The notes beneath the pieces are model-generated. The model was given only the letters and a program-made list of their open reading frames with translations, had not been told where the DNA came from and searched no databases. DNA of 64,000 nt from Natrinema sp. SYSU A 869 (GTDB lineage Archaea; Halobacteriota; Halobacteria; Halobacteriales; Natrialbaceae). The translations under genes and the position numbers were made by a program. Positions 1 through 64,000 of this stretch are shown here, piece after piece. The stretch spans positions 2,046,001 through 2,110,000 of the forward strand of contig NZ_CP082249.1 of assembly GCF_019879105.1 (NCBI RefSeq), read 5' to 3'. Position 1 is the stretch's first letter. The number at the start of each line of letters is the position of its first letter.

Positions 1-82
1 TAAGATCTGGGTCGAATCGGAGTCCGGTGACGGAACCACGTTCCGATTCACGCTGCCGGCCGTCACGACGGACGAATCCTGA
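1..82 (+). CDS. C-terminal end of a sensor histidine kinase (partial)
   Basis: Only the last 26 codons are inside the window, ending in TGA at 80-82. The peptide reads KIWVESESGDGTTFRFTLPA and then a short tail. The G-D-G-T-T-F-x-F-x-L-P pattern is the G2 box at the end of the HATPase_c domain of two-component histidine kinases, which binds ATP and phosphorylates a histidine. The sensor and dimerisation domains lie to the left of the window, so the signal and partner cannot be inferred. Confidence 0.8.
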   Translation, partial: KIWVESESGDGTTFRFTLPAVTTDES

Positions 83-123
83 CCGCAGCCGGTCGTCGAG
101 TGCCGCCGGCCAGAGTTTCGACG

Positions 124-938
124 TTACGTCTCGTCCGGTGTGACGATCGTGAACGGTGCCGTGTACTGCTCGAACCCAGTATCGAAGACGGCCGTCTCGT
201 CGCCCGGATCCGCGTCGTCGCCGATCGTCACGTGCGCCGTGTGGTCGGAGAGCGTATCGCTGTCGATCGGCTCCGAGAATACCGTCGGCGGTGCGCCGGG
301 GACGTCGAAGACGCCCGAGAACGGTCCCGGGCCGCCTCTGTTCCAGACGCGAACGTCGAGACCCATGATCGCCCCGGGGCGGATCTCCGCTCGAGCGTCG
401 AACGAGACGTCGGTGAACCGGGGCGGGTTCGCCAGCCGATCGAGGACGTCTCGCGAGAGCGAGCGCGATCCATCTCGGACTATAGTAGCCACTGAAAGTC
501 AATGCACACCTAATCACATGACAGCTGTGCGATTAGTGTGTAAATCGTTTCAGTGGCTACTATAGCACCGCGCCGTTCTCCGCCGCAACGTCACGGGGGA
601 CCTCGAATCCGATGTCCAGACGTCCGTCCGACTCCGCGCTGAACGAACTGGCGTACTCCGTCCCGTCCAGCCGGAGGACAGTCTCGGCCACGTCGACCGT
701 CGTCTCGCCGATTGTGACGACGACGTACTGGCGACCCTCAGTCGCAATCACTTCGGGCCGTCGTTCGTCGCGTCTACGTACTGCAGCGCCGCCGATACCC
801 GTTCGATCGCCGTCGACGCAGCGGCGGTCGCGTCTCGTCAGACGCCGACTCGCCAAGCTCCGACGACGAGCAGCCCGCGATCGTTCCCGCGCCGGCAGCC
901 GCGACGAGAAAACGACGCCGGCCGACCCCATCGTTCAT
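124..938 (-). pseudogene. Haloarchaeal lipoprotein gene broken by an 84-bp element and frameshifts
   Basis: Reading from ATG at 938, the product opens with MNDGVGRRRFLVAAAGAGT and a lipobox ending A-G-C, a Tat/lipoprotein signal. Coding then changes frame near 815-830 (into ...STAIERVSAALQYVDATND...) and again near 755-765 (into EVIATEGRQYVVVTIGE..., which runs to ENGAVL near 570). An 84-bp palindromic element interrupts it at 481-564. The rest continues as VRDGSRSLSRDVLDRLANPP and ends at TAA 124-126. The flanking halves have matching composition and together make a product of about 240 residues. Function unknown; probably a secreted, membrane-anchored protein. Either frame change could be a sequencing error, but the element insertion disrupts the gene in any case. 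Confidence 0.75.
481..564. mobile_element. 84-bp palindromic MITE-like element, copy 1
   Basis: The left end TATAGTAGCCACTGAAA and the right end TTTCAGTGGCTACTATA are perfect 17-bp inverted repeats. The interior is also largely self-complementary (CACACCTAATC against GATTAGTGTG), so the whole element can fold into one long hairpin. No coding capacity. A second copy of exactly the same length lies at 10784-10867. It interrupts a lipoprotein gene here. No target duplication is clear beyond the TATA termini. It fits a non-autonomous miniature element moved in trans by a transposase not present in the window. Confidence 0.85.
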
Positions 939-1067
939 GGCCGTCGATTCGCGTCGATCGGTATCAACGTGTGGGATAATCCGGTTGTTCGGGGGAGCGT
1001 GGGTCATCCGGTACCGAACGTGCCAGCGGGAAACGACGCAGCCATGGCCCTGCTCGTCCTCGAGCGG

Positions 1068-1862
1068 TTATGCGGGCCCGGTCTCGACGTCGCCGTCGTT
1101 GGCGAGCCACTCCGTGAGACTGCCCTCATAAAAGTGGACGTCCTCGTAGCCTAACGCTTTGAGCACGACGTAGGTGTGACTGATCCGCCGCGCGGTGTTG
1201 CAGTAGAGGACGATTTCTCGATCCGGCGTGATGCCGTGGTCGGCGAGCAATTCCTCGAGTTCCCCCTCGGGTTTCAACCGACGAGTTTCGTCGTCGACAA
1301 CCTCGCGCCAGTCGAACCGCACGGCACCTGGCAAGCGCGCCTCCTCGAACTCCTCGAGTTCGCGCGTGTCGACGAAGACGGCGTCGTGCTTGAGAGCGTC
1401 CGCGACAGCGTCATAGCCAACCAACGGGCTTTCCTCGGGCGCGAGCGGGTCGGGTTCGTAGTCAGTCTGCTCGAACGCGGACGTCTCGCTGGTCGTCTCG
1501 TGGGCCTGGTTCCAGGCGCTGTAGTCACCGTCTAACAGGCGGACGTCGTCGTGGCCGTACTCCAGTGCAGTGAGTACGAACCGAGCGGCGAAGACGCCGT
1601 GGGTGTCGTCGTAGGCGACGATCGTATCCTCAGGGCTGATGCCTGCGTCGCCGAGCAGGGTCGCGAAGGCTTCAGCACCCGGCAGTGTCCCCCGGTCAAT
1701 GTCGTTCTCGTCGCGGTAGCTGTCGAACGGGATACTCATCGCGCCGGGGAGGTGACCGATCCCGTCGAACTCCCAAGCGTCTCTGACGTCGACGATGCGG
1801 ACCTGTGGATCGTCCAGTCGCGATGCGAGCCAGTCGGGGGAAACGACGACGGAGTCGTCCAT
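1068..1862 (-). CDS. Thiosulfate/3-mercaptopyruvate sulfurtransferase (two rhodanese domains)
   Basis: A 264-residue tandem rhodanese protein. The N-terminal domain (about 1-120) is the inactive half, with LPGAMSIPFD and YSAWN signatures. The C-terminal domain (about 145-260) carries the active-site cysteine Cys221 in YCNTARRIS, and ends in the LTEWLAND motif common at the end of this fold. It transfers sulfane sulfur to a thiophilic acceptor such as cyanide or a protein thiol. Start at ATG 1862 (MDDSVVV) rather than the upstream in-frame codon at 1937, because homology begins there. It is divergent from a second rhodanese gene at 2141, with about 280 bp of shared upstream DNA. Acceptor unknown. 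Confidence 0.9.
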   Translation of the reverse strand: MDDSVVVSPDWLASRLDDPQVRIVDVRDAWEFDGIGHLPGAMSIPFDSYRDENDIDRGTLPGAEAFATLLGDAGISPEDTIVAYDDTHGVFAARFVLTALEYGHDDVRLLDGDYSAWNQAHETTSETSAFEQTDYEPDPLAPEESPLVGYDAVADALKHDAVFVDTRELEEFEEARLPGAVRFDWREVVDDETRRLKPEGELEELLADHGITPDREIVLYCNTARRISHTYVVLKALGYEDVHFYEGSLTEWLANDGDVETGPA

Positions 1863-2140
1863 TAGTCCGCCGTTCGGAACGAAGACTCGAGTACGCACCG
1901 ATTTCGGGGCGAGTTTTGGATACCGAGACAGTGGCAACTCTTGCTTGTTTTGACGGGGGTGATGACCTGTCCCTATCGCTATATATCGAATACCCCGCGA
2001 ATACGACGAATGCAGCGGCTAACCGGCGGGAGCTGACGATCGGCGCTGGCGAAGTCGGCAATAATTTCCGCCAGAGTCGATCGGTGTCCGAATTGACCGG
2101 TTAAGAAGTCCCTTTGTGTGTCGCCAGTGTAGGGACACGT

Positions 2141-3004
2141 ATGGCAAACGACTACGCCAACGACGTACTCGTCACGGCCGACTGGGTCGCTGACCGACTC
2201 GACGACTTCCAAGACGACGACTCCGACCTCCGACTGGTCGAGGTCGACGTTGACACGGAAGCCTACGAGGACGAACACGCACCCGGCGCAATCGGGTTCA
2301 ACTGGGAAACCCAACTGCAGGACCAGACCCAGCGAGACATCCTCGAGAAGGAGGACTTCGAGGACCTCCTCGGGAGTCACGGCATCAGCGAGGACGACAC
2401 GGTCGTCCTCTACGGTGACAACTCCAACTGGTTCGCCGCCTACACCTACTGGCAGTTCCAGTATTACGGTCACGACGAGGTCTACCTGCTCGACGGTGGC
2501 CGCGAGTACTGGCTCGAGAACGACTACCCGACCACGGACGAGGAGCCCGACTTCTCGGCAACCGAATACGACGCCGCCGGTCCGCGCGAGAGCATCCGCG
2601 CGTACCGAGAGGACGTCGAGAACGCGATCGAACGCGGTGTTCCGCTGGTCGACGTTCGCTCGCCTGAGGAGTTCTCCGGCGAGATCCTCGCGCCCTCCGG
2701 CCTGCAGGAGACCGCCCAGCGCGGCGGCCACATCCCCGGCGCGAAGAACATCTCGTGGGCGGCCGTGACCAACGACGACGGCACCTTCAAGGACTACGAC
2801 GAGCTCGAGGAGCTCTACGCCGAGGAAGACATCGACGGCGACGAGACGACCGTCGCCTACTGCCGTATCGGCGAGCGTTCCTCCGTCGCCTGGTTCGCGC
2901 TCCACGAACTGCTCGGCTACGACGACACCGTCAACTACGACGGCTCCTGGACCGAGTGGGGCAACCTCGTCAACGCGCCGATCGAAACCGGCAGCGGCGA
3001 GTAA
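2141..3004 (+). CDS. Thiosulfate sulfurtransferase (two rhodanese domains)
   Basis: A 287-residue tandem rhodanese protein. Residues 1-130 form the structural N-terminal domain, where Asp93 sits in the loop position that would hold the catalytic Cys. Residues 150-280 form the catalytic domain with Cys241 in the loop CRIGERSS, followed by SWTEWGN. The HIPGAKNISW motif marks the start of the second domain core. Start at ATG 2141 (MANDYAND); an upstream in-frame codon at 2114 would add an atypical leader. It is longer than its divergent neighbour at 1068-1862 and not a recent copy: active-site loops and linkers differ. Likely role is sulfur transfer or thiosulfate/cyanide handling in the cytoplasm. 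Confidence 0.93.
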   Translation: MANDYANDVLVTADWVADRLDDFQDDDSDLRLVEVDVDTEAYEDEHAPGAIGFNWETQLQDQTQRDILEKEDFEDLLGSHGISEDDTVVLYGDNSNWFAAYTYWQFQYYGHDEVYLLDGGREYWLENDYPTTDEEPDFSATEYDAAGPRESIRAYREDVENAIERGVPLVDVRSPEEFSGEILAPSGLQETAQRGGHIPGAKNISWAAVTNDDGTFKDYDELEELYAEEDIDGDETTVAYCRIGERSSVAWFALHELLGYDDTVNYDGSWTEWGNLVNAPIETGSGE

Positions 3005-3177
3005 GCGTAGTCGCTCGAGAGAGCCTCGCTCTCTCGTGACCGAACGCCGCACCGTCTCCGAACGGCGCCGATTTTCCGCACTACTCACTGAGCCGGCGAG
3101 CGCCGTCGCTCTCGAGTCGTCGTCTCCGCAAAAATATCGGCAGACCAACCCCGAAACGGATCCCCTGTCCGAGCGGA

Positions 3178-4398
3178 CTACTCCTCGTAGATATGATTCG
3201 ACGCGATATCGTCCGGGCCGACGACCTCGATCTCGCCGGCCGACTCAAGGTCGCTGAGATACGAGATCGTCTCCTCGAACGCCCACTGCGACGCACCGGT
3301 GAGGCCGGGGTAGGAGAGCGTCGTGATCGTTCGGAACCGTGCCGTCCGGTCGAGTAGCTGTCGCGCCTCGTCGGCGTCGGGACTGACGGCCCGCGGTGCG
3401 AGGGCGGGGTTCGACAGATCACCGTGACCGGCATAACCACCGACGAAGCCGATATCGTGGTTCTCCTCGACGACGCTCATCGCCGCGTCGTCGTAGCGAT
3501 TGAGCGGATACGAGAAGTAATTCGCGCCGTCCTCGAACCCGTTGTCCTCGAGCCACTCGATGGCCCCCTGAACCTGCTCGCGCTGGGCCGACTCGGTCGC
3601 GCCGGCGAGATCGCCGGCGGTCGTCCCGTGACTACCGATCGTCCAGCCATCGCTCTGGAGGGTCTCGAGTTGGCTTTTGCTGAGATAGCCGCTACCACCC
3701 ACGTAGTCGGTGGGAACGAACGCCGTCGCGGGGAAGTCGTGGTCCGATAGCGTGGACCGCGCCCGCGTGTAGACGGACTCGTCGCCGCCATCGAACTGGA
3801 GGAGGACTTTGCCCGTGTCCGGGCGGGAGACGAAGTGGAAGTCGTCGACCCACACTGTTACCGACCGGTCGCCCGCCCACGCGGAGATCTTGGCGTGTTT
3901 GATCGCACTCAGGTCCGGGTCACCGTCAGTGTCTATGACCGCGAGGTCGTGACGTGCGAGCGGGAGTCCCGGCTCGAGGGCACATTGGAGGAGCAGCCGG
4001 TTCCCGTCGGTGTCGGTGAGCTGAACAACCGGGTCAACGTCTTCCTCGGTCGCGAACGCCAGTGCGGGGAACTCGGTCGAGAGGTCTCGTGGCGAGTCGA
4101 ACCGGCGTTTGATCATCACTCGCTGCTGGGACTCGTCGGCCGTCATGCGGCCGGACTGATCGCCGACGTACGCTCGCTGCGTGTCGAGTTCCAGCGAACC
4201 GTCCATCACTTCCCACATCGAGAGGTCGTCGAACTGGTCGAACGATCCGGGTTCCTCGTCGATCGAGTCCGACGGATCGGACGAGTCAGTCTCATTGTCG
4301 TCATCGTCCGGCTCGTCCGACGATTCCGAATCGCTCAGGGCGGAACAGCCACCGAGTGTCGCTGCGGCGGCCGTTACCAGATACACTCGTCGTTTCAT
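3178..4398 (-). CDS. Polysaccharide deacetylase (NodB-like) family lipoprotein
   Basis: A 406-residue protein. It begins MKRRVYLVTAAAATLGGC, a signal sequence with a lipobox and Cys18, so it is probably exported and lipid-anchored. An Asp/Ser/Glu-rich linker follows (about 22-60). Residues about 75-200 look like a carbohydrate-binding or sandwich domain (WVDDFHFV near the end). A NodB-like domain occupies about 210-340, with the first motif KVLLQFDGGDES and the second TIGSHGTTAGDL. The classical TFDDG and HxxxH motifs are only partly kept, so activity on an N- or O-acetylated cell-surface polysaccharide is plausible but not proven. Start at ATG 4398 is chosen because the signal peptide starts there. 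Confidence 0.8.
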   Translation of the reverse strand: MKRRVYLVTAAAATLGGCSALSDSESSDEPDDDDNETDSSDPSDSIDEEPGSFDQFDDLSMWEVMDGSLELDTQRAYVGDQSGRMTADESQQRVMIKRRFDSPRDLSTEFPALAFATEEDVDPVVQLTDTDGNRLLLQCALEPGLPLARHDLAVIDTDGDPDLSAIKHAKISAWAGDRSVTVWVDDFHFVSRPDTGKVLLQFDGGDESVYTRARSTLSDHDFPATAFVPTDYVGGSGYLSKSQLETLQSDGWTIGSHGTTAGDLAGATESAQREQVQGAIEWLEDNGFEDGANYFSYPLNRYDDAAMSVVEENHDIGFVGGYAGHGDLSNPALAPRAVSPDADEARQLLDRTARFRTITTLSYPGLTGASQWAFEETISYLSDLESAGEIEVVGPDDIASNHIYEE

Positions 4399-4559
4399 TC
4401 CGCTCGAGAAAACCTTGGGTACGGTAATTGTTATGCTGCCGTTGGAGTTCAGTGTTCGAACAGTAACCAATGTATATCGACCGCTGTCACGGGGATAGTA
4501 GGGAATCCCCACGGCGGCGTCACGTTAAACATAACTCGGGGCCCCTCGAAGGGACCTGC

Positions 4560-5195
4560 ATGACCGATCCGGACGCGTTCGTCGACACCGTCAACGAGGC
4601 CAACCAGACCGCACTCTCACGACTCGGCTCCTCGAAGTCGCTGTACGCCGAGACCGAAGGCGAGATCGAAACGGAACCCGTCCTCGAGGCGACCGCCGAC
4701 GCCGAGTACGCCGCCTGGCAGACGTTCCGCGAGTGGGCCGACGACGAGGCAGACGACGACGCGCGCGCGGTGTTCGAAACTACGGCCGCGGAGGAAGAGG
4801 ATCACTACGAGACCGTCGACGGTAAGCTCGCGGACGACGAGTACGAGCCAGAAGACGTCCCTGCGCTCCACGAGTACCTGCGCGACCAGGCGGACACCGT
4901 CTCCCGCGTCGGCGCGCTCGTCGGCCGCATCCTCGCGAGCCAGCGCTCGAAGGATCAGGTCGTCGGCTACTTCGTCGGCGACGCCGACCCCCAGACCGCC
5001 AGCCTGTTCCGCGGGTTCGGCGAGGACTTGGACGACCAACTCGAGCGCGCGAAAGCGCTCCTCGAGACGGTCTGCGAGAGCGACGAGGACTGGGACCGCG
5101 CCGAGGAAGCCGCTACCGGCGCGATCCAGGCCGCCTACGACGAGTACGTCGAGACGCTCGAGGGGATGGGCGCGAACCCCAAGCCCGTCTGCTAA
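4560..5195 (+). CDS. Rubrerythrin-like ferritin-fold protein
   Basis: A 211-residue, very acidic, all-helical protein. Glu-rich helices carry the ferritin-like pattern: Glu in TEGEIETEPV, ADAEYAAWQTFREW, and E-E-E-D-H-Y, where EEEDHY is the typical E-x-x-H di-iron ligand segment. Haloarchaeal members are annotated as rubrerythrin-family proteins. There is no C-terminal rubredoxin CxxC pair; the only cysteines (CESDEDW and the final Cys) do not form such a site. A role in peroxide or iron handling is inferred from the fold. Start at ATG 4560, just after CCTGC; the longer frame from 4470 adds an unlikely basic leader. Confidence 0.7.
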   Translation: MTDPDAFVDTVNEANQTALSRLGSSKSLYAETEGEIETEPVLEATADAEYAAWQTFREWADDEADDDARAVFETTAAEEEDHYETVDGKLADDEYEPEDVPALHEYLRDQADTVSRVGALVGRILASQRSKDQVVGYFVGDADPQTASLFRGFGEDLDDQLERAKALLETVCESDEDWDRAEEAATGAIQAAYDEYVETLEGMGANPKPVC

Positions 5196-5679
5196 CAGAA
5201 AATGGTCTGACAGTCTCTTGTCGAAGAACTGCTCGTGACTTCGTGCTCAGTTCAGGGGTGCTCTGTGTCGCTTAGACTGACCAGCCGGTATGCAGTGGCG
5301 CGCTGTCGGCCAGCCGAGTGCTAGTGAGGGGAGCCGACACTATTGCGTGAGGTCTTCGTGAACGCAGTGAACGAAGGCGTGGAAGACACGAAGCGACTTC
5401 CTGTGGATGAGCGAACGAACCCAGTGAGTGAGCGGTAGCGCGGAACCTTCGGTTCCGAGAACCATGCGAACGGGCGCTACACGCCCGTGAGCAGAAATCG
5501 GCTGGGGAGGGCGAGGCGATTCCTGTTGCCACGATAGCAGGACACTTTCTCGTTCCCATCAAAATCCACCACTTCATTCACTCATTCACAATTCACATCG
5601 AACGAACTGGTTCCAGAACCCTCTCGAGAACCGTTACTACTCACCGAGCCTCCAAGAAACCGAGAAACCGCGGGAACCG
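5196..5679. other. Intergenic region rich in short hairpins, no convincing gene
   Basis: About 480 bp between convergent genes. It holds a series of GC-rich palindromes, notably CGGAACC-TTC-GGTTCCG at 5441-5457 and ACGGGCG-CTACA-CGCCCGT at 5470-5488. An open frame on the minus strand (5272-5577) is Arg/Ser-rich and not acidic, unlike real genes here, so I do not call it. Confidence 0.7.
5441..5488. repeat. Double-hairpin repeat with ACCATG spacer, copy 1
   Basis: Stem CGGAACC/GGTTCCG (5441-5447/5451-5457) is followed by the spacer GAGAACCATGCGA and a second stem ACGGGCG/CGCCCGT (5470-5476/5482-5488). The hairpin-ACCATG-hairpin plan recurs at 52949-53001 and 60789-60836 with different stem sequences. 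Confidence 0.7.
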
Positions 5680-5952
5680 CTAGACGCCCTCGAGCGTCGA
5701 CCGGAACTCGGTGATCGACTCGAGCGCATCCTTGAGATTCGACGCGACGTCGCCGCCCTCGTCGTCAGCAATCTCGTTCAGGATGTGTTCGTGGCGCGCA
5801 AGCTGGCCGTGATCCGGACCGTGATCGGCCGTCGCGTAGTCCTCAAATTTCGCTGCCTGCGTCTGGAGTCGGTCCTGTGCCTCGTCGTCGGATGTCGCGT
5901 CGGCTGCCTGTTCGATCGACTCGGCCGCATTTTTGAGTTCGTCTCGAGCCAT
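5680..5952 (-). CDS. Small acidic helical protein (DUF7553-like)
   Basis: A 90-residue protein with Ala/Glu/Asp-rich amphipathic helices and a central ADHGPDHGQLARHEHILNEI segment with several His residues, ending SITEFRSTLEGV. The layout matches the conserved haloarchaeal family I recall as DUF7553. No membrane segment or Cys. Start at ATG 5952 (MARDELKNA); another start further upstream would add a non-homologous leader. It is transcribed alone, convergent with the rubrerythrin-like gene. Function unknown. Confidence 0.75.
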   Translation of the reverse strand: MARDELKNAAESIEQAADATSDDEAQDRLQTQAAKFEDYATADHGPDHGQLARHEHILNEIADDEGGDVASNLKDALESITEFRSTLEGV

Positions 5953-6034
5953 ACTCTCCAGTTCAACGGGGGTTACTAAAACGGTTTCAGTACAGTCCGA
6001 CTATCGGAACGGTGACCGGCGCGGTTCGGCCGGG

Positions 6035-6865
6035 TCAAAGCAACTGCTCGAGTCGGTCCTCGAGGGAGAGACCGGCGACGCTATCGCCCGACACGTTTGT
6101 GACGGCGTCGCGGAAGTTCGTCCGGTAGCTTCCCGGCCCCGCATGCTCCATCTCGGCCGCGCGCTCGCCCGCGATACCGAAGGCGAGCGTCCCGTGGACG
6201 GCGGCCTCATGGGCGTCCTCGAGCGCGCCACCGAAGGTCCCGATGGTCGCGGCGAGCATACAACCGGTGCCGACGACCTCGCCGAGCATCTCGTGACCGG
6301 TGGTGAGCCGAACCGCGCCGTCGGCGTCGGCGACGACGTCTTCGACGCCCGAGGCGACGACGATCGAGCCGGTTGACTCGGCGACGGATCGGGCCGTCTC
6401 CTCGATTTCCTCGTAGTCGCCGATGGACTCGACACCTTTCACGTCGGCTTCGACGCCGGCGAGCGCGCTGATTTCGCCGTAGTTGCCCTTTATCACGGCG
6501 AACTCGACCTCTGAGAGGAGGCTCTCGGCAACCGCGTCGCGCGAGGGCGTCGAGCCCACGCCGACGGGGTCGAGAACGACCGGAATCCCGCGCTTGTTTG
6601 CCTTTCGGCCGGCCTCGTGCATGGCCTCGACGCGACCGTCGGGCACCTGCCCGATGTTGATCACGACCGCGCGCGCAGCCTCGGCCATCTCACCGGCGTC
6701 CCCGAAGGAATCGGCCATCACCGGCAGCCCGCCCCAGTGAAGGGTCAGGTTCGCCACGTCGTTGATCGTCACCGTATTGGTCAGGTGCTGGACGAGTGGC
6801 TCCGTCTCTCGAACCGTTCGAACCGAATCCGCGAGGTCGGCGGCGGCGATGTCGGTAACGCTCAT
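6035..6865 (-). CDS. thiM: Hydroxyethylthiazole kinase
   Basis: A 276-residue ribokinase-fold enzyme that phosphorylates 4-methyl-5-(2-hydroxyethyl)thiazole, the salvage branch of thiamine synthesis. Family features include PLVQHLTNTVTINDVAN near the N-terminus (substrate pocket), GNYGEISALAG (ThiM signature) and VGTGCMLAATIGTF, where the G-T-G-C loop carries the catalytic Cys. Length is normal. Its start overlaps the end of thiE by 4 bp (ATGA), so the two are translationally coupled; the products of ThiM and of pyrimidine salvage are joined by ThiE. I saw no thi-box riboswitch upstream of the pair. Confidence 0.96.
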   Translation of the reverse strand: MSVTDIAAADLADSVRTVRETEPLVQHLTNTVTINDVANLTLHWGGLPVMADSFGDAGEMAEAARAVVINIGQVPDGRVEAMHEAGRKANKRGIPVVLDPVGVGSTPSRDAVAESLLSEVEFAVIKGNYGEISALAGVEADVKGVESIGDYEEIEETARSVAESTGSIVVASGVEDVVADADGAVRLTTGHEMLGEVVGTGCMLAATIGTFGGALEDAHEAAVHGTLAFGIAGERAAEMEHAGPGSYRTNFRDAVTNVSGDSVAGLSLEDRLEQLL

Positions 6866-7527
6866 TCGCTGGTTCCTCCGTGGCCGACTTCCTTCGGCGT
6901 TTCGGCGGCGGCAGCAAGCGATTCGGTCGCCGCTTGTGGATCGAGAGCCGCCGTGATCTCGCTGATTACGGCCACGCCGGCCGCGCCCGCCTCGAGGACG
7001 GGTCCGGCGTTGTCGGCCGTGATACCGCCGATGCCGACGATCGGAATCGAGACCGCCTCGGCGATGTCGGCGATCCGGTCCGGACCGATGCCGTCCGTGT
7101 CCTCGTCCACATCCTTCGAAGAGGTCCCGTAGACCGCCCCGACACCGAGATAGTCCGCGCCCTCGGCTTCCGCCTCACGGGCCTCGGCGACCGTCGACGT
7201 CGAACAGCCGACGATCGCGTCCGACCCGAGCAGGTCGCGAGCGACCGCGACCGGCAGGTCCGACTGACCGACGTGGACGCCGTCGGCATCGATTGCCTGT
7301 GCGATATCGATGCGGTCGTTGACGATCAGATCGACGCCAGCCTCGGCCGTCAGCTCTCGCAACTCGAGGCCGAGTCCGTACCGCGAGCGGGCGCTCGCGT
7401 CCTTTTCGCGCAGTTGCACGGCATCGACACCGCCATCGATCGCCGCGCGGACGGTCTCGGGCGTCGACCGGTCGGCCGACAGCGACGCCTGCGTGACGAG
7501 GTAGGTCCGCCAGTTCGAGGGATTCAT
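6862..7527 (-). CDS. thiE: Thiamine-phosphate synthase
   Basis: A 221-residue TIM-barrel enzyme that condenses hydroxymethylpyrimidine diphosphate with hydroxyethylthiazole phosphate to thiamine phosphate. Visible motifs: VQLREKDAS (pyrophosphate-binding region), LIVNDRIDIAQAIDADGVHVGQ (hallmark motif), VGCSTSTV, GADYLGVGAVYGTSSKD, and GIGGITADN near the C-terminus. Start at ATG 7527 (MNPSNWRTYL) fits homologues; the frame opens four codons earlier. It is the first gene of a two-gene operon with thiM. Confidence 0.96.
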   Translation of the reverse strand: MNPSNWRTYLVTQASLSADRSTPETVRAAIDGGVDAVQLREKDASARSRYGLGLELRELTAEAGVDLIVNDRIDIAQAIDADGVHVGQSDLPVAVARDLLGSDAIVGCSTSTVAEAREAEAEGADYLGVGAVYGTSSKDVDEDTDGIGPDRIADIAEAVSIPIVGIGGITADNAGPVLEAGAAGVAVISEITAALDPQAATESLAAAAETPKEVGHGGTSE

Positions 7528-7650
7528 GTGTGGTACCAATCAGTAGTTCCACTAAGCGGCTTCGATTGACAGGACGGCGGAACCCATCTCTTCGGCTCGC
7601 TGGTGAATAGAACACGCGACGTTTTCGACCCTCTACGCGAGGGAGCAACT

Positions 7651-7800
7651 ATGGCGTTCAACCCTGGCTGCGTCACGACGGTTACCGTCGACTCCGACAG
7701 CACGCTCGTCGATGGCGATGCGACCGCAGCCGTGCTCACCGACCACGCGGACGTCAACAACCCCGCGCTGGCGGATCGACTGAGCTGGTGTTCGGTCATG
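7651..7800 (+). pseudogene. Possible 5' remnant of an unknown gene
   Basis: From ATG 7651 about 50 codons (MAFNPGCVTTVTVDSDSTLV...) have high GC at third positions and an acidic composition like real genes here. The reading then runs into the antisense of the acetyltransferase gene and becomes Arg/Pro-rich. This looks like the beginning of a gene whose remainder has been lost. I do not recognise the family; chance is not excluded. Confidence 0.35.
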
Positions 7801-8497
7801 ACAGGTCCAGCGAATCCACACCCGTTCGGACCAGAGACTCCCAGTCCTCGTCCTCGCGTACGGCCGGGAACGGGCGCGGACGCTCGGGCGTCTCCGATTT
7901 CTCGGCGAGGGGCCGTCGCCACCAGGCCACGTCCTGCCACTCGTCTTGCGTGTAGCCGATCGCCGGAAAGTCGACTAGCCGTTCGAACCCCATCCGCTCG
8001 TGAAACCGCTCGGTTTCGGGGTTGGGGACCGTCGTTACGGCATATGCGTCGCGGATCCCTTGCCGCTCGAGAACGGCGAATAGCGACTCGTAGAGCGCCT
8101 GTCCCACTCCCACCCGGCGAGCCGAGTCGGCGACGTAGACCGAGAGTTCGACGACCCACTCGTAGGCTCGGCGCTTGCGCAGCGGCCCCGCGTAGGCGTA
8201 GCCGACAACCTCGCCGTCGCCGGGCTGCGTCCGGCTGCTCGCGGAGTCTTGGAAGCTTTCGTCTTCTACTGGTCGAGAACTCGCCGAGTTCCCTCGACTT
8301 TGCTCCGCGTTGTCGACCTCGCAGACGAGCCACGGATGGTGCTCGAGGGTCGACTCGATCCGGTCGACCAGCTCGGCCTCAGCGGGGACAGTTTCCTCGA
8401 AGGTGACCGCCGTCGACTCGCAGAAGGGCGCGTAGATGTCGCGAACGGCGGCCGCGTCCACCGGAGTCGCGACCCGAATTCGAGCGTCGGTTTCCAT
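7796..8497 (-). CDS. GNAT N-acetyltransferase, phosphinothricin-acetyltransferase-like
   Basis: A 233-residue GNAT enzyme. The N-terminus RIRVATPVDAAAVRDIYAPF and the TVTFEETVP-like FCESTAVTFEETVP segment are typical of the Pat/Bar/MnaT group. The acetyl-CoA loop is ARRVGVGQALYESLF, and TVPNPETERFHERMGFER is the classic C-terminal motif. Residues about 64-97 (NAEQSRGNSASSRPVEDESF and on) are a low-complexity insert that homologues lack; its DNA contains CGCGGAG...CTCCGCG inverted repeats (8240-8246 and 8303-8309). A hydrophilic tail of about 35 residues follows the domain. Substrate unknown. Start at ATG 8497 (METDARIRV). Confidence 0.88.
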   Translation of the reverse strand: METDARIRVATPVDAAAVRDIYAPFCESTAVTFEETVPAEAELVDRIESTLEHHPWLVCEVDNAEQSRGNSASSRPVEDESFQDSASSRTQPGDGEVVGYAYAGPLRKRRAYEWVVELSVYVADSARRVGVGQALYESLFAVLERQGIRDAYAVTTVPNPETERFHERMGFERLVDFPAIGYTQDEWQDVAWWRRPLAEKSETPERPRPFPAVREDEDWESLVRTGVDSLDLS

Positions 8498-8575
8498 GGT
8501 CTCGGTTACCGGGCGCTCGAAATAAGTCCGCTGAAGGTGACTCGAGTTGGCCGTTGCCACCCACAATCCACACAC

Positions 8576-8893
8576 GGTGTGGTTCGACCACCGATCGCGA
8601 ACTCGAACCGAGACGCGCGGCTAGGAGATGGAGATTGCCTCGAGAAGGGACCGTTCTTCCGTCGTATCTTTACCTTGTGACCAGAACTACTTAAACGGCG
8701 ACCGATGATCCGCTGGCGAATGGGGCGACTCGAGTCGGATCACTGAACGCTCTCATCGGCGTCCGTATACGTACGAAGCAGTTCGAAACCGAGGCGAGAT
8801 ATGGCGATCACCCTCGAACCCGTGGCTGCCGGCGAAACTGTGGGCGCAAACGATTTAGGGGAGTTGAGAGTTAGCATATAGCACGGGAGACCA
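8576..8893. other. Intergenic region, no gene recognised
   Basis: About 320 bp between a leftward and a rightward gene. Open frames here are Arg/Ser-rich shadows. No tRNA or structured RNA was recognised. The 3' part must hold the promoter of the small zinc-ribbon gene; AGTTAGCATATAGC at about 8869-8882 is a TATA-like candidate. Confidence 0.5.
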
Positions 8894-9103
8894 ATGTCCA
8901 TCGAGAACGAACCGTTCCGAGAGATTCCCACGTGTTCACGGTGTGACATCGAGATGGAGCATCGAGGGAGCGGCGTCGAGAAAACCGTCCCGCTCATCGG
9001 AAGTGAGGTTGAGTACCAACAGTTCGGCTGTCCGGAGTGTGGACAGGGAGCTCGGTTCGAACGGCGGGAGCAGGACGAGGACTGGTCGCGCGCCGGTGTC
9101 TGA
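8894..9103 (+). CDS. Small CxxC zinc-ribbon protein
   Basis: A 69-residue protein with two cysteine pairs, PTCSRCDIEM (Cys14, Cys17) and FGCPECGQGA (about Cys45, Cys48), spaced for one zinc ribbon. The middle (EHRGSGVEKTVPLIGSEVEY) would form the beta-hairpin. Such tiny zinc-finger proteins are abundant in haloarchaea and mostly uncharacterised; some act in regulation. ATG 8894 lies about 20 bp after a TATA-like stretch, so the transcript is probably leaderless or nearly so. No neighbour in an operon. Confidence 0.8.
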   Translation: MSIENEPFREIPTCSRCDIEMEHRGSGVEKTVPLIGSEVEYQQFGCPECGQGARFERREQDEDWSRAGV

Positions 9104-9451
9104 AGAACGGGGACCACGTGGCCGCAGACCACTCCACAGTGGTGATCAGGCCGGTCTCAACGCCGACAGTTGCGACCACGTGAAGACGCCCCCAGCCGTG
9201 CGTCTCGGTTCGAGTTCACGAACATCCGTAGCCGTGAGACGCACATCTGTAGTTGCAATAAACGAGTACAGGCGCGTGCTGAACGGAGGGTCGCCCCAAT
9301 CATTTACCGAGATTTCCAGCCGCAGTTCGCTCTAATCGCAAGCCCCATATCAGGAGTAGGGAGTATCACGCTGCGAATGCAGCACGCAATCGTCGCCCGG
9401 CAGCTAGCTCTCTCGAGTCGCCCGACTCACCGCGAGGTCGAACACTGACTG
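9104..9451. other. Intergenic region, nothing recognised
   Basis: About 350 bp ahead of the AEC transporter gene. It contains a small palindrome around CCACTCCACAGTGG (about 9131-9144) and no credible coding frame or RNA gene. Confidence 0.5.
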
Positions 9452-10411
9452 ATGGCAGACCTTGTCAGTATTTTCGGCTCTGCGGTCGGCCCGATCATCG
9501 CCATTGCGGGAGTTGGCTACGTGCTGGCGACCGTCAAGGAAATCGATCCGGAGCCGTTGAACACGGCCGTCGTCTACGTGCTGGCACCCGCACTGGTCTT
9601 CCACAGCCTCGCCGTCACGAAACTCGAGGCGGCGACGCTCTTGCGGGTGACGGTCGGCATCGCTATCTTCACTGCAGTGATGTGGGGGATCGCTGAACTC
9701 GCTGGCCGCGCCGTCGGCGAACGCGAACCTGCCCTGAGCGCGCTGATACTGGTCGCGATCTTCTGTAACTCGGGGAACCTCGGCATTCCCGTCTCCGACT
9801 TCGCGTTCGGCGAGGTTGGCCGCCAGACAGCCGTCCTCTTCCTCTCAGTCCAGTCCGTGCTGATGTACACCATCGGCGTCTACGTCGCCTCCAGAAGCAG
9901 CGGCTCCGCCGGCCTCGAGGGCGTCCGCCGGGTGTTCTACATCCCGTTGGCCTACGCCGTCATCGCGGCGCTGCTCGCACGGGCGCTGGACCTCGTCCCG
10001 CCCGCGGATGCGGCAGCGATGGAGACACTCCAGCTCGTCGGTGACGCCTCGATCCCGCTCATGCTGCTCATCCTCGGGGTCCAGCTCGCACGAGCTGACA
10101 CCGCCTCGGCAGTTTCGCGCGCCTGGCCCGCGACGGCGCTCAAGATGGGCCTCGCCCCCGTCGTCGGCCTCGGGGTTGCACTCCTCGTCGGCTTCGAGAA
10201 TCCCACTGTTGCGCGCGTGTTCGTCCTCGAGACCGCGATGCCGGCCGCCGTGACGCCGCTAATCCTCGTCATCGAGTTCGCCGGCAGCGCCCGGACGGAA
10301 GGAGTACTCGTCTCCGAGTACGTCTCGACCTGCGTGTTCCTGACGACGCTGCTCGCGATACCAGTGTTGACCGCCCTGATCGCAGTCTTGCAGTCCGGCG
10401 TCGTGATCTGA
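9452..10411 (+). CDS. AEC family transporter (auxin efflux carrier / malate permease type)
   Basis: A 319-residue membrane protein with about ten hydrophobic segments in two blocks of five. The ends match the PF03547 family: SIFGSAVGPIIAIAGVGYVL at the N-terminus and the conserved ILVAIFCNSGNLGIPV and TAMPAAVTPLILV crossover motifs. Bacterial members move malate or other carboxylates, plant members auxin; the haloarchaeal substrate is unknown. It stands alone. Start at ATG 9452 follows an ACTG spacer, with no strong ribosome-binding site, common for leaderless mRNAs here. Confidence 0.93.
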   Translation: MADLVSIFGSAVGPIIAIAGVGYVLATVKEIDPEPLNTAVVYVLAPALVFHSLAVTKLEAATLLRVTVGIAIFTAVMWGIAELAGRAVGEREPALSALILVAIFCNSGNLGIPVSDFAFGEVGRQTAVLFLSVQSVLMYTIGVYVASRSSGSAGLEGVRRVFYIPLAYAVIAALLARALDLVPPADAAAMETLQLVGDASIPLMLLILGVQLARADTASAVSRAWPATALKMGLAPVVGLGVALLVGFENPTVARVFVLETAMPAAVTPLILVIEFAGSARTEGVLVSEYVSTCVFLTTLLAIPVLTALIAVLQSGVVI

Positions 10412-10517
10412 GCGGTGGCTGCAACCACTTGTCATCAGCGCAAACGGGAAATCGTCCGCCCGTTCGTTCGGATGGTACCGCAGCACACGTCGATCGAGAC
10501 GTCAAAATTGGGGGTGA

Positions 10518-10608
10518 GACCACACTCGCGGGATCGCCGTACACGAAGTGCCGAACGTGACGGGGATTCTGGGAGCTCATTCACACAGATGGTCCCGCGA
10601 GTGTGGTC
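10518..10608. repeat. 18-bp inverted repeat with a 55-bp loop
   Basis: GACCACACTCGCGGGATC (10518-10535) and GGTCCCGCGAGTGTGGTC (10591-10608) are reverse complements with one mismatch. They could be the ends of a small mobile element or a transcript-end hairpin after the AEC transporter gene. No T-run follows. Confidence 0.6.
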
Positions 10609-10783
10609 GTTGTTACCACATTCCGACATAAATAACTGCCCTGAAACATAATCGAACAGACTAATCGAGAACCGTGATGCGAGCCCTACCTATCTGCGAC
10701 GACAGGCAAAACCACTGCAGTTCACTCCCCGTTCACTGGCTGACATGGTCGATACTCGTTGAGGAATGGCCGACGTCCGAAAC

Positions 10784-10867
10784 TATAGTAGCCGCTGAAA
10801 GTCACTGCACACCTGATCGAATGACAGCTGTGCGATCAGTGTGTGACTCGTTTCAGTGGCTACTATA
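10784..10867. mobile_element. 84-bp palindromic MITE-like element, copy 2
   Basis: Same length and ends as the copy at 481-564 (TATAGTAGCC...GGCTACTATA), about 85 percent identical by eye. Relative to copy 1, the inner arm changes CCTAATC to CCTGATC on the left and GATTAG to GATCAG on the right, a compensatory pair that preserves the hairpin. Here the element sits in intergenic DNA. Confidence 0.85.
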
Positions 10868-10918
10868 ACGGAGAACAAACGCGGCAACGGAACGCGGCGG
10901 CGTCGAGAGTGACTCCGA

Positions 10919-12535
10919 TCAGTGACCCTGGTCGTGGGGGTTCAGCGCGGTGCCGTAGTTCTCGGCGTGGTCGGTGTACTCGATGAACCGCGGCGCATCG
11001 GGGTCGAAGGGACGATCGAGGCTCTCGAATGCCTTCTTCTTGTCCCAGCCCTGAAGCTTGCCGACTGCGGACTTGTCCTCGAGATCGTGGTAGTCGAGGT
11101 TCGGCTCGGTCATCTCCCAGGCTTTCATCCCCTGGTCGGTCCGGATGATGACGCTCGAGTACTCGTCGCTCGAGCCGACGGAGCCGACGGTGATGTCCGA
11201 ACAGAAGCCCGTGAAGTCGGCACACTCGTCACAGCCCTTGAGCGCGGCGTCGTGGAAGTTCTCGATGTCCTCCTCGACGATCATCTCTCCCTCGTGGTCG
11301 TAGACCATCATCTTGCCGTTGAGAACGTCCATCTTACCGATCTCCGACGGCGAGATGCCGCGTTGCTCCTCTAACTGCTCGCCCATGAGGCTGTGGTAGT
11401 TAAAGTTCTTCGTACACATCAGCGCGATCGTATAGTCGACCGCGCGGATGCCCTCGTTCTGGGCCTGATAGTCCCACTCGAAGTCCTGTAGGGCGCGGAT
11501 GCCCTCGATCTCACACGGCGTCCCGACAATCGCGATACTGAGCTCGTCCCAGGACTTGTCGGGGAGCTTGTGCTCCCACTGTTCGAGGTCGAGGTTGCCA
11601 AGCGCCATCGTCTGGTTGTAGACGGTGCCGGCATTTGCGACGAGCTCCTCGGTCGTCGTTGCGAGGTAGCTCTCGGCCTTCCACTCTTGTTCTTCGCTCT
11701 CCGTTGCGACGAGCGCGCCGTCGATTTCGCCCTCCTCGAGCAGCGTCGAGAGGACGCCGGTGACGACGCCGCCGTCTTGGGCCTCGTCGGTCCAGTCGTC
11801 CTCGACCTTCGCGGAGAACTCCGTGATCGGGTCGCCTGCGCCCTTGACGTTGTCGTCGCCGCCGGTGATCTTCCACTGGCGCTCGTAGCGCATGCCGCCG
11901 CGGGGACAGAAGTCCCAACACAGCGAACAGCCCGTACACATCTTGACGAGTTCCGGCTCCCCGTCGTCGCCGATCCCGATCGAATCCGATGGGCAGGCAG
12001 CCACACAGGTCCCACACTGGATACAGCGGTCCTCGTCGATGACGGCCTCGTCCAGTTCCATGAACCAGGTCTTCTCATCCGGCGTCTCGATATCGTTCAT
12101 CTGCGACCGGATCGAGTACTCCGGCGTGTCCAGATCGACGCCATCCGGAATCCCGACGCGCGTGTCGGGTGAGTCGTCGTAGACGTCCTGACTGACGTCC
12201 TCGGCGGGCTCGGTGAACTCGAGGTCACCGAGTTCGCCCATCTCGTCGACGTTGGCGACGCCGGCTCCATCGGTGGCGACGGGCTGATCCGCCGTCGTTT
12301 CGTCCTGCGTCTTCTCGCCGCAGGTACAGGTGTTCGGCGAGCAACTATCGCCGCTCGCGTCGTCGGCACCATTGCCACCGTCAGTACGAATTGCGCCCTC
12401 TCGAGCGTGGTCCGTATTCTCTCGAGAGCGGGATGCGCCGCTGTCGGCGTTGGGGACGATGACGGCATCGTCATCGTCGTCCGATTCGGGGACATGTGGG
12501 AATCGGCGCTCGGTGTCCTCGCCGTTAGTCCCCAT
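10919..12535 (-). CDS. F420-type (FrhB) beta-subunit protein with two 4Fe-4S ferredoxin motifs
   Basis: A 538-residue protein. Residues 1-140 are a low-complexity acidic extension containing a small Cys cluster (SCSPNTCTCG, 64-72). A ferredoxin domain follows, with CIQCGTCVAACP at 171 onward and CTGCSLCWDFCP about 25 residues later. Residues about 240-530 match the coenzyme F420 hydrogenase/dehydrogenase beta-subunit (FrhB/FqoF) fold, including GTPCEIEGIRALQ and GCDECADFTGFCSDITVGSVG. That domain carries FAD and accepts hydride from F420H2. It overlaps the sulfite reductase gene upstream by 11 bp, so it is probably its electron-input subunit. Start at ATG 12535 is supported by GAGGTG about 8 nt upstream; ATG 12553 is possible. 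Confidence 0.88.
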   Translation of the reverse strand: MGTNGEDTERRFPHVPESDDDDDAVIVPNADSGASRSRENTDHAREGAIRTDGGNGADDASGDSCSPNTCTCGEKTQDETTADQPVATDGAGVANVDEMGELGDLEFTEPAEDVSQDVYDDSPDTRVGIPDGVDLDTPEYSIRSQMNDIETPDEKTWFMELDEAVIDEDRCIQCGTCVAACPSDSIGIGDDGEPELVKMCTGCSLCWDFCPRGGMRYERQWKITGGDDNVKGAGDPITEFSAKVEDDWTDEAQDGGVVTGVLSTLLEEGEIDGALVATESEEQEWKAESYLATTTEELVANAGTVYNQTMALGNLDLEQWEHKLPDKSWDELSIAIVGTPCEIEGIRALQDFEWDYQAQNEGIRAVDYTIALMCTKNFNYHSLMGEQLEEQRGISPSEIGKMDVLNGKMMVYDHEGEMIVEEDIENFHDAALKGCDECADFTGFCSDITVGSVGSSDEYSSVIIRTDQGMKAWEMTEPNLDYHDLEDKSAVGKLQGWDKKKAFESLDRPFDPDAPRFIEYTDHAENYGTALNPHDQGH

Positions 12536-14225
12536 GGGCAACACCTCGTGCAACCGGTGCGTCTGCCCCTTGCATGATCTGGCGGAGCCGCTCGTTGTCG
12601 ATACCGCGACACCACTCGTAGAACTTCTCGCCGTCGGCTCGATCCGCGGAATAGGCGTCGAACAGCTGCTCTAAGGCCGGTATCACGGAATCGGCGGGCA
12701 CAGCGCTCTCGACCCAATCGAGGAACTCGTTGTCGGCACCCAGCGAGCCGCCGAGACCGAAGTCCATCCCTTCGACGATGTTGTCGCCCTCGGCGTTGGT
12801 ACTGTTCTCGTCCTCGAGTTTGACGGTCTCGCCGCGGAAGCCGATGTCGGCGATCTGGGGCTGGGCACAGGAGGCCGAGCAGCCGGACATATGCATCCGG
12901 ATAGCCTCGATGTCGTCGGGCACGTCGATGCGGTCGTCGAGTTGGCGGGCCCAGCGCTTGGTGCGCTTCTTGGTTTCGATGATCGCGTAGTTACAGAACT
13001 CGTTGCCCGTACAGCCGACCGCGCCGCGGGAGAACGGACCCGGATCGGGGCTGTACTCCTGAGCGAACGGCTCCGCGAGGAGGTCATCGACGTTCTCCTC
13101 GGGGATATGGGTGATGAGGAAGTTCTGGTCGGTTGCGAGGCGCACGGAGGCGTCCTCGGTCCCGTACTTCTCGGCGGCGCGGGCGGCCGCGGCGAACTCG
13201 TCACCGCCCATGCGGCCGGCGATGACGTTGAAGCCGACGTAGTTGAGCCCGTCCTGCTTCTGATTGTGAACGCCGACGTGGTCGCCCTGGTAGCCGACAG
13301 TCAGGTTCTCGCCGCCGGTGGGCAGGTCGAGGGTACAGCGGTCGCGGACGGCCTCCTCGAACTTCTCGGGGCCCATCTGCTCGACGAGATACCGCATGCG
13401 GCAGACACCGCGGTTGTTGCGGTCACCCAGTTCCTTGAACGTCTGGGCGACGGCACGGCAGAACTCGACGGTGTCTTCGGGATTGATGAAGACGTCGAGC
13501 TCCGAACCCATCCGCGGGCCGTCGGAGAGACCGCCGCCGACGCGAGCGTGGAACCCGTAGAGATATTCGCCATCGATCTCCTTCTTCGCGGGGACGAGAC
13601 CGACGTCGTTGATCTGGGACTGTGCGCAGTCGTGGGCACAGCCGGTGATCGTGATCTTAAACTTCCGCGGGAGGTTGGCGTACTCGCGGTTCTCGGTAAA
13701 GAAGTCCGAGACGGCCTCGATAACCGGTTGTGCGTTGAAACACTCGTGGTCGTCGAGTCCGGCCGCGGGGCAGCCGAGGACGTTCCGGGCGGAGTCACCG
13801 CAGCCCTGAACAGTCGTTAGGCCGACCTCGTCGTAGCGCTCCCACATCTCGGGCACGTCTTCGACGCGGATCCAGTGTTTCTGGATGTCCTGTCGAGTCG
13901 TGATATCGAGGTAGGCGTCGCCCCAAAGTTCGTTCTGTTCCTCGCCGCCGTACTCCTCGGGGGCGACTGCGAGGTCGTCGGTGACCTCGCCGATCACTTC
14001 GGCCTGCTCGGGCGTGAGTTTCCCGCCCGGGACTTTGGTCCGGATCATGAAGTAGCCCTCCTGCTTCTGGGCGTACATGCCGGCCCACTTCAGTCGCTCC
14101 CACTCGCCGCCGCCGGCGCGTGCTTCAATCTCGTCGAAGGAGAGGTCCTCCTCGGCGTAGTCGTAGACATCGTCGACGACGTCGAGGGGGTGTTTCTCCT
14201 GTTTGTGTTGTTCGACTGTATTCAC
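12525..14225 (-). CDS. Siroheme nitrite/sulfite reductase
   Basis: A 566-residue protein with two ferredoxin-like plus siroheme-binding repeats. The coupled siroheme-[4Fe-4S] site is visible as Cys405-x5-Cys411 (GCTGNEFCNYAI) and Cys449-x3-Cys453 (SGCSASCAQ). The first half repeats related motifs (VQGCGDSARNVLGCP and TGCAHDCAQSQINDVG). It performs the six-electron reduction of sulfite to sulfide or nitrite to ammonia. Start is GTG 14225 (VNTVEQHKQ), seven bases after GAGGTGG; a longer frame to 14327 lacks such a site. Its partner is the overlapping FrhB-like gene, not a nitrate-assimilation operon, which leans the call toward sulfite. The two activities cannot be separated from sequence alone. 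Confidence 0.9.
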   Translation of the reverse strand: MNTVEQHKQEKHPLDVVDDVYDYAEEDLSFDEIEARAGGGEWERLKWAGMYAQKQEGYFMIRTKVPGGKLTPEQAEVIGEVTDDLAVAPEEYGGEEQNELWGDAYLDITTRQDIQKHWIRVEDVPEMWERYDEVGLTTVQGCGDSARNVLGCPAAGLDDHECFNAQPVIEAVSDFFTENREYANLPRKFKITITGCAHDCAQSQINDVGLVPAKKEIDGEYLYGFHARVGGGLSDGPRMGSELDVFINPEDTVEFCRAVAQTFKELGDRNNRGVCRMRYLVEQMGPEKFEEAVRDRCTLDLPTGGENLTVGYQGDHVGVHNQKQDGLNYVGFNVIAGRMGGDEFAAAARAAEKYGTEDASVRLATDQNFLITHIPEENVDDLLAEPFAQEYSPDPGPFSRGAVGCTGNEFCNYAIIETKKRTKRWARQLDDRIDVPDDIEAIRMHMSGCSASCAQPQIADIGFRGETVKLEDENSTNAEGDNIVEGMDFGLGGSLGADNEFLDWVESAVPADSVIPALEQLFDAYSADRADGEKFYEWCRGIDNERLRQIMQGADAPVARGVAHGD

Positions 14226-14626
14226 GCGAACCACCTCGTCGTTCGTGCGAAAGCAGAAGTACCTATGCTTTCGGTATCCCGAGTATTCGTTCGAAGGACC
14301 ATTGTTTAGCGGGTAATACCACCCCACACCTATACACCCCCGTAACTCGGCGAATCATGACGTGGATCGTTTTCACCGGTAAGTATTGCCCCTCGGCCAG
14401 CAACTGGCGACAGTATCAGCCCGAAACCGGCGACAGCACGCCGAAACGCGCCACCCGGCGTCGATAGCTGCGGCGACCGCGTCGGTGATAGCGGCAATCG
14501 TCCCCGGTACCGTGTAACCGCCAGAACGCGTCACGATCCTAACCGATCGACGGGGGATCGACGGGGAGTCCACAGCGGACGCGGCCATCCTCGAGCACAC
14601 CTCGACCGATGACGATTTACGACCGG
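14226..14626. other. Intergenic region upstream of the sulfite reductase gene
   Basis: About 400 bp between the start of the reductase gene and the 3' end of the next minus-strand gene. It must contain the reductase promoter. No gene, RNA or clear operator was recognised. Confidence 0.5.
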
Positions 14627-15261
14627 TCAGTCGAAGCAGGCAACGAGCGTTCCCTGCGTCCGCGGATCGGGATCGAACGTCAACTCCTCGGCGACGCCGT
14701 CGTACTGCGCTCGGAGAAAGAACCGGGCGTCGCGATAGTAGACGACACGGACGTCCCACTCGGTGCGGTGGTTCGTGGTCGACTGGCGTGTCCCCTCGTC
14801 ACGTTGTAGCGGATCGCCACCAGGACGGCATCCCCGTCTGCGGTCGAGTCGATCGGTACCGTCCGATACGCCGTCCGGTGAAGGTCGAAGACCCGTGCCA
14901 TGGACCCGTACTGGACGAGAAACGCGTTCCGTTGATATGCCCGCTCGAACTCGGTGACGTATCGGCTTGCACCGTACATCGCCGGCGATCGTGAGCCGTC
15001 CGCCGGACTGTGATCCTCGCTGGCGTTTGCCTCCGACGGCAGCGTTGGATACTCCAGCGGCTCGAGCGCCGCCTCGTCGTCCGACGAGTCGGGCTCAGGA
15101 CGGTCGACATCGCTGCAGTCGTACCGATCCGCGGGAACGGTTCCGGACTCGAGTGACGCCCCAGTCGCGCGACTCGAGTTGTACTCGAACCCGCCCGTTG
15201 CGAGCGCTGCAGTCGCTGCTATCGACGCGAGAACCGTTCGTCGAGAGCGAGGGGGGGTCAT
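14627..15261 (-). pseudogene. Tat-signal protein gene with frameshifts near its 3' end
   Basis: From ATG 15261 the product opens MTPPRSRRTVLASIAATAAL, a twin-arginine-like signal, then an acidic exported domain up to AVLVAIRYNVTRG near 14810. In the next few codons the frame shifts (HTPVDHE...) and then shifts again to the frame reading NHRTEWDVRVVYYRDARFFL and ending TLVACFD with TGA at 14627-14629. The last segment is clearly coding (acidic, high GC3), whereas the unshifted reading becomes Ser/Thr/Arg-rich and stops at 14680. The two shifts within about 35 bp may be sequencing errors or true decay. Function unknown. Confidence 0.7.
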
Positions 15262-15341
15262 ACAGTAACATCTCAGACGAACAATAAGTGTCTTCTGAAA
15301 TAGCGGACCGATGACGTGATGACGGTCGCGCAACGGAGCGC

Positions 15342-17006
15342 TTATTCGTCGTCGGCCAGCAGCCGGTCGACCATCTCGTCGGGATCAAACCGCTCTAAGT
15401 CGTCGTACCCCTGTCCGACACCGAGGAACAGGATCGGCTTTCCAGTGACGTGGGCGACCGAGATCGCCGCACCGCCGTTGGAGTCGGCGTCGGCTTTCGT
15501 CAGAATGGCTCCGTCAATCTCGGCGGCCTCGTTGAACTCGCGGCCGCGATTGACCGCATCCTGGCCGGCGACGGCTTCGTCGACGAACAGCGTCATGTCG
15601 GGATCGACGACGCGACCGATCTTTTCGAGTTGGTCCATCAGCCCCTCGTCAGTGTGGAGTCGTCCCGCCGTATCGCCTAGTACGACGTCGATGTCGTTAG
15701 CCTCGGCGTACTCGACGGCGTCGTACAGCACCGCCGCGGGATCGCCGCCCTGCTCGTGGCTGATACACTTCGTATCTAGGGCGTCGGCGTGCTCCTGAAT
15801 CTGCTCGTTGGCTCCGGCGCGGTAGGTATCGCCGTTGGCCATCACCGATGAGTACCCTCGTTCCTCGAAGTAGCGGCTCATCTTAGCGATCGAGGTGGTC
15901 TTCCCGACGCCGTTGACGCCGGTGAAGATGATGGTGACCGGCTTGTCCTCGACGGCGATGCGCTCGTCGAAGTCAAACTGCCCGACGCTGATCACGTCGT
16001 AGATCGCATTGTACAGTGCCTCCTCGACGACCTCGCCGGTCGAGGTCGTGAAGGTCCGCGTCTCGCCGACCAGTTCGTCGCGGATATTGTCGAGGATTTC
16101 CTCGGCGACGCCCATCTCGACGTCGCTCGAGAGCAGCGCCATCTCGAGTTCGTGGAGCGGCCCCTCGAGGTCTTCCTCTTCGATGACGAACTTCCCCTTG
16201 ACGAGGGACTTGGCCTTGGAACCGAAGCCGGTTCCGCCGTTATCGGTAGTCTCGGCTTCCTCGTCTTCTTCGACGGCTGGTTCTTCGTCGACTGCCGCTG
16301 CATCGGCCGACTCTTCGCCGATGACTGCCGAATCGGCTGGCTCCTCGTCGACGGTCGCTGTATCGGCCGACTCCCCAGCAGGAGTCGCTTCGTCGGCCGG
16401 TTTGTCGTCGGGGGCCGTCTCATCTGATTCCGGTTCGGAGTCGTCGGACGATCCCGTAATGAGTGACCTGGCCCTGGCACCGAACCCGGTCCGCTCGCCG
16501 TCATCGGCGTCATCTTCCTCGTCGTCGTCGGCTTCTTCCTCGTCTTCGGCGGCTTCTTCGCCCTCGTCGATGGCCGCTGTATCGGCCGGCTCCTCGTCGG
16601 GAACCGGTTCGTCAGAGACTGAATCAGAGTCGTCGGACTCGAGGGAAGCAGAGTCGTTGGACTCGAGGAAATCGGGGTCGGAATCGGTCGCCGGCTCTTG
16701 GCCGGCGGACTCGGCCGCGTCTGCAGTGGCGGACTCGGTCGTTTCCCCCGGCTCCGATCTCGCGTCCGGCGCTCCTTTTGTGTCCGGCTCCACCGCAGCA
16801 GACGCTGGGGCTGCCGTCTCAGCCGTCTCGGCGTCCGCCGTTTCGGGGGTAGTATCGGTGGCTTCCGCGTCCGTCGACTCCGCCGGCGCTGCGTCCTGGT
16901 CGACCGCCTCGAGATCCTCTTCGTCGACCTCCTCGACGTTCTCTTCGGCGGCCTCTTCGGCGTCTTTCCGGAAGCTACCGAGCTTGTCCTTCAGGTTGTC
17001 GAACAT
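15342..17006 (-). CDS. ftsY: Signal recognition particle receptor FtsY
   Basis: A 554-residue SRP GTPase. The C-terminal NG domain (about 255-554) has the P-loop GVNGVGKTTS at 363, DTYRAGA, DTAGRLHTDE and TKADADSNGGA motifs. It docks ribosome-nascent chain-SRP complexes at the membrane. The first 250 residues are an exceptionally long acidic region with degenerate repeats of the type ADxAxVDEEPADSA, giving a protein far longer than many archaeal FtsY proteins (often 300-450). Acidic A-regions assist membrane association in other FtsY proteins. It is the last gene of rpl18a-pfdA-ftsY on the minus strand, 28 bp after pfdA. Start at ATG 17006 (MFDNLKDKLGSF). Confidence 0.96.
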   Translation of the reverse strand: MFDNLKDKLGSFRKDAEEAAEENVEEVDEEDLEAVDQDAAPAESTDAEATDTTPETADAETAETAAPASAAVEPDTKGAPDARSEPGETTESATADAAESAGQEPATDSDPDFLESNDSASLESDDSDSVSDEPVPDEEPADTAAIDEGEEAAEDEEEADDDEEDDADDGERTGFGARARSLITGSSDDSEPESDETAPDDKPADEATPAGESADTATVDEEPADSAVIGEESADAAAVDEEPAVEEDEEAETTDNGGTGFGSKAKSLVKGKFVIEEEDLEGPLHELEMALLSSDVEMGVAEEILDNIRDELVGETRTFTTSTGEVVEEALYNAIYDVISVGQFDFDERIAVEDKPVTIIFTGVNGVGKTTSIAKMSRYFEERGYSSVMANGDTYRAGANEQIQEHADALDTKCISHEQGGDPAAVLYDAVEYAEANDIDVVLGDTAGRLHTDEGLMDQLEKIGRVVDPDMTLFVDEAVAGQDAVNRGREFNEAAEIDGAILTKADADSNGGAAISVAHVTGKPILFLGVGQGYDDLERFDPDEMVDRLLADDE

Positions 17007-17034
17007 GGGTATCGATAGGAGTCCCTACGCCGAG

Positions 17035-17496
17035 TTATTCGTCGGGCTGACCCTGGCCCATTCCCTCCATCCCCTGTCCCTGCATCTGCTGTTGCATCGC
17101 CTGCTGTTGGAGCTGCTGGGCCTGCTGTTCGAGTTCGTCGCTTTCGGTCTCGAGTTCGGCGATCTCCTCGTTGAGATCGTCGATCTGGTCGTCGAGGTGC
17201 TCTTTCTTGTTCTCGAGAGCGTCGACGGCGTCGCCCTCCTCGAACTCTGCGGCGTAGTCGGCACCGAGGTCGACGATGACTTCGTCGATGTCCTCGATGG
17301 TCGTTCGAAGATACGCACCGCCGCCGAGGGGCATCTGCACGGTCGAGTCCGTCTCGAGCGTGTCGAGGGCCTCGATTGCCTCGTCGGCCTCGGTCTTCTC
17401 CTGCTGGACGGCCTCGACGTTCGTCCGAAGGGACTCGATCTGTTCTTCGATCTCCTGAAGCTCCTGGGATAGCTGCTGTAGTTGCTGTTGGCTCAT
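17035..17496 (-). CDS. pfdA: Prefoldin alpha subunit
   Basis: A 153-residue coiled-coil protein with two long helices (about 1-45 and 85-135) flanking beta-hairpin sequence TVQMPLGGGAYLRTTIEDID, the prefoldin alpha signature. With the beta subunit it forms a jellyfish-like hexamer that hands unfolded proteins to the thermosome. The C-terminus is a Gln/Met/Gly tail (QQQMQGQGMEGMGQGQPDE), longer than in non-halophilic homologues. Its start overlaps the stop of rpl18a by one base (TAATG), so the two are cotranslated. Confidence 0.96.
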   Translation of the reverse strand: MSQQQLQQLSQELQEIEEQIESLRTNVEAVQQEKTEADEAIEALDTLETDSTVQMPLGGGAYLRTTIEDIDEVIVDLGADYAAEFEEGDAVDALENKKEHLDDQIDDLNEEIAELETESDELEQQAQQLQQQAMQQQMQGQGMEGMGQGQPDE

Positions 17497-17669
17497 TATT
17501 GGGATACCTCCTCAAGTTCGATTTCGCTACGTTTCAGCCCGTGCTGGCTTCCGAGCTGGGTGTAGGTGTGTTCGCGAGCGACGTTCTCGTTCTCGGCGTC
17601 GATGGTCGTCTCGAACTCCGCGAAGCCGTCGCGGCTCTTGAACCGACCACTGACCGTAAATTGACTCAT
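17496..17669 (-). CDS. rpl18a: 50S ribosomal protein L18Ae (LX)
   Basis: A 57-residue protein, MSQFTVSGRFKSRDGFAEFE and on, with TQLGSQHGLKRSEIELEEV at the end, matching archaeal LX/L18Ae in length and sequence. It sits in the archaeal large subunit. Start at ATG 17669; the frame extends upstream to 17822, but that part is Arg-rich noise. It is the first gene of the minus-strand trio with pfdA and ftsY. In many archaea it directly follows aIF6; here a foreign-looking stretch of about 960 bp separates them. Confidence 0.93.
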   Translation of the reverse strand: MSQFTVSGRFKSRDGFAEFETTIDAENENVAREHTYTQLGSQHGLKRSEIELEEVSQ

Positions 17670-17820
17670 ACCCATTCCTCCGGCAGGCAGTCGGAAGAAT
17701 CTTCCCTTCCCATTCGAGCGGCCACATCGGTCACGAGAGGTCGGGAGGCGCGTCTCGACCGACGATCTCCCGACGAGCGGAGGGTCAACGATTTTACCGC
17801 ACGGGACCGAATCCGCGATC

Positions 17821-18132
17821 ATGAGCGAACGCGATCCTAGCGAGCTACTGCCCAGTGAGCGGATGCAGACTCAGGCCCTCGAGGGCGAGGTCACCCAGAT
17901 CCACCGCGGCCATCAGTACGCCGACGAAGGGGACACGTTCACGATCGACGGGACGACCTTCGAAGTGACCGACGTCCGCGAGCGGACGCTCGGAGAGCTG
18001 ACCGACGAGGACGCACGAGCCGAAGGGATGGACGACCTCGAGGGGTATCGACGCATGCTCGAGCGCGCCCACGAGAATTTCGAGTGGGACGACGACAGCG
18101 ACGTCGTGTTACATCGGTTCGAGCGTCAGTGA
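17821..18132 (+). CDS. ASCH-domain protein
   Basis: A 103-residue acidic protein. The segment HRGHQYADEGDTFTIDGTTF followed by EVTDVRERTLGELTDEDARA has the G-x-K/H-T-x-E pattern and beta-barrel spacing of ASCH domains, a PUA-like fold proposed to bind RNA and shown in some bacteria to act as nucleoside amidohydrolases. The C-terminus has a long helix (GYRRMLERAHENFEWDDD). It is transcribed against the surrounding translation operon, lying between rpl18a and the aIF6 gene. An RNA-binding role fits the neighbourhood but is inference. Confidence 0.75.
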   Translation: MSERDPSELLPSERMQTQALEGEVTQIHRGHQYADEGDTFTIDGTTFEVTDVRERTLGELTDEDARAEGMDDLEGYRRMLERAHENFEWDDDSDVVLHRFERQ

Positions 18133-18149
18133 GGCCCGGTCGAACCCTC

Positions 18150-18453
18150 AGTCCTCGAGCTTCGGGAGTTGCTGCTGCCCGTCGCGCGCAACCGGAGCGA
18201 CCGAAGCGGATGAGCGAGAACGCGAGGCCGAGATTGCCCACGGCGAGCGATACGCCGCGAGCAAGTACCAGATGATTCCGGCGCAAGAAGACCAATCGCA
18301 GCGAGTGATAGTCCCATCGTGGCGAACGTGGCCGCGTAGATGGCACCCAACACCATTTTGGGAACGCTCGTCACGAGGGGATTCACGCGTTTCGTCCCGG
18401 AATAGGGGTGCGAGAAAGACGACTGAGAGCAAATCGCCAGTAATGAAGACCAC
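18150..18453 (-). pseudogene. Decayed small membrane-protein gene
   Basis: From ATG 18453 the reading gives MVFITGDLLSVVFLAPLFRD, a hydrophobic start. It then shifts to VPKMVLGAIYAATFATMGLS (hydrophobic, high GC3) and again to LVLARGVSLAVGNLGLAFSL before ending in a basic/Ala-rich tail. Each piece reads well in a different frame, so at least two indels separate them. The intact product would have had about three membrane segments and 95 residues. Family not recognised. It shares the break in the ribosomal cluster with the ASCH gene. Confidence 0.55.
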
Positions 18454-18627
18454 ACCTTGTCAGACCATATATAGGGTACTCGGTATCGAGTAAATGGATA
18501 TATCGGACAGAGAGTGTCTCAGAAAGGGTTTCACGCAGTCTGGGGTGAGCGAACGGCGTCGGTCGCAGTCGCTCGAGGAGAAGATGGGGTGCGCAGAGAA
18601 CCGAAATTGGGTCTCGGATCGGCCGCG

Positions 18628-19293
18628 TCAGTCGAGATAGCCGAGCGCGTCCTCGATCCGGCCCAGTTCGGGCCCGGTCGTATCCTTGCCGACGACGTAG
18701 CCGGCCTCGTTAGCGATCAGACCGGAGCCGACTAGCGGCGCGCCGTAGTTGACCGTGCCGACGTCGGCACGGACGTCCAGGGCGTCCTCAAGGATATCGA
18801 GCTCCTCGTCGGTCGCCTTGGGGTGACAGAGCACGCCGGTGTTGGTCGCCACTGCGGCAGTGCCGACCGTCCGGACGCCCGCAAGATCGCCGCGTTCGAC
18901 GGGGACCTCGAGCGTGTCTTTGACGATCTGGATCGCCTCGCGGGGCAGGTCCGGATGGACATAGGCCCCGTAATCGTTCGCGAGCACGACATTGCCGGCA
19001 GCGTTAATACTGCCCGGCAGTTCGGCGACGGGCACGTCGACTTCCTCCTCGAGGAGCTCGCGTTCGTACTCCAGGACGCGAGCGCTGACGAGCAGGCCGT
19101 TTTCGTTACCGGTCGCTAGCGCACCGACCGTTGAGGAGCCGCCGACGGTCGTCTGGATGACGGGCACCTCGAGTTCGTCTGTCAGGTCAGCAGCAACGTC
19201 GTCGTCGACGTCGTGGCGAACGAGAACGCACGAGTCGGTCGCACGGGCGAAGACGCCGACGTAGGCCGACCCGGCGAAGGCGAGACGTTGCAA
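18628..19293 (-). CDS. eif6: Translation initiation factor aIF6
   Basis: A 221-residue pentein-fold protein with five similar repeats; recognisable pieces are [80 protein letters not shown] and [20 protein letters not shown]. aIF6 binds the 50S subunit near L14/L24e and blocks premature subunit joining. It starts 2 bp after the stop of rpl31e, so rpl39e-rpl31e-aIF6 form one operon. Length matches the family. Confidence 0.97.
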
Positions 19294-19295
19294 GT

Positions 19296-19574
19296 TTAGT
19301 CAGCGACCTCGGCTTCGACGACGGCTTCACCCTCTTCGTCGAAGCGGGCTGCGCGAACGCGCAGCTTTCGCGGCGGGTTCGAGCGGCCGTTCGACCAGAC
19401 TTCCTCGTTGATCGAGGGATCGAGTCGGATGGCCTCCTCGTCGACTGCGAAGTGTTTCGCGAGGTGTTCGCGGACCAGTCGCATCGCGTAGTCGGCGGCC
19501 TCGTGGTTGGCTCCCTTCTTGACATCGCGCAGCGGAACGGTGACGACGCGTTCCTCGAAATCACTTGCACTCAT
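19296..19574 (-). CDS. rpl31e: 50S ribosomal protein L31e
   Basis: A 92-residue protein, [20 protein letters not shown] with the [20 protein letters not shown] and [13 protein letters not shown] segments diagnostic of L31e. It binds near the peptide exit tunnel. Acidic tail ([13 protein letters not shown]) is typical of halophiles. Two bases separate it from rpl39e upstream and from aIF6 downstream, a tightly packed archaeal ribosomal operon. Confidence 0.97.
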
Positions 19575-19576
19575 CG

Positions 19577-19729
19577 TTACTCGTCAGTGTCGTTACGCCG
19601 CCAGTTGCGTCGCTTGGGGTTGCGCTGGACTTCCATGTCAGTCTTCATCATGACCCAGGCCGGCACGCGGCTGTTCTGGTTCTCGAGTTTGGCAAGTCGC
19701 TTCTTCTTGCCCTTCGATTTCTTACCCAT
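19577..19729 (-). CDS. rpl39e: 50S ribosomal protein L39e
   Basis: A 50-residue, strongly basic protein ([20 protein letters not shown], then [20 protein letters not shown] and [10 protein letters not shown]). L39e lines the exit tunnel of archaeal and eukaryotic ribosomes. It is one of the few basic proteins here because it is buried in rRNA. Start at ATG 19729; the frame continues upstream but only this length matches. First gene of the operon with rpl31e and aIF6. Confidence 0.97.
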
Positions 19730-19854
19730 AGTAGCCGGACGTAGCCCGTGCTGGCTTAAATCTTGTCCATCTTGCAGGGGCAGCGGGCCGGAACGGCGAC
19801 CGATCGCGACAAATCTCCGGCGTGATCGCGATCGAATCGTCCACGAGAGGGGTA

Positions 19855-20829
19855 TCAGGAGTCGAACCGCCACTCGAGAAAGCGCGTCACTCCCTCGCAC
19901 GTGGTGTCGCTGAGTTCGGTCGTGTAGGTCCAGTTTTCGATGCCGTCAGTGCCGTCGTGGCGGGAGAAACGGCTCTTCTCACAGCAGCCGGTACCGTGAA
20001 ATCGGGTCCCGCCGCCGATCCGGTCAGGACCGGCGTAGGCCGTCGCGATCGGCGAGATCTCCAGCGTGTTTTCGCCCGTCCGAACGGCCGTCCCGAGTTC
20101 GTGATCGCAGTACGCCTCCCCGATCGATTCGACGATATCGTGCGGGAGAAACGTGTGGATCGTCTCGTGGATCGCCATGTTCCGCGTCACCGCCCGCGAG
20201 TCCCAGACCTCCGTCGCGCCAACATTGGCGACTGTCTGTGCGTCACCGCTGCCGCCGTCATCGGTCTCGCCGGTAACCGAGTTCGGTGCCAGCGTCCCGC
20301 CGTAGCCGACGCGGTAATTCAGGGGCGACCAGCGCAACAGGACGTGGCAGGTCCGACCGGTGAGCGCGGTCCGCTTTCGCAACTGTTCGCGAAATCGACC
20401 GAGGAGAGCCTCGAGCGACGGGAGCACTGCGTCGGCCGAAAGCGGCGTCGCCGAGGGCGGAAATCGAATCGGAGCACCGCGTTCGACGCGGACCTCGAGG
20501 GCCTCGAGCCGGGAGCGCTCGCGGGCGTAGGCAAGCACCTGCTCGAACGCGCCCTCGATGGCCGCCGACGCATCGCGGAGGGGTGTCGGCCAGTCGCGTC
20601 GCAGTTCGCCGAGCCCGTACCGAAGCCGGGCTTGAAACGGAACGGCACCGGGATAGACCCGGACGTGAACGGGCGCGTCGGGGCCACGGTCGGCTGCCAT
20701 CGTGGTCTTCGATGCGCCACTCGAGGAGGCGAGTGCTGCACCGCCAAGTGCTGCGAGCGCCTCGCGGCGAGTGACGCGCCACCGGCCGCTCGTGTGGTCT
20801 GACGGCTGATCGTCGAGCCCGGATACCAT
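19855..20829 (-). CDS. Tat-exported protein with HExxH metallopeptidase-like motif
   Basis: A 324-residue protein. The N-terminus carries [20 protein letters not shown] after WRVT, a twin-arginine signal typical of secreted haloarchaeal proteins. Residues about 60-210 are a mixed alpha/beta region of unknown family. HETIH at 221-225 has the HExxH zinc-ligand pattern, followed by EAYCDHELG (His243 a candidate third ligand). Two adjacent Cys (TGCCEKS) and a third near the C-terminus may form a disulfide. A secreted zinc peptidase is inferred from the motif only. Start at ATG 20829 rather than 20952 because the signal then sits close to the N-terminus. Confidence 0.65.
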
Positions 20830-20953
20830 CGTCTCGCGTTCGATACGGGGGACCGTCCCTTGAGACCTAGTTCTGTATTTCCTGACTATATCCGGATGAG
20901 ATGGTCTAATCGCTTGTTTCGAGGACAGCTGTTTCGGACGTACTCGAGGCACG

Positions 20954-21568
20954 TCACTCGAGCGGGAACGACTCGACCGTCGAGTAAACTGGTCCCGCGT
21001 CCGTGAGGGTGCTCTCGGTCAGGCGAACCGCCTCGACGCGGGTTTCGCCGACGGTCGGGTCGCGTTCCCGAACGAGGTTCTGGACCAGTTCCTTTCCGCC
21101 AGCATGTTCCATCCGCGCGAGCGTGACGTGCGGGGTAAAGTCGTGATCCTCGGCGTCGAACCCCATCGCAGTCGTGCGGTCCTCAATCGCTTCGTGAAGA
21201 CGGGTGAGTTCCTCGCCGCCCGCCTCGACGCCCAGCCAGACGACGCTGATGTAGTCGAGGTTCGGGAAGACTCCCAATCCGCCGTAGCGGACCGTGAAGG
21301 GGTCGACATCGGCGTCGTCGACCGCGGCTGACAGTTCCCGCTCGAGGGTAGGCAGTCGGTCCTCGTCGACGTCATCAGAATCGCTTTGCGGTTCTGATTG
21401 GCTCGAAAGAGCAAAGCTCTTTCGAACGTCACCGAGGAACTTCATCGTGATGTGAGCCTGTTCCGGATCCGTGACGTTGAGCCCGCTCGCCTCGGCGAGT
21501 TCGTCTTGCAGGTCGGCGACCGGCTCGGTGAGGTCGTCGGGGAGGTCGACGCTGACGAACAGTCGCAT
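20954..21568 (-). CDS. thpR: RNA 2',3'-cyclic phosphodiesterase ThpR (LigT family)
   Basis: A 204-residue 2H phosphoesterase. The two catalytic HxTx motifs are HITMKFLGDV (from His39) and PHVTLARM near residue 150, and the start MRLFVSVDLPDDL is characteristic. It opens 2',3'-cyclic phosphates on RNA ends to 2'-phosphates. Residues about 49-70 (KSFALSSQSEPQSDSDDVDE) are an in-frame insert absent from typical homologues, encoded by DNA with the palindromes TCAGAA...TTCTGA and CGAAAGAG...CTCTTTCG near 21375-21425. Start at ATG 21568. It stands alone, divergent from the oxidoreductase gene at 21701. Confidence 0.92.
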   Translation of the reverse strand: MRLFVSVDLPDDLTEPVADLQDELAEASGLNVTDPEQAHITMKFLGDVRKSFALSSQSEPQSDSDDVDEDRLPTLERELSAAVDDADVDPFTVRYGGLGVFPNLDYISVVWLGVEAGGEELTRLHEAIEDRTTAMGFDAEDHDFTPHVTLARMEHAGGKELVQNLVRERDPTVGETRVEAVRLTESTLTDAGPVYSTVESFPLE

Positions 21569-21700
21569 AGTCGAATCCTCGCGGGCGGCGTACTCAATAC
21601 TGACGGGGGATAGGGGCAGTTCCAGCACCGACCGGTGCCCGTCTCGAGGGGTTCGTGGTTAGGGACACCGGTTATCTGGATTGGACTCTCAAGAACGCTA

Positions 21701-23326
21701 ATGACCGACGTAGCCGTACTCGGTGGCGGAATTGGCGGCCTCTCCGCGGCGCAGGAACTCGCCGAACGCGGGTTCGCGGTGACCGTCTTCGAGGCGAACG
21801 ACCGCTTTGGCGGGAAGGCCCGATCGATGCCGATCGCGGACGAGCCGGCGGCATTGCACGGCGAACACGGCTTTCGGTTCTTCCCGGCGTTCTACCGGCA
21901 CGTCGTCGACACGATGGAGCGGATTCCGGACAGCGGCGGGACCGTCGCCGACAACCTCGTCGAGACCGAGGCGACGCTCATCGCGAGTACCACGGAGTCA
22001 GAACGGATCGCCGAGACGAGCACGCCTGACTCGATGCGCGGCTGGCTCGAGGCGCTGCGGCCGGCCTTCGCTGAGGACCTGCCCGCCGAGGACGTTCGCT
22101 TCCTGCTCGAGCGACTGCTCTACCTGCTGACCGCCTGTGAGAAGCGACGCGAGGGCGAACTCGACGATGTCTCTTGGTGGGAGTTCATCGACGCTGAGAA
22201 CCGCTCCCAGGAGTTTCGAGACCGGCTCGCATATGCTACCCAGGCGCTCGTCGCGCTCCGGCCGCAGGTCGGCAGCGCCCGGACGGTCGGCACCATCTAC
22301 CTGCAGTTGCTGTTCGGCCAACTCGATCCGACCGAACCGACCGAGCGAATCCTGAACGCGCCGACGAACGAGGCCTGGATCAATCCGTGGGTTCGCCACC
22401 TCGAGACGCTCGGCGTGGAGTTCCGGCCGAACACCCCCGCGCGCCACCTCGCGTTCGACGGGCGGCGCGTCACCCGTGTCGAACTGGCCGACGGCCGGAC
22501 GATCGCGGCCGACGAGTTCGTACTGGCCGTTCCAGTGGAGGTCGCCCCCGAGTTCGTTACGCCCGAACTGCGCCGGGCCGCGCCGGAGTTGGGTCGGATT
22601 GAGCGCCTCGAGACGGCCTGGATGAACGGGATTCAGTTCTACCTCACCGAGGACGTCGAACTGACTCGCGGCCATCAAGTCTACGCCGACGCTCCATGGG
22701 CACTGACCTCGATCTCACAGCGCCAGTTTTGGACCGAGTACGACCTCGAGGGGCGCGGCCCCGACGCGGTCGCGGGCGTCCTCTCGGTGATCGCGTCCGA
22801 CTGGGATACGCCGGGGATTGTCCACGAAAAACCCGCCAGAGCGTGTACGCGCGAGGAGATCGCCGAGGAGATCTGGGCGCAGTTGAAAGGCCACCTGAAC
22901 GGGTCCGACGAACGGGTACGGGACGAGATGCTCGTCGACTGGTTCCTCGATCCGTCGATCGTCGAAACGGATGCTGGAGTCGAGAACCACTCGCCGCTGT
23001 TGATCAACACCGTGGGGTCGCTTCGGAACCGGCCGCCGGCCGACGTCGGCGTTCGGAACCTCACGCTGGCGAGCGATTACGTGCGAACGAATTCGGACCT
23101 GGCCTCGATGGAGTCGGCCAACGAGGCCGGCCGTCGGGCAGCGAACGCGATCCTCGATCGACACGGCGGACGGGGTCGCGCACAGATCTGGGCTCTCAGG
23201 GAACCCGCAGTGTTCGAGCCGTTCAAGCGACAGGACCGAGTCCGGTACCGGCTCGGGGTACCGCATCCAGCAGCGGTGACGCAGTCACTGCGGAGCGTTA
23301 CCAGACAGCTTGGGAAACGGGTCTGA
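21701..23326 (+). CDS. FAD-dependent amine-oxidase/phytoene-desaturase-like enzyme (hydroxysqualene dehydroxylase-like)
   Basis: A 541-residue flavoenzyme. The dinucleotide-binding motif VAVLGGGIGGLSAAQELAER is at residues 4-23, followed by VFEANDRFGGKARS, the second FAD contact. HGEHGFRFFPAFYRH fits the HpnE/carotenoid-desaturase superfamily, and the ASDYVRTNSDLASMESANEA segment near 470 is the C-terminal FAD motif. Likely acts on an isoprenoid lipid such as hydroxysqualene, phytoene or a related product; the substrate cannot be fixed from sequence and no other carotenoid gene is adjacent. Start at ATG 21701. Transcribed in the same direction as the TPR gene at 23418. Confidence 0.8.
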   Translation: MTDVAVLGGGIGGLSAAQELAERGFAVTVFEANDRFGGKARSMPIADEPAALHGEHGFRFFPAFYRHVVDTMERIPDSGGTVADNLVETEATLIASTTESERIAETSTPDSMRGWLEALRPAFAEDLPAEDVRFLLERLLYLLTACEKRREGELDDVSWWEFIDAENRSQEFRDRLAYATQALVALRPQVGSARTVGTIYLQLLFGQLDPTEPTERILNAPTNEAWINPWVRHLETLGVEFRPNTPARHLAFDGRRVTRVELADGRTIAADEFVLAVPVEVAPEFVTPELRRAAPELGRIERLETAWMNGIQFYLTEDVELTRGHQVYADAPWALTSISQRQFWTEYDLEGRGPDAVAGVLSVIASDWDTPGIVHEKPARACTREEIAEEIWAQLKGHLNGSDERVRDEMLVDWFLDPSIVETDAGVENHSPLLINTVGSLRNRPPADVGVRNLTLASDYVRTNSDLASMESANEAGRRAANAILDRHGGRGRAQIWALREPAVFEPFKRQDRVRYRLGVPHPAAVTQSLRSVTRQLGKRV

Positions 23327-23417
23327 GAGCGCCGCTCCGAACCGTGCACAATGCCGCCACAACCCCGTCGATACCCGGGTCGCAGGCCTTAACAGTCGTC
23401 ACCGCCAAATCGTACTA

Positions 23418-24401
23418 ATGACTGACCGAGACGACGACCGCGACCATCACTTCTCTGAGGGAGAGGGCTTTGGCGATCCCTACGAGGAGTTCGATCTGGA
23501 CCCGCCAGAACTCGGCGTCGACCCGTCGAAGGTCGACCCCGTCGACTCCCGCGTCGTCACCGACACGCTCGACCAGCATAACATCGATCAGGACGACGTC
23601 GATGCGAGCGAACTGCTCGACGTTGGCCTGAACTACATGCAGATCAACCGCTACGAGCAGGCCACCGAGGCCTTCGATCGGACGTCTCACTTCGCCGAAG
23701 ACGACAAGCTCGAGCAGGAGGCATGGGTGAACAAGGGCGTTGCCCACGGCGAACTCGAGGAGTGGGACAAGGCGATCGGTGCCCACCGCGAGGCCCTGCG
23801 AATCGACGACGAGAGCGAGCACGCCGCCACTGCCGAGACGAACCTCGCCTACGCCCTCTGGGAGTTCGGCCAGACGAGCGAGGCCTTAGAACACGCCGAG
23901 CGTGCCATCGAGATCGACGAGCGATTCGCTGCAGGCTGGTTCAACCGCGCGTTCTTCCTCTCGGAGCGCGGGCTATCCGAGGAGGCACTCAACTGCGTCG
24001 ACAACGCGATCCGCCTCGGTCTGCGCAACGCGAAAGTACTCGAGACGAAGGCCGAGATCCTCGAGGAACTCGGCGAGTTCGATCAGGCCGAGGAGATCGC
24101 CGACGAAGCGAACCAGATGCGCGAGGAAGCCGAACAGGAGATGATGGACGACCGCGAGGAGATGTACGGTCAGGGTGCGGGCGGCGGCGGCGGTGCTGGC
24201 GCTGGCGGCGGTCCGGGAGCCGGCCGCGGTGGTGCCGGAGCTGGCCGCGGCGGTGCCGGTGCCGGACTCGGCGGTCGCGGCGCGAACCGCCAGTCGCCAC
24301 CCCAGCGACAGGGAGACATCGGACTGGACGACCTCGGCGTCGCCGATCTCGGCGTCGAAGACGACGAGGAGGAAGACGACCGCGAGTGGGAACTCGAGTG
24401 A
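23418..24401 (+). CDS. TPR-repeat protein with glycine-rich C-terminal segment
   Basis: A 327-residue acidic protein. Residues about 65-235 hold four to five tetratricopeptide repeats (for example QINRYEQATEAFDRTSHFAE, EEWDKAIGAHREALRIDDES, GQTSEALEHAERAIEIDERF and EEALNCVDNAIRLG). Residues about 253-300 are a Gly/Ala/Arg tract of tandem GAGRGG-type units, and the end is acidic. TPRs mediate protein-protein contacts; the Gly-rich piece is probably a flexible linker. It ends 4 bp before the DUF424 gene, suggesting an operon. Start at ATG 23418 (MTDRDDDRDHH). Confidence 0.9.
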   Translation: MTDRDDDRDHHFSEGEGFGDPYEEFDLDPPELGVDPSKVDPVDSRVVTDTLDQHNIDQDDVDASELLDVGLNYMQINRYEQATEAFDRTSHFAEDDKLEQEAWVNKGVAHGELEEWDKAIGAHREALRIDDESEHAATAETNLAYALWEFGQTSEALEHAERAIEIDERFAAGWFNRAFFLSERGLSEEALNCVDNAIRLGLRNAKVLETKAEILEELGEFDQAEEIADEANQMREEAEQEMMDDREEMYGQGAGGGGGAGAGGGPGAGRGGAGAGRGGAGAGLGGRGANRQSPPQRQGDIGLDDLGVADLGVEDDEEEDDREWELE

Positions 24402-24405
24402 TCGG

Positions 24406-24699
24406 ATGATCGTCAATGAGCGAGAGACCCAGGAGGGGCTGCTGGTCGCCGTCTGCGACGAGGACGTCCTCGGCGAGACGTTCGAGGAAGGCGAGCTCTC
24501 CCTGACCGTCACCGAGGAGTTCTACGGCACCGATGCGGTCGACGAGGGCACAGCAATCGAGAGCCTCACCCAGGCGGACGTCGCCAATATCGTCGGCACC
24601 CGCGCCGTGGAACTCGCCGTCGAGGAGGGGTTCGTCGACGAGACGAACGTCCTCGAGGTGGGGGCGACGCTACACGCGCAGTTGCTGCAGATGCAGTAA
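24406..24699 (+). CDS. DUF424 family protein
   Basis: A 97-residue protein, MIVNERETQEGLLVAVCDED and on, with the C-terminal ADVANIVGTRAVELAVEEGF typical of DUF424, a small archaeal family. It begins 4 bp after the TPR gene stop and is almost certainly cotranscribed with it. In other archaea it lies near translation genes such as aIF2 beta, so a role around translation has been suggested, but none is established. The start at ATG 24406 gives the full conserved N-terminus. Confidence 0.85.
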   Translation: MIVNERETQEGLLVAVCDEDVLGETFEEGELSLTVTEEFYGTDAVDEGTAIESLTQADVANIVGTRAVELAVEEGFVDETNVLEVGATLHAQLLQMQ

Positions 24700-24825
24700 G
24701 GCGGCCGGAACCGAGCACCGGCGGGGACCGGTCGAGCGTCAGTGGGGACCGATTTTCTGCAAGGGACGCGAGGCTGCGATAGACCGGGTGACTTGAGAGT
24801 ACGGCCGATTCAGCGACTCGAGACT

Positions 24826-25701
24826 TTAGAGATCGGCTCGGTTGAACCGATAGTAGCCAATCGCAACGGGCACGACCAGCCAGACCAGCATGACGACGAT
24901 GCCGAACCAGTCCTGTAAGTAGAACGGCGCGTCGCCTGGGTAGCGCTCGGCCGGCGTCATCTGGTAGGCCTCCACGGACTGGAGGCCGTACTGGAACTGG
25001 AAGGGGAAGATCGTGCCCTCGACGATGTTGCTGGCCAGATTGGTGTAGGCGAAGATCGGATTGAACTGCTCAACCAGGAGATACCACGTCTCGGCTTCGA
25101 CCGGCGGCCCCTCGTCGTAGATGAGATAGTACGGACCGGCGGTGAGCAGCTCCCACAATGCGACGAGCACCATGTAGAATCCGACGACGATGGCCATCGA
25201 CTTGCCCCGCGTAGAGACGGCGGCCGAGACACCGACGGCCAGCCCGACGAAGGTGATCCCGAACAACAGTGACACGGCCGCAAAGCCCAGCCAGTCGACG
25301 AACGGTACCGAGCCGAAGAAGACGGCCCCGAGGACGAGCGAGACGAGGAAGGCGAGCCCGACGGCCAGACCGACGACGCCCATGCGACCGAACAGCTTGC
25401 CGAAGACGATATCCGTCCGGTTGGGTGGGAGTCCCAACAGGAGCTTGATGCTGCCCGAACGACGCTCGCCGACGACGGCCATGTAGCCGGCGATCAGTGC
25501 GGCGACCGGGATAATTACCTGCAGCGGAAGCCCGAGGAAGTTGAGGACCTCTGCCGCGGTGACGTCGTCGACCGTGTACCAAATCGCGACGTAGCCGATC
25601 ACGACGAGGCCCACGAGTAGCCCGATCAGCGACCAGAGGAGCTTCGACCGGCTTGCGTCGTCGAACTCCTTGCGGGCGACGGTGGGGATGTGAGACGTCA
25701 T
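24826..25701 (-). CDS. ABC-2 type transporter permease
   Basis: A 291-residue membrane protein with six hydrophobic segments, a cytoplasmic N-terminus (SHIPTVARKEFDDASRSKLL, the usual TVARKEF...SR motif) and the ABC-2 motif GERRSGSIKLLLGLPPNRTD after the second segment. The large external loop after segment five contains Tyr/Trp-rich sequence. Its start overlaps the ATPase gene stop by 4 bp. Together they form an exporter whose substrate cannot be told; the closest named relatives are NosY-like and lipid/antibiotic exporters. Confidence 0.92.
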   Translation of the reverse strand: MTSHIPTVARKEFDDASRSKLLWSLIGLLVGLVVIGYVAIWYTVDDVTAAEVLNFLGLPLQVIIPVAALIAGYMAVVGERRSGSIKLLLGLPPNRTDIVFGKLFGRMGVVGLAVGLAFLVSLVLGAVFFGSVPFVDWLGFAAVSLLFGITFVGLAVGVSAAVSTRGKSMAIVVGFYMVLVALWELLTAGPYYLIYDEGPPVEAETWYLLVEQFNPIFAYTNLASNIVEGTIFPFQFQYGLQSVEAYQMTPAERYPGDAPFYLQDWFGIVVMLVWLVVPVAIGYYRFNRADL

Positions 25702-26681
25702 CGCGCCACCCCCGTTTCCGTCTCCGTCGCAGCGCCATCGCCCGTTCCCGACTGCAGTTCCGTCTCACCTTCCTCGCCGTTCGTTAGCGCAGTAAACATC
25801 GACTCGAGGGAAACCTCCTCGATCCGCAGATCCCGAATCGTCGCGCCGCTGTCGGTGAGTTTGGTCACGACGGTCGCCTTCGCCGCCGGATCGGTGATCG
25901 TACACTCGAGCGTGCGCCCGGACGCCGTGCTGTCGACAACCCCCGCAAGCGAGGTGACGAGTTCGCGAGCCCATTCAGCGGGATCCGCGAGCGACACCGT
26001 CATCGTCGCACCGCCGCCGATTTCCTCGCGCAGGCCTTCGATCGTGTCGATGGCAACGAGTTCGCCCTCGTTCAATACGCCGACGCGGTCACAGACCGCC
26101 TCGACGTGCTCCAAGATGTGACTCGAGAAGAAGACGGTCGTGCCCCGCTCGGACTCGCTGCGGACGAGGTCCTGCATCTCACGGATGCCGTGGGGATCCA
26201 ACCCCGTCGAGGGCTCGTCCATGATCAGCAGGTCGGGATCACCGACCAACGCCATGCCGGTCGCGAGTCGCTGGCGCATCCCCTTTGAGTAGTCGCCGGC
26301 CGGCCGGTCGACGTCCTCGGCGGAGAGCCCGACCCGCTCCAGGATCTCGTCAGGGTCGTCGTCAGTACCGTTCGTCTTACTGGCGAACTCGACGTGCCGG
26401 CGGCCCGATAGGCGCGGGTAGATATCGAATCCCTCCGGCAACACGCCGATTCGCGGGCTGATCGAGTCGGCTTCGGCTTGAGCGTCGTAGCCTAGTACCG
26501 TCGCCGACCCCGCGGTCGGGCGCGTGAAATCCAGTAGCATGTTGATGGTCGTCGACTTCCCTGCCCCGTTCGGACCGAGAAATCCGAACACCTCGCCCTC
26601 GTCGACGGTGAGGGTGAGGTCGTCGACGGCCGTGAGATCGCCGTACTCTTTCGTCAAGCCAGATATTTCGATCGCCGTCAT
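25698..26681 (-). CDS. ABC transporter ATP-binding protein
   Basis: A 327-residue ATPase. Walker A is GPNGAGKSTTI near residue 38, Q-loop region RIGVLPEGFDIYPRLSG, signature DYSKGMRQRLA near 130, Walker B LLIMDEPSTGLD near 153 and H-loop VFFSSH near 185. A C-terminal extension (about 220-327) resembles the DUF4162-type region of drug exporters. It is the first gene of the two-gene operon with the permease at 24826 and is divergent from the winged-helix gene at 26784, so regulation by that protein is plausible. Confidence 0.95.
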   Translation of the reverse strand: MTAIEISGLTKEYGDLTAVDDLTLTVDEGEVFGFLGPNGAGKSTTINMLLDFTRPTAGSATVLGYDAQAEADSISPRIGVLPEGFDIYPRLSGRRHVEFASKTNGTDDDPDEILERVGLSAEDVDRPAGDYSKGMRQRLATGMALVGDPDLLIMDEPSTGLDPHGIREMQDLVRSESERGTTVFFSSHILEHVEAVCDRVGVLNEGELVAIDTIEGLREEIGGGATMTVSLADPAEWARELVTSLAGVVDSTASGRTLECTITDPAAKATVVTKLTDSGATIRDLRIEEVSLESMFTALTNGEEGETELQSGTGDGAATETETGVAR

Positions 26682-26753
26682 CTCGAGTACGCCTACATCG
26701 ACGGCTCGTATAATCCACTGACCACGATTTCACGCACGGAAACTGTGGGGTCT

Positions 26754-26760
26754 TTTATAT
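26754..26760 (+). promoter_or_regulatory. TATA box of the winged-helix gene
   Basis: TTTATAT is centred 27 bp upstream of ATG 26784, the archaeal spacing that gives a leaderless transcript starting at or next to the start codon. This supports ATG 26784 over the earlier in-frame codon at 26745. Confidence 0.65.
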
Positions 26761-26783
26761 CATCCTGTCATACGAACGACTTA

Positions 26784-27125
26784 ATGACCGACGATGAGGG
26801 CCGGGAAGTGCTCGCCCTACTCGACGACGAGTACGCGCGTCGCATCCTCATCGCCGCCAGCGAGGAACCGATGTCCGTCGACCGACTCACTGAGTGCTGT
26901 GACGCCTCTCCGCCGACGATCTATCGACGGATCGAACGACTCGCGGACCAGGGGTTCCTCGACGAATACCAGGAGCTCGATCCCGATGGACACCACTACA
27001 AGACCTACAGCACGCGACTCGAGCGCGTGGCGATCGAGATCGCCGAGGGCTCGATGGAGATGGACGTATACCGACGCGACGAGGACCCCGCCGACCGGTT
27101 TACGCGGCTGTTCGAGGATCTGTGA
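26784..27125 (+). CDS. Winged-helix (ArsR-like) transcriptional regulator
   Basis: A 113-residue protein. Residues 10-75 form a winged helix: ALLDDEYARRILIAASEEPM, then the recognition helix SPPTIYRRIERLADQGFLDE and a beta wing. The C-terminal 30 residues (IAEGSMEMDVYRRDEDPADR) are an acidic tail. It heads an operon with two small membrane proteins and a larger sensor-like membrane protein, each overlapping or nearly touching the next. It lies opposite the ABC-2 transporter genes across about 100 bp of shared promoter DNA, so it may regulate one or both sides. Effector unknown; no metal-binding Cys are present except a CC pair in helix 2. Confidence 0.88.
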   Translation: MTDDEGREVLALLDDEYARRILIAASEEPMSVDRLTECCDASPPTIYRRIERLADQGFLDEYQELDPDGHHYKTYSTRLERVAIEIAEGSMEMDVYRRDEDPADRFTRLFEDL

Positions 27126-27448
27126 TCGCCATGCTCGGGTATCCCATCCAGACCGTCGAGGGCGGCGCAATGACGGTCGCGATTGCCGTCTTCGTCGGGC
27201 AGGCCACTGCGTTCGTGATCGCGTGTTGGATCGTGAAACGCGCCTACGACGGGTACAGGGACGCCCGCCGGCCTGCGTTACTCTGGCTCGCGCTCGGGAT
27301 CACGCTGCTCGCGGCGGCACCGACGATCCTTCGCTTCCTGCTCCCGACGGTCTTCGGGGCGTCGTCGGTGACGACGACCGTCCTCGCGAATCTCAGCGAG
27401 GTCGCCGGCCTCACGGCGATCCTCTATACCGTCTACGGCCGGCCGTGA
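27122..27448 (+). CDS. Small membrane protein, DUF7521-like
   Basis: A 108-residue protein with three hydrophobic helices (about 17-38, 50-72 and 84-104). The pattern AYDGYRDARRPALLWLALGI between helices one and two is shared with the next gene (AYRGYARNASQPMLFLAIGV), so the two are paralogues. This family (DUF7521, from memory) regularly follows winged-helix genes in haloarchaea. GTG 27122 overlaps the regulator stop by 4 bp (GTGA); ATG 27131 is an alternative start. Function unknown. Confidence 0.78.
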   Translation: MIAMLGYPIQTVEGGAMTVAIAVFVGQATAFVIACWIVKRAYDGYRDARRPALLWLALGITLLAAAPTILRFLLPTVFGASSVTTTVLANLSEVAGLTAILYTVYGRP

Positions 27449-27452
27449 GACG

Positions 27453-27848
27453 ATGCGATACCAAACGATCCGCCAGCCGGAGGTGGTCTCGATGATTGGA
27501 GACGTCAGCGCGCTCGATACCGGTTCCGTCTCCGCCTCCGTCCTCGAGACGACAGTGTTTGGCCTCGACGAGACGACGACGATCTTCTTCGCCGGGATGG
27601 CGAGTGCCGCACTCGGGACGGTCGTCACATGGACGGCCTATCGAGGCTACGCTCGCAACGCTAGCCAGCCGATGCTGTTCCTGGCCATCGGCGTCGCCTT
27701 CCTCACGATCGTCCCGTTCGTGCTTTCACACGGGATCGACTGGGCGACCGACGCGACCGATGCGACGGTGTTGCTCGTCGTCACCGCCTGCCACCTGTTC
27801 GGACTACTCGCGATCGTTCGCTCGTTCAGGAGGCCCACTTCCCGATGA
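27453..27848 (+). CDS. Small membrane protein, DUF7521-like paralogue
   Basis: A 131-residue protein with three hydrophobic segments and the AYRGYARNASQPMLFLAIGV motif shared with its upstream paralogue. The first 40 residues are polar and probably outside the core. It starts 5 bp after the previous gene; ATG 27492 (MIGDVSALD) is a possible shorter start. It overlaps the next gene by 4 bp (ATGA). Probably part of the same membrane complex or sensory unit as the regulator at 26784, by inference. Confidence 0.75.
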   Translation: MRYQTIRQPEVVSMIGDVSALDTGSVSASVLETTVFGLDETTTIFFAGMASAALGTVVTWTAYRGYARNASQPMLFLAIGVAFLTIVPFVLSHGIDWATDATDATVLLVVTACHLFGLLAIVRSFRRPTSR

Positions 27849-28705
27849 AATCCACACCGATGTCTTCGCCACGCACTACAGTCGGGACCGTATTCGACCG
27901 CGTTCGAGACTGGAGTCGCTGGTTTTTCGGCGTCTTCGTCCGCAAACAGACGTACTACAACCTGCTCTATCTCCTACTCGCGTTTCCGCTCGGCATCGGC
28001 TACTTCACCGTCCTCGTGACCGGGTTCGCGATCCCGATCGGACTCACGTTTGCGTTCGTCGACCTGGCCACGTCCGAGCCCGTCGCACTCCTGTTCGCCG
28101 GGATTCCGCTCGCACTGGTCCTGTTGTGTATCGGGGTGCCGATCGCACTGGTTGCCCTGTTCGCTTCGATCGAGTTGACCGCCCTCGAGCGACTCCTCGC
28201 CGATCGATTGCTCGACGTCGAGATTCCGACGTCTCGACCGGCCCGAAGCGTCCGCGAGCGGGTACGACGGCTCGTCCTCGATGGCGGAACGTGGAAGGGA
28301 GCCGTCTATCTGTTCAGCAAGTTCGTGTTTGGAACCGTCTCGTTTATCGTCCTCACCGTCGGCTTCACGTTCACATACGTGCTAGTTGCCGCCCCCTTCC
28401 ATTACCGAAATCAACTGGTCGGCATCCATCTCGGCAATCCGGTTGAAATCGTCCCGGAACTCACCTATCAGCACGACGGCTGGACGATCGATATCGCACC
28501 GATCACGCTCTCAATCGCCGACGGCGAACTGATCTCGCTGTACGTCGATTCGCTCGAGGCGGCGCTGACCGTCTCGGCGATCGGCGTGCTCGTCGGTCTC
28601 GTCGTGTTGCACCTATTCAACGCCCTCGCCTGGCTGTACGCACGGTACACGGAACTACTGTTGCAGTATACGCAGCCGTCGATCTTCCGCGAGCCGCCGC
28701 AATAA
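27845..28705 (+). CDS. Putative sensor-domain membrane protein
   Basis: A 286-residue protein with four main hydrophobic segments in two pairs. The sequence RKQTYYNLLYLLLAFPLGIG followed by YFTVLVTGFAIPIGL matches the Sensor domain (PF13796), which in actinobacteria sits at the N-terminus of histidine kinases and in haloarchaea often stands alone. It lacks any kinase domain. The extracytoplasmic loop around HLGNPVEIVPELTYQHDGWT could bind a ligand. It ends the operon with the winged-helix regulator, hinting at membrane sensing linked to transcription. Confidence 0.75.
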   Translation: MKSTPMSSPRTTVGTVFDRVRDWSRWFFGVFVRKQTYYNLLYLLLAFPLGIGYFTVLVTGFAIPIGLTFAFVDLATSEPVALLFAGIPLALVLLCIGVPIALVALFASIELTALERLLADRLLDVEIPTSRPARSVRERVRRLVLDGGTWKGAVYLFSKFVFGTVSFIVLTVGFTFTYVLVAAPFHYRNQLVGIHLGNPVEIVPELTYQHDGWTIDIAPITLSIADGELISLYVDSLEAALTVSAIGVLVGLVVLHLFNALAWLYARYTELLLQYTQPSIFREPPQ

Positions 28706-29097
28706 GCGCAGGTCGATACCTCGACACTTCGGCCACCGCTCATGACGACCGGCCGTCAGTTACGTTCGCCCGCTTGGGCGGATACCAAAGTCGTTTGGAG
28801 ATACCGGTATCCCAGAGGGTCTCCAAGTACCTATTGCGGCAGGGCACCCACCAGGGAACACCCACCACTTCCCTGCCGTTCCCCTCCCGAACCCCGTCCC
28901 ACCCCACCTCCCCACCCCCACTCCACTCCCCCTCCCGTTTTCACCGTTCGAGCAGCGCATCGCTATTCGATCCGTCACCGTGCCGGTGTCGGGTCTGGCC
29001 TCAAACAGGCAATACGGACCGGTTCGCCACGGTCCCGGAAAGATCGGCCAGTTTCGGACCGAAGGAGTGTTTTGTGTGCGGTCCGTTCTAGTCACCA
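28706..29097. other. Intergenic region upstream of sufS, with a cytosine-rich tract
   Basis: About 390 bp. It contains the polypyrimidine tract at 28861-28937 and presumably the sufS promoter. No coding frame is credible: readings through the tract are almost pure Pro/Thr/His. Confidence 0.6.
28861..28937. repeat. C-rich (G-rich on minus strand) low-complexity tract
   Basis: About 77 bp made mostly of runs of C broken by single A or T (CCCCACCTCCCCACCCCCAC is representative). On the minus strand it has more than four runs of three or more G separated by one to four bases, enough for a G-quadruplex. Confidence 0.8.
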
Positions 29098-30345
29098 ATG
29101 AGTCAACAGAACCTCGAGACACTCGACGTCGGCGCGATCCGGGAGGAGTTCCCGATCCTCCAACGGGAGTTCGACGGCCAGCAGGTCGTCTATCTCGACA
29201 ACGCGGCGACGACCCAGACGCCCGATCCGGTCATCGACGCGATGAGCGACTACTACCGCGAGTCCAACGCTAACGTCCACCGTGGAATCCACCACCTGAG
29301 CCAGGAAGCTTCTCTTCTCTACGAGGAGGCCCACGACCGGGTCGCCGACTTCATCGGTGCGAGTGGCGGGCGCGAGGAGGTCATCTTCACGAAGAACACG
29401 ACCGAAGCGGAGAACCTCGTCGCCTACGCGTGGGGCCTGAACGAACTCGGTCCCGAGGACGAGATCGTCCTCACCGAGATGGAACACCACGCCTCGCTGG
29501 TCACGTGGCAACAGATCGGCAAGCGCACGGGCGCTGACGTGAAATACATCCGGATCGACGAGGATGGCCGCCTCGACATGGACCACGCCCGCGAGCTCAT
29601 CACGGACGACACCGCGATGCTCTCGGCTGTCCACGTCTCGAACACGCTCGGCACCGTCAACCCCGTTTCCGACCTCGTCGATATCGCCCACGACCACGAC
29701 GCACTGGCCTTCATCGACGGCGCACAGGCGGTCCCCAACCGGTCCGTCGACGTCGAGGCCATCGACGCCGATTTCTACGCTTTCTCTGGTCACAAAATGG
29801 CCGGCCCCACCGGCATCGGTGCCCTCTATGGCAAGAAAGAGATCCTCGAGGCGATGCAGCCGTACCTCTACGGCGGCGGCATGATCCGCAAGGTCACCTT
29901 TGAGGACTCGACCTGGGATGACCTCCCCTGGAAGTTCGAACCCGGCACGCCACAGATCGCCGAGGCCGTCGGCCTCGTCGCCGCGATCGACTACCTCGAG
30001 GAGATCGGCATGGAACGCATCGAGGCCCACGAGGAGGAGCTAGCCCGCTACGCTTACGAGCAACTCAACGCGGAGCCGGGCGTGGAAATCTACGGCCCAG
30101 AACCAGGCCCGAATCGGGGCGGACTCGTTGGCTTCAATCTCGAGAGCGTCCACGCCCACGACCTGGCCTCGATCATGAACGACCACGCGGTCGCGATCCG
30201 AGCCGGTGACCACTGTACCCAGCCGCTCCACGACAAGCTGGGAGTCGCTGCGTCGGCTCGAGCGTCCTTCTACATCTACAACACGAAAGAGGAAGTCGAC
30301 AAATTGGTCGACGCCATCGACGATGCGCGTCAGCTGTTCGCGTAA
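29098..30345 (+). CDS. sufS: SufS-type cysteine desulfurase
   Basis: A 415-residue class V aminotransferase-fold enzyme that takes sulfur from L-cysteine for Fe-S clusters. Visible features: VVYLDNAATTQTPDPVIDA at the N-terminus, the PLP lysine Lys233 in SGHKMAGPTG, HVSNTLGTVNP, and the persulfide cysteine Cys373 in RAGDHCTQPLHD. The short loop around Cys373 is type II (SufS). Its likely partner, the SufU scaffold, is at 33884, with unrelated accessory genes between; sufBCD is not in the window. The last codons of the gene are duplicated just downstream (30437-30491). Confidence 0.96.
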   Translation: MSQQNLETLDVGAIREEFPILQREFDGQQVVYLDNAATTQTPDPVIDAMSDYYRESNANVHRGIHHLSQEASLLYEEAHDRVADFIGASGGREEVIFTKNTTEAENLVAYAWGLNELGPEDEIVLTEMEHHASLVTWQQIGKRTGADVKYIRIDEDGRLDMDHARELITDDTAMLSAVHVSNTLGTVNPVSDLVDIAHDHDALAFIDGAQAVPNRSVDVEAIDADFYAFSGHKMAGPTGIGALYGKKEILEAMQPYLYGGGMIRKVTFEDSTWDDLPWKFEPGTPQIAEAVGLVAAIDYLEEIGMERIEAHEEELARYAYEQLNAEPGVEIYGPEPGPNRGGLVGFNLESVHAHDLASIMNDHAVAIRAGDHCTQPLHDKLGVAASARASFYIYNTKEEVDKLVDAIDDARQLFA

Positions 30346-30491
30346 GCGAACGCTGACCGCGAGGAGATGTCGACGATGTTGTTGTGAACGAACGGGGTGA
30401 GTGAACAACGGCCAGCGAGAGCGAAGCTCTCGCCCGGCGCGTCAGCTGTTCGCGTAAGCGAACAACGGAGTGCGAGGAGATGTCGACGACG
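30325..30491 (+). repeat. Imperfect direct duplication of the sufS 3' end
   Basis: The 54 bp at 30325-30378, starting GCGCGTCAGCTGTTCGCGTA and ending CGACGATG, recur at 30437-30491 with a few changes. The spacer holds hairpins such as GCGAGAG...CTCTCGC. The second copy includes sufS codons R-Q-L-F-A and the stop, so it came from the gene end. Confidence 0.8.
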
Positions 30492-30570
30492 TCTGCGCAC
30501 GGGCGCATAGCGCTCGTGTGCACGGTCCGCGGGACCTCCGGTCCCGCGCTATTTTCGCGAGCGAACGCAG

Positions 30571-30774
30571 CTAGTCGCGCTCGAGGCTCCCTGGGAGCAC
30601 GGAACAGCCACAGGGGGATGCGGTGCCGTCGGTGGGGCCGCTCACGGTCACCACCCAGACAGGACGACTACAGGCGGGACAGTCGGGGAGCGACCACTCG
30701 GCCGTGTCCGCCGCGTCGTCGGCTGGCTCCGTCGTCGCGCTGGCCGGATCGATCGGCTCACCGTCGCCAATCAT
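30571..30774 (-). CDS. Small zinc-ribbon-like protein
   Basis: A 67-residue acidic protein. The first 30 residues are Asp/Ala/Pro-rich, then WSLPDCPACSRPVWVVTVSG and SPCGCSVLPGSL give CxxC and CxC pairs that could hold one zinc. Start at ATG 30774 (MIGDGEP) is preferred because the frame upstream to 30846 is Pro/Ser-rich without a clear pattern; the longer form is possible. Family not recognised by name. It is divergent from the candidate RNA at 30886. Confidence 0.6.
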   Translation of the reverse strand: MIGDGEPIDPASATTEPADDAADTAEWSLPDCPACSRPVWVVTVSGPTDGTASPCGCSVLPGSLERD

Positions 30775-30860
30775 CGCAACCCCCGGAAACGGCGCGGACG
30801 GTCCCGGGAATCGGGTGCAGTCGCTGGTCGTTGGAGTTGATTCCACCGTCGTGCGGGACG

Positions 30861-30950
30861 TTTATATCCCGGTAGAATGTACGCGTTCATGGCTTGCAAA
30901 TCCCGCAATGGGGATTGGAAGCCAGTCTCGGGTGACTTCAGCACCCGGGG
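30861..30950 (+). ncRNA. Candidate structured RNA behind a TATA box
   Basis: TTTATAT at 30861-30867 is followed about 25 bp on by two strong hairpins. The first pairs GGCTT (30891-30895) with AAGCC (30919-30923) and AATCCC (30899-30904) with GGGATT (30911-30916) around a small loop. The second pairs CGGGTG (30929-30934) with CACCCG (30942-30947) and extends by two more pairs. No open frame fits. The family is not recognised. Confidence 0.4.
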
Positions 30951-31160
30951 CATTTCGAGACGTGCCCCCCGCCGCTCGCGCGTTTGGAGATCGGCTTCCG
31001 TGAAGATTGTCAGACCAGAGTGACTTATATCTATTGCTAAGTATTCAGAGAAATACTGCATACGGCTCGAGCGCCCCAGGATCGGCCGATCGCGAGTAGC
31101 AACGGCTCCAAGCCGATTGCAGGCTTGCGATTCGGTTGGTCTCGTGCGCGACTGAACCTA

Positions 31161-31385
31161 TCAGACGCCGGTCGCGGCGCGTCGCCGGTCCCAGCGGGCC
31201 TCGACCGCGTGCAACGCGAGATAGATCGCCAAGAACAGGCCCAGTAGAATCGGACCGAAGAGGTATCCCACGGCGAGCGTGAGCGCTGTCCACCAGATCG
31301 GCCAATCGGCGTCGCGATCGGTCGCGTCAACGTAGACGGCGGCCGCACCGAAGACCGGAGCAAACGCAGCTACGATACCAATCAT
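31161..31385 (-). CDS. Small two-helix membrane protein
   Basis: A 74-residue protein. Helix one (MIGIVAAFAPVFGAAAVYVD) and helices around WWTALTLAVGYLFGPILLGL make two to three membrane spans, ending in a basic tail (RWDRRRAATGV) that should lie in the cytoplasm. Such short phospholipase-D-leader-like or DUF-type membrane proteins are common in haloarchaea; I cannot name the family. No operon partner. Confidence 0.65.
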   Translation of the reverse strand: MIGIVAAFAPVFGAAAVYVDATDRDADWPIWWTALTLAVGYLFGPILLGLFLAIYLALHAVEARWDRRRAATGV

Positions 31386-31543
31386 ATAACCAACTTGTTT
31401 GCACGGAATTATATGTCACTCGGTGATCGAGCATCGATACTGCCGACGGACTGTGTCCGCCCCAAAACGACCGTTCTGGGAACGGAGACTGTTCAGCGAG
31501 CGTGACCCGGATGTTTTACCCGCGCACGTAATACAGTGTGCAG

Positions 31544-31996
31544 ATGCCCACGGAAGACGAGCGAACGAACGGGCCGATCGATATCCTGTTGGTCGAACCG
31601 AATCCCGGCGACAGTCGGCTCTTCGAGGAACAGTTCAGAGACGCAAAGCTCCTGAACACTATTCACAACATCTCCGACGGTGAATCGGCGCTCGATTTCA
31701 TCCATCAGCGAAACGAATACTCGGACGAACCGCGCCCGGATATCGTCCTCCTCGAGCCACAACTACCCGGCAAGAGTGGGATCGACGTCCTCTCGGAACT
31801 GAAAAACGACCCGGTGCTGAGCGAGATTCCGGTCGTCGTGCTCACCAGTTCGGATGCGGGAGAAAAGGTCGTCCAGTCGCACGGTCTCGAGGCGGACACC
31901 TACCTACAGAAGCCGGTCGAACCCGAGGACTTCGTCGAGTTCGTGCAGTCGGTCGAGGAGTTTTGGTTCGAGATCGTCCAGAAGCCGTCGCAGTGA
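31544..31996 (+). CDS. Stand-alone response-regulator receiver protein with Glu at the phosphorylation site
   Basis: A 150-residue REC domain. The order beta1 DILLVEPNPGD, alpha1, beta3 PDIVLLEPQLPGKSG, beta4 PVVVLTSS and beta5 TYLQKPVEPEDF is clear. The usual phosphorylated Asp at position 71 is Glu (LLEPQLPG) and one acidic-pocket residue is Pro19 (VEPNPGD instead of VEDNPGD). Thr101 and Lys123 are kept. Glu in that position often mimics the phosphorylated state, so the protein may be constitutively active or have lost phosphotransfer. No output domain and no kinase nearby. ATG 31544 is preferred; GTG 31538 is possible. Confidence 0.88.
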   Translation: MPTEDERTNGPIDILLVEPNPGDSRLFEEQFRDAKLLNTIHNISDGESALDFIHQRNEYSDEPRPDIVLLEPQLPGKSGIDVLSELKNDPVLSEIPVVVLTSSDAGEKVVQSHGLEADTYLQKPVEPEDFVEFVQSVEEFWFEIVQKPSQ

Positions 31997-32126
31997 CCCC
32001 CTGACTGGCGAGTTTGCGACCGCGAACAATCGCGGGCGATGACCGATCGATTCCGTTCGCCTTCCGTCCTCCGTGGGTCGCTCGAGGACGGCGCGTTTAT
32101 TTCTCCATCGGTGAAACCGTCCAACG

Positions 32127-32589
32127 ATGCTCGAGGCAGTTCGCTCCCGTGTCTGCCCGTATTTCGACGACGCGCCGCCGGCCCACGACTGGCACCACGT
32201 CCAGCGGGTCGAGACCCTCGCCGAGACGCTGGTCGATCGCCACCCGGAACCCGTCGACGAGCGAGTCGTCCAGCTCGGCGTCCTCTGCCACGATATCGGC
32301 CGCAGCAAGGAGGATCGCGGCGAGATCGACGACCACGCGATCTGGGGTGCGCAGGAGGCGGAGAGATCCTGCACGACCTCGATGCAGAGACGGACACGAT
32401 CGAGCGCGTCCAGCACTGCGTCCGCGCCCATCGATACTCGAACGAGATCGAACCCGCGACGCTCGAGGCAAAACTCGTCTCCGACGCGGACAACCTCGAT
32501 GCGCTCGGTGCGGTCGGCATCGCTCGCACGTCGAATTTGTTCGCGAGTACCTCGAGCGGTGTGATAGGAAACTCACGGGCCAGCGGTGA
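32127..32589 (+). pseudogene. HD-domain phosphohydrolase gene, frameshifted and internally deleted
   Basis: From ATG 32127, MLEAVRSRVCPYFDDAPPAH leads into the HD motif region HDWHHVQRVETLAETLVDRH and LGVLCHDIGRSKED. Near 32360 one base appears to be missing; the next frame gives ILHDLDAETDTIERVQHCVR and DADNLDALGAVGIAR. There the middle and most of the C-terminal part are gone, and a third frame joins EFVREYLERCDRKLTGQR to a stop at about 32589. Intact relatives are metal-dependent phosphohydrolases (YfbR/YedJ-like HD proteins). Not functional as read. Confidence 0.75.
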
Positions 32590-33004
32590 CTGCTAGGGTG
32601 TGGACACTATCAAACAACAGAACCTGTAGTGAGACCACTAAGTACGAGATGCGAAATAATAGAAAGGAAGCATAGTTTGCCCGATAGCTGCATATAGCTA
32701 CAAACGCTATTCGTCCTGCCAGTGGAAATAGACGAGATAGAATCCAATAGCATAGCTGAACAGAATACTGACGATCTGAACCGGAAATAATCCTGGATCA
32801 GGAGGTGTTATCGCTGCGCCAACCATCCCAAATGGGGCAAATATTAATGCCGAAACGAGCCACCACTTAAGAAGAAGTTTCAGGGACATATGCTAATTTC
32901 CTAGTTCTCTTAATTAACTATTTTCGTTTATACTTATATACACCATATTGAAAGCGTTCAGTACAATATCCTTGTCGACTGATGCTCGAGCGATATTGAG
33001 TCCG
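32590..33004. other. AT-rich patch with one small gene
   Basis: This stretch is clearly richer in A+T than its surroundings (for example around 32630-32700 and 32885-32960), lying between the two HD-hydrolase fragments. It holds the 60-residue membrane protein at 32707-32889 and otherwise nothing I can identify. Confidence 0.65.
32707..32889 (-). CDS. Small AT-rich membrane protein
   Basis: A 60-residue protein, MSLKLLLKWWLVSALIFAPF and a second hydrophobic stretch QIVSILFSYAIGFYLVYFHW, giving two membrane spans with a Pro-rich turn (TPPDPGLFP). Codon use favours A and T at third positions and the protein is not acidic, both unlike neighbouring genes, so the gene was probably acquired or is evolving free of the host composition. 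Family unknown. Confidence 0.5.
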   Translation of the reverse strand: MSLKLLLKWWLVSALIFAPFGMVGAAITPPDPGLFPVQIVSILFSYAIGFYLVYFHWQDE

Positions 33005-33304
33005 CGATGCTCAAGACGAGATCATCGCCAATCCAGACAATTTCGATGCGCTCGGTCCGGTCGGGATCGCTCGCGTGTTCGTCTACGGCGGCGAGATCAG
33101 CGATCCGATCCGCGATCCGCCCGGCTGATCGAGGCGGACGACACCGAGGCCGGCGCGACGCAGTACAACCATTTTCACATGAAGATCCTCGAACTTCCCG
33201 AGCGCATGCAGACGGACGTGGGCCGCGAACTCGCTGCCGATCGCGCGGAATTCGTCCGTGAGTACCTCGAGCAGTTCGACAGGGAGGCCGCTGGTGACGC
33301 ATGA
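33005..33304 (+). pseudogene. C-terminal fragment of a second HD phosphohydrolase, frameshifted
   Basis: Without any start codon, the sequence reads QDEIIANPDNFDALGPVGIA and RVFVYGGEISDPIRDP, then one base is out of register, and the next frame reads LIEADDTEAGATQYNHFHMK to DREAAGDA and TGA 33302-33304. It aligns with the C-terminal part that is missing from the HD fragment at 32127, but the shared segments differ enough that it is a paralogue rather than the detached end of the same gene. Confidence 0.7.
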
Positions 33305-33411
33305 CGGGCTCGAGACCGAACGTCGACCGCATCCCCTCAGAAATAAACAACAAACGCAGAAAGAGTTTTGAAACTCAGTGCCGTATCCGTGAACTGCCGA
33401 GGTGAGAACGA

Positions 33412-33660
33412 ATGTACGAGAAACGAATCGGCCGTCCCGGACGGGATCCATTTGAGACCCTGGTCGACGTTCTCACCGCGGCGAGTCGGTATGATCTCCT
33501 GTTGGGGATCATCCCGCTCGCGTTCGCGGTTGCACTGGTCGCCGCGACCGTACTGGAAGTGTCGGTGGTGCAGACCCTGCTGGGCGCGGCAATCGTCGGC
33601 GGACTCGCAGTCGTCGACGCCTGCTACCTGAATCCACCTGTCGACCGAGGGTCAGTGTAG
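33412..33660 (+). CDS. Small membrane protein
   Basis: An 82-residue protein. A polar N-terminus (MYEKRIGRPGRDPFETLVDV) precedes two hydrophobic helices, LLLGIIPLAFAVALVAATVL and VVQTLLGAAIVGGLAVVDAC. High GC3 and good codon use support it being real. The YDLLLGIIPLAFA pattern recurs in many haloarchaeal two-helix proteins; I do not have a secure family name. It lies upstream of sufU, same strand. Confidence 0.65.
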   Translation: MYEKRIGRPGRDPFETLVDVLTAASRYDLLLGIIPLAFAVALVAATVLEVSVVQTLLGAAIVGGLAVVDACYLNPPVDRGSV

Positions 33661-33883
33661 CACCGCCAGTTCCCAACCGTTTTGCAAACGCGATGGACCG
33701 ACGACCCCGACAGCCACTGCAGCGAGGTTCGGTACCCAGTGAATCGACGGCCGGACTCTTTTCGTCGGACGGACCGAGCGACCACTCGCGGCCGCTCGAG
33801 CGGCCGAACATGCCGAACACGGACGACCGCCTGTTTCGTCCCCGGAACCCTTTTACAACTCACTGGCCTATCCGTATCCAACG

Positions 33884-34303
33884 ATGGGACTGGGCTCCGA
33901 TATGTACCGACAGCAGATTCTCGACCACTACAAGAACCCGCGCAACTACGGGGAACTCGAGGATCCGACGTTCACCCACATCGGCGAGAACCCGATGTGT
34001 GGCGACGAGATTCGCATGGACGTCCAACTCGCCGACGACGAGGAGACGATCGAGCTAGTTGCCTTCCAGGGTGACGGCTGTGCGATCAGTCAGGCCTCCG
34101 CCAGCATGCTCTCGAGCGAACTCGCCGGGACGACGCTCGAGGAACTCGACGAGATGGACCGCGACGACGTGATCGACATGCTCGGCGTCGAAATCTCGCC
34201 GATGCGAGTCAAGTGTGCCGTCCTCGCCGAGAAAGTCGCACAGGACGGCGCGGAGATCTACCAGGGCGAACTCGACGTCGACAAGACGACGACCGAGGAC
34301 TGA
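33884..34303 (+). CDS. sufU: SufU/IscU-type iron-sulfur scaffold protein
   Basis: A 139-residue protein. The three conserved scaffold cysteines are Cys39 (NPMCGDE), Cys66 (GDGCAIS) and Cys111 (VKCAVLAEK), with Asp41 after the first. The insertion between Cys66 and Cys111 (LAGTTLEELDEMDRDDVIDM) is typical of SufU rather than IscU. SufU takes sulfur from SufS (29098-30345), by zinc-dependent transfer in Bacillus. ATG 33884 (MGLGSDMYRQQILDHYKNPR) is the classic start. The acidic tail DVDKTTTED is a halophile feature. Confidence 0.95.
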   Translation: MGLGSDMYRQQILDHYKNPRNYGELEDPTFTHIGENPMCGDEIRMDVQLADDEETIELVAFQGDGCAISQASASMLSSELAGTTLEELDEMDRDDVIDMLGVEISPMRVKCAVLAEKVAQDGAEIYQGELDVDKTTTED

Positions 34304-34508
34304 GCGGTTTTCGGACAGCCGGCCAATCTCGTTTTGCTTTCTCTCTCCCTCTATTGATCCGATAGCGGGCGGCATGACGATACGGAGCGGCGGGATCACG
34401 ATCGGAATTACCGCCGTCTGACGGCTCGGAGGCGACTGAATCCGTATATACCGATACACCGGTCTCTATCGTCATCTATATTTCAAATATTTGAATTATA
34501 AATATACT

Positions 34509-34646
34509 TTAGATGGGTACGTCGACAAGGCGGAGGTTCGGGTCCGCGACCTCCTTGAGTATAGCATGCGGGTCGACGCCCGGACCGCAATCCCGAAACT
34601 CGAGGGCCAGCGCCTCGTCGACGTGGCAGTGGACGCCGAGAACTGA
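34509..34646 (+). pseudogene. Orphan C-terminal gene remnant
   Basis: In frame from about 34509, the sequence reads YVDKAEVRVRDLLEYSMRVD and on to VDVAVDAEN, ending in TGA 34644-34646. Third positions are GC-rich and the peptide is acidic, as in real genes, but there is no start codon and upstream DNA is AT-rich noncoding. Its stop overlaps the ATG of the PHP gene by one base (TGATG), the usual operon geometry, so it was probably the end of a gene once cotranscribed with it. Confidence 0.5.
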
Positions 34647-35494
34647 TGCCCGAGCGTCGTACCGCGCGGCAACAGAGGCAGGACGACGGCGACGAGCCGA
34701 CGACGCGGGAGTCGTCGGCGTGGTACGATTGTCACGCGCATACGCGATTCTCCGACGGGTCGGCGATGGAGTCGATGATCGACGCCGCCGTCGCGGCCGG
34801 CTGCGACGGGATCGGGCTCGCCGACCACTGTCTCCTCGCCGGCGACGCGCACGGTCGCCGCGACCGGTTCGATCTGGTCGAAACCTACGAGCAGCGACGC
34901 GAACGGATCGACGGCCTGCGCGAGGGGTACGAGATCGACGTATTCGATGCCGTCGAGTTCAACTACGTTCCCGGAACCGAATCACAAATCGACTCCTTCC
35001 TCTCGGACGCGGCCTTCGAGTACGCGATCGGGAGCGTCCACTTCGTCGACGGCTGTGATATCACGTCGGCGGCCACTGTCGCGACCCGCTCCCGCGATGA
35101 GCGACGGGCCACCGTCGACGCCTACTACGACGCGGTCGTTCAGTTGATCGAATCGGAGCTGTTCGACGTCGTCGGCCATGTCGATCTCCCGGAGCGCCTC
35201 GAGCCGCTTCGCGGTCTCACGACGGACGCCCACTACCGAGCCGTCGCGGACGCGCTTGCGACCTCGTCGACCGTGCCGGAACTCAACGCCGGTCGAGCGC
35301 GTCGCGGACTGGGGCGGCTGCATCCGAACCCCGACGCCCTCGAGCTATTCACCGATCGGGACATCGCGTTCGTGCTGGGAACGGACGGCCATACGCCTCG
35401 AGAGGTCCGCGATCGGGTCGAGGTGTTGCGGGCGTTCGTCCGCGACCGACCGAGCCTCGACCTCGCGTTGCCGCCGATTGGCTCGCGTTCGTAA
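34646..35494 (+). CDS. PHP-domain phosphoesterase, histidinol-phosphatase-like
   Basis: A 282-residue PHP-fold enzyme. Metal-binding motifs in order: YDCHAHTRFSDGS (residues 27-39), LADHCLLAG, DAVEFNY, GSVHFVDG, VGHVDLPER and LGTDGHTPREV. These fit the HisK-type histidinol-phosphate phosphatase family, but the same fold covers other small phosphatases, so histidine synthesis is a guess. The first 25 residues are a polar extension (ARQQRQDDGDEPTTRESSAW). The start at ATG 34646 abuts a remnant gene; ATG 34766 is too short. Confidence 0.85.
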   Translation: MPERRTARQQRQDDGDEPTTRESSAWYDCHAHTRFSDGSAMESMIDAAVAAGCDGIGLADHCLLAGDAHGRRDRFDLVETYEQRRERIDGLREGYEIDVFDAVEFNYVPGTESQIDSFLSDAAFEYAIGSVHFVDGCDITSAATVATRSRDERRATVDAYYDAVVQLIESELFDVVGHVDLPERLEPLRGLTTDAHYRAVADALATSSTVPELNAGRARRGLGRLHPNPDALELFTDRDIAFVLGTDGHTPREVRDRVEVLRAFVRDRPSLDLALPPIGSRS

Positions 35495-35561
35495 CGGGCG
35501 GTCGACGACCCGGAACCCGACCGTCGCGTCCGGCGACCCAACTGCTGCGTGCGGCGTCAGG

Positions 35562-37502
35562 TCACTGCTCCGGCTCGACCTCGGAGAGGGGATTCGAAAC
35601 GGTGCCGTGCTCGATCGCATGGGGCCGCTCGGGGCGGTCGCCATAGCCGATATCGATCATCCGGTTGCGGTTCAGGGTCAGCTTCGGGAACGTTGGCTCG
35701 AGCAGGTCGAACAGTTCGAACCGCTCCTCGAGCTCGGGGAACCGATCGTGGTAGTCCTTGATTGCGGTCCGGACCTGTCCCCAGAACTCGTCCTCCGAGT
35801 AGTCATGATGCCGAGCTAGCAGGTCCGCGAGATAGCGGTAGACGCCGACGAACAGCCCGTAGACGACGAACAGGCGCAGTTCTTCCGGCGGCACGGAGAG
35901 GAGGACATCCTCGAGCTCCTCGGGAAGCCCCTGGAGCTCCTCGAGCGGTGCCTCGGCGACGTTGACGTCGTCGACGAAGTCCTTGACGGCGAGCCGGGAC
36001 GGCCGATCGTCCTCGAGGACGAGGATCGTGTTCTCGCCGTGGGGCGAGAACGCGGTCCCATACCGGTAGAGGTAGTGCAGCAGCGGCGGGAGCATCGTTT
36101 CGAACAGCTCGTCCAGCCAGGCCGACAGCGACAGGTCGGAGCGCTCGACCAGTTTCGAGATCACCGGTTCGCCGTCCTCAACGTGCAGCAGCGATGAGAG
36201 GGTCATCGCCCGCTCGCCGTCGTCGATGAGGTCCGTGACGCTCTCGCGCCAGACACAGCCCAGTAATTCGTTGTACTGGTAGGCCGGGGCCTCGAGCGAG
36301 TCGAACGTCGGGTGATCGAAGTTTACGCCCGCGATTTCGCCGGGCAGGACGACCTCGCACTCGTCGCGCAGGAACGGGTCCGAGTCCCGAACGTCTTTCA
36401 CGTATTCGGTGACGAGCGGCGCGGCTTCGGTGCGTTCGCCGGGAAGGCCGCGCCAGACGAGCGTGTTGATGATCTGCATCGGGAGCTTCACGTTGTGCTT
36501 CGTCGGCTCGTCGGCGTTAACGAACGTCCGGACCGACTGCATCGGCAGGTACTCGTCCGGACCCGCCCCCAGCGGTACGATGTCGTCCGTCGCGAGCTGT
36601 TTGCCGAACAGGGGAACGATGGCGTTCTCCCACTGCCAGTCGTGGACCGGCACGAAGAGGTAGTTGTCAGGCTCGAGCCCGCGACCCTCGAGTTCCGCGC
36701 GGAACTCCGCGTAGTAGTCCCCGAGTTCCGACTCGAGCAGCGCCTCGTGCTCGAGGCCCGCGACGCTCACGAACTCGGCTGCCTCGCGGGAGACGGCACA
36801 CCACGAGAGTCGGATCTGCTCGGCGCGTTCGGGCGCGTAGTCGCGGTAGTCATCGTACCCCCAGCCGACCCGGCCCTTGTTGAACGTGAGCCACGGGTGG
36901 CCGGTCATCTCGCCCTCAATCTCGGCGTAGGACATGTCGAGAACCGATGTCTCAGTACCGGTGGTGCCGACGTCGCCGGTGATATCGCTGGCCTCGTCGG
37001 CATCGCCACCATCGGCACCGTCGGCGTCGATGTGAGCATCCGCGAGAAGCGTGTTCGTGTACTCGCGGACGAGATGACTGGCCGTGATCGAGTCCATCTC
37101 CACTGTCGGCTCGAGATCGACGACGAACTGGAGGGGGTCGTCGGCAGACTCGAATCCATCGCCGGCATCGCGTTCGATCGAGTCGACGCGAACGCCGATG
37201 CTGTCCCAGGACCGCTCGACGGCGTCGAAGCGATATCTGGTCCCCTCGAGATCGATTTCGTAGGTAGTCCACCCGTCGTCCTGCCCGTCGCCAGACGGGG
37301 CGTCATCGTCCGGCCCATCGTCGGATGGGTCGTCATCGACCGGCTCCGGCTCGAGGATATCCTCGTAGGTGAACTCCCGGAGGATCTTCGCGAGGAGTTC
37401 CCGCCCAGCATCGTTCCAGCGGTCTTCGGTCAGCACGTTGTCCAGCGTCGCTATTCCGTCGAGTCCGTACTCCTGATCGGTATCACGTCGTGTGTTTTGC
37501 AT
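35562..37502 (-). CDS. iucC: IucC-type NIS siderophore synthetase (last gene of siderophore operon)
   Basis: A 646-residue IucA/IucC family synthetase. Family motifs: GHPWLTFNKGRVGW (phosphate binding), PVHDWQWE, KLPMQIINTLVWRG, SPHGENTILV and KDFVDDVNVAE near the active site. It uses ATP to join a hydroxamate-bearing amine to a citryl carboxylate, closing the siderophore. Residues about 50-75 are a Asp/Gly-rich insert (DDDPSDDGPDDDAPSGDGQD). It starts 3 bp after the monooxygenase gene and corresponds to RhbF of the rhizobactin 1021 cluster. The C-terminal FhuF-like ferric-reductase domain found in some relatives is absent. Confidence 0.92.
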   Translation of the reverse strand: MQNTRRDTDQEYGLDGIATLDNVLTEDRWNDAGRELLAKILREFTYEDILEPEPVDDDPSDDGPDDDAPSGDGQDDGWTTYEIDLEGTRYRFDAVERSWDSIGVRVDSIERDAGDGFESADDPLQFVVDLEPTVEMDSITASHLVREYTNTLLADAHIDADGADGGDADEASDITGDVGTTGTETSVLDMSYAEIEGEMTGHPWLTFNKGRVGWGYDDYRDYAPERAEQIRLSWCAVSREAAEFVSVAGLEHEALLESELGDYYAEFRAELEGRGLEPDNYLFVPVHDWQWENAIVPLFGKQLATDDIVPLGAGPDEYLPMQSVRTFVNADEPTKHNVKLPMQIINTLVWRGLPGERTEAAPLVTEYVKDVRDSDPFLRDECEVVLPGEIAGVNFDHPTFDSLEAPAYQYNELLGCVWRESVTDLIDDGERAMTLSSLLHVEDGEPVISKLVERSDLSLSAWLDELFETMLPPLLHYLYRYGTAFSPHGENTILVLEDDRPSRLAVKDFVDDVNVAEAPLEELQGLPEELEDVLLSVPPEELRLFVVYGLFVGVYRYLADLLARHHDYSEDEFWGQVRTAIKDYHDRFPELEERFELFDLLEPTFPKLTLNRNRMIDIGYGDRPERPHAIEHGTVSNPLSEVEPEQ

Positions 37503-37505
37503 GAA

Positions 37506-39007
37506 TTACTCCGTGTTGAGCGACAGCGATTGCGGCGCATCGGTGTGCACCGGCGCGTGGTCGGCGAACTGTTCGACGTCGAAATTCTGGAAGACGGTGT
37601 CCCCGTCGATCGGGTACACCTCGCGGCCGGCAAGCTGATCGATGATGACCGCGTTCCGGTAACAGCCCAGTCCGAGATCCGGTGTGCCGACGCCGTGCGT
37701 GTGCATCTCGGCGTTTTGGACGAACACGCGGCCGCTAGGGTCGTCCGCACCACCGAGATCCCCCTCGAGGCGGTACTCCTCGCTCACGCGGAACCGGCCC
37801 TGGTCACCGAACGCAATCCGGTCCGCGATCGGCTCGAGGAACGTCGGCATCGGACGCTGATAGCCCGTGCCGAAGATCACAGCGTCGGTCTCGAGGGCGA
37901 ACGCCGCCGCCTGTTGGCGCTGTTCGCACTCGAGCCAGTAGCTATCCGCGAGGCGCTCGATGTCGCGGACTTCGGTCGTCGCGAGCATGCCGAAGTCAGG
38001 CTCGCGGTCGCCGATCGAGCGCTCGTAGAGCGTGTCGTAGAGCCGCTCGCTGGTCTCGGGATCGATTCCCTTGTACAGCAGGTCCTGATCGGCCAGCAGG
38101 TCGTCCTTTCGCGACTGTGGCAGGTCGTAGAAGTACTGCGTGTACTCGGGCGTGAAGTGCTGGAGCCCGAGTTTCGAGTACTCCATCGGGAAGAACCCGT
38201 CCGAGCGGGTGAGCCAATCGAGCCGGTACTCGTGATTCGGTTGGCGCTCGAGCAGATCCAGCACGACCTCGGCGGCGCTCTGCCCGGAGCCGACGACGGT
38301 GATCGCGTCGGTCTCGAGGACGTCCGTGCGGCGCTCGAGGTAGTCAGCGGTGTGAAACAAGGGATCGTCCCCGTCGGCGTGGTCACGGGCAAACGTCGGC
38401 AGCGCCGGCCGGGAACCGACACCCATGACGAGGTCGTCGGCCCGGTAGCGGTAGCGCTGGCCCGTCTCGGGGACGACGGCCTCGACGACGAAGGTTCCGC
38501 CATCATCGGGTTTCGGTCCGCTCGACGTCGGTTCCGATTCGCTCGAGTCGCCGTCCGCGGCCTCGTACGCGACGCTCGTCACTTCCCGCTCGAACCGAGT
38601 CGTCGGCACGCGCTCGGCGACCCAGCGCAGGTACGCGTCGTACTCGCGGCGGGGAATCTGGAACGTCTCATAGAAGTAAAACTCGTAGATGCGGTCCTGT
38701 TCGCGGACGTAGTTGAGGAAGCTGTAGGGGCTGGTTGGATCGGCCATCGTCACCAGATCCGCGAGGAACGGCACCTCGAGGGTGGCCCCCTCGATCAGCA
38801 TCCCTCGTGCCAGGCGAATTCGGGCTCGCGCTCGAGGAAGATCGCATCGAGCTCGAGGTCGGAGTCCGCGCCGTCGAGCAGCGCCGCGAGCCCGAGGTTG
38901 AACGGCCCGAGGCCGACGCCGAGCACGTCGTAGTGACCGCGGTCGATGACGGGGTCGGCGTCGTCGCTGTCATCGACGACAGCGACGGGGTCACCCCCCT
39001 CAGTCAT
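37506..39007 (-). pseudogene. iucD: Siderophore amine N-monooxygenase gene, one-base frameshift near its start
   Basis: The product resembles IucD/RhbE flavin N-hydroxylases. It begins at ATG 39007 with [20 protein letters not shown] (FAD site GxGPFNL) and reads to EFAWHEGC and TGA 38795-38797. The rest, from [20 protein letters not shown] (start 38801) to the TAA at 37506, carries SYSFLNYVREQ, the NADPH motif VVGSGQSAAEVVLDLL and the C-terminal ATGY-type IFGTGYQRPMP. In relatives HEG and MLIEG are continuous, so a G seems missing from GAGGG at about 38801-38805. If real, the pathway lacks its hydroxylase unless two chains assemble; a sequencing error is at least as likely. It would hydroxylate diaminopropane. 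Confidence 0.88.
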
Positions 39008-39665
39008 CGTCGGTCACCTCAGGCGGTCGCGCGTCCGCTTCGTCGGCGGTCGGCGGCCAGATCTCGCGTTCGAACCGCTCGCGCGTACAGACGGTAAGGG
39101 CCGCGGTCTTTTCTTCTTCCGGGAAATCGAATTCACGATGAGACTCGAGGCCACACCGTTCCATGGTCGCGAGAGCCGCCTCGTTGCGGGCGTCAGGTTC
39201 GGCGACGACTCGGTCGGTCTCGGGATGGCTGAACTGGAACGCGAGCATCGCGCGGAGCAGGGGGACCGCGTACCCTTCGCCGAGGTACTCCTCGGGACCG
39301 ATCAGGAGGTGAATCCCCTGATCGGCCGGCTCGGCGTCGTAGTACACCGCCAGATCGTCCTCGGCGGCCCAGTAGCGCTCCCAGTAACTCATCGGAACGT
39401 GGTCCAGACAGCCGACGTACAGCGTCTGGTGGTCGTCCGCGAGCTTCTCCCGGAGCGTCTCCCGGAACTCGGGCAGCGGCTCGTCGAGGTCCCAGTAGGG
39501 CGTGACGTGGTCCGACCCCAGCCACGCGTGCAGGCGGCCGAGGTCGTGCTCGAGCGAGACCGGCCGGAAGCCAACGTGCCGGTCGATCGTCTCGTCGTAG
39601 TACTCGAAGTCGTAGTCCGAGATGACCGTCGCGTGGGGGCCCCGATTCGAGTCTTGTGCCGTCAT
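39000..39665 (-). CDS. iucB: Siderophore N-acyltransferase (IucB/RhbD family, GNAT fold)
   Basis: A 221-residue protein with the IucB-type fold: [20 protein letters not shown] near the N-terminus, the [18 protein letters not shown] central segment, [20 protein letters not shown] (acyl-CoA loop) and a C-terminal [18 protein letters not shown]. It acetylates (or longer-acylates) the N-hydroxylated amine to make the hydroxamate. It overlaps the IucA gene by 4 bp and the monooxygenase by 8 bp. It is RhbD in position. Confidence 0.9.
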
Positions 39666-41593
39666 CGGTTCGCCTCCGGCTCCGCCGCTTCCGGCGCGTC
39701 AGTCGAGTCCGCGGAATCGTCCGCTGCCGGTCGATCGACCAGCGGGTTCCGCACGTCGGCATAGACCGACTGCTCGTCGAGCGATGGCGCGTCGAGTTCG
39801 TCCAGTCCGCGGAAGCGAGTCAGCAGATTCGCCTTGCAGGGCACGGTATCCGACTCGAGCAGCGGGTCCAGAATCGACGTGCCGGGCCGGTCGAACTCCT
39901 GGAGCGACTCGAGTTCCTCGCGGAGGACGTCGAGCAGCCGACCTTCCGCAATGAGCCCCGCGGTCCCGAAGGCGTTGATCACGCCGAGGGCGTTGTTGAG
40001 CAGGACGTAGTAGCGGATCCGCTCATCGGCGACCGCGTCGGAACAGATCGAGTCTGCCCGCTCGCCGATGCCGGGACAGACGGCCTCGATCCGGTCGTAG
40101 GCGTCCTCAGGGAAGTAGTAGCCCTGATTGTCTCGATAGCGGAACTCGTCGGGGTAGCCCGCTTCGTCCAGTGTGAGGACGCTGTTCTGTTGGTGGGCTT
40201 CGAGGCCGATCCCCCGCTCGAGGTAGAGCCACAGCAACGGCCGGACCGAGATCGAGAGATAACGGCGGAACCACTCCTCGCTGACGGCGGCGGTGTCACG
40301 ACCCTCGCGCTCGGCGATCGAGGCGACGATGCGGCCGAGACGAGAGATCTCGTCCCCGATCGCGTCCTGACAGAGCGCGACGACGGGCGTCGCCCGCCGA
40401 GCGTCCTCGCCCCGGAATGGATTCTCCCGGAGGACGACCTCGAAGCCGGACTCGTCGCCGTCGGCATCCAGCGCGTCCGGATCGATCGTCAGGTAGGCCG
40501 GATCCCGAACCACGTCGAAGTCGGGGTATCGGTCACGCAGGTCGTCGCCGAGTTCGGTCGCCAGCAGGTCCGAAACCGCGACGCCGCGCTCGAGTTCCGG
40601 CCGCTTGTTCGTCCGCAGCGAGTTCGTGATCTCGACCGCGAGCGATCCCTTGACCATGAACGGGGAATCCGGCGCGTACAGCGTCCGCACGGACGTCGTC
40701 GGATAGAACTCGCGACCCAGTGGACCGAGCGACTCGAGTTTCCCCGCAGCGACGAGGTCCTGGACATCGGATCGCTCGAGCAGACGGTCGGCCTGCCACG
40801 GGTGAACCGGCAGAAGAACGTCGTTGTCGGTGAGGGAACCCTCGAGGACCGACTCGTCGACGGCCGGATCCTCCTGGAGGGCCTCACGGACCCACGCGGC
40901 AGCGGAGTCGTCGCGCGCGGACTCGCTCTCGACGATGTCGGCGTCCGCGCGAACGTAGTGGAGTCGGAACGAGCCCTCGAGTTCCGGGGCATAGCGCTCT
41001 GCGTCGCGCTCCATTCCCCGGCGGCTCTTCGGCGTCGGATGGCGGAGGTGGCCGAAGACGAGCGATTGTTCGGCCTCGCGGAAGGTAAAGTCCGTTCCGT
41101 ACAGGGTCTCGCCGTCGCCAGCGCGGGCGTCGACGTATCGCTCGACGTTCCGGCAGGAACGGACGACCCGCTCGAGGAGGTCATCGCGGTTCGGGTCCGC
41201 GCCGCGTGCGAGCTCGAGTTCCTTCGTCACGAGCGTCGCGAGCGTCGCGTAGTCCAGTTCGATCGGATCGCTGTCGCCGCCGGTTCCGTCGGCCCCGCTG
41301 GCTCTGGCACGGTAGTAGGCGGGTAGATCGAATCGGTGGCGACCCGTCGGGGACCGATACTCGACGGGAACGAAGCAGTCGATCCCCTGGTTCGCCAGCG
41401 GGAACTGCAGGACCAGCCCGCTCGCCGATGAGCGGTCGATCGGCACGTCCGCAGCGGCGACGAACTCGCCGGCACCAGTCTCGTGGCAGTAGCAGTTCAG
41501 GAAGCTGTGCACTGTCGCATCGCGTGCGACTCGCGTCGCATCGACGCGTTGTTCGTCAGTCGGCGTCGTCCGTGTCGGTGGTCGTGGAGTCAT
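39662..41593 (-). CDS. iucA: IucA-type NIS siderophore synthetase
   Basis: A 643-residue synthetase. Motifs include FGHLRHPTPKSRRGM (the GHxxHPxxKxR ATP site), LLPVHPWQADRLL, VKGSLAVEITNSLRTNKRPE, EAHQQNSVLTLDEAGYPDEF and YRDNQGYYFPED. It condenses the first hydroxamate amine with citrate. Start at ATG 41593 (MTPRPPTRTT), overlapping the decarboxylase stop by 4 bp (ATGA); the frame opens nine codons earlier. Its paralogue iucC (35562) completes the second condensation. It is RhbC in position. Confidence 0.93.
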   Translation of the reverse strand: MTPRPPTRTTPTDEQRVDATRVARDATVHSFLNCYCHETGAGEFVAAADVPIDRSSASGLVLQFPLANQGIDCFVPVEYRSPTGRHRFDLPAYYRARASGADGTGGDSDPIELDYATLATLVTKELELARGADPNRDDLLERVVRSCRNVERYVDARAGDGETLYGTDFTFREAEQSLVFGHLRHPTPKSRRGMERDAERYAPELEGSFRLHYVRADADIVESESARDDSAAAWVREALQEDPAVDESVLEGSLTDNDVLLPVHPWQADRLLERSDVQDLVAAGKLESLGPLGREFYPTTSVRTLYAPDSPFMVKGSLAVEITNSLRTNKRPELERGVAVSDLLATELGDDLRDRYPDFDVVRDPAYLTIDPDALDADGDESGFEVVLRENPFRGEDARRATPVVALCQDAIGDEISRLGRIVASIAEREGRDTAAVSEEWFRRYLSISVRPLLWLYLERGIGLEAHQQNSVLTLDEAGYPDEFRYRDNQGYYFPEDAYDRIEAVCPGIGERADSICSDAVADERIRYYVLLNNALGVINAFGTAGLIAEGRLLDVLREELESLQEFDRPGTSILDPLLESDTVPCKANLLTRFRGLDELDAPSLDEQSVYADVRNPLVDRPAADDSADSTDAPEAAEPEANR

Positions 41594-43179
41594 GCGGAAT
41601 CGGTTACCTTTCGGTCGCATTCGAGCGCCTCACCGCGGTCGACGATCGCTTCAAGGGCGTCTCGAAGGTCCGAGAGCGTCGTTTTCGGGTTCAAAAGGGT
41701 GAACTTCAGTGCGGCAGTGCCGTCGACTTCGGTGCGAGCGAGCACGACCTCGCCGTCGGCCAGCAGTTCATCGCGGACGGCACGGTTCACGCGGTCGACG
41801 GCGGCCGCGGTAGTTCCGTTGCCCCGCTCATTCTCCTCGATGTGCTCGCTCGATCGGTCCGGCCGATACCGGAAGATCACCGCGCTCAGTTCGGGCTCAC
41901 AGCACAGTTCCAGCGCTGGCTCGGCCCGGATCTCGGCGGCGACAGCGTCGGCCAGGTCGCAGACATACTCGACGCAGTCGGCCACGCCCGTCCGACCCAG
42001 GGTGTTGAACGTCACGAACGGCTTCAGCGCGTCGAACCGACGGGTCGTCCGAGTCGACTTCGAGACGAGGTTCGGGACCCCCGCTGCATCGTCGCGCTCG
42101 GGATTGAGGTAGGTCGCGTTGCGCTCGAGGAACCGATAGCGGTCGCCGTCACGCAACAGGAAGGCCCCGCAGCTGATCGGCTGGTAGAACAGCTTGTGGA
42201 AGTCGACGGCGATCGAATCGGCGCGGTCGATCCCCGCGAGCTTCGGGCGGAGGCGGTCGCTGATCGCACACGCGCCGCCGTAGGCGGCGTCGACGTGGAA
42301 CCAGAGGTCGCGCTCGGCGGCCCGATCCGCCAGTGCCGCAAGCGGGTCGATACTGCCGAAGTCCGTCGTGCCAGCGGTGCCGACGATCGCGAACGGATGG
42401 CGACCGTCGGCCTTGAGTCGCTCGAGCGTCTCGTCCAGTGCTGCGAGGTCGATCCGTTGATCGTCGTCGGTCGCCACCGTGACGACCGCGTCCTCGCCGA
42501 GCCCGAGGTGGTGAGCCGCCTGCTTCGCTGTGAAGTGGGCGGCCTCCGAACAGCACAGGCGGAGGTCCGTCGCCTCGGGTGGTACTCCCGCGGTCTGAAC
42601 GTCTCGATCGAACCGCGTCTGGCAGTACCAGTCGCGAGCCAGCAGTAAGCCGAGGAAATTCGACTCCGTGCCGCCGCCAGTGAAGACGCCGTCCGCGCCG
42701 GACGGATAGTCGAACAGATCACAGCACGCGTCGACGACGCGTTCCTCCAGCACGGACGCCGCGGGGGCCTGATCGAACGAGTCCATCGACTGGTTCGTCC
42801 CGGAGAGCAACAGCTCCGCGGCGAGCGCCGGGATGGCCGGCGGGCAGTGGAGGTGGGCGACGCAGCCGGGATCGTGGACCCGGACCGAGTCCGCGAGCAC
42901 GTCCTCGCCGACCGTCTCGAGGACGGCTGCGAGCGGTTCGCCCTCGTCGGGGAAGACTGATAGTTCGTCGATCCGCTCGCGAAGCGTCTCATGATCGGTC
43001 CCCGCGTACGGCCCCTCGGCCGTTGCAAACGACTCGTGGAGACACTCGCGTGCCCGGTCGATCGCGTCATCGTAGGCAGCGTTTCCGTCGGAATCGCCGA
43101 GGAACGCACTCGCGGCGGCCGGCGGCGTCGGCTCGTCGGGGATCGAACGGCGCTGCCCGGCGAGCCCGTCGTTCGTCAT
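41590..43179 (-). CDS. ddc: L-2,4-diaminobutyrate decarboxylase (PLP, group II)
   Basis: A 529-residue PLP decarboxylase that yields 1,3-diaminopropane for the siderophore. Seen: CVAHLHCPPAIPALAAELLL, VFTGGGTESNFLGLLLARDW, GTAGTTDFGSIDP, HVDAAYGGACAISDRLRPKL and the PLP lysine in AVDFHKLFYQPISCGAFLLR. Family members also use glutamate or tyrosine, but the neighbouring diaminobutyrate aminotransferase fixes the substrate. It overlaps that gene by 4 bp at 43176-43179. Residues 1-45 are an Ala/Pro/Asp-rich extension. RhbB in position. Confidence 0.92.
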   Translation of the reverse strand: MTNDGLAGQRRSIPDEPTPPAAASAFLGDSDGNAAYDDAIDRARECLHESFATAEGPYAGTDHETLRERIDELSVFPDEGEPLAAVLETVGEDVLADSVRVHDPGCVAHLHCPPAIPALAAELLLSGTNQSMDSFDQAPAASVLEERVVDACCDLFDYPSGADGVFTGGGTESNFLGLLLARDWYCQTRFDRDVQTAGVPPEATDLRLCCSEAAHFTAKQAAHHLGLGEDAVVTVATDDDQRIDLAALDETLERLKADGRHPFAIVGTAGTTDFGSIDPLAALADRAAERDLWFHVDAAYGGACAISDRLRPKLAGIDRADSIAVDFHKLFYQPISCGAFLLRDGDRYRFLERNATYLNPERDDAAGVPNLVSKSTRTTRRFDALKPFVTFNTLGRTGVADCVEYVCDLADAVAAEIRAEPALELCCEPELSAVIFRYRPDRSSEHIEENERGNGTTAAAVDRVNRAVRDELLADGEVVLARTEVDGTAALKFTLLNPKTTLSDLRDALEAIVDRGEALECDRKVTDSA

Positions 43180-44549
43180 GCCGGAGCCTCCGTCCGAGCT
43201 CGATCGTCCGCGGTCGCCGCACGAACGCTCTCGTGGATGATGTCGCCGACGTCGTCGATCCGCGACGGCGAAATCGTCAGTGGCGGGAGGAACCGGACGA
43301 CGCTGCCGTCGCGGCCGCCGGTCTCGACGATCAGCCCGCGGTCGAACGCCGCCGACTGGACGGCCGACGCGAGGTCGCCGTCCGCGGGGAAGCGGCCGAG
43401 CGAGTCGGGCTCCCCGTCAGGATCGACGAGTTCCATCCCGAGCAACAGGCCACGCCCGCGGACGTCGCCGACCGCCTCGAACGTCGCGGCCGTCTCCTCG
43501 AGGTGGTCCTGCAGCCGGTCGCCCATCGCCGCGGCGTGCTCCTCGAGGTCGTGCTCGAGGACGTACTCGATGGTTGCCGTCCCGGCGGCCATCCCCAGTT
43601 GGTTGCCACGGAACGTACCGGCGTGTGCGCCGGGGTCCCAGACGTCGAGCGACTCGTCGTAGACGACGACCGACAGGGGGAGTCCGCCGCCGACGGCTTT
43701 CGAGAGCGTCATCACGTCCGGGACGATATCGGCGTGCTCGATCCCGTACAGCTCGCCGGTGCGCCCGAGGCCGGTCTGGATCTCGTCGACGATCAACGGG
43801 ACGTCGTGTTCGCGAGTGACTCGGCGCATCTCCTGGAGCCACTCGGCGGGCGCTGGGACCGCGCCACCCTCGCCTTGAACCGGCTCGAGGATCATCCCCG
43901 CCGGGTCGACGATCCCGCTATCGGGGTTCGAAAGGGTGCGCTCAACGTACTCGGCGCTCGTCTGCCAGCAGTCCGTACCGCCGAGACCGAACGGACAGCG
44001 GAACTCGTAGGGGAAGGGGAGGTGATGAACGTCCGGCATCAGCCCCGGAATCGGTTCCTTCGCCGCCGTATCGCCCATCAGGCTGAGCGCGCCGTTGGTC
44101 ATCCCGTGATACCCGCCCTGGAAGGCCAGCATCGATCGGTTTCCAGTGGCTGTCTTGACGAGTTTCAGCGCGGCCTCGACGGCGTCCGTGCCAGCGGGGC
44201 TACAGAACTGGACCGTCGCGTTCTCAGCGAACTCCTCGGGGAGGCTTTCGAGCAATCGGTCGACGAACCGCTCCTTGACCGGACTCGTCAGATCGAGCGT
44301 GTGAATCGCTTGCCCGCGCTCGAGCAACTCCTCCATTCGCTCGACGACCGCGGGGTGGTTGTGACCGAGCGCGAGCGTCCCCGCACCCGCCAGACAGTCG
44401 ACGTACTCGTTGCCGTCGACATCCTCGAGGATCGTGCCCTCGGCGCGCTCGATCGCGAGCGGCAGCGAGCGAGGATAAGTTCGTGCGTTCGACTCGCGAC
44501 GCGCCTGCTGTGCGAGAAGGTGCTCGGCCGACGATCTGCCGTCAGTCAC
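43176..44549 (-). CDS. dat: Diaminobutyrate-2-oxoglutarate aminotransferase (first gene of siderophore operon)
   Basis: A 457-residue class III aminotransferase that makes L-2,4-diaminobutyrate from aspartate semialdehyde and an amino donor. Motifs: VDGNEYVDCLAGAGTLALGH, FCSPAGTDAVEAALKLVKTA, FQGGYHGMTNGALSLMG, EPVQGEGGAVPAP, DEIQTGLGRTG and the PLP lysine in TLSKAVGGGLPLSVVVY. Start is GTG 44549, 8 nt after AGAGGTGA. Two DtxR-type boxes lie at 44622-44635 and 44658-44671 around a TATA-like element, giving a 5' leader of about 70 nt, and iron-dependent repression of all six genes. RhbA in position. Confidence 0.95.
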   Translation of the reverse strand: MTDGRSSAEHLLAQQARRESNARTYPRSLPLAIERAEGTILEDVDGNEYVDCLAGAGTLALGHNHPAVVERMEELLERGQAIHTLDLTSPVKERFVDRLLESLPEEFAENATVQFCSPAGTDAVEAALKLVKTATGNRSMLAFQGGYHGMTNGALSLMGDTAAKEPIPGLMPDVHHLPFPYEFRCPFGLGGTDCWQTSAEYVERTLSNPDSGIVDPAGMILEPVQGEGGAVPAPAEWLQEMRRVTREHDVPLIVDEIQTGLGRTGELYGIEHADIVPDVMTLSKAVGGGLPLSVVVYDESLDVWDPGAHAGTFRGNQLGMAAGTATIEYVLEHDLEEHAAAMGDRLQDHLEETAATFEAVGDVRGRGLLLGMELVDPDGEPDSLGRFPADGDLASAVQSAAFDRGLIVETGGRDGSVVRFLPPLTISPSRIDDVGDIIHESVRAATADDRARTEAPA

Positions 44550-44621
44550 GACCGCTCACCTCTCTTCGGCGACCGTTCGCCGAATCGTCTCAATGGTAAT
44601 TGTCCCTGCGTCATGCGAGTT

Positions 44622-44635
44622 TTAGGCTAACCTAA
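44622..44635. promoter_or_regulatory. DtxR/SirR-type iron box, promoter-proximal
   Basis: TTAGGCTAACCTAA is a palindrome with one central asymmetry and matches the half-sites TTAGG/CCTAA of DtxR-family iron-repressor operators. It lies just downstream of the putative TATA element of the minus-strand siderophore operon, so bound protein would block initiation or promoter clearance. Confidence 0.85.
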
Positions 44636-44646
44636 ACAAATAAAAG
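44636..44646 (-). promoter_or_regulatory. Putative TATA element of the siderophore operon
   Basis: On the minus strand CTTTTATTTG (44638-44647) is an A/T-rich hexamer-like element between the two iron boxes, about 90-95 bp upstream of GTG 44549. With a start about 25 bp downstream it predicts a leader of roughly 70 nt. Confidence 0.5.
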
Positions 44647-44657
44647 CGTGTCGGTTT

Positions 44658-44671
44658 TTAGGGTAACCTAA
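44658..44671. promoter_or_regulatory. DtxR/SirR-type iron box, distal
   Basis: TTAGGGTAACCTAA repeats the proximal box with its centre 36 bp away. Two boxes on either side of the TATA element suggest cooperative repression. The remainder up to 44997 is about 325 bp with no gene recognised. Confidence 0.85.
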
Positions 44672-44997
44672 AGCATATACCGGAGATCCTGAACAACGCG
44701 TAATTGCGGAGTAGCAGGGCTGAAAGGTGATCGGGAATCGAACGATGGGAACGAGAAGTAACAGGGACGACCGAGGCCGGTCGCCCGACGGACCGGGGAT
44801 TCGAGGGTGCAGCAATGATTAGCCACCATCGTAATCGCGAACGCGACCGCGACCGCTCAGTTCGAAAAGTAGCGGACCAGTATCGGATCGCTATCCAACA
44901 ATTTCGGTGTGCTCGGCAGGCTCGAACCGCTGAAATGACGGTGTAGACCGTGTCGTCGAGTAGCCACGAAACGAATCGAACCGATGTGTCAGTGTCG

Positions 44998-46029
44998 CTA
45001 TTCCGGCTTTAGGCCTGCGTCCTGGACGCGCATGACGGCCTCGCCGTCGGCCAGGTTCGGCGCGTCGACCAGTCGGACGATTCGCTTGTCGCCCTTGGAC
45101 TTGCGGAGGTAAATCCGGAACGTCGACTTGTGACCCAGAATGTTGCCACCGATCGGCTGCGTCGGGTCGCCGAAGTAGGAGTCGGGGTTCGAGGCGACCT
45201 GGTTGGTGACGATGACGGCGGCGTTGTAGAGGTTGCCGACCTTATCGAGGTCGTGGAGGTGCTTGTTGAGCTTCTGCTGTCGGTCCGCGAGTTCGCCACG
45301 GCCGACGTACTCCGCACGGAAGTGGGCGGTCAGCGAGTCGACACAGAGCAGTCGAACGGGATACTCCGAGTCCTCGTGTTCGCCCGCGAGTTCCTTCGCC
45401 TTCTCGGCGAGCAACATCTGGTGGTTGGAGTTGAACGCCTTCGCGACGTGAATCTTCTCGAGGACGTCCTCGACGAGTGCGTCGACCGCCGCCTCGTTGT
45501 CGGCCGAGCCCTCGATTTCGCGGTCCTCGAGCGTCGCGTTGATTGCTTCGTCCGGCAGCCCGCGGACCATGTCGTCGATTCGCTCGGGCCGGAAGGTGTC
45601 CTCGCTGTCCACGAAGATGGCGCTGCCGTGGAGGCCGCCGACCTCCTGTGGGAGTTGGACGTTAACAGCCATCTGGTGGGTGACCTGGGACTTACCGGCA
45701 CCGAACTCACCGTAGACCTCGGTGATCGACTGCGTTTCGATTCCGCCACCGAGCAGGTCGTCGACTTCGTCGTTGTGCCAGCTCAGCTTGCCGATCTCGT
45801 TTCGTCGCTCGAGTACCGTCGAGCCGGTCTCGAAGCCACCGATGTCGGCGGCACCACGGGCAGCGCGAACGATGTCCGCGGCTGTGGACTCGCCGACGTC
45901 GGCCGTGTTCGACAGCTCCGCCGGCGCGGCGACGGCGAGACTCTGATAGGAGTCAAAGCCTGCATCGTGAAGTTTGTCTGCGGTCGCCGGTCCGACACCA
46001 GGGAGTTCCTCGAGATCTGATTCGGGCAT
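44998..46029 (-). CDS. radA: DNA repair and recombination protein RadA
   Basis: A 343-residue archaeal RecA/Rad51-family recombinase. N-terminal helix-hairpin-helix DNA-binding domain (about 1-65, [20 protein letters not shown]), then Walker [15 protein letters not shown] at 107-114, Walker [16 protein letters not shown], and [16 protein letters not shown] (L2 region and beyond). It forms filaments on single-stranded DNA for strand exchange. TTTATGG on the minus strand at 46053-46059 is about 27 bp ahead of ATG 46029, so the mRNA is probably leaderless; this fixes the start against an upstream codon at 46149. Confidence 0.97.
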
Positions 46030-46174
46030 ACTCTCTCGTTGTGCCGGACCCCCCATAAACCCTCGTTTACAGGAGAGTGAAAGTGAAAGTGCCAGCAGGA
46101 AGCGGGGTTGCTCGAGGGAGTGACAGTGGGTTGAAGAGCGAAGGCGCATCGAGGGGATGAATCAGAGACCGGTC

Positions 46175-47383
46175 TCAGTGCAGTTGCTCGTCGGCGTCCC
46201 ACTCGAGGCAGTAGAGGTGCTCGTCGTCGCTGCCGACGTAGAGCCGTTCGGCCGCGATCGCGGGCGTCCCGCTGATGGCGTCGTCAGCCGCGAATCGCCA
46301 CAGCGGTTCGGGGTCGTCGACGGTGACGCCGTAGAGCGAGCCGGTCGCGTCGCCGACGCAGAGCACGTCACCGGCGACGACGGGGCAGGAACGGATCGGG
46401 CCATCGAGTTCGACCCCCTTCTGCGAGAACAGCCAGCCGCGCAGTTTGCGCCGGCCGACGGTCGTGTCGGTGACGTGCAGATAGCCGTCATCGGCACCGA
46501 TAAATGTCGTCTCGGCGGCCGCGAGCACGGTCGCGGACGTGGTAAAGCCGTCGCCGATTTCATAGGTGAACCACGTCTGGCCGGTCCCTGCGTCCAGCGC
46601 GAGCATCGTTCCCCCGTCGTCGCCGACGTAGACCCGCCCGTCGGCGACCGTCGGCCCCGCCGCAATCGCTCCGTTAGCCGGTGCGGTCCAGACCTCCTCG
46701 CCCGTCTCGGCCTCGAGCGCCAGCACCGTCCCGGCCGTGGTCCCGACGAACAGCCGTTCCTCGGTCGCTCCCCACTGTCGATCCGGCTCCTGCACTCGCT
46801 CCGCGTCGAGCAGCGACAGCGCTCCCGACTCGAGGGGCTCGTCGCCCCGGTCCTCGTCCAGCGCGGATCGGCGCTGCTCTCCCTCCCGCCCGTCGGTGAT
46901 CGCCGGAGCGCCGACCACGGTCGATTCGGTCTCGTGGGTCCAGATTTCCGTCCCCGTTTCGGCCTCGAGCGCGGAGAGTCCATCTGCGTGGCCGGCGTAG
47001 AGTCGGCCGTCCGAGAGCGCGAGCGCGCCCTCGAGCGAGCCCGGCAGTTCGGCCTGCCATCGTTCCTCGCCGGTGGCAGGGTCGAGGGCGGAGACGGTTC
47101 CCTCGCCCGTGCCCAGATACAGGTACTCGCGGGTGACAACCGGCGTCGCATCGGTTGCCGCCGTCGTCTCGAACAACCACCGCCGGCGACCCGTCTCCCG
47201 CTCGAGCGCGTAGCAGTTCCCCCGAGCCGTGCCGACGTAGACGGTGTCGCGGTCGAGCACCGGCGACCCCGGCGGGCCGACGAGGTCGGCTGTCCACGCC
47301 TCGCTAATACGGACCGGGCCCTCGAGATCGCGCCGGAGTCCCGAATTGTGCGGATCGCCTTTGAACTGGTTCCACTCAGTCAC
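46175..47383 (-). CDS. PQQ-type beta-propeller repeat protein
   Basis: A 402-residue protein composed of beta-propeller blades, each with a repeat of the form (V/L)YVGT...G-x-x-x-ALD-x-x-TGExxW (for example GTARGNCYALERETGRRRWL, GTGEGTVSALDPATGEERWQ and GDDGGTMLALDAGTGQTWFT). Seven or eight blades can be counted. There are no catalytic residues of the dehydrogenases of this fold and no signal peptide, so it is probably a cytoplasmic scaffold. Residues about 165-195 are a low-complexity insert (GREGEQRRSALDEDRGDEPL). Alone; ATG 47383. Confidence 0.88.
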   Translation of the reverse strand: MTEWNQFKGDPHNSGLRRDLEGPVRISEAWTADLVGPPGSPVLDRDTVYVGTARGNCYALERETGRRRWLFETTAATDATPVVTREYLYLGTGEGTVSALDPATGEERWQAELPGSLEGALALSDGRLYAGHADGLSALEAETGTEIWTHETESTVVGAPAITDGREGEQRRSALDEDRGDEPLESGALSLLDAERVQEPDRQWGATEERLFVGTTAGTVLALEAETGEEVWTAPANGAIAAGPTVADGRVYVGDDGGTMLALDAGTGQTWFTYEIGDGFTTSATVLAAAETTFIGADDGYLHVTDTTVGRRKLRGWLFSQKGVELDGPIRSCPVVAGDVLCVGDATGSLYGVTVDDPEPLWRFAADDAISGTPAIAAERLYVGSDDEHLYCLEWDADEQLH

Positions 47384-47581
47384 TGTTCGCGGCTACCGAC
47401 CGAACGGTCATAACAGTAGGCGTGTCACCGCCCTGCAGTGGCATGCGACGGGTCGGAGCCAGTCACTCGATAAAGTAGTTCGACAGAGTCTCCCGAGTAG
47501 GGACACACTGGCTCTCTCTTTTCTCCCTCATTACACACACAGAAAACACTTGTAGTGCGACAGTGGTGTTAGGTACACGAC

Positions 47582-48507
47582 ATGCCGCTATCACTACGGC
47601 GAAGACAGCTACTCGGGGCCGTTGCCGCGGTCGTTCCCGCAGTGGTCGCCGGATGCTGGGGTCACGGTCCATCCCTGACGATGCGAGAGACATCCGATTC
47701 GGATCTCCTTTCGAGCGCAGCCAGTACGATTCCCGTCGACACCACGTCCGACAGACTCCGACCGATCGTCGAGACGATCGAAACTGGCACCACCAAACTC
47801 AGTAGTCCCTCCCCGCGTCCCCGCGTGGAACCTGCACAGCCGGTGGTCGCATCGGCAGTGCAACGGCCGATCAAATACGACGGCGCGTACTACACGCTTT
47901 CACTGTCGAAAACGGTCGAACGGACGCTGATAGAAGCCGAGTTCCATATCGGAACGGCGGGGACGCCGCCCGAGGACACTGCGAAGCCGATCGAGTACGA
48001 TGCCCTCCCGGAGCGAGACAGAGAGTCGCTCGAGGGTGCGCTCCCACCGGAGACCGGGGAACGCGACTATGAATCGGTTCAGACGTTCTACGACGAACAG
48101 GAGGTGGACACGTCGGAACTCGTCCCGGAGACCGAGTACGACGCGGTCGTCCGGGACGGGCAACGCTATTCGCTCGAGTTAGCCCACACAGAGAAAAAAT
48201 CGGGGTACAACTATCACTATACGGCCGAACGGGTCGCAACGACGGACGACGACTTCCTGTCCTGGCTCCGCTCTCGATATCGATACGAGCTGACGGGGCT
48301 CTCGGAGGGTGAGCAAAAATCGTCACCGAAGCGATCGAAGACGGCAGGTACACCGGTGGAGACGGAGAAGACGCCTTTTCGTCACTGTCCGAACGGGTTC
48401 TCTCGCAACCCGCGCTCGAGCGGGAAGATGGAGCAGGGGAATGGTTCGTCCAGTACGACGGCAGCGAGTACGTGGTTGAACTCACCGCACCCCCGGAATT
48501 TCATTGA
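47582..48507 (+). pseudogene. Lipoprotein gene with a one-base frameshift in an A run
   Basis: From ATG 47582, MPLSLRRRQLLGAVAAVVPA with VVAGC gives a Tat-type lipoprotein signal. The acidic exported domain reads well up to LTGLSEGEQK near 48315. Read through five A (48315-48319) the frame turns Ser/Pro/Arg-rich, whereas with one more A it continues IVTEAIEDGRYTGGDGEDAF to EYVVELTAPPEFH and TGA 48505-48507. The last part is acidic with high GC3, so the open reading frame as given (ending 48550) is out of register. Sequencing error or recent mutation; function unknown. Confidence 0.75.
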
Positions 48508-48550
48508 AAGGGTTCGGTCCCAGTATAGCGGTTTTGTGATCCGCTCCTGA

Positions 48551-48794
48551 CCAACGTACGCAATAGCCGGAGTTCCGGTTACTGAAACAGAGATGACGAG
48601 CCGGGGGCTCGTCACCAAGGAACGGAGAGCGGCAGGAAAAGGGAGCAACTGGTGTATGGCGCAGTTGTGATGATGTGGCTTCCTGCCGCGTACTTCTACA
48701 TAGTCGGGGGACCTGTATACGGGTGACTCCTACATAGTTTGGGAACCCACCGGTCGAGAGGGCAACGCCCTCGTCTCCCGGTCGGACAGCACGC
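48551..48794. other. Intergenic region with small palindromes
   Basis: About 240 bp. GAGGGC-AAC-GCCCTC near 48760 is a clean hairpin ending ahead of the 3' end of the PspAB gene. No gene is evident. Confidence 0.5.
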
Positions 48795-49448
48795 TCACTC
48801 CCAGGGGTGGGTCCCGCGCTCGCTGGGCCAGAGCGGATACCAGTACTCCTTCTCGCGCTCGATCTCGAGTTCGCCGTCCAGCGCCGACTCGAGGGTGAAC
48901 TCCGCGCTCGAGTCGCGTTCCCGACCGGACCGGGGAACGAACGGGTAGAACCGGCCGCGACGGAAGGAGTAGATCCAGTAGGCCGTTTCGTCCATGTCGG
49001 CGGTTCCACCGCCTCCGTTCCGATGCCGCGAAGCGGCATCGCTGTCCTCGTAGGCGAAGACCGCCGCGAGCAGGCGCGAGCCGTAGCCGTGCTCGATGAA
49101 GGTGTCCGCGGCGAAGTGCATGCTCGTGATCAGATCCTCGGGGTCGTCGTCCTCGAGGATGACCCAGTGATAGCCATGATCGTCCGATGTGACCGAAAAT
49201 CCGGTGCCGGTCTCTTCCTGGCCGGCCTCGAGGATCGCTTCGACCTCGTCGACGGCGTCACGGAAGTCGCTCGAGTCGACGCCGGAAAAGCAGAGCGCGC
49301 CGACGTCCAGCGACTCATAGCCCAGATCGGCCTGCATCGTGAGGTAGGCGGTGCTCATCCCGAAGAGGTCGTCGGGGTCGGCGTCGCGTCCGGCGTCGGC
49401 CTCGGCGCGCGATCCGAGGATGGCGCGGAGTCCGTCCAGCAGTCCCAT
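48795..49448 (-). CDS. pspAB: PspA-associated protein PspAB
   Basis: A 217-residue protein. MGLLDGLRAILGSRAEADAG with the following DADPDDLFGMSTAYLTMQAD is the hallmark of this family, which neighbours PspA-type proteins or HtpX in haloarchaea and actinobacteria. Other conserved pieces are ALCFSGVDSSDF, HGYHWVILEDDDPEDLITSM and HFAADTFIEHGYGSRLLAAV. Residues about 137-150 (SDAASRHRNGGGGTADM) are an insert with the DNA palindrome GATGCCGC-GAA-GCGGCATC. It lies 24 bp after htpX on the same strand, the usual pairing, so it likely acts with that protease in membrane-stress response. Biochemical role unknown. Confidence 0.9.
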   Translation of the reverse strand: MGLLDGLRAILGSRAEADAGRDADPDDLFGMSTAYLTMQADLGYESLDVGALCFSGVDSSDFRDAVDEVEAILEAGQEETGTGFSVTSDDHGYHWVILEDDDPEDLITSMHFAADTFIEHGYGSRLLAAVFAYEDSDAASRHRNGGGGTADMDETAYWIYSFRRGRFYPFVPRSGRERDSSAEFTLESALDGELEIEREKEYWYPLWPSERGTHPWE

Positions 49449-49472
49449 ATCTTGAGTGAGGGGCGCAGTTCC

Positions 49473-50360
49473 TTAGAAAGATTGCATTTCGCGCTCGAGG
49501 TCCCGAAGCTGTTCGACGCGGCGCTCGGTCGGCGGATGTGTCGAGAAGAGCCGACCGACGACGCCGGACTTGATCGGGATGATGAAGAAGGCGTTCATCT
49601 CGGCTTCCTCGCGCATGTCGTCTTTCGGAACCTTATCCATCTCGCCCGAGATCTTCAGGAGGGCGGAGGCGAGCGCCGACGGGTTGCCGGTGATGGCAGC
49701 GGCCCCGCGATCGGCAGCGTACTCGCGGTATCGCGAGAGCGCCCGAATGAGCAGGTAGCTGATGATCCAGACGACCAGCGAGACGAGGATCGCGACAATG
49801 ATGCCGCCGCCACCGCCCTGACGGCCGCGGCCGTGGCCGCCGCCGAAGAACGCGCCCCAGCGGACCATCATGAACGCAATGGTCGAGAGGAACGAGGCGA
49901 TCGTCATCACCATCATGTCGCGGTTTTTGACGTGAGAGAGTTCGTGGGCGAGGACGCCGTCGAGTTCGTCGGCATCGAGCGTCCGCATGATCCCCGTCGT
50001 CACACAGACGGCCGCATTTTTCTGGTTGCGTCCGGTCGCGAAGGCGTTCGGGACCTTCGAGTCGACGACCGCCACCTTCGGTTTCGGGAGGTCGGCCTGC
50101 TGTGAGAGTCGTTCAATCGAGGCGTGCAGTTGCGGGTACTCATCGGCCGAGACCGTCTTCGCGCCCATGCTCCGTAGCGTGAGCGTGTCGCTGAAGTAGT
50201 ACTGCACGAGCGAGAACCCGCCGAACATGAGCCCGAAGAGCAACAGTCCACCGCCAACGTAGAGCGTGATCACGCCCGCGAAGACGATGTACAACGCGAA
50301 CAGCAGAAACATCGTTACAAACATTCGGAACCGCAATCCCCAGTCCGCCTGCCATTTCAT
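49473..50360 (-). CDS. htpX: Zinc metalloprotease HtpX
   Basis: A 295-residue membrane protease (M48). Two N-terminal membrane segments (FVTMFLLFALYIVFAGVITL and LLLFGLMFGGFSLVQYYF), the zinc motif HELSH at 139-143, then two more segments around IIVAILVSLVVWIISYLLI and the third ligand in REYAADRGAAAITG. It degrades misfolded membrane proteins. Gly-rich loop GGGHGRGRQGGGGG lies between segments. Start at ATG 50360. Followed 24 bp later by pspAB, a conserved stress pair; a promoter should lie in the 140 bp shared with the divergent creatininase gene. Confidence 0.95.
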   Translation of the reverse strand: MKWQADWGLRFRMFVTMFLLFALYIVFAGVITLYVGGGLLLFGLMFGGFSLVQYYFSDTLTLRSMGAKTVSADEYPQLHASIERLSQQADLPKPKVAVVDSKVPNAFATGRNQKNAAVCVTTGIMRTLDADELDGVLAHELSHVKNRDMMVMTIASFLSTIAFMMVRWGAFFGGGHGRGRQGGGGGIIVAILVSLVVWIISYLLIRALSRYREYAADRGAAAITGNPSALASALLKISGEMDKVPKDDMREEAEMNAFFIIPIKSGVVGRLFSTHPPTERRVEQLRDLEREMQSF

Positions 50361-50502
50361 ACCTAGAGCAACGGGCTCCGGAGAAATAAGTACCCTGACG
50401 ATACGTCTGCCCGTGAACCGTCCTAACACGGGGCAGACCCAACCGACCCGACGAGTCATTCCGAAGATGTATTTGGATCGACTCGTTCCGTCGAAACAGC
50501 GA

Positions 50503-51261
50503 ATGCCCTCCCCTGATTCGGTACTCCTCGAGGAGTGCACGTGGCCGGAAGTCGAAACGGCGCTCGAAAACGGAACGCGGACGGTGATCGTGGCGGTCGG
50601 CTCGATCGAGCAACACGGGCCGCACCTGCCGCTGAATATGGATACGCTGGACGGCGACGAACTCTCGCGACGCATCGTCGAAGAGTTCGGTGACGCACTG
50701 GCAGCGCCGACGATTCGGCCCGGCTGCTCGGGCCATCATATGGCGTTCCCGGGAACGATCACGATGCCGCCGGAGACGCTGATGGACGTGATCCGCGCCT
50801 ACTGCCGCTCACTGGATGATCACGGGTTCGAGCACGTCGTCCTCGTCCCGACACACGGCGGGAACTTCGCGCCGGTCTCGACCGTCGCGCCCGAAATTGC
50901 CCGCGAGATCGACGCATCCGTGATCACCCTCGCGGACCTCGACGACCACATGGAACTGCTGAATGAGGGGCTTCGCGAGGCCGGCATCGAGTACCAGCAG
51001 GACGTTATCCACGCTGGGGCCGCCGAAACGGCCATGATCCTCGCAATCGAGGAGGGGCTCGTCCGCACGGATCGGCTCGAGGCAGGACCGGAAGGGTCGA
51101 TTTCCACCGCGCGACTACTCAGCGAGGGGTTCGAATCGATCACCGAGAACGGCGTTCTCGGAGACCCCGGCGAAGCCATCGCCGACGCTGGTGCGGAGAT
51201 TTTCGACACCGTCACCGACGCGTACGTCGAACGGATCGAAGCCGAGCGCAATGTCGTGTGA
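50503..51261 (+). CDS. Creatininase-family amidohydrolase
   Basis: A 252-residue protein. The family signature is GSIEQHGPHLPLNMDTLDGD, which supplies Glu, His and Asp metal ligands, and VLVPTHGGNFAPVST gives another His. Relatives include creatinine amidohydrolase, MftE and the archaeal FAPy deformylase ArfB of riboflavin/F420 synthesis. Without further marks I cannot choose; ArfB is attractive because the organism seems to use F420. Start at ATG 50503 (MPSPDSVLLEECTW); ATG 50467 would add 12 residues. Divergent from htpX. Confidence 0.88.
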   Translation: MPSPDSVLLEECTWPEVETALENGTRTVIVAVGSIEQHGPHLPLNMDTLDGDELSRRIVEEFGDALAAPTIRPGCSGHHMAFPGTITMPPETLMDVIRAYCRSLDDHGFEHVVLVPTHGGNFAPVSTVAPEIAREIDASVITLADLDDHMELLNEGLREAGIEYQQDVIHAGAAETAMILAIEEGLVRTDRLEAGPEGSISTARLLSEGFESITENGVLGDPGEAIADAGAEIFDTVTDAYVERIEAERNVV

Positions 51262-51608
51262 GACGAGCGGCAGTGACACTGCAGTTCGTCTCGAAACCTC
51301 TCCGCAGTAACTACAGTCAGTATTGTACGTATATCATACATTTTGGTCACCGGTCGATCGAACCCCTTCGTTTCGCATGGAGACCGTGTGACGGAGTCAC
51401 GTCTGACGCAATCGAGTCGGTAGTAATGTAACTGATGTCTGACTTTTTATTCACCCGATCCCCCTTCGTTTCGTATAGAGCGACCCGAGCGTCACGGAAC
51501 AGAACCGGTCGTGACTCGCGAATGAGAGAATTCGGTCGCCTCGAGCGAGACGATCGACTCGAGCGATGGAACGCGTCCCTTAACTCCGCGAGACCCCAAA
51601 CGGGGCCA
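51262..51608. other. Intergenic region, no gene recognised
   Basis: About 350 bp upstream of the nmd3 gene. The frame of nmd3 stays open from 51435, but that stretch lacks homology-like features. An A/T-rich block with TACGTATATCATAC near 51325-51340 could hold a promoter. Nothing else recognised. Confidence 0.45.
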
Positions 51609-52733
51609 ATGAGTGAGTCGCGTGCGTTCTGTCCCCGGTGTGGGGACCCCGTCCCCGAACGATCGGCGAGCGACGCGAACAATCCGTTGCGGCCCGGTGC
51701 CGAGGTCGAACTCTGCGATTCCTGTTACTTCGAGGACTTCGACTTCGTGGACGCACCGGACCGGATCGACGTTCGCGTCTGCGCCCGCTGTGGTGCAGTC
51801 TACCGGGGGAATCGATGGGTCGATGTCGGTGCGGAAGACTACACGGACATCGCCATCGAGGAGGTCAGTAAGGCGCTGGCCGTCCACGTCGACGTCGAAG
51901 ACGTCGCCTGGCAGATCGATCCCGAACAGGTCGACCAGAACACGATCCGGATGCACTGTTTCTTCACGGGCGTCGTCCGCGGGACTCCAGTCGAAGAGCA
52001 GGTGACAGTCCCGGTTAGGATCGCCCGGCAGACCTGCACCCGCTGTGGGCGGATCGCTGGCGACTACTACGCCAGCATCGTCCAGATCCGCGCCGAGGAC
52101 CGCACCCCGACGACCGAGGAGATCGAGCGAGCGAAGGAAATCTCGACCCAGATCGTCGCTGACATGGAGGCCACGGGCGACCGCAACGCCTTCGTCACGG
52201 AGACGAGCGAGACCGACGACGGACTGAACATCAGGGTCTCGACTAACAAGATCGGCAAGAAGATCTCGAACAAGATGCTCGAGGAGTTCGGCGGCACCGT
52301 TAACGACGCCGAGACCCTCGTCACCGAGGACGAGGACGGCAACGAGGTCTATCGGGTTACCTTCGCCGTTCGTCTGCCACCCTATACCCCCGGCAACGTC
52401 ATCGCCCTCGCCGATGACGACGGCGGCCCTGTCCTCGTCCGCAGCGCCCGCGGCAACCTCAAGGGCATCCGCGTGACGACCGGCGAGCGCTACGAGGCGA
52501 GCTACGAGGAGGGGAACTCGCCCGACGCGCGGAGGCTGGGCGACCTCGAGGACGCCGCCGAAGCCACGGTGGTCACCGTCGAAGACGAGAACGCCGTACA
52601 GGTACTCGATCCCGAGACCTTTCAGGCGAAGACCGTCTCGCGGCCGGACTACTTCGATCCTGACGCCGAGACCGTGCCCGTCCTGAAGAGCCGCGCCGGA
52701 CTGCATATTCTGCCCGACGAGAGTGATGACTGA
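51609..52733 (+). CDS. NMD3 homologue (60S/50S-subunit factor)
   Basis: A 374-residue protein. Zinc-binding pairs FCPRCG (Cys8, Cys11), LCDSCYF, VCARCGAVY and TCTRCGRIAGDYY mark the NMD3 N-terminal domain; the remainder is the eIF5A-like and other domains of the family, with TNKIGKKISNKMLEEFGGTV near 205-225. In eukaryotes NMD3 exports the large subunit; the archaeal form is probably a ribosome-maturation factor that interacts with aIF6, also encoded here. Start at ATG 51609 (MSESRAFCPRC). The stop overlaps the next gene by 8 bp, so the two are coupled. Confidence 0.93.
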   Translation: MSESRAFCPRCGDPVPERSASDANNPLRPGAEVELCDSCYFEDFDFVDAPDRIDVRVCARCGAVYRGNRWVDVGAEDYTDIAIEEVSKALAVHVDVEDVAWQIDPEQVDQNTIRMHCFFTGVVRGTPVEEQVTVPVRIARQTCTRCGRIAGDYYASIVQIRAEDRTPTTEEIERAKEISTQIVADMEATGDRNAFVTETSETDDGLNIRVSTNKIGKKISNKMLEEFGGTVNDAETLVTEDEDGNEVYRVTFAVRLPPYTPGNVIALADDDGGPVLVRSARGNLKGIRVTTGERYEASYEEGNSPDARRLGDLEDAAEATVVTVEDENAVQVLDPETFQAKTVSRPDYFDPDAETVPVLKSRAGLHILPDESDD

Positions 52734-54021
52734 CGAGGACGCGACCGGTGGAGACGCGGCTGACGAGGACGCAACGGACCAGTCGGCGTCCGACGACACC
52801 CTCGAACGGACGGTCGACGAGGTCCTCGAACCCGCGGTAGCGGACGCGCCCCTCGCAGCGATCGTTGAGAAGCCGCGCGCAGAGACGGCCATCGAGTCGC
52901 TGCGCGCCGAGGGAGTCTACGATGATTCGCGGCGCGTGCGCGAGGCGCGAGGGCGAAGCGGAGCAAAGCCCTCAGACCATGCGAACGGGTCTTCGACCCG
53001 TGAGGACGGACCCGACGGGGTCGCGCTGCCGATCACGGAACCGCCGACCGAGACCGCGGTGCTCGAGGTCGTCAAGCAACTCGAGCCCGAGCCCCGAACC
53101 CCGGATCTCGAGGCGCTACTGGCCGACCGGGGCTGGCACGACGATGCTCTCGAGTCGGTTCCGGGCTCGTGGGCGGTGATCGGCTCGGTGATCCTCGTGA
53201 CGGTCCCCGAGGGCTGTCCCGACGAGGGCGAGTTGGGCGAGGCCCTGCTCGAACTCCACGGCGAAGCTGACAGCGTGCTGGCCGACGAGGGAATCGCGAA
53301 CGACGGCGCGTCCGGCACCTATCGCGAACCACGCACTCGCCTGATCGCCGGGGACGACGACACGGAGACGGTTCATACCGAGCACGGAACCCGATACGGG
53401 CTGGATCCCGCGACGGTAATGTTCTCGCCCGGGAATCAGGCTGAGCGCGCCCGAATGGGCGAGGTCGTGTCCGCGGATCATAGATCTGCGGACGGATCGC
53501 CGCGAGACGCCGACGAACGCGTGTTTGACATGTTCGCCGGTATCGGCTACTTCACCCTCCCGATGGCCCGGGCCGGCGCGCAGGTGACGGCGACCGAGAT
53601 CAACCCGACCGCCTTTCGGTACCTGCTCGAGAACGCGATGCTCAACGACGTCGATGATCGGGTCGACGCGTACATGACCGACTGCCGCGACCTCGCGAGC
53701 GAGATCGAGGCCGATCGGGTCGTCATGGGCTACTACGGGAGCGCGGACGGTACCAGCGAGAGCGACGAGGAGACAGCACACGGAACCCGAACCGACGAGG
53801 CACATGACTTCCTCGAGGATGCCCTCGCGGCGCTCGTCCCCGGCGGTGTCGTCCACTACCACGAGGCGACCCCCGAAGCGCGGCTGTGGGAGCGGCCGCT
53901 CGAGCGCCTCGAGACAGCCGCCGCCGCGGCAGACCGAGAGCTCGAGGTCCTCGAGAAGCGACGGGTGAAGAGCCATAGCGCGGGCGTCGCACACGTCGTC
54001 GTCGACGCGCGATTCGAGTAA
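52726..54021 (+). CDS. tRNA wyosine-pathway methyltransferase-fold enzyme (Taw2/TYW2-like; Trm5 family)
   Basis: A 431-residue protein. The SAM-type Rossmann motif is FDMFAGIGYFTLPMARAGAQ, followed by TEINPTAFRYLLENAMLNDV and then VVMGYYGSADG. Trm5 carries NLP/NPP in that last place, whereas TYW2/Taw2 proteins have a G-Y type loop, so I favour the aminocarboxypropyltransferase that modifies tRNA-Phe G37 after Trm5. Residues about 70-100 (RVREARGRSGAKPSDHANGS) are a low-complexity insert with two DNA hairpins. Start at ATG 52726 overlapping nmd3 by 8 bp; GTG 52723 would add one residue. Confidence 0.82.
   Translation: MTDEDATGGDAADEDATDQSASDDTLERTVDEVLEPAVADAPLAAIVEKPRAETAIESLRAEGVYDDSRRVREARGRSGAKPSDHANGSSTREDGPDGVALPITEPPTETAVLEVVKQLEPEPRTPDLEALLADRGWHDDALESVPGSWAVIGSVILVTVPEGCPDEGELGEALLELHGEADSVLADEGIANDGASGTYREPRTRLIAGDDDTETVHTEHGTRYGLDPATVMFSPGNQAERARMGEVVSADHRSADGSPRDADERVFDMFAGIGYFTLPMARAGAQVTATEINPTAFRYLLENAMLNDVDDRVDAYMTDCRDLASEIEADRVVMGYYGSADGTSESDEETAHGTRTDEAHDFLEDALAALVPGGVVHYHEATPEARLWERPLERLETAAAAADRELEVLEKRRVKSHSAGVAHVVVDARFE
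52949..53001. repeat. Double-hairpin repeat with ACCATG spacer, copy 2, inside a gene
   Basis: Stem GAGGGC/GCCCTC (52949-52954/52968-52973), spacer with ACCATGCG, and stem ACGGGT/ACCCGT (52985-52990/52996-53001). The plan equals 5441-5488 and 60789-60836. Here it is translated as a disordered insert in the Taw2-like protein, staying in frame. Confidence 0.7.
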
Positions 54022-54164
54022 CGATCTCCCGAATCATCACGAGCCGCGAGATCGGATGAGCCCGATGCAGAGCACTCGGACCCGGCGCTCGCGTCGGCCG
54101 AGATGGCTCACGGCGACGCGGAGCGGTCGTGACATTGATACTTGCGGAGCGAATCCCTTGGCGT

Positions 54165-54251
54165 ATGAATAAGAGTCAGCTCATCGCTCTCGTCTTTGCA
54201 GTCCTCATGATGACCTCGATGGTCGCCGGGAGCGCGATCGCGATGTTCTAA
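54165..54251 (+). CDS. 28-residue hydrophobic microprotein
   Basis: ATG 54165 to TAA 54249-54251 encodes MNKSQLIALVFAVLMMTSMV followed by AGSAIAMF. It is one membrane helix with a Lys at the start and small residues near the end, like a signal peptide or a single-pass peptide. Similar tiny ORFs starting M-N-K-x-Q-L-I are, as far as I recall, found in other haloarchaea, so it may be a real conserved microprotein. No partner gene is adjacent. Confidence 0.5.
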   Translation: MNKSQLIALVFAVLMMTSMVAGSAIAMF

Positions 54252-54323
54252 CGCGACGCCGTGACGCGAGCGACGACGCCCCTCGTTCCGAACTGGACGC
54301 CGGTGAGTGGTCGTCGGCCGCCG

Positions 54324-56198
54324 CTATTCGTCCGTGTCCCAGACGTCCGCCAGCGGGCTCGAGCGGGAGGATCGTCCGGATCGGCGCGAGCGCGACGACG
54401 AACGATCGCTGTGGCCGCCAGTATCCGAGTCCGCCCCGCTGGCTCGGCCCTGCCGTGACGATCCGCTTTTCGACCCAACACTGGATCTGCCGCCCGAATT
54501 CGATGGTGTCTCGCCGAGTGCGGCCCGCGGTTCGAAGGCCGGGAGGTCCGGTCGCGACATGCGATCGACCTGTGCCTCGAACCAGTCCGGCATGTCCGTC
54601 CGGGCGCGATCGAAGCAATCCACCAGACTCGAGTCCGCAAGGTACGTCGCGCCGTAGTCGTCAGGGGCGCGGACGACCCGGCCACAGGCCTGAATGACGG
54701 TCCGGAGCGTCGTCCGGTAGTACCACGCCCACTGTCCCTCCTCGAGTCGGTGGGCCACTCGCGAGTCGCTCGTGTTGAGGAACGGGGCTTTACAGATGAC
54801 CTGCCAGCGGCAGAGATCGCCCTTGAGATCCAGCGCCTCCTCCATCTTCACCGAGAGGAAGACGCCGGGATCGTCACTGGCCTTCCACGCCTCGAGGGCG
54901 GCGTCGCGACCGTCGCGGTCGTGGGTTCGAACCCGGTTGCCGACGCCGAAGTCCTCGAGGAGATCGGCCAGCCGTTCCTGAATGTCGTAGGAGTGGGCGT
55001 GGATCAGCCCCTTCTCCTCGGGATGGTGTTGCATGAGCCGGACGATCGTCCGGGCGATCTTCGGCGTCGTCTCGTCGCGCTCGTCGTAGGTCATCTTCCC
55101 CTGGGTCACATCGTACAGCGGCCGATTCTCGACGGGGAACGTGTGCTCGACGTCGACCAGGGCGACGTCGTCGGGATTGAGTCCGACCTGCCGGCAGAAG
55201 GCGTCCTTGTTGAGGATCGTCGCCGAGAGGAGCGCGAACTTGTTGCCCCGGTCCCAGACGGTGTGCTGGAGGTACTTCTCGGGGTTCATCGGCTTGATCG
55301 TCAGCGGACCGCCCTGCGGTTCGTCATCGCCGTCGTCTCCGGTACCGCCATCGTCGCGGGACCGCAGTTCGGACTGATCGACCAGCCACGTCGTCGGGCT
55401 CTGCGGGTCGCGGTAGTCCGAGACGAACCACTCGAGTTCGCCGATGAGTTCCTGTAAACGGTCGCGTTCGCGCACGTCGGCGGGAGTGAGCGAGTCCTGT
55501 GCGAGCAGGTCATCCTTGCGGCGTGTACACGTCTGTGCGAGGCTCTCGGCGTAGCGCACGGCCCGCTCTACGTTCTCGACCTCGGGAACGCGAAGGTCAT
55601 CCCAGAACGGCACGGTTCGGGGGCCGAGCTGGATGGTCGCGTACATCTCGGCCCACTCGGCGAGACCGTGGGCCTCATCGACGACCACGACGTCGCGTTG
55701 GCGGAAGACCTCGCTGCCGGCGGTCTGCATGAAATAGGCGAGCGTCATCGCCGCGATTTCCCGGTTCGAGGCGATCGCTCGGTCCGAAAAGTACGGACAT
55801 CGGTGTTTGACGGAGCAGTCGTATCCCCGTTCGCGGACGCACGGTGCCTGGTTGACAGGCGTATCGCGTTCCTCCGGCAGGATGCAGGTGTAGTTCGACT
55901 TCCCGCGGATGACGTTGAGATCGGCCAGCAGGTCGTCAGCGGCCACGTCGTCTAACTGGGAGACCTGTGGCGTCGTGTAGTAGGCTCCCGTGGCATCGCT
56001 GGGGTTGCCCTCGTCCGCACGCCGAGCACAGCCGGCGACGGCGCGGGCCAGCAGGGACTTGCCACTGCCCGTCGGCGCGCGCACGAGCACGACGTCGTTG
56101 CCGGCCGCGAAGGCGTCGCGAACGTCGCGGAGGGCCTGCTCCTGGGTTCCGCGATAGCTCGGTGCGGGGAACTCCTCGAAGATCCGCTCGGTATTCAC
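54324..56198 (-). CDS. XPD/Rad3/DinG-family ATP-dependent DNA helicase
   Basis: A 624-residue superfamily 2 helicase. Walker A APTGSGKS at 41-48; Cys105, Cys120, Cys128 and Cys134 (YTCILPEER...QAPCVRERGYDCSVKHRCP) are the Fe-S cluster ligands of the XPD group; DEAH at 174-177; LLSATIL (motif III), and QACGRVVRAPDDYG (motif VI). 5'-3' helicases of this type act in repair and in resolving structured DNA. The tail after 560 is Ser/Arg/Gly-rich and disordered (RSSVGSKSGSSRQGRASGAD), unusual in an acidic proteome. Start at ATG 56198; longer than archaeal XPD mostly because of the tail. Confidence 0.92.
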   Translation of the reverse strand: MNTERIFEEFPAPSYRGTQEQALRDVRDAFAAGNDVVLVRAPTGSGKSLLARAVAGCARRADEGNPSDATGAYYTTPQVSQLDDVAADDLLADLNVIRGKSNYTCILPEERDTPVNQAPCVRERGYDCSVKHRCPYFSDRAIASNREIAAMTLAYFMQTAGSEVFRQRDVVVVDEAHGLAEWAEMYATIQLGPRTVPFWDDLRVPEVENVERAVRYAESLAQTCTRRKDDLLAQDSLTPADVRERDRLQELIGELEWFVSDYRDPQSPTTWLVDQSELRSRDDGGTGDDGDDEPQGGPLTIKPMNPEKYLQHTVWDRGNKFALLSATILNKDAFCRQVGLNPDDVALVDVEHTFPVENRPLYDVTQGKMTYDERDETTPKIARTIVRLMQHHPEEKGLIHAHSYDIQERLADLLEDFGVGNRVRTHDRDGRDAALEAWKASDDPGVFLSVKMEEALDLKGDLCRWQVICKAPFLNTSDSRVAHRLEEGQWAWYYRTTLRTVIQACGRVVRAPDDYGATYLADSSLVDCFDRARTDMPDWFEAQVDRMSRPDLPAFEPRAALGETPSNSGGRSSVGSKSGSSRQGRASGADSDTGGHSDRSSSRSRRSGRSSRSSPLADVWDTDE

Positions 56199-56413
56199 CG
56201 TTCGACTCAGGGCGCGGCCGCGTCCTAAAGGCTACGGACCGTCGCTCGCGATGAAGAGCGGCCGGATACCGATGGGCCGATATGGGCCAGTCAAACGAGA
56301 CCGAAACCGGCGGCTACCGGCCGGTATCAACCACCTACGGATCGACAGCGACCGGCAGCCCGGCGGGTAGCCGGCCGATTACAAATACGAAATCCGCCGT
56401 CGGGTTGACCTGC

Positions 56414-56502
56414 GGAAGGGTCGCTCAGCGGTAGAGCACCGTGGTGCCACCTGGTTCCGCGGCGGCATTTCGCCTCGTGGCGTTCAAATCCCACCCCTTC
56501 CG
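56414..56502 (+). tRNA. tRNA-like RNA with aberrant anticodon and variable regions
   Basis: The acceptor stem GGAAGGG (56414-56420) pairs with CCCTTCC (56495-56501), and can extend by two more pairs outside. The D arm is perfect: GCTC-AGCGGTA-GAGC (56423-56437). The T arm has the consensus loop GTTCAAATC with CCCAC, but the 5' side reads GTGGCG with one extra C (56477-56494). Between the arms are about 38 bases instead of 22, including GTGCCAC, which would put a GCC anticodon after U33 as for glycine, but the flanking stem does not pair well; CCGTG and CGCGG can pair around a 14-base loop. An intron, a decayed tRNA, or a tRNA-like RNA are all possible. ATTACAAATACG at about 56379-56390 could be its TATA box. 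Confidence 0.45.
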
Positions 56503-56647
56503 CTCGCGGCTGCGGACCGCGGTTGTGATTGTGCTTGTCATGGGGCGGTACACCGGTACCGTCACTTTCGCCTCCATTCCCCACTCGGCCATTTTTGCGG
56601 TGATTGATCCGGGACAGTCACTGGAACGTGTGCAACCTGGATTCGAT

Positions 56648-56893
56648 TTACAGCGCACTGAGCCCAGAGGTCTCGTCGTCGACCTGCTCTAACCGCTCGA
56701 TGTCCTCGGCGGTCGGATGATCGGGAACGGCCTCGATACACGGGTAACACAGCAGGTGGGAGGTCCCATCCTCGAGTTCAAGCGTCATCGCGGTCCCGAC
56801 GGTGCCGGCGTCGGTACCGAACGACCAGAGGTTGGCGATCCCGCCCGAAACGGTGACCGTTCGGCCGCAGCCGTCACAGGAATCCTTCGACAT
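56648..56893 (-). CDS. Small zinc-ribbon protein (DUF7561-like)
   Basis: An 81-residue protein. CDGCGRTVTVSGGIANLWSF at the start and LLCYPCIEAVPDHPTAEDIE give two CxxC pairs (Cys6, Cys9 and about Cys49, Cys52) for one zinc. The GGIANLWSFG piece and PTAEDIE tail match a haloarchaeal family I recall as DUF7561. Start at ATG 56893; the frame upstream is Arg/Ser-rich. Divergent from the YkgJ-type gene. Function unknown. Confidence 0.75.
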   Translation of the reverse strand: MSKDSCDGCGRTVTVSGGIANLWSFGTDAGTVGTAMTLELEDGTSHLLCYPCIEAVPDHPTAEDIERLEQVDDETSGLSAL

Positions 56894-57014
56894 ACGCGAG
56901 AATGGGTACCCGATGGTGAAAATCGTTCGCCCGGTATGATTTCGCGCTGCTCGCGGCAGCCGGGTGGCGATACCCCGCATAGCGGTTATAGGGGACAGCG
57001 CCGTACCGCCACAC

Positions 57015-58130
57015 ATGGAGGTGAACTGTGAGGGCTGTGCCGGCTGTTGTATGGATTGGCGACCACTCCTCGAGGACGGCACGGCGGCAACCGCTGCCCG
57101 AGACGGCGGCGACGGGGGCGAAACCGAGCACGACACTGACCGTCGACGCCAGCGACCGCGCGATACGTTCGACGGGGGCGGAACCAAACAGGAAGCCACT
57201 CGAGCGCCGCTCGACGACGATACTACCTTCGTCCCGCTGACCCGCGATGAGGTGCGAGCGTTCCTCGAGGCGGGAATGGCCGATGCCCTGACGCCGCGGT
57301 TCTGGTACGCCCGCGACGACGAGGAGTCACACACTACGGAGTCCTCGAGCGGTGCGGAGCGCGAACGAGACGAGTGCTCCGCTGCTGCGAGTGGAGAGGA
57401 ACGACCGGCAAGCGGAGACGCTTCGCGAGAGGGTGAGGGCATCGAAATCGACGGCCACACCGTCGCGGCCGTCGCGGGTCGCCCCGTCTTTTTCGTGGGA
57501 CTGCGGAAGCCGCCGAAACCGGTGGCCCCGTTCGGTCGCGAGGACCCGATGTGGCTGCCGACCTGCGTCTTTCTCGACCCGAGGACGCTGCAGTGTCGGA
57601 TCCACGAGAGTGAACTCTACCCAGACGAGTGTAGTGCGTATCCGGAACACAACCTCGCGCTCGAGCAGGAAACCGAGTGCGAGCGCGTCGAAGCGGCGTT
57701 CGGCGGCGAGCGCCTGCTCGAGGCCGATCACGACGATCCGGATGGACTGCTGCTCGGTACGGAGGCGATCGGCGCGAAGCTCTTCTGCCATCCCCGGCCG
57801 GCCGATCTCGAGGGGATCGTCGACCGGGCCGCGGCGGGCGAGCTCACCCGACAGGAGCGCGCCGAGCCTATCGCGGTCGCTGCCGCCTCGAGTCCCGGGA
57901 CGCTGGCGATCTCCGATCACCACTACGAATGGGCGAAAACACGGGTTCTCGAGGGAGCGGATATCGAATCGGATCCCGGGGACGAAAAGTCGTGGGTTGG
58001 CCCGGCGATCCGCGACTGGTACTGGCGCTACCGGGAGACCGGTGAGACGGTCCCGTCACCGGTCGTCGCCGACGCCGTCGAAACGGACCGCGGCGCACCT
58101 GAAACGCCGGGCTGGGACGCCCTCGAGTGA
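57015..58130 (+). CDS. YkgJ-type zinc/iron cysteine-cluster protein
   Basis: A 371-residue protein. The first cluster CEGCAGCCMDW is at residues 4-14, and the second, CVFLDPRTLQCRIHESELYP followed by DECSAYP, lies near 195-220; together these match the CxxCxxCC...C...C...CxxYP pattern of the YkgJ/CxxCxxCC family, thought to hold a Fe-S or zinc site. Residues about 22-65 and 100-150 are low-complexity, the second (SSSGAERERDECSAAASGEE and on) being a hairpin-type in-frame insert. Start at ATG 57015 (MEVNCEGCAGCC). No operon. Function not established. Confidence 0.85.
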   Translation: MEVNCEGCAGCCMDWRPLLEDGTAATAARDGGDGGETEHDTDRRRQRPRDTFDGGGTKQEATRAPLDDDTTFVPLTRDEVRAFLEAGMADALTPRFWYARDDEESHTTESSSGAERERDECSAAASGEERPASGDASREGEGIEIDGHTVAAVAGRPVFFVGLRKPPKPVAPFGREDPMWLPTCVFLDPRTLQCRIHESELYPDECSAYPEHNLALEQETECERVEAAFGGERLLEADHDDPDGLLLGTEAIGAKLFCHPRPADLEGIVDRAAAGELTRQERAEPIAVAAASSPGTLAISDHHYEWAKTRVLEGADIESDPGDEKSWVGPAIRDWYWRYRETGETVPSPVVADAVETDRGAPETPGWDALE

Positions 58131-58223
58131 CACGGCGGCGCGGCTCCGGAGGCAGTCGGAAGGGATGATGGACTCGCGGACGAGACCACCGGCAGGGAGG
58201 AGGAGAACGCGAGTCGGTCGTCG

Positions 58224-58397
58224 CTAGTCCGACTTGATCTGTTCGAACTTGTCTAAGAGCTCCTCGGCGGAGTCGCCGGAGTCATACTCGACCTTACCGT
58301 GGTAGATCGTCCGTTCGTCGTCGAAATCGGCGTCGACCCTCGAGGCCTGTTGTTCGCGGCGCTCGTGTTCGTCTTCGTCATAGGCACCCATTGACAT
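58224..58397 (-). CDS. Small acidic protein (DUF5786-like)
   Basis: A 57-residue protein: MSMGAYDEDEHERREQQASR, then VDADFDDERTIYHGKVEYDS and GDSAEELLDKFEQIKSD. The layout matches a short, widely conserved haloarchaeal family I recall as DUF5786. Hydrophilic, single domain, no Cys. ATG 58397 is chosen; ATG 58391 (MGAYDED) is equally plausible. Alone on the minus strand, opposite the DUF5784-like gene. Confidence 0.75.
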   Translation of the reverse strand: MSMGAYDEDEHERREQQASRVDADFDDERTIYHGKVEYDSGDSAEELLDKFEQIKSD

Positions 58398-58578
58398 GGT
58401 AAGTATGAACACAGTAGGGCGCTGGCGACTATTAATGTAACGGTCCATCACACCCGCCAATCGCGTGAAACGTAGTCCAGCCTGTGGAACGATTTACCGA
58501 CGACACCGATCAGATGGAGTAATTCGTCCGCTGGCTGACAACGAACGATATATGCACCCCCATGGCGTAGAACGGGTC

Positions 58579-59585
58579 GTGGCACGGCCGCTTCGCTTTC
58601 GATACTCGCCTCAGTCCTGGAGCGACAGGCGAGTCAAACACGATATTCTCCAGCCGCTCCAATCTAATATCGGCGCACAGGAAGTTTCGCCGTGGTTCAA
58701 GAGCGGTGGCGATTGGCAAACACACCGCTTCGAGATGCAAAACGGTGATATCGCGCTCTTCGCACGTACTGATTCGGACGCCTACTGGATGGGCAACACG
58801 GAGACGCCCTCCGCACTGTGGAAGACCGACAAGTTCGGCTGGCGGGAGGTCCCCTATCACGTCTCGCGGTGGGCCCAGCGGGAGCTGATCGCAACGCTGC
58901 ATGAGGAAGACCCCTGGCTCGCCGACTATCCGCACCTCTCGTGGTTCTTCCTGCCGGTGTTCATGTCCAAAGACGGTCGGGGCTCGACCCGCTCGTTCTT
59001 CCGCGAGCACGCCGGCGGCTTTCCTGACGCCGGCCGCCGAGAGACGACCCGCTTCTTCGAGGACTTCCTACAGACCGGCGTCTTAGACGAGTACCGACAC
59101 GTCATGTCCGGTAAACTCGGCACCAGCGACCACGTCGACCGCGTCCGAATGAGTGCCGCGATGGCCGAATTCATCGCCGCGAAATCCTCACCGACGCGGG
59201 CTACGACGTCGTCCCGGAGATCGAGGTCACGACCGGACACTCGCTGGACTTCCGGGCCGAAAACGACGACACCAACGTCCTCGTCGAGGTCACGCGCCCG
59301 CAACCGCCGGGGAACCGCGCCGCGTCCGGTCCCGTCGCCGCCGTCCGCGACACCGCCGAGACCAAGACCAACGGCCAACTGGCCGAACACGGCGGCGGTG
59401 CCGTCCTCTTCGTCGACTGCTCGAGTTTCCGAGACGACACCTGGGCTGCGGTTCGGGGCGAACAGCCCGACGTTCGCCACCGCCCCACCGTCGTCTATCG
59501 CGTCCGGCCGAACGGCCACGTCGAAGGCTACCAGAAGGGCGCAGTGCCCATCGAATTAGGCGACGCGATGACCTTTCTTGACTGA
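58579..59585 (+). pseudogene. DUF5784-like gene with a one-base frameshift
   Basis: From GTG 58579 (ARPLRFRYSPQSWSDRRVKH, also possible from ATG 58552) the gene reads normally through EVPYHVSRWAQRELIATLHE and FFLPVFMSKDGRGSTRSFFR to AAMAEFIAAK near 59182. There AAA at 59182-59184 appears one A short: the correct continuation is ILTDAGYDVVPEIEVTTGHS, then DFRAENDDTNVLVEVTRPQP, to AMTFLD and TGA 59583-59585. The last part has restriction-endonuclease-like character (EIEVTTGHSLDFRAEN...VEVTRP), a possible PD-(D/E)xK core. The out-of-frame reading becomes Ser/Thr/Arg-rich. Family DUF5784 is from memory. Sequencing error or recent loss. Confidence 0.85.
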
Positions 59586-59698
59586 GCCGGACGATACAGA
59601 ACGGTCGATGCTGCTCGGTTCGTCTCCGCTCGTTCGTCTCCGTCAGACACTGCAACGGAGTGTGACCTATTTGTAGCATCACATTGACAGTCATACCC

Positions 59699-60760
59699 AT
59701 GCGTGCAGCAGTCCTCGAGGAACACGGCGAACCGCTGTCGATCGAAGACGTCGACGCGCCCGATCCGACGCCGGACGGCGCGATCGTCGAGGTCGAAGCC
59801 TGCGGTGTCTGTCGGAGCGACTGGCACGGCTGGCAGGGCGACTGGGGGTGGCTCGGCCTCGAGACCCAGCCAGGCCAGATTCTGGGCCACGAGCCAGCCG
59901 GTCGGGTCGTCGCCGTCGGTGAGGACGTCGAGGGGGTCGCCGAGGGCGACCACGTCGCAGTACCGTTCAACCTCGGCGACGGGGTCTGTCCGCAGTGTCA
60001 GCGGGGTCACTCTAATACCTGCGAGAACGTCATGCCGCTAGGATTCATCGAGGAGGCACAGGGTGCCTTCGCCGAACAACTCCACGTCCCCGTCGCCGAT
60101 CACAACCTCGTAAAACTCCCCGACGGCGTCTCCTCGGTCGACATGGCCGGCCTTGGCTGTCGCTTCATGACCTCGTTCCATGCGCTCGCCCATCGCGCTG
60201 ACATCGGTGCAGGCGACTGGGTGGCGATCCACGGCTGCGGTGGTGTCGGCCTCTCGGCGGTCCACATCGCCGACGCGCTGGGTGGCAACGTCGTCGCAGT
60301 CGATCTGAAAGACGAGAAACTCGAGAAGGCTCGCGAACTCGGGGCGGTCGAGACGGTCAACGCTGAGGACGTCGACGACGTTCCCGGTGAAGTACAGGCG
60401 ATCACCGACGGCGGGGCTGGCATCGCGATGGACGCGCTGGGAATCGAAACGACCAGTCAGAACTCCGTGCTGAGCCTCGGCACCCGCGGCCAACACATCC
60501 AGGTCGGGCTCACGACGCAAGAGGAACAGGGCATGGTCCACCTGCCGACGGACGCGATGGTCATGCAGGAAATCGAGTTCATCGGCTCGCTGGGCATGCC
60601 CCCGACCCGCTACGACGAGATCTTCCGGATGGTCGCGACGGGGAAACTCGAGCCCGAGACGGTCGTCTCCGAAACCATTGGCCTTGAGGACGTCAGCGAC
60701 AAACTCGACGCGATGACCGACTTCGAGACGGTCGGCATTCCGGTCATCGACACGTTCTAG
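59699..60760 (+). CDS. Zinc-dependent alcohol dehydrogenase (MDR family)
   Basis: A 353-residue medium-chain dehydrogenase. Catalytic zinc: Cys38 (CGVCRSDWHGW) and His64-Glu65 (GHEPAGRV). The structural zinc loop has Cys97, Cys100 and Cys108 (GVCPQCQRGHSNTC), with His104 as a possible fourth ligand in place of the usual Cys. The Rossmann motif is GCGGVGLSAVHIADALGGNV with Asp ending beta2 (AVDLKD), which favours NAD. Oxidises alcohols to aldehydes or the reverse; substrate unknown. Start at ATG 59699 (MRAAVLEEHGEPL). Alone, followed by a hairpin-rich region. Confidence 0.93.
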   Translation: MRAAVLEEHGEPLSIEDVDAPDPTPDGAIVEVEACGVCRSDWHGWQGDWGWLGLETQPGQILGHEPAGRVVAVGEDVEGVAEGDHVAVPFNLGDGVCPQCQRGHSNTCENVMPLGFIEEAQGAFAEQLHVPVADHNLVKLPDGVSSVDMAGLGCRFMTSFHALAHRADIGAGDWVAIHGCGGVGLSAVHIADALGGNVVAVDLKDEKLEKARELGAVETVNAEDVDDVPGEVQAITDGGAGIAMDALGIETTSQNSVLSLGTRGQHIQVGLTTQEEQGMVHLPTDAMVMQEIEFIGSLGMPPTRYDEIFRMVATGKLEPETVVSETIGLEDVSDKLDAMTDFETVGIPVIDTF

Positions 60761-60788
60761 AACCAACCTTTTGCTCTCTCGTGATGAC

Positions 60789-60836
60789 GAGACGCTGAAG
60801 GCGTCTCGAACCATGTGCGGTCGCGAAGCGACCGCA
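60789..60836. repeat. Double-hairpin repeat with ACCATG spacer, copy 3
   Basis: Stem GAGACGC/GCGTCTC (60789-60795/60801-60807), spacer GAACCATG, stem TGCGGTCGC/GCGACCGCA (60816-60824/60828-60836). It lies just after the alcohol dehydrogenase gene, so it may also help to end or protect its transcript. Confidence 0.7.
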
Positions 60837-61003
60837 CTCGGCAAAACGTTGATGAAAATCACGGCGTCACCCATTCAGCCGCGGCGTTGCCGCGACTTCG
60901 AGGGTACCTTGGCCCGCTCACTCGCTTCGCTCGTTCGCGGGTGCAGTGCTTGACCGGACTGCGGCGGTACGCTCTTCGCCTCTACCGAGTGCAAGCAGTT
61001 GTA

Positions 61004-61036
61004 CCGAGCGCGCCTCTGGCGCGCTCGGCCTTTTTT
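61004..61036 (+). terminator. Hairpin plus T-run terminator
   Basis: CCGAGCGCGCC (61004-61014) pairs perfectly with GGCGCGCTCGG (61018-61028) over a TCT loop, followed by CC and six T (61031-61036), with a second run of nine T at about 61044-61052. Archaeal RNA polymerase stops mainly at T-runs; a stem ahead is a plus. Confidence 0.7.
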
Positions 61037-61101
61037 AATCGAATTTTTTTTTGCTCGAGCGGTCGGCCTCCGGCCGACCCGAGAGTAAATAACTTCGTTC
61101 C

Positions 61102-61389
61102 TTAGAACGAAACCGCGTCGGGCGCGTACGGACTGCCGACCGGGGTTGGGTCGCGATCGCTGTAGCCGACGCGGCCGACAGCCTTGTCGCTGACGGCGGA
61201 GTAGACGGCGAAGCGCGCCTCCTCCGGATTTTCGAAGGTTTCGGACTCGAGGCGGGCGAGTACATCGCCGACCGTCTCGCTACCGTTCGGGAGTTCGAGG
61301 GTACGGTCGCCGTACTCCTCGATCAGTTCCTCGGTCGTCGCGGGGTACTCGTGGTCGTCGATGACCTCGCCGGTGCCATTGAGCAGCAT
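61102..61389 (-). CDS. Small conserved haloarchaeal protein (DUF5789-like)
   Basis: A 95-residue protein. LNGTGEVIDDHEYPATTEEL and IEEYGDRTLELPNGSETVGD then VLARLESETFENPEEARFAV show the pattern of a small family I recall as DUF5789, ending GYSDRDP. The middle YPATTEELIEEYGDRTLELP looks like a DUF2795-type fold. On the minus strand TTTATAATT centred about 29 bp ahead of ATG 61389 suggests a leaderless mRNA. Function unknown. Confidence 0.78.
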   Translation of the reverse strand: MLLNGTGEVIDDHEYPATTEELIEEYGDRTLELPNGSETVGDVLARLESETFENPEEARFAVYSAVSDKAVGRVGYSDRDPTPVGSPYAPDAVSF

Positions 61390-61520
61390 TACGCCCTATC
61401 CTCTGTGATAGATAATTATAAACATTGTCCATCCATGTTTCCTAGTAGCACTGTAGACCTAATATACCTAGTATTACCCTAGAGACTACGGAAAACCGGA
61501 CGCGGGCTCGGAGAAACGTC

Positions 61521-61527
61521 TTTATGA
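61521..61527 (+). promoter_or_regulatory. TATA box of the PHP gene at 61549
   Basis: TTTATGA is centred 25 bp ahead of ATG 61549, predicting a leaderless transcript. Confidence 0.55.
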
Positions 61528-61548
61528 GCGGCCCGGTTCGGATATCGT

Positions 61549-62328
61549 ATGCCATATGCGGACTTACACGTCCACACGACGCGCTCGGACGGCAGCCTCA
61601 CGCTCGAGGCGGTTCCCGAGGCCGCTCGCCGCGGCGGGGTTGAGGTCGTCGCGGTAACGGACCACGATCGGGTCCAGCCGTTCGACGGACCGATCGTTGA
61701 GCGCGACGGCGTGACGCTCGTCCACGGAATCGAGTTACGGGTCGAGACGCCGGGGAGACAGCGGATCGACCTGCTGGGCTACGGACTCGAGCCGAGCACG
61801 GCCCTCGAGGCCATTCTCGCGAACATTCAGGAAAACCGGATCGAGCGCGGGCAGGCGATCGTCGACTGCGTGGAGTCGCGACTGGGGATCGACCTCGATG
61901 TGACCATCGACGGCGGGTTCGGGCGGCCACACATCGCGCGAGCGATCGAGGCCCATCCCGAGACTGAGTACGATTATCAGGGCGCGTTTGACCACGTCAT
62001 CGGCTCCGATTGTCCGTGTTACGTGCCCCGAGACGTGCCGTCATTCGAGACGGGACGAGCGGCACTGGCCGAATCGTGCCGGCTCGTTTCGCTCGCACAT
62101 CCGCTTCGATACCGCGATCCGGAGCGCGCGCTCGCGCTGGCGGCCGACCTTGACGCCGTCGAACTCCAGTATCCTTACGGCCGCGACGTCGACCGCGAGC
62201 CCGTCGAACGAGCGATCGAGCGCCACGACCTGCTCGTGACCGGCGGCAGCGACGCCCATGACGAACGCCTCGGCATCGACGGGCTCTCTCGGCGGGCCTA
62301 CGAGCGACTCGAGCTGACAGGTAACTGA
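61549..62328 (+). CDS. PHP-domain phosphoesterase
   Basis: A 259-residue PHP protein. Metal-binding motifs: DLHVHTTRSDGSLT (5-18), VAVTDHDRV, HGIELRVETPGRQ, GRPHIARA, VSLAHPLRYRD and VTGGSDAHDERLG. These resemble the RNase AM/TrpH group, which hydrolyses 3',5'-nucleoside bisphosphates and trims RNA 5' ends. It is not a close paralogue of the PHP gene at 34646 (different motif spacing). ATG 61549 with a TATA box 25 bp upstream. Confidence 0.85.
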   Translation: MPYADLHVHTTRSDGSLTLEAVPEAARRGGVEVVAVTDHDRVQPFDGPIVERDGVTLVHGIELRVETPGRQRIDLLGYGLEPSTALEAILANIQENRIERGQAIVDCVESRLGIDLDVTIDGGFGRPHIARAIEAHPETEYDYQGAFDHVIGSDCPCYVPRDVPSFETGRAALAESCRLVSLAHPLRYRDPERALALAADLDAVELQYPYGRDVDREPVERAIERHDLLVTGGSDAHDERLGIDGLSRRAYERLELTGN

Positions 62329-62384
62329 TCCAAATGCTGGCCGCTAGCGGAGGGTTCAATGCATCGTGGTGCTAACGGGCGGAT

Positions 62385-62549
62385 ATGAACTGCCACTATT
62401 GTGACCACGAGGCCGCCTTCGCAGCTGAGTCCGATGGACTCAAAGTGGGCCTCTGCGAGGAACACTTCCGCGAGCGATTACAGGAGCTCGCCGAAGCTGA
62501 CGGGCTCGAGAGCCTGAAGGAGAAAGTCGACGTCGATCGCGCTGAATAA
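62385..62549 (+). CDS. Small zinc-finger-like protein (DUF6757-like)
   Basis: A 54-residue protein: MNCHYCDHEAAFAAESDGLK then VGLCEEHFRERLQELAEADG and LESLKEKVDVDRAE. CxxC at 3-6 with Cys/His in LCEEHF (Cys24, His27) could bind one zinc. Its layout matches a tiny haloarchaeal family I recall as DUF6757. It begins 56 bp after the PHP gene and may be cotranscribed. Function unknown. Confidence 0.7.
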   Translation: MNCHYCDHEAAFAAESDGLKVGLCEEHFRERLQELAEADGLESLKEKVDVDRAE

Positions 62550-62565
62550 GGCTAGCCGCGTCTTT

Positions 62566-63162
<597 letters not shown>

Positions 63163-63966
63163 TCACTCGTCCATCGAGTCGGGCACCTCATCACGGTCCT
63201 CGAGGCGGTCGTCAAGCAGTTCGCGGGTCCAGACGGCGAAGCCGTGGTCGCGGCCATAGGTCCAGACCGCCATCTCGTTAACCACGTTGGGGAGATCGCT
63301 CTCCTTGATCCCGGCCGCGACGATCGCTTCCTGGTCGGCCATGAGCAACTGCGCTGGCCACTCTTGCTGGACGTTGTTGGTCGTCTCAAGGTCGGGCGCG
63401 ACGACGATATCCGCGTCCGGAGCCGCCTCCGTGAACATCTCGTGGGCGTCCTCGGTGGGGACTTCGACGTACACCCTGACGCCGCGGTCGGCGGCTGACT
63501 GGAGGCCGTCAAGAATCCGCTGCTCGGCGACCTCGATCGCCGGGACGAGGTAATGGACGGTATCCTCGGCTTCCTCGAGGAAGAGGGCGACGCGTTCGGT
63601 GACGTGTTCCTTCTGCGTGATCGCCCACATTCCCTCGTCGTCCATCGATTCGGGCTCCTCGAGCTGGCCGAGGGCGTTCTCGGCGGCGTTGATCCGCGAG
63701 TCGTAGTCTTCGCGGATTCGCCGACACGCCGTGTCGACCGGGACGGCCTTGTACTGGCGAGGTTCGGTCTGCTGGACGCTGACGAGTCCCTTTCGGTCGA
63801 GTCGCTCGATCGTGTCGTACACCCGTGATCGGGGGATATCCGCGACCTGACTGATCTCCTTGGCGGTCCCCTTCGAGATGCGGACGAGCGCCACGAAACA
63901 CCGAGCCTCGTACTCGGTTAGGCCCAGTTCTTCGAGGGTTTTGACTGCTTCCTCAGCGTCTGACAC
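63163..63966 (-). CDS. TrmB-family transcriptional regulator
   Basis: A 267-residue protein. Residues 8-75 form the TrmB winged helix: LEELGLTEYEARCFVALVRI, recognition region DIPRSRVYDTIERLDRKGLV and wing SVQQTEPRQYKAVP. A helical linker (85-110) and a C-terminal PLD-like ligand domain (115-260) follow, with the typical DRGVRVYVEVPTED segment. TrmB proteins sense sugars or other metabolites; the global H. salinarum TrmB controls gluconeogenesis. The ligand here is unknown. Start at ATG 63966, 34 bases from the window edge. Confidence 0.92.
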   Translation of the reverse strand: MSDAEEAVKTLEELGLTEYEARCFVALVRISKGTAKEISQVADIPRSRVYDTIERLDRKGLVSVQQTEPRQYKAVPVDTACRRIREDYDSRINAAENALGQLEEPESMDDEGMWAITQKEHVTERVALFLEEAEDTVHYLVPAIEVAEQRILDGLQSAADRGVRVYVEVPTEDAHEMFTEAAPDADIVVAPDLETTNNVQQEWPAQLLMADQEAIVAAGIKESDLPNVVNEMAVWTYGRDHGFAVWTRELLDDRLEDRDEVPDSMDE

Positions 63967-64000
63967 GGTTGATCCACACGCCGAAATTGGGAAAGAACGC

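Follow-up and report, generated by a model that had tools for sequence, protein, structure and literature searches.

In-frame palindromic inserts in conserved genes of Natrinema sp. SYSU A 869 and a short palindromic repeat family dispersed in haloarchaeal chromosomes

Background

Palindromic repeats translated as parts of proteins were previously known mainly from intracellular bacteria and from one report on a methanogen. The Rickettsia palindromic elements (RPEs) of Ogata et al. (2000, 2002; represented here by their citation in PMC2996958 and PMC3767692) are repeats of 100-150 bp in intracellular bacteria, and in-frame RPEs occupy solvent-exposed sites (PMC3767692). Coding palindromic repeats of Methanocaldococcus jannaschii and the Wolbachia palindromic elements (Ogata 2005) are likewise represented only by their citation in PMC2996958.

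The haloarchaeal element described here is much like the "selfish" palindromes of Rickettsia: both are short palindromic repeats found in frame in unrelated housekeeping genes, with orthologues that have the insert and orthologues that lack it. Three criteria of the RPE kind are met, namely in-frame position in unrelated open reading frames (ORFs), the existence of related noncoding copies, and insertion without disruption of the gene. The likeness is claimed in kind only, no RPE sequence having been compared. Unlike RPEs, the haloarchaeal element is 50-75 nt long and GC-rich, extends through a whole class of free-living archaea, consists of small triloop hairpins, uses one frame only and has stems that covary at synonymous sites. 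With the M. jannaschii repeats, as far as these are cited, it shares the presence of coding palindromic repeats in an archaeon, but those are from a single methanogen, and the coding form modelled here (R2, below) was found in Halobacteria only, in a phylum sample that may miss that lineage. The Wolbachia elements, to the same extent, are also protein-coding palindromic repeats, but of a bacterial endosymbiont.

GTAG-tagged REPs and REPINs (PMC3733652, PMC3116915) are similar in being small, often paired hairpins with GTAG at the foot, some of them within genes; the haloarchaeal element differs in that no RAYT was found for it, its arms are highly variable between copies, and its coding copies keep to one frame. 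PARCEL repeats (PMC2996958) are also palindromic sequences that encode repeated protein segments, but they are tandem amphipathic repeats reported to be absent from archaea, whereas the haloarchaeal element forms single inserts in enzymes. Perfect inverted repeats within coding sequence occur as well in the Nematomorpha, an animal group in whose mitochondrial genes they reach 284 bp (PMC6649704). In the literature searched, from which subscription papers were excluded, no description of the haloarchaeal element was found and its peptide strings appeared nowhere. The element is best read as a protein-coding palindromic repeat of the RPE type that occurs class-wide in Haloarchaea and is undescribed in that literature; its lineage, its class-wide reach, its modular architecture of triloop hairpins and its synonymous covariation are new here.

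The DNA studied, hereafter the window, comprises 64,000 nt of Natrinema sp. SYSU A 869 (GCF_019879105.1, NZ_CP082249.1, positions 2,046,001-2,110,000, forward strand; G000:C3:2046001-2110000, G000 being the own genome). The chromosome is 3.9 Mb in size and is accompanied by two other replicons of about 0.88-0.89 Mb each. Insert sites were aligned in a first comparison over 400 kb each of the own genome, of the sister species G002 (about 89.5% identical in DNA to the own genome) and of G021 (84%), and six syntenic relatives were added later. The comparison of the own genome with G002 was limited to 400 kb and did not extend to the whole genome.

Inserts in conserved genes of the window

The five genes concerned, whose identities are as the initial annotation gave them, encode a GNAT acetyltransferase, ThpR (LigT/2'-5' RNA ligase), PspAB (PF22742), a Taw2-like enzyme (TRM5-TYW2) and a YkgJ-type protein (DUF7531/CxxCxxCC). 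Each had been credited with an insert beyond the core of its family, and all five inserts are indeed in frame and missing from most relatives; their coordinates have been corrected (Table 1). The length of every named insert, relative to G002 and further congeners, is a multiple of three. Perfect palindromes, ascribed to most of the inserts, were confirmed in three of the five (ThpR, PspAB and Taw2), GNAT and YkgJ having only interrupted hairpins. Alignment of orthologues revealed gains that are specific to a species or clade, and no sharing throughout the order. The initial annotation had inferred a process that seeds palindromes within genes while keeping the frame; because the gains are species- or clade-specific, the order-wide inserts that would have refuted this inference are not met, and such gains, always a multiple of three, support it. 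For the keeping of the frame, selection acting once an insert is in place is a better explanation than a frame-aware mechanism. By the alignments, the inserts in the window genes are mostly recent. Among gene-internal indels of at least 12 bp between the own genome and G002 over 400 kb, 18 of 20 are multiples of three, a figure partly built in, as the frame test used there favours open frames; several gene-internal indels of 45-64 bp in this comparison are plain double hairpins.

Table 1 Repeats and inserts of the window, with the positions given for the inserts by the initial annotation
Feature	Position	Strand	Initial annotation	Description
Type I noncoding dispersed repeat	5405..5547	+		91% identical to consensus; module inside
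Noncoding double-hairpin module	5439..5491	+		R1 63.2 bits, E 1.5e-11
GNAT insert	8220..8315	-	8240-8309	96 bp in frame; gene 7796-8497; peptide NAEQSRGNSASSRPVEDESFQDSASSRTQPGDG; imperfect hairpins
ThpR insert	21368..21424	-	~21375-21425	57 bp in frame; hairpin TCGAAAGAGC-AAA-GCTCTTTCGA, 10-bp arms
Intergenic module copy outside type I repeat	30496..30548	-		R1 52.7 bits, E 2.5e-9
PspAB insert	48994..49047	-	~49023-49045	~48 bp net; hairpins CGATGCCGC-GAA-GCGGCATCG (9-bp arms) and GGCGGT-TCC-ACCGCC
Taw2-like first insert	52948..53004	+	52949-53001	Double-hairpin module copy (SGAKPSDHANGSSTRED); R1 31 bits, E 1e-4
Taw2-like second insert	53463..53514	+		Decayed coding module (VSADHRSADGSPRDADE); R2 match 53472-53509, E 4e-4
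DUF7531/YkgJ-type insert	57318..57428	+	~57340-57430	SSSGAERERDECSAAASGEERPASGDASREGEG; degenerate copy; canonical element at same site in congeners
Weaker intergenic module copy	60788..60838	+		Two GAA-loop hairpins; R1 29.4 bits, E 2e-4

The inserts differ in their relation to the dispersed repeat described below (models R1 and R2). The GNAT insert, bounded by a 4-bp direct repeat, is missing from all 20 congeneric orthologues found and thus far belongs to the own species only. It matched neither R1 nor R2, a scan of the own genome for exact dispersed copies returned nothing beyond short partial matches, and its overlap with the repeat family is confined to GCGGAGCAAAG (peptide AEQS). The ThpR insert, which also contains a second, imperfect hairpin with an AAA loop, is again present in the own species only (missing from 8 relatives); it matched no model and has nothing in common with the family except hairpins. 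Membership of the repeat family has not been shown for either of these inserts, and they may be independent hairpin-rich indels. The PspAB insert has a patchy distribution, being present in the own species, G015 and G027 and missing from six others including the sister G002. In G027 it ends with NRDGGETTGAGE, and because this tail resembles the third hairpin of the coding element, membership of the family is probable.

The first Taw2 insert includes the perfect palindrome ACGGGTC/TTC/GACCCGT (7-bp arms); in this form the insert is shared with G002 only, being absent or different in other relatives. A second insert in the same gene, overlooked in the initial annotation, occupies 52 bp as against 16 bp in G002, and its R2 match reads VSADHRSADGSPRD. 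The Taw2 linker of G027 is a tandem repeat (EDATATRAEGDR; loci L286-L288), and the linker site appears to grow by different means in different species. The DUF7531 insert is common to the own species, G002 and G027, and at the same site the orthologues of L205, N. limicola, N. hispanicum and Haloterrigena sp. H1 carry a canonical or near-canonical element. Of the five genes, Taw2 and DUF7531 at least thus hold recognisable copies of a single dispersed haloarchaeal repeat.

Palindrome excess and the dispersed hairpin module

Arms as long as those of the ThpR and PspAB hairpins occur in 0.1-0.15% of random equal-length in-gene segments (p about 0.001 for ThpR), and the hairpin of the GNAT insert is unremarkable, 14% of random in-gene draws reaching equal arms. 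Over the 400 kb around the window, perfect palindromes with 3-nt loops and arms of at least 8 nt were in clear excess over third-order Markov shuffles (45, against about 16 expected); for other loop lengths the excess was weak or absent. The triloop excess is concentrated in c-GNA-g and c-AAA-g contexts, and where a g-c pair closes such loops the numbers stay at the baseline; 57 of 1365 CGAAG contexts reach 7-bp arms, compared with a baseline of 0.3-0.4%. This is the signature of DNA mini-hairpins such as d(GCGAAGC) (Hirao 1994, as cited in PMC11292364), and it points, by inference, to folding of DNA rather than RNA. In GNA hairpins orthologous between the own genome and G002 the arms were kept (138 of 145 pairs), and 10 of 19 loops were altered, some at all three bases and one into its exact reverse complement, although the numbers are small. 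Plain k-mer over-representation was uninformative, being swamped by codon words.

A hairpin module was recognised by its recurrent spacers (GTTAGCGCGG-hairpin-AACCATGCGAACGGG-hairpin-GAGCAG) and was represented by a covariance model, R1; its coding and noncoding forms are double or triple hairpins of about 50-75 nt. The own genome has 41 R1 matches at E<=0.01, of which 40 are on the main chromosome, though the other two replicons make up 31% of the DNA. The module is present in all 29 congeners, with 2-57 copies in each. The bias of IS200/IS605 elements in the own genome is the opposite, these being concentrated on plasmids. The type I repeat, in which one copy of the module in the window is embedded, is about 145 nt long, recurs roughly ten times in 400 kb, whole or as a fragment and with or without the hairpin module, and has no Rfam match; since many copies lack the module, the module itself looks like the inserted unit. 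No Rfam family scored above its gathering score in the window or in L051, L060 and L064. An origin of the type I repeat from TnpB omega-RNA was ruled out, 20 TnpB loci being without the repeat.

A coding subfamily in the Halobacteria

Four of the weaker R1 matches lie within strongly coding ORFs (UvrC, two AMP-binding enzymes and a phosphohexomutase) and share one common peptide. The DNA pattern GCGGAN{4,9}TCCGCGGACCRNTCG gave 10 matches in 7 of the 29 congeners, all in coding ORFs and in a single frame, and the reversed control gave none. A second model, R2, was built for the coding form and matched all 29 congeners, as well as 191 of 292 sampled Halobacteria genomes, representing 60 of 77 genera. 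In a phylum-wide sample all 35 positive genomes were Halobacteria, and none of about 240 genomes outside the class was positive. Among 56 loci read, 53 lie in GC3-rich coding ORFs, in the same orientation and frame and with the consensus peptide ASSAERSSADHSSGQSPREDGETAS; the loci were picked by score, and the proportion is not an unbiased coding fraction. Hosts identified by Pfam include UvrC, the alpha subunit of PheRS, class I tRNA synthetases, NAD- and ATP-dependent DNA ligases, MutS, ribonucleotide reductase, CobN, SufB/D, MoeA, a P-type ATPase and an AAA ATPase, among others. On independently annotated plasmids the element lies within CobN, a mismatch-repair protein and the mercuric reductase MerA. 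MerA genes with the element were seen in several haloarchaeal genera (plasmids NZ_CP100003, NZ_CP100403, NZ_CP147842, NZ_CP026312, NZ_CP084885), which suggests that horizontal transfer of a gene can bring the element along. The exact pattern was absent from viral contigs, and phages gave no blastn match.

Haloarchaeal proteins favour acidic surface loops. The frame in use is the only acidic one of the six (net charge -3, against 0 to +7), which suits such proteins, and filtering by selection is therefore inferred. The added peptide, of about 25 residues rich in Ser, Ala, Asp, Glu and Arg, is probably situated in surface loops, a location that is assumed without a structure model. Because some host sites are common to several genera (L175/L178/L182/L225; MerA and an HMG-CoA-synthase-like protein), the element may owe much of its distribution to old copies, to vertical inheritance or to transport together with the host gene, and recent jumps may be few.

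The stems of the coding element covary. Across 48 distinct coding modules, a Glu and a Ser codon covary in their third bases, both of them synonymous positions: A-T occurs in 19 cases and G-C in 22, with A-C once and G-T never (p = 4.5e-11, which is optimistic because the copies are related). Pairing holds in 98.4% of cells over 45 gapless modules, and both partners are altered in 7 of 14 pairs (38 cells); neither the 500 shuffles nor the six slides came near these values. The covariation counts include related copies. As the stems covary at synonymous sites, the coding repeat is kept as a nucleic-acid structure beyond the peptide, its hairpins being held perfect either by selection or by copying of the arms.

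Origin and spread of the inserts

We consider it likely that the inserts are members of a short palindromic repeat family scattered over haloarchaeal chromosomes, or else products of the process that generates this family. Ordinary length turnover in disordered loops, through local and independent slippage or template-switch hairpin indels with no shared element, would suit the GNAT and ThpR inserts, which are species-specific and without a family match, as well as the frequent 4-6 bp direct repeats at clean inserts and a regional excess made up of GNA triloops with varied arms; it leaves unexplained why dozens of unrelated genes contain one and the same sequence of 50-75 nt, with its peptide, and seems unlikely. 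The peptide might instead be functional in itself, serving as an acidic, Ser-rich linker or as a site of modification, and the palindromes would then be a by-product of its codons; in support of this, its sequence is well conserved from family to family and is read in the single acidic frame, in proteins that generally favour acidic surface loops. We judge this quite unlikely, as it does not agree with stems that covary at synonymous positions, with noncoding copies of a related module, with host proteins that have no common function, or with the state of UvrC. At one site in UvrC the insert or a decayed form of it is found in six species, the own included, the other congeners having an uninterrupted sequence of the RDPDESATVFGP type (22 read, one not parsed), and insert-free UvrC is the majority among 28 congeners. 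Old linkers inherited throughout the order, the null reading entertained in the initial annotation itself, could account for host sites common to several genera (as in MerA), but they are refuted for GNAT and ThpR, whose inserts are in the own species only, and for PspAB and UvrC, whose inserts are patchy within the genus; this reading is very improbable.

Movement of a REP/RAYT- or MITE-type element by a transposase acting in trans was considered in view of GTAG, the tag of GTAG-REPs (PMC3733652), which stands at the 5' foot of the first hairpin in most coding copies (the upstream sequence reads ..AGTAG-CGCGG). A search of the own genome found no solo Y1 (RAYT) transposase: all seven Y1 genes (PF01797) adjoin TnpB genes and hence belong to IS200/IS605, and the modules avoid the plasmids on which Y1 transposases are concentrated. 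Clean module insertions have end matches of 0-6 bp, but neither terminal inverted repeats nor a target duplication of fixed length, so that the MITE criterion is failed, and no dedicated transposase was found for the element; we regard such movement as improbable. Clean gene insertions often have direct repeats of 4-6 bp at their ends, of variable length, and microhomology therefore fits better than a transposase footprint.

In the preferred reading, a dispersed repeat family, the module consists of two to four perfect hairpins separated by conserved spacers of 5-12 nt; their loops have three bases and are often of the c-GNA-g type, which is exceptionally stable in DNA. Its copies comprise those in intergenic repeats and a coding subfamily within conserved enzymes, always in one orientation and frame. 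The repeat is dispersed and polymorphic, and lies in frame in unrelated genes; its spread by copying is inferred from this distribution, no movement having been observed and no enzyme identified. Spread might proceed by copying of DNA hairpins through fold-back or template-switch synthesis at breaks, with capture of ends by short matches and no enzyme of its own; template switching might also re-perfect the arms, and selection would retain only insertions in the single acidic frame and at tolerant sites. It is possible, though doubtful, that haloarchaea possess in these modules a mobile element without a transposase, replicating via single-stranded DNA mini-hairpins. The c-GNA-g triloops would then form on exposed strands, and fold-back or template-switch synthesis would copy them and re-perfect their arms, which would explain why arms pair perfectly although they are not the same from copy to copy, and why loops are altered or flipped between orthologues; the products, captured at breaks by short matches, would continually supply new in-frame loops to essential enzymes throughout the class.

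A class-wide family in free-living archaea, of which some are genetically tractable, would allow direct tests of spread, of selfishness and of the gain of protein loops, and its synonymous-site covariation is clear evidence of a coding repeat kept as a nucleic-acid structure. The inserts can also mislead gene annotation and the alignment of UvrC, tRNA synthetases, ligases and other markers.

Other dispersed sequences

MITE-like insertions of 80-85 bp that are absent in relatives were noted in G002:C3 (reverse-complement positions 227674 and 248798) and in G021 (C 284696), with terminal inverted repeats TAGTAGCCACTGAAA / TTTCAGTGGCTACTA and TACTGTCGGCTGTAA / TTACAGCCGACAGTA. A second dispersed multi-hairpin element is located at G000:C3:2135776-2136021 (L051:4776-5021), with copies in G002 and G021 and the layout GGAGGAGTGCTTTT...TTTTGCCGAG-hairpins-CAGAGCAAAA. 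Several of its copies end about 10 nt or less from a stop codon on the opposite strand, which gives it the look of a terminator or 3'-UTR structure whose hairpin arrays can expand (about seven consecutive hairpins in G002).

What the first reader, a model, noticed from the sequence alone, without database searches (positions are those of the whole stretch)
56414..56502. Tidy acceptor, D and T arms but an abnormal centre: tRNA-like RNA
Three arms fit a tRNA, yet about 16 extra bases lie in the anticodon/variable region and the T stem carries an extra C. It may be an intron-bearing or fragmentary tRNA-Gly, or a stable RNA derived from one.
Basis: partly seen in the sequence, partly recalled or inferred. 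Interest (0 to 1): 0.55.

Follow-up and report, generated by a model that had tools for sequence, protein, structure and literature searches.

The report
Conserved tRNA-shaped RNA without an anticodon
This stretch is a gene for a small tRNA-shaped RNA whose anticodon arm is replaced by a plain hairpin; versions of it occur across many salt-loving archaea, so it is probably a working RNA that does something other than decode mRNA.

Summary
Window 56412-56504 folds like a tRNA (acceptor, D and T arms, elbow bases) but has no anticodon loop: a GC-rich hairpin sits there, a small hairpin replaces the variable loop, and one base is bulged in the T stem. All 29 genomes of the genus searched have one homologue. 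A covariance model scores at least 70 bits in 105 of 125 genomes of the family; a strict pattern matches 180 of 392 genomes of the order. In 65 of 65 model-found homologues the acceptor GGAAGGG/CCCTTCC and the 6-against-5 T stem are kept, while all eight pairs of the central hairpin show compensatory changes. A TATA-like box lies at a fixed distance upstream. There are two main genomic homes: beside a Rad3/DinG-like helicase gene, or just downstream of sdhA. Intact tRNA-Gly(GCC) genes exist elsewhere. Best reading: an independently transcribed, non-decoding tRNA-like RNA family, probably bound by a protein that recognises the tRNA top half. Expression, partner and function are not shown.

The parts
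56366..56391 (+). conserved upstream element (GGTAG..) and TATA-like box GATTACAAATACGAA; likely own promoter
   Evidence: 91% identity in -40..-20 against 61-69% either side; box starts 35-37 bp before GGAAGGG in 70 of 77 distinct helicase-type genes, not found in 7; the motif is unique in the genome within 2 mismatches
56412..56504 (+). tRNA-like RNA gene as modelled; tRNA positions 1-73 correspond to 56414-56502
56414..56420 (+). acceptor stem, 5' strand GGAAGGG
   Evidence: pairs never vary in 29 and 45 aligned sequences; 65 of 65 model-found homologues
56423..56437 (+). D arm GCTC-AGCGGTA-GAGC with A14, G15, G18G19
56439..56462 (+). hairpin in place of the anticodon arm: 6 bp, small internal loop, 2-3 bp, 4-nt tip; no anticodon loop
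   Evidence: fold; 8 of 8 pairs with compensatory changes in 45 homologues
56464..56474 (+). small variable-arm hairpin GGC-ATTTC-GCC
56477..56494 (+). T arm GTGGcG-TTCAAAT-CCCAC with bulged C at 56481
   Evidence: 6-against-5 strands in 158 of 158 distinct pattern-found sequences and 65 of 65 model-found ones
56495..56502 (+). acceptor stem, 3' strand CCCTTCC, and discriminator-like base G; no CCA encoded
54324..56198 (-). conserved divergent neighbour: Rad3/DinG-type helicase (Helicase_C_2, DEAD_2); syntenic, not part of the RNA
   Evidence: Pfam; upstream on the opposite strand in 108 of 113 loci with the GTGGCG T arm

Best explanation
The locus is a dedicated gene for a non-decoding, tRNA-shaped non-coding RNA of haloarchaea. 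Shown by sequence: it has a promoter-like box at a fixed distance, keeps the tRNA acceptor, D and T arms and elbow bases, has swapped the anticodon arm for a freely evolving hairpin, and carries a conserved bulge in the T stem. Inferred: transcription starts within a few bases of the 5' end, the 3' end is cut by tRNase Z, and the RNA folds into a tRNA-like L. Having no anticodon it cannot decode, and the T-stem bulge should hinder binding by EF-1A. Most likely it acts as a stable tRNA mimic whose constant half is bound by a tRNA-recognising protein, which it titrates or regulates. The identity of that protein is unknown.
For: One homologue in each of 29 of 29 genomes of the genus; at least 70 bits in 105 of 125 genomes of the family (counted from the list); pattern in 180 of 392 genomes of the order, the reversed control pattern giving 0 in every genome row listed. 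Acceptor sequence and bulged T stem in 65 of 65 of the set not forced by a pattern. 11 pairs with changes on both sides against 3.0 in shuffles, 0 of 500 shuffles reaching it. No consistent anticodon arm: 28 of 158 distinct sequences could form 4-5 of the 5 pairs of a 5-bp/7-nt arm at offsets 0-2, and the loops of those printed disagree. AT-rich box near -28 in both classes. Syntenic homes.
Against: No transcript was seen here; expression is inferred. The protein-binding role is inference: no partner was found. The discriminator-like base varies (G 120, A 37, C 1 of 158), which argues against one fixed charging enzyme. The pattern is absent from 212 of 392 genomes of the order, so the RNA is not essential to haloarchaea as such. 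Unconstrained minimum-energy folds of L105, L128 and L154 are not the cloverleaf. Within the genus alone there is no covariation signal.
Confidence: 0.6

Rival explanations
1. Intron-bearing or otherwise processed tRNA-Gly(GCC) that is restored to a normal tRNA after splicing.
For: A GCC stands at roughly the right place and acceptor, D and T arms are tRNA-like.
Against: The GCC is paired and not conserved; tip loops run from 3 to 15 nt across 158 sequences with no shared anticodon; the T-stem extra base would remain; two intact tRNA-Gly(GCC) genes exist.
Confidence: 0.03
2. tRNA pseudogene or integration relic kept by chance.
For: Haloarchaeal tRNA genes, and some of these genes, carry inverted partial copies of their own 3' end downstream, which could point to recombination at tRNA genes.
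Against: 72 of 93 columns are invariant in 29 genomes while flanks diverge; compensatory changes keep the hairpin; promoter box conserved.
Confidence: 0.04
3. A t-element: a tRNA-like processing signal that makes RNase P and tRNase Z cut out flanking RNA.
For: Such elements exist in Haloferax upstream of 5S rRNA and are cut by both enzymes (PMC4326828, passages). One genomic class lies just downstream of sdhA on the same strand (53 of 91 loci with the GYGTGG T arm), where it could trim an mRNA.
Against: In the window class the promoter box is about 28 bp before the RNA, leaving no leader, and the 3' flank is not conserved. The other class has an AT-rich box at the same distance. No 5S rRNA, and no Rfam RNA except tRNA, lies in the 20 outgroup loci scanned.
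Confidence: 0.12
4. A charged acceptor for a non-ribosomal use: a synthetase (SerRS is the best guess) aminoacylates it and another enzyme takes the amino acid.
For: Nearest tRNA of the genome is tRNA-Ser(TGA), with the same kind of variable arm and G73; SerRS does not read the anticodon (recalled).
Against: A variable-arm hairpin is absent in some members (e.g. L105, L154; sequences, folds); N73 is A in 37 of 158.
Confidence: 0.15

Closest known systems
Haloferax t-elements (tRNA-like structure upstream of 5S rRNA; PMC4326828, passages)
   Same: tRNA-shaped, haloarchaeal, not a decoder; this RNA too would be expected to be a substrate of RNase P and tRNase Z
   Different: Not next to 5S rRNA; own promoter-like box; conserved acceptor sequence and T-stem bulge. 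The two were not compared letter by letter because the t-element sequence was not in hand
tRNA-Ser (class II tRNA)
   Same: Closest tRNA of the genome; GGC...GCC variable arm, G73, similar T arm
   Different: No anticodon loop, different D arm, bulged T stem, different acceptor stem
tRNA-Sec of archaea (9/4 acceptor/T fold; recalled)
   Same: Two extra acceptor pairs in the window copy give a 9-bp stem; variable arm
   Different: No UCA anticodon; the outermost extra pair is unpaired in 17 of 45 homologues; D stem of 4 bp
YrlA / Y RNA of bacteria and MALAT1 mascRNA (recalled)
   Same: tRNA-like non-coding RNAs without a decoding role
   Different: No Ro60/TROVE match in the 14 genomes of this family shown, and in 111 of 117 genomes of the order sampled; no longer host transcript is implied here

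Membership tests
decoding tRNA | tRNA covariance model score | tested here: met
   31.6 bits, just over the gathering score of 29; not reported in the whole-window scan
decoding tRNA | 5-bp anticodon stem with 7-nt loop and a conserved anticodon | tested here: not met
decoding tRNA | 7-bp acceptor stem, D and T loops with elbow bases | tested here: met
   65 of 65 for acceptor, T8, G18G19 and TTCRANT loop
decoding tRNA | regular 5-bp T stem | tested here: not met
   one extra base in the 5' strand in 158 of 158 and 65 of 65
intron-containing archaeal tRNA | removal of an intron restores one conserved anticodon arm | tested here: inconclusive
   no shared anticodon or loop across 158 distinct sequences speaks against it; no explicit bulge-helix-bulge search was run
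t-element | substrate of RNase P and tRNase Z | not testable with these tools
   needs in vitro cleavage
t-element | sits next to an RNA that it liberates (5S rRNA) | tested here: not met
   no Rfam RNA in the window at gathering threshold and none but tRNA in 20 outgroup loci; flanks not conserved
tRNA-Sec | UCA anticodon | tested here: not met
Ro60-bound YrlA/Y RNA | Ro60 (TROVE) protein in the same genome | tested here: not met
   no TROVE match in G000; 6 of 117 genomes of the order have one

The most novel reading that the evidence does not exclude
A widespread haloarchaeal RNA family that has kept a tRNA's top half across tens of genera while discarding decoding, and that works as a charged or uncharged tRNA mimic, controlling a tRNA-dependent enzyme or donating an amino acid outside the ribosome.
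Probability: 0.3. Interest if true: 0.85.

Novelty: new variant of a known kind. Interest (0 to 1): 0.62.

Why it matters
Standalone tRNA-like RNAs under strong selection are, to my knowledge, rare in prokaryotes, and this one is missed by ARAGORN and by the whole-window Rfam scan. A small, conserved gene with a fixed promoter box in culturable haloarchaea makes it directly testable what a cell does with a tRNA-shaped RNA that cannot decode, and which enzyme reads the invariant acceptor stem and bulged T stem.

Tried and rejected
Intron, fragment and pseudogene readings: see rivals. tRNA-Sec: the 9-bp acceptor of the window copy is not kept elsewhere. Weak model hits of 40-58 bits were checked only where fetched: L106 is a tRNA-Ser by its sequence; the four fetched hits outside the order (L248-L251) and L252 inside it are called ordinary tRNAs by ARAGORN, so no homologue outside Halobacteriales is claimed. 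No claim is made for L253-L256. L106 and L107 were dropped before model R2 was built. The model search of the order with R2 gave 268 of 392 genomes at E up to 1e-4, but this mixes in tRNA-Ser, so the stricter pattern count is used instead.

Haloferax s194 (PMC6104027, passages and section 6; 97 nt) was considered because some Haloferax homologues here span 97 nt from GGAAGGG to CCCTTCC. It is catalogued as HVO_2011s2 and reported without homologues in other haloarchaea (PMC3956466, section 5 and passages), so it is probably not this RNA; its sequence was not seen. The H. volcanii tRNA inventory names 52 tRNA genes and, in the passages and section read, describes none like this (PMC2584109). 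Ro60 as partner was rejected. Plasmid, phage and viral collections gave no match. A terminator-like hairpin right after the RNA is not clearly general: 45-nt downstream folds beat the shuffled mean in 68% of 77 and 64% of 80 cases. Nine paper searches listed nothing whose title or abstract start names such an RNA; only open-licence PMC papers are covered. PMC10927574 and PMC6490895 were seen as passages only.

Full report
What is there. The window is 64 kb of a 5.67-Mb haloarchaeal genome. Its genus matches Natrinema: several contigs of the same genus group have the same length as contigs that bear that name in the named collection. At 56414-56502 (+) the Rfam tRNA model aligns with 31.6 bits, with an anticodon-region and a variable-region insertion and an extra C in the T stem. 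The minimum-energy fold is cloverleaf-like: the anticodon arm is a 6-bp stem, an internal mismatch, a short inner stem and a 4-nt tip; the variable region is a 3-bp hairpin; the T stem has one bulged base.

Conservation. DNA search of the genus found one homologue in each of 29 of 29 genomes. Identity to the window copy is 94% in the RNA and 91% in the block with the promoter box, against 61-69% in neighbouring upstream blocks and 62.5% then 44% downstream. A covariance model from these 29 sequences gave matches at E up to 0.001 in 117 of 125 genomes of the family. By its list, 12 of these 117 have only hits below 70 bits, so 105 of 125 are clear. Of the 12, two (L104, L105) are confirmed by sequence as members with a different central hairpin; L107 starts like a member but its 3' half is out of place, with the T-arm sequence reappearing further downstream; the others were not all checked.

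Wider spread. A second model from 45 homologues and a strict pattern show relatives in other families of the order: the pattern matches 180 of 392 genomes and 44 of 95 genera, with no reversed-control match in any listed row. In the named collection a similar pattern gives 117 stretches; their titles are haloarchaea, except one unnamed euryarchaeal MAG whose sequence matches that of a genome placed in the order. A phylum-wide model search of 246 genomes reported hits outside the order only in one family; the four of these fetched are ordinary tRNAs.

Anatomy across the family. Of 65 sequences found by model, 65 keep the acceptor GGAAGGG/CCCTTCC, U8, G18G19 and the 7-nt TTCRANT loop, 63 keep C48, and 65 have six bases against five in the T stem: GTGGCG/CCCAC in 43, GCGTGG/CCCGC in 20, GTGTGG/CCCAC in 2. 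In the larger pattern-selected set the bulge, which the pattern does not fix, is present in 158 of 158 distinct sequences. The centre between D and T arms runs from 28 to 73 nt and folds into one or two hairpins, the first with tips of 3-15 nt. On 45 aligned homologues all eight pairs of the central hairpin have changes on both sides; the whole structure has 28 cells with such changes against 6.8 in shuffles, none of 500 reaching it, and sliding the partners destroys pairing. Within the genus alone there is no covariation signal, because nearly nothing varies. When folded without constraints, the cloverleaf is the minimum-energy fold for L111, L101 and L135 but not for L105, L128 and L154.

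No decoding. A 5-bp/7-nt anticodon arm with at least 4 pairs can be drawn in 28 of 158 sequences, by allowing three start points, and the loops printed share no anticodon. The genome's own tRNA set has two tRNA-Gly(GCC) genes and TCC and CCC ones; the best global alignment of the RNA is to tRNA-Ser(TGA), which shares the variable arm, T arm and G73. Descent from a class II tRNA is therefore plausible but not shown.

Gene unit. In helicase-type genes the box GATTACAAATACG (up to three mismatches) starts 35-37 bp before GGAAGGG in 70 of 77 distinct cases; in the other class positions -30 to -28 are 72-81% A+T. Given the usual 25-30 bp between TATA box and start in archaea (recalled), transcription would begin within a few bases of the RNA. 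The longer motif occurs once in the genome without mismatch; two other places have three mismatches.

Homes. Among 204 loci (duplicates between collections included), 108 of 113 with the GTGGCG T arm have the helicase gene upstream on the other strand; 53 of 91 with the GYGTGG T arm have sdhA upstream on the same strand; 18 of 91 lie near relatives of a polysaccharide deacetylase or glycosyltransferase; 25 of 204 had none of the four within the stretch held (protein identities). Some genomes have two copies. The RNA was not found on the plasmids, phages or viral contigs searched.

Interpretation. A constant top half and D arm with a freely changing central hairpin is what one expects if a protein or processing enzyme reads the tRNA-like half and the centre is a structural cap or a lineage-specific addition. 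The T-stem bulge lies where EF-1A would bind a normal tRNA (recalled), so its universal presence may keep the RNA out of translation. Which protein is bound, and whether the RNA is charged, are open; I favour a tRNA mimic acting on a tRNA-recognising enzyme. Nine literature searches listed no description of it.

Noticed in passing
tRNA genes of G000, e.g. L286, L268, L271; also downstream of the tRNA-like gene in L179, L177, L132, L105: Haloarchaeal tRNA genes carry, within about 100 nt downstream, an inverted partial copy of their own T arm and 3' end (16 of 51 with local score 24 or more); 17 of 79 GYGTGG-type and 2 of 77 GTGGCG-type tRNA-like genes have an exact 9-nt inverted T-loop core within 120 nt downstream, none upstream.
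   Followed up: partly
G000:C3:1753128-1753199 (L301): A low-scoring copy (37 bits) with the same acceptor stem as tRNA-His that ARAGORN does not call.
   Followed up: no
L135, L146, L174 and other Haloarcula/Halorientalis loci, tip of the central hairpin: The tip keeps a TGCCAGA-like motif in this group although the stem varies.
   Followed up: no
L094 and L096 (genomes G111, G114): Second, diverged copies with a different promoter region and no helicase neighbour found in the stretches held; a third genome of the genus, G112, also has two copies.
   Followed up: partly
L107 2133-2227 (genome G064): A homologue whose variable-arm region seems split by an insert: the 5' half fits, the T-arm sequence reappears further downstream.
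   Followed up: no
window 56504-56528: A hairpin of 11 pairs with a T-rich tail follows the RNA at once; it could be a terminator.
   Followed up: partly
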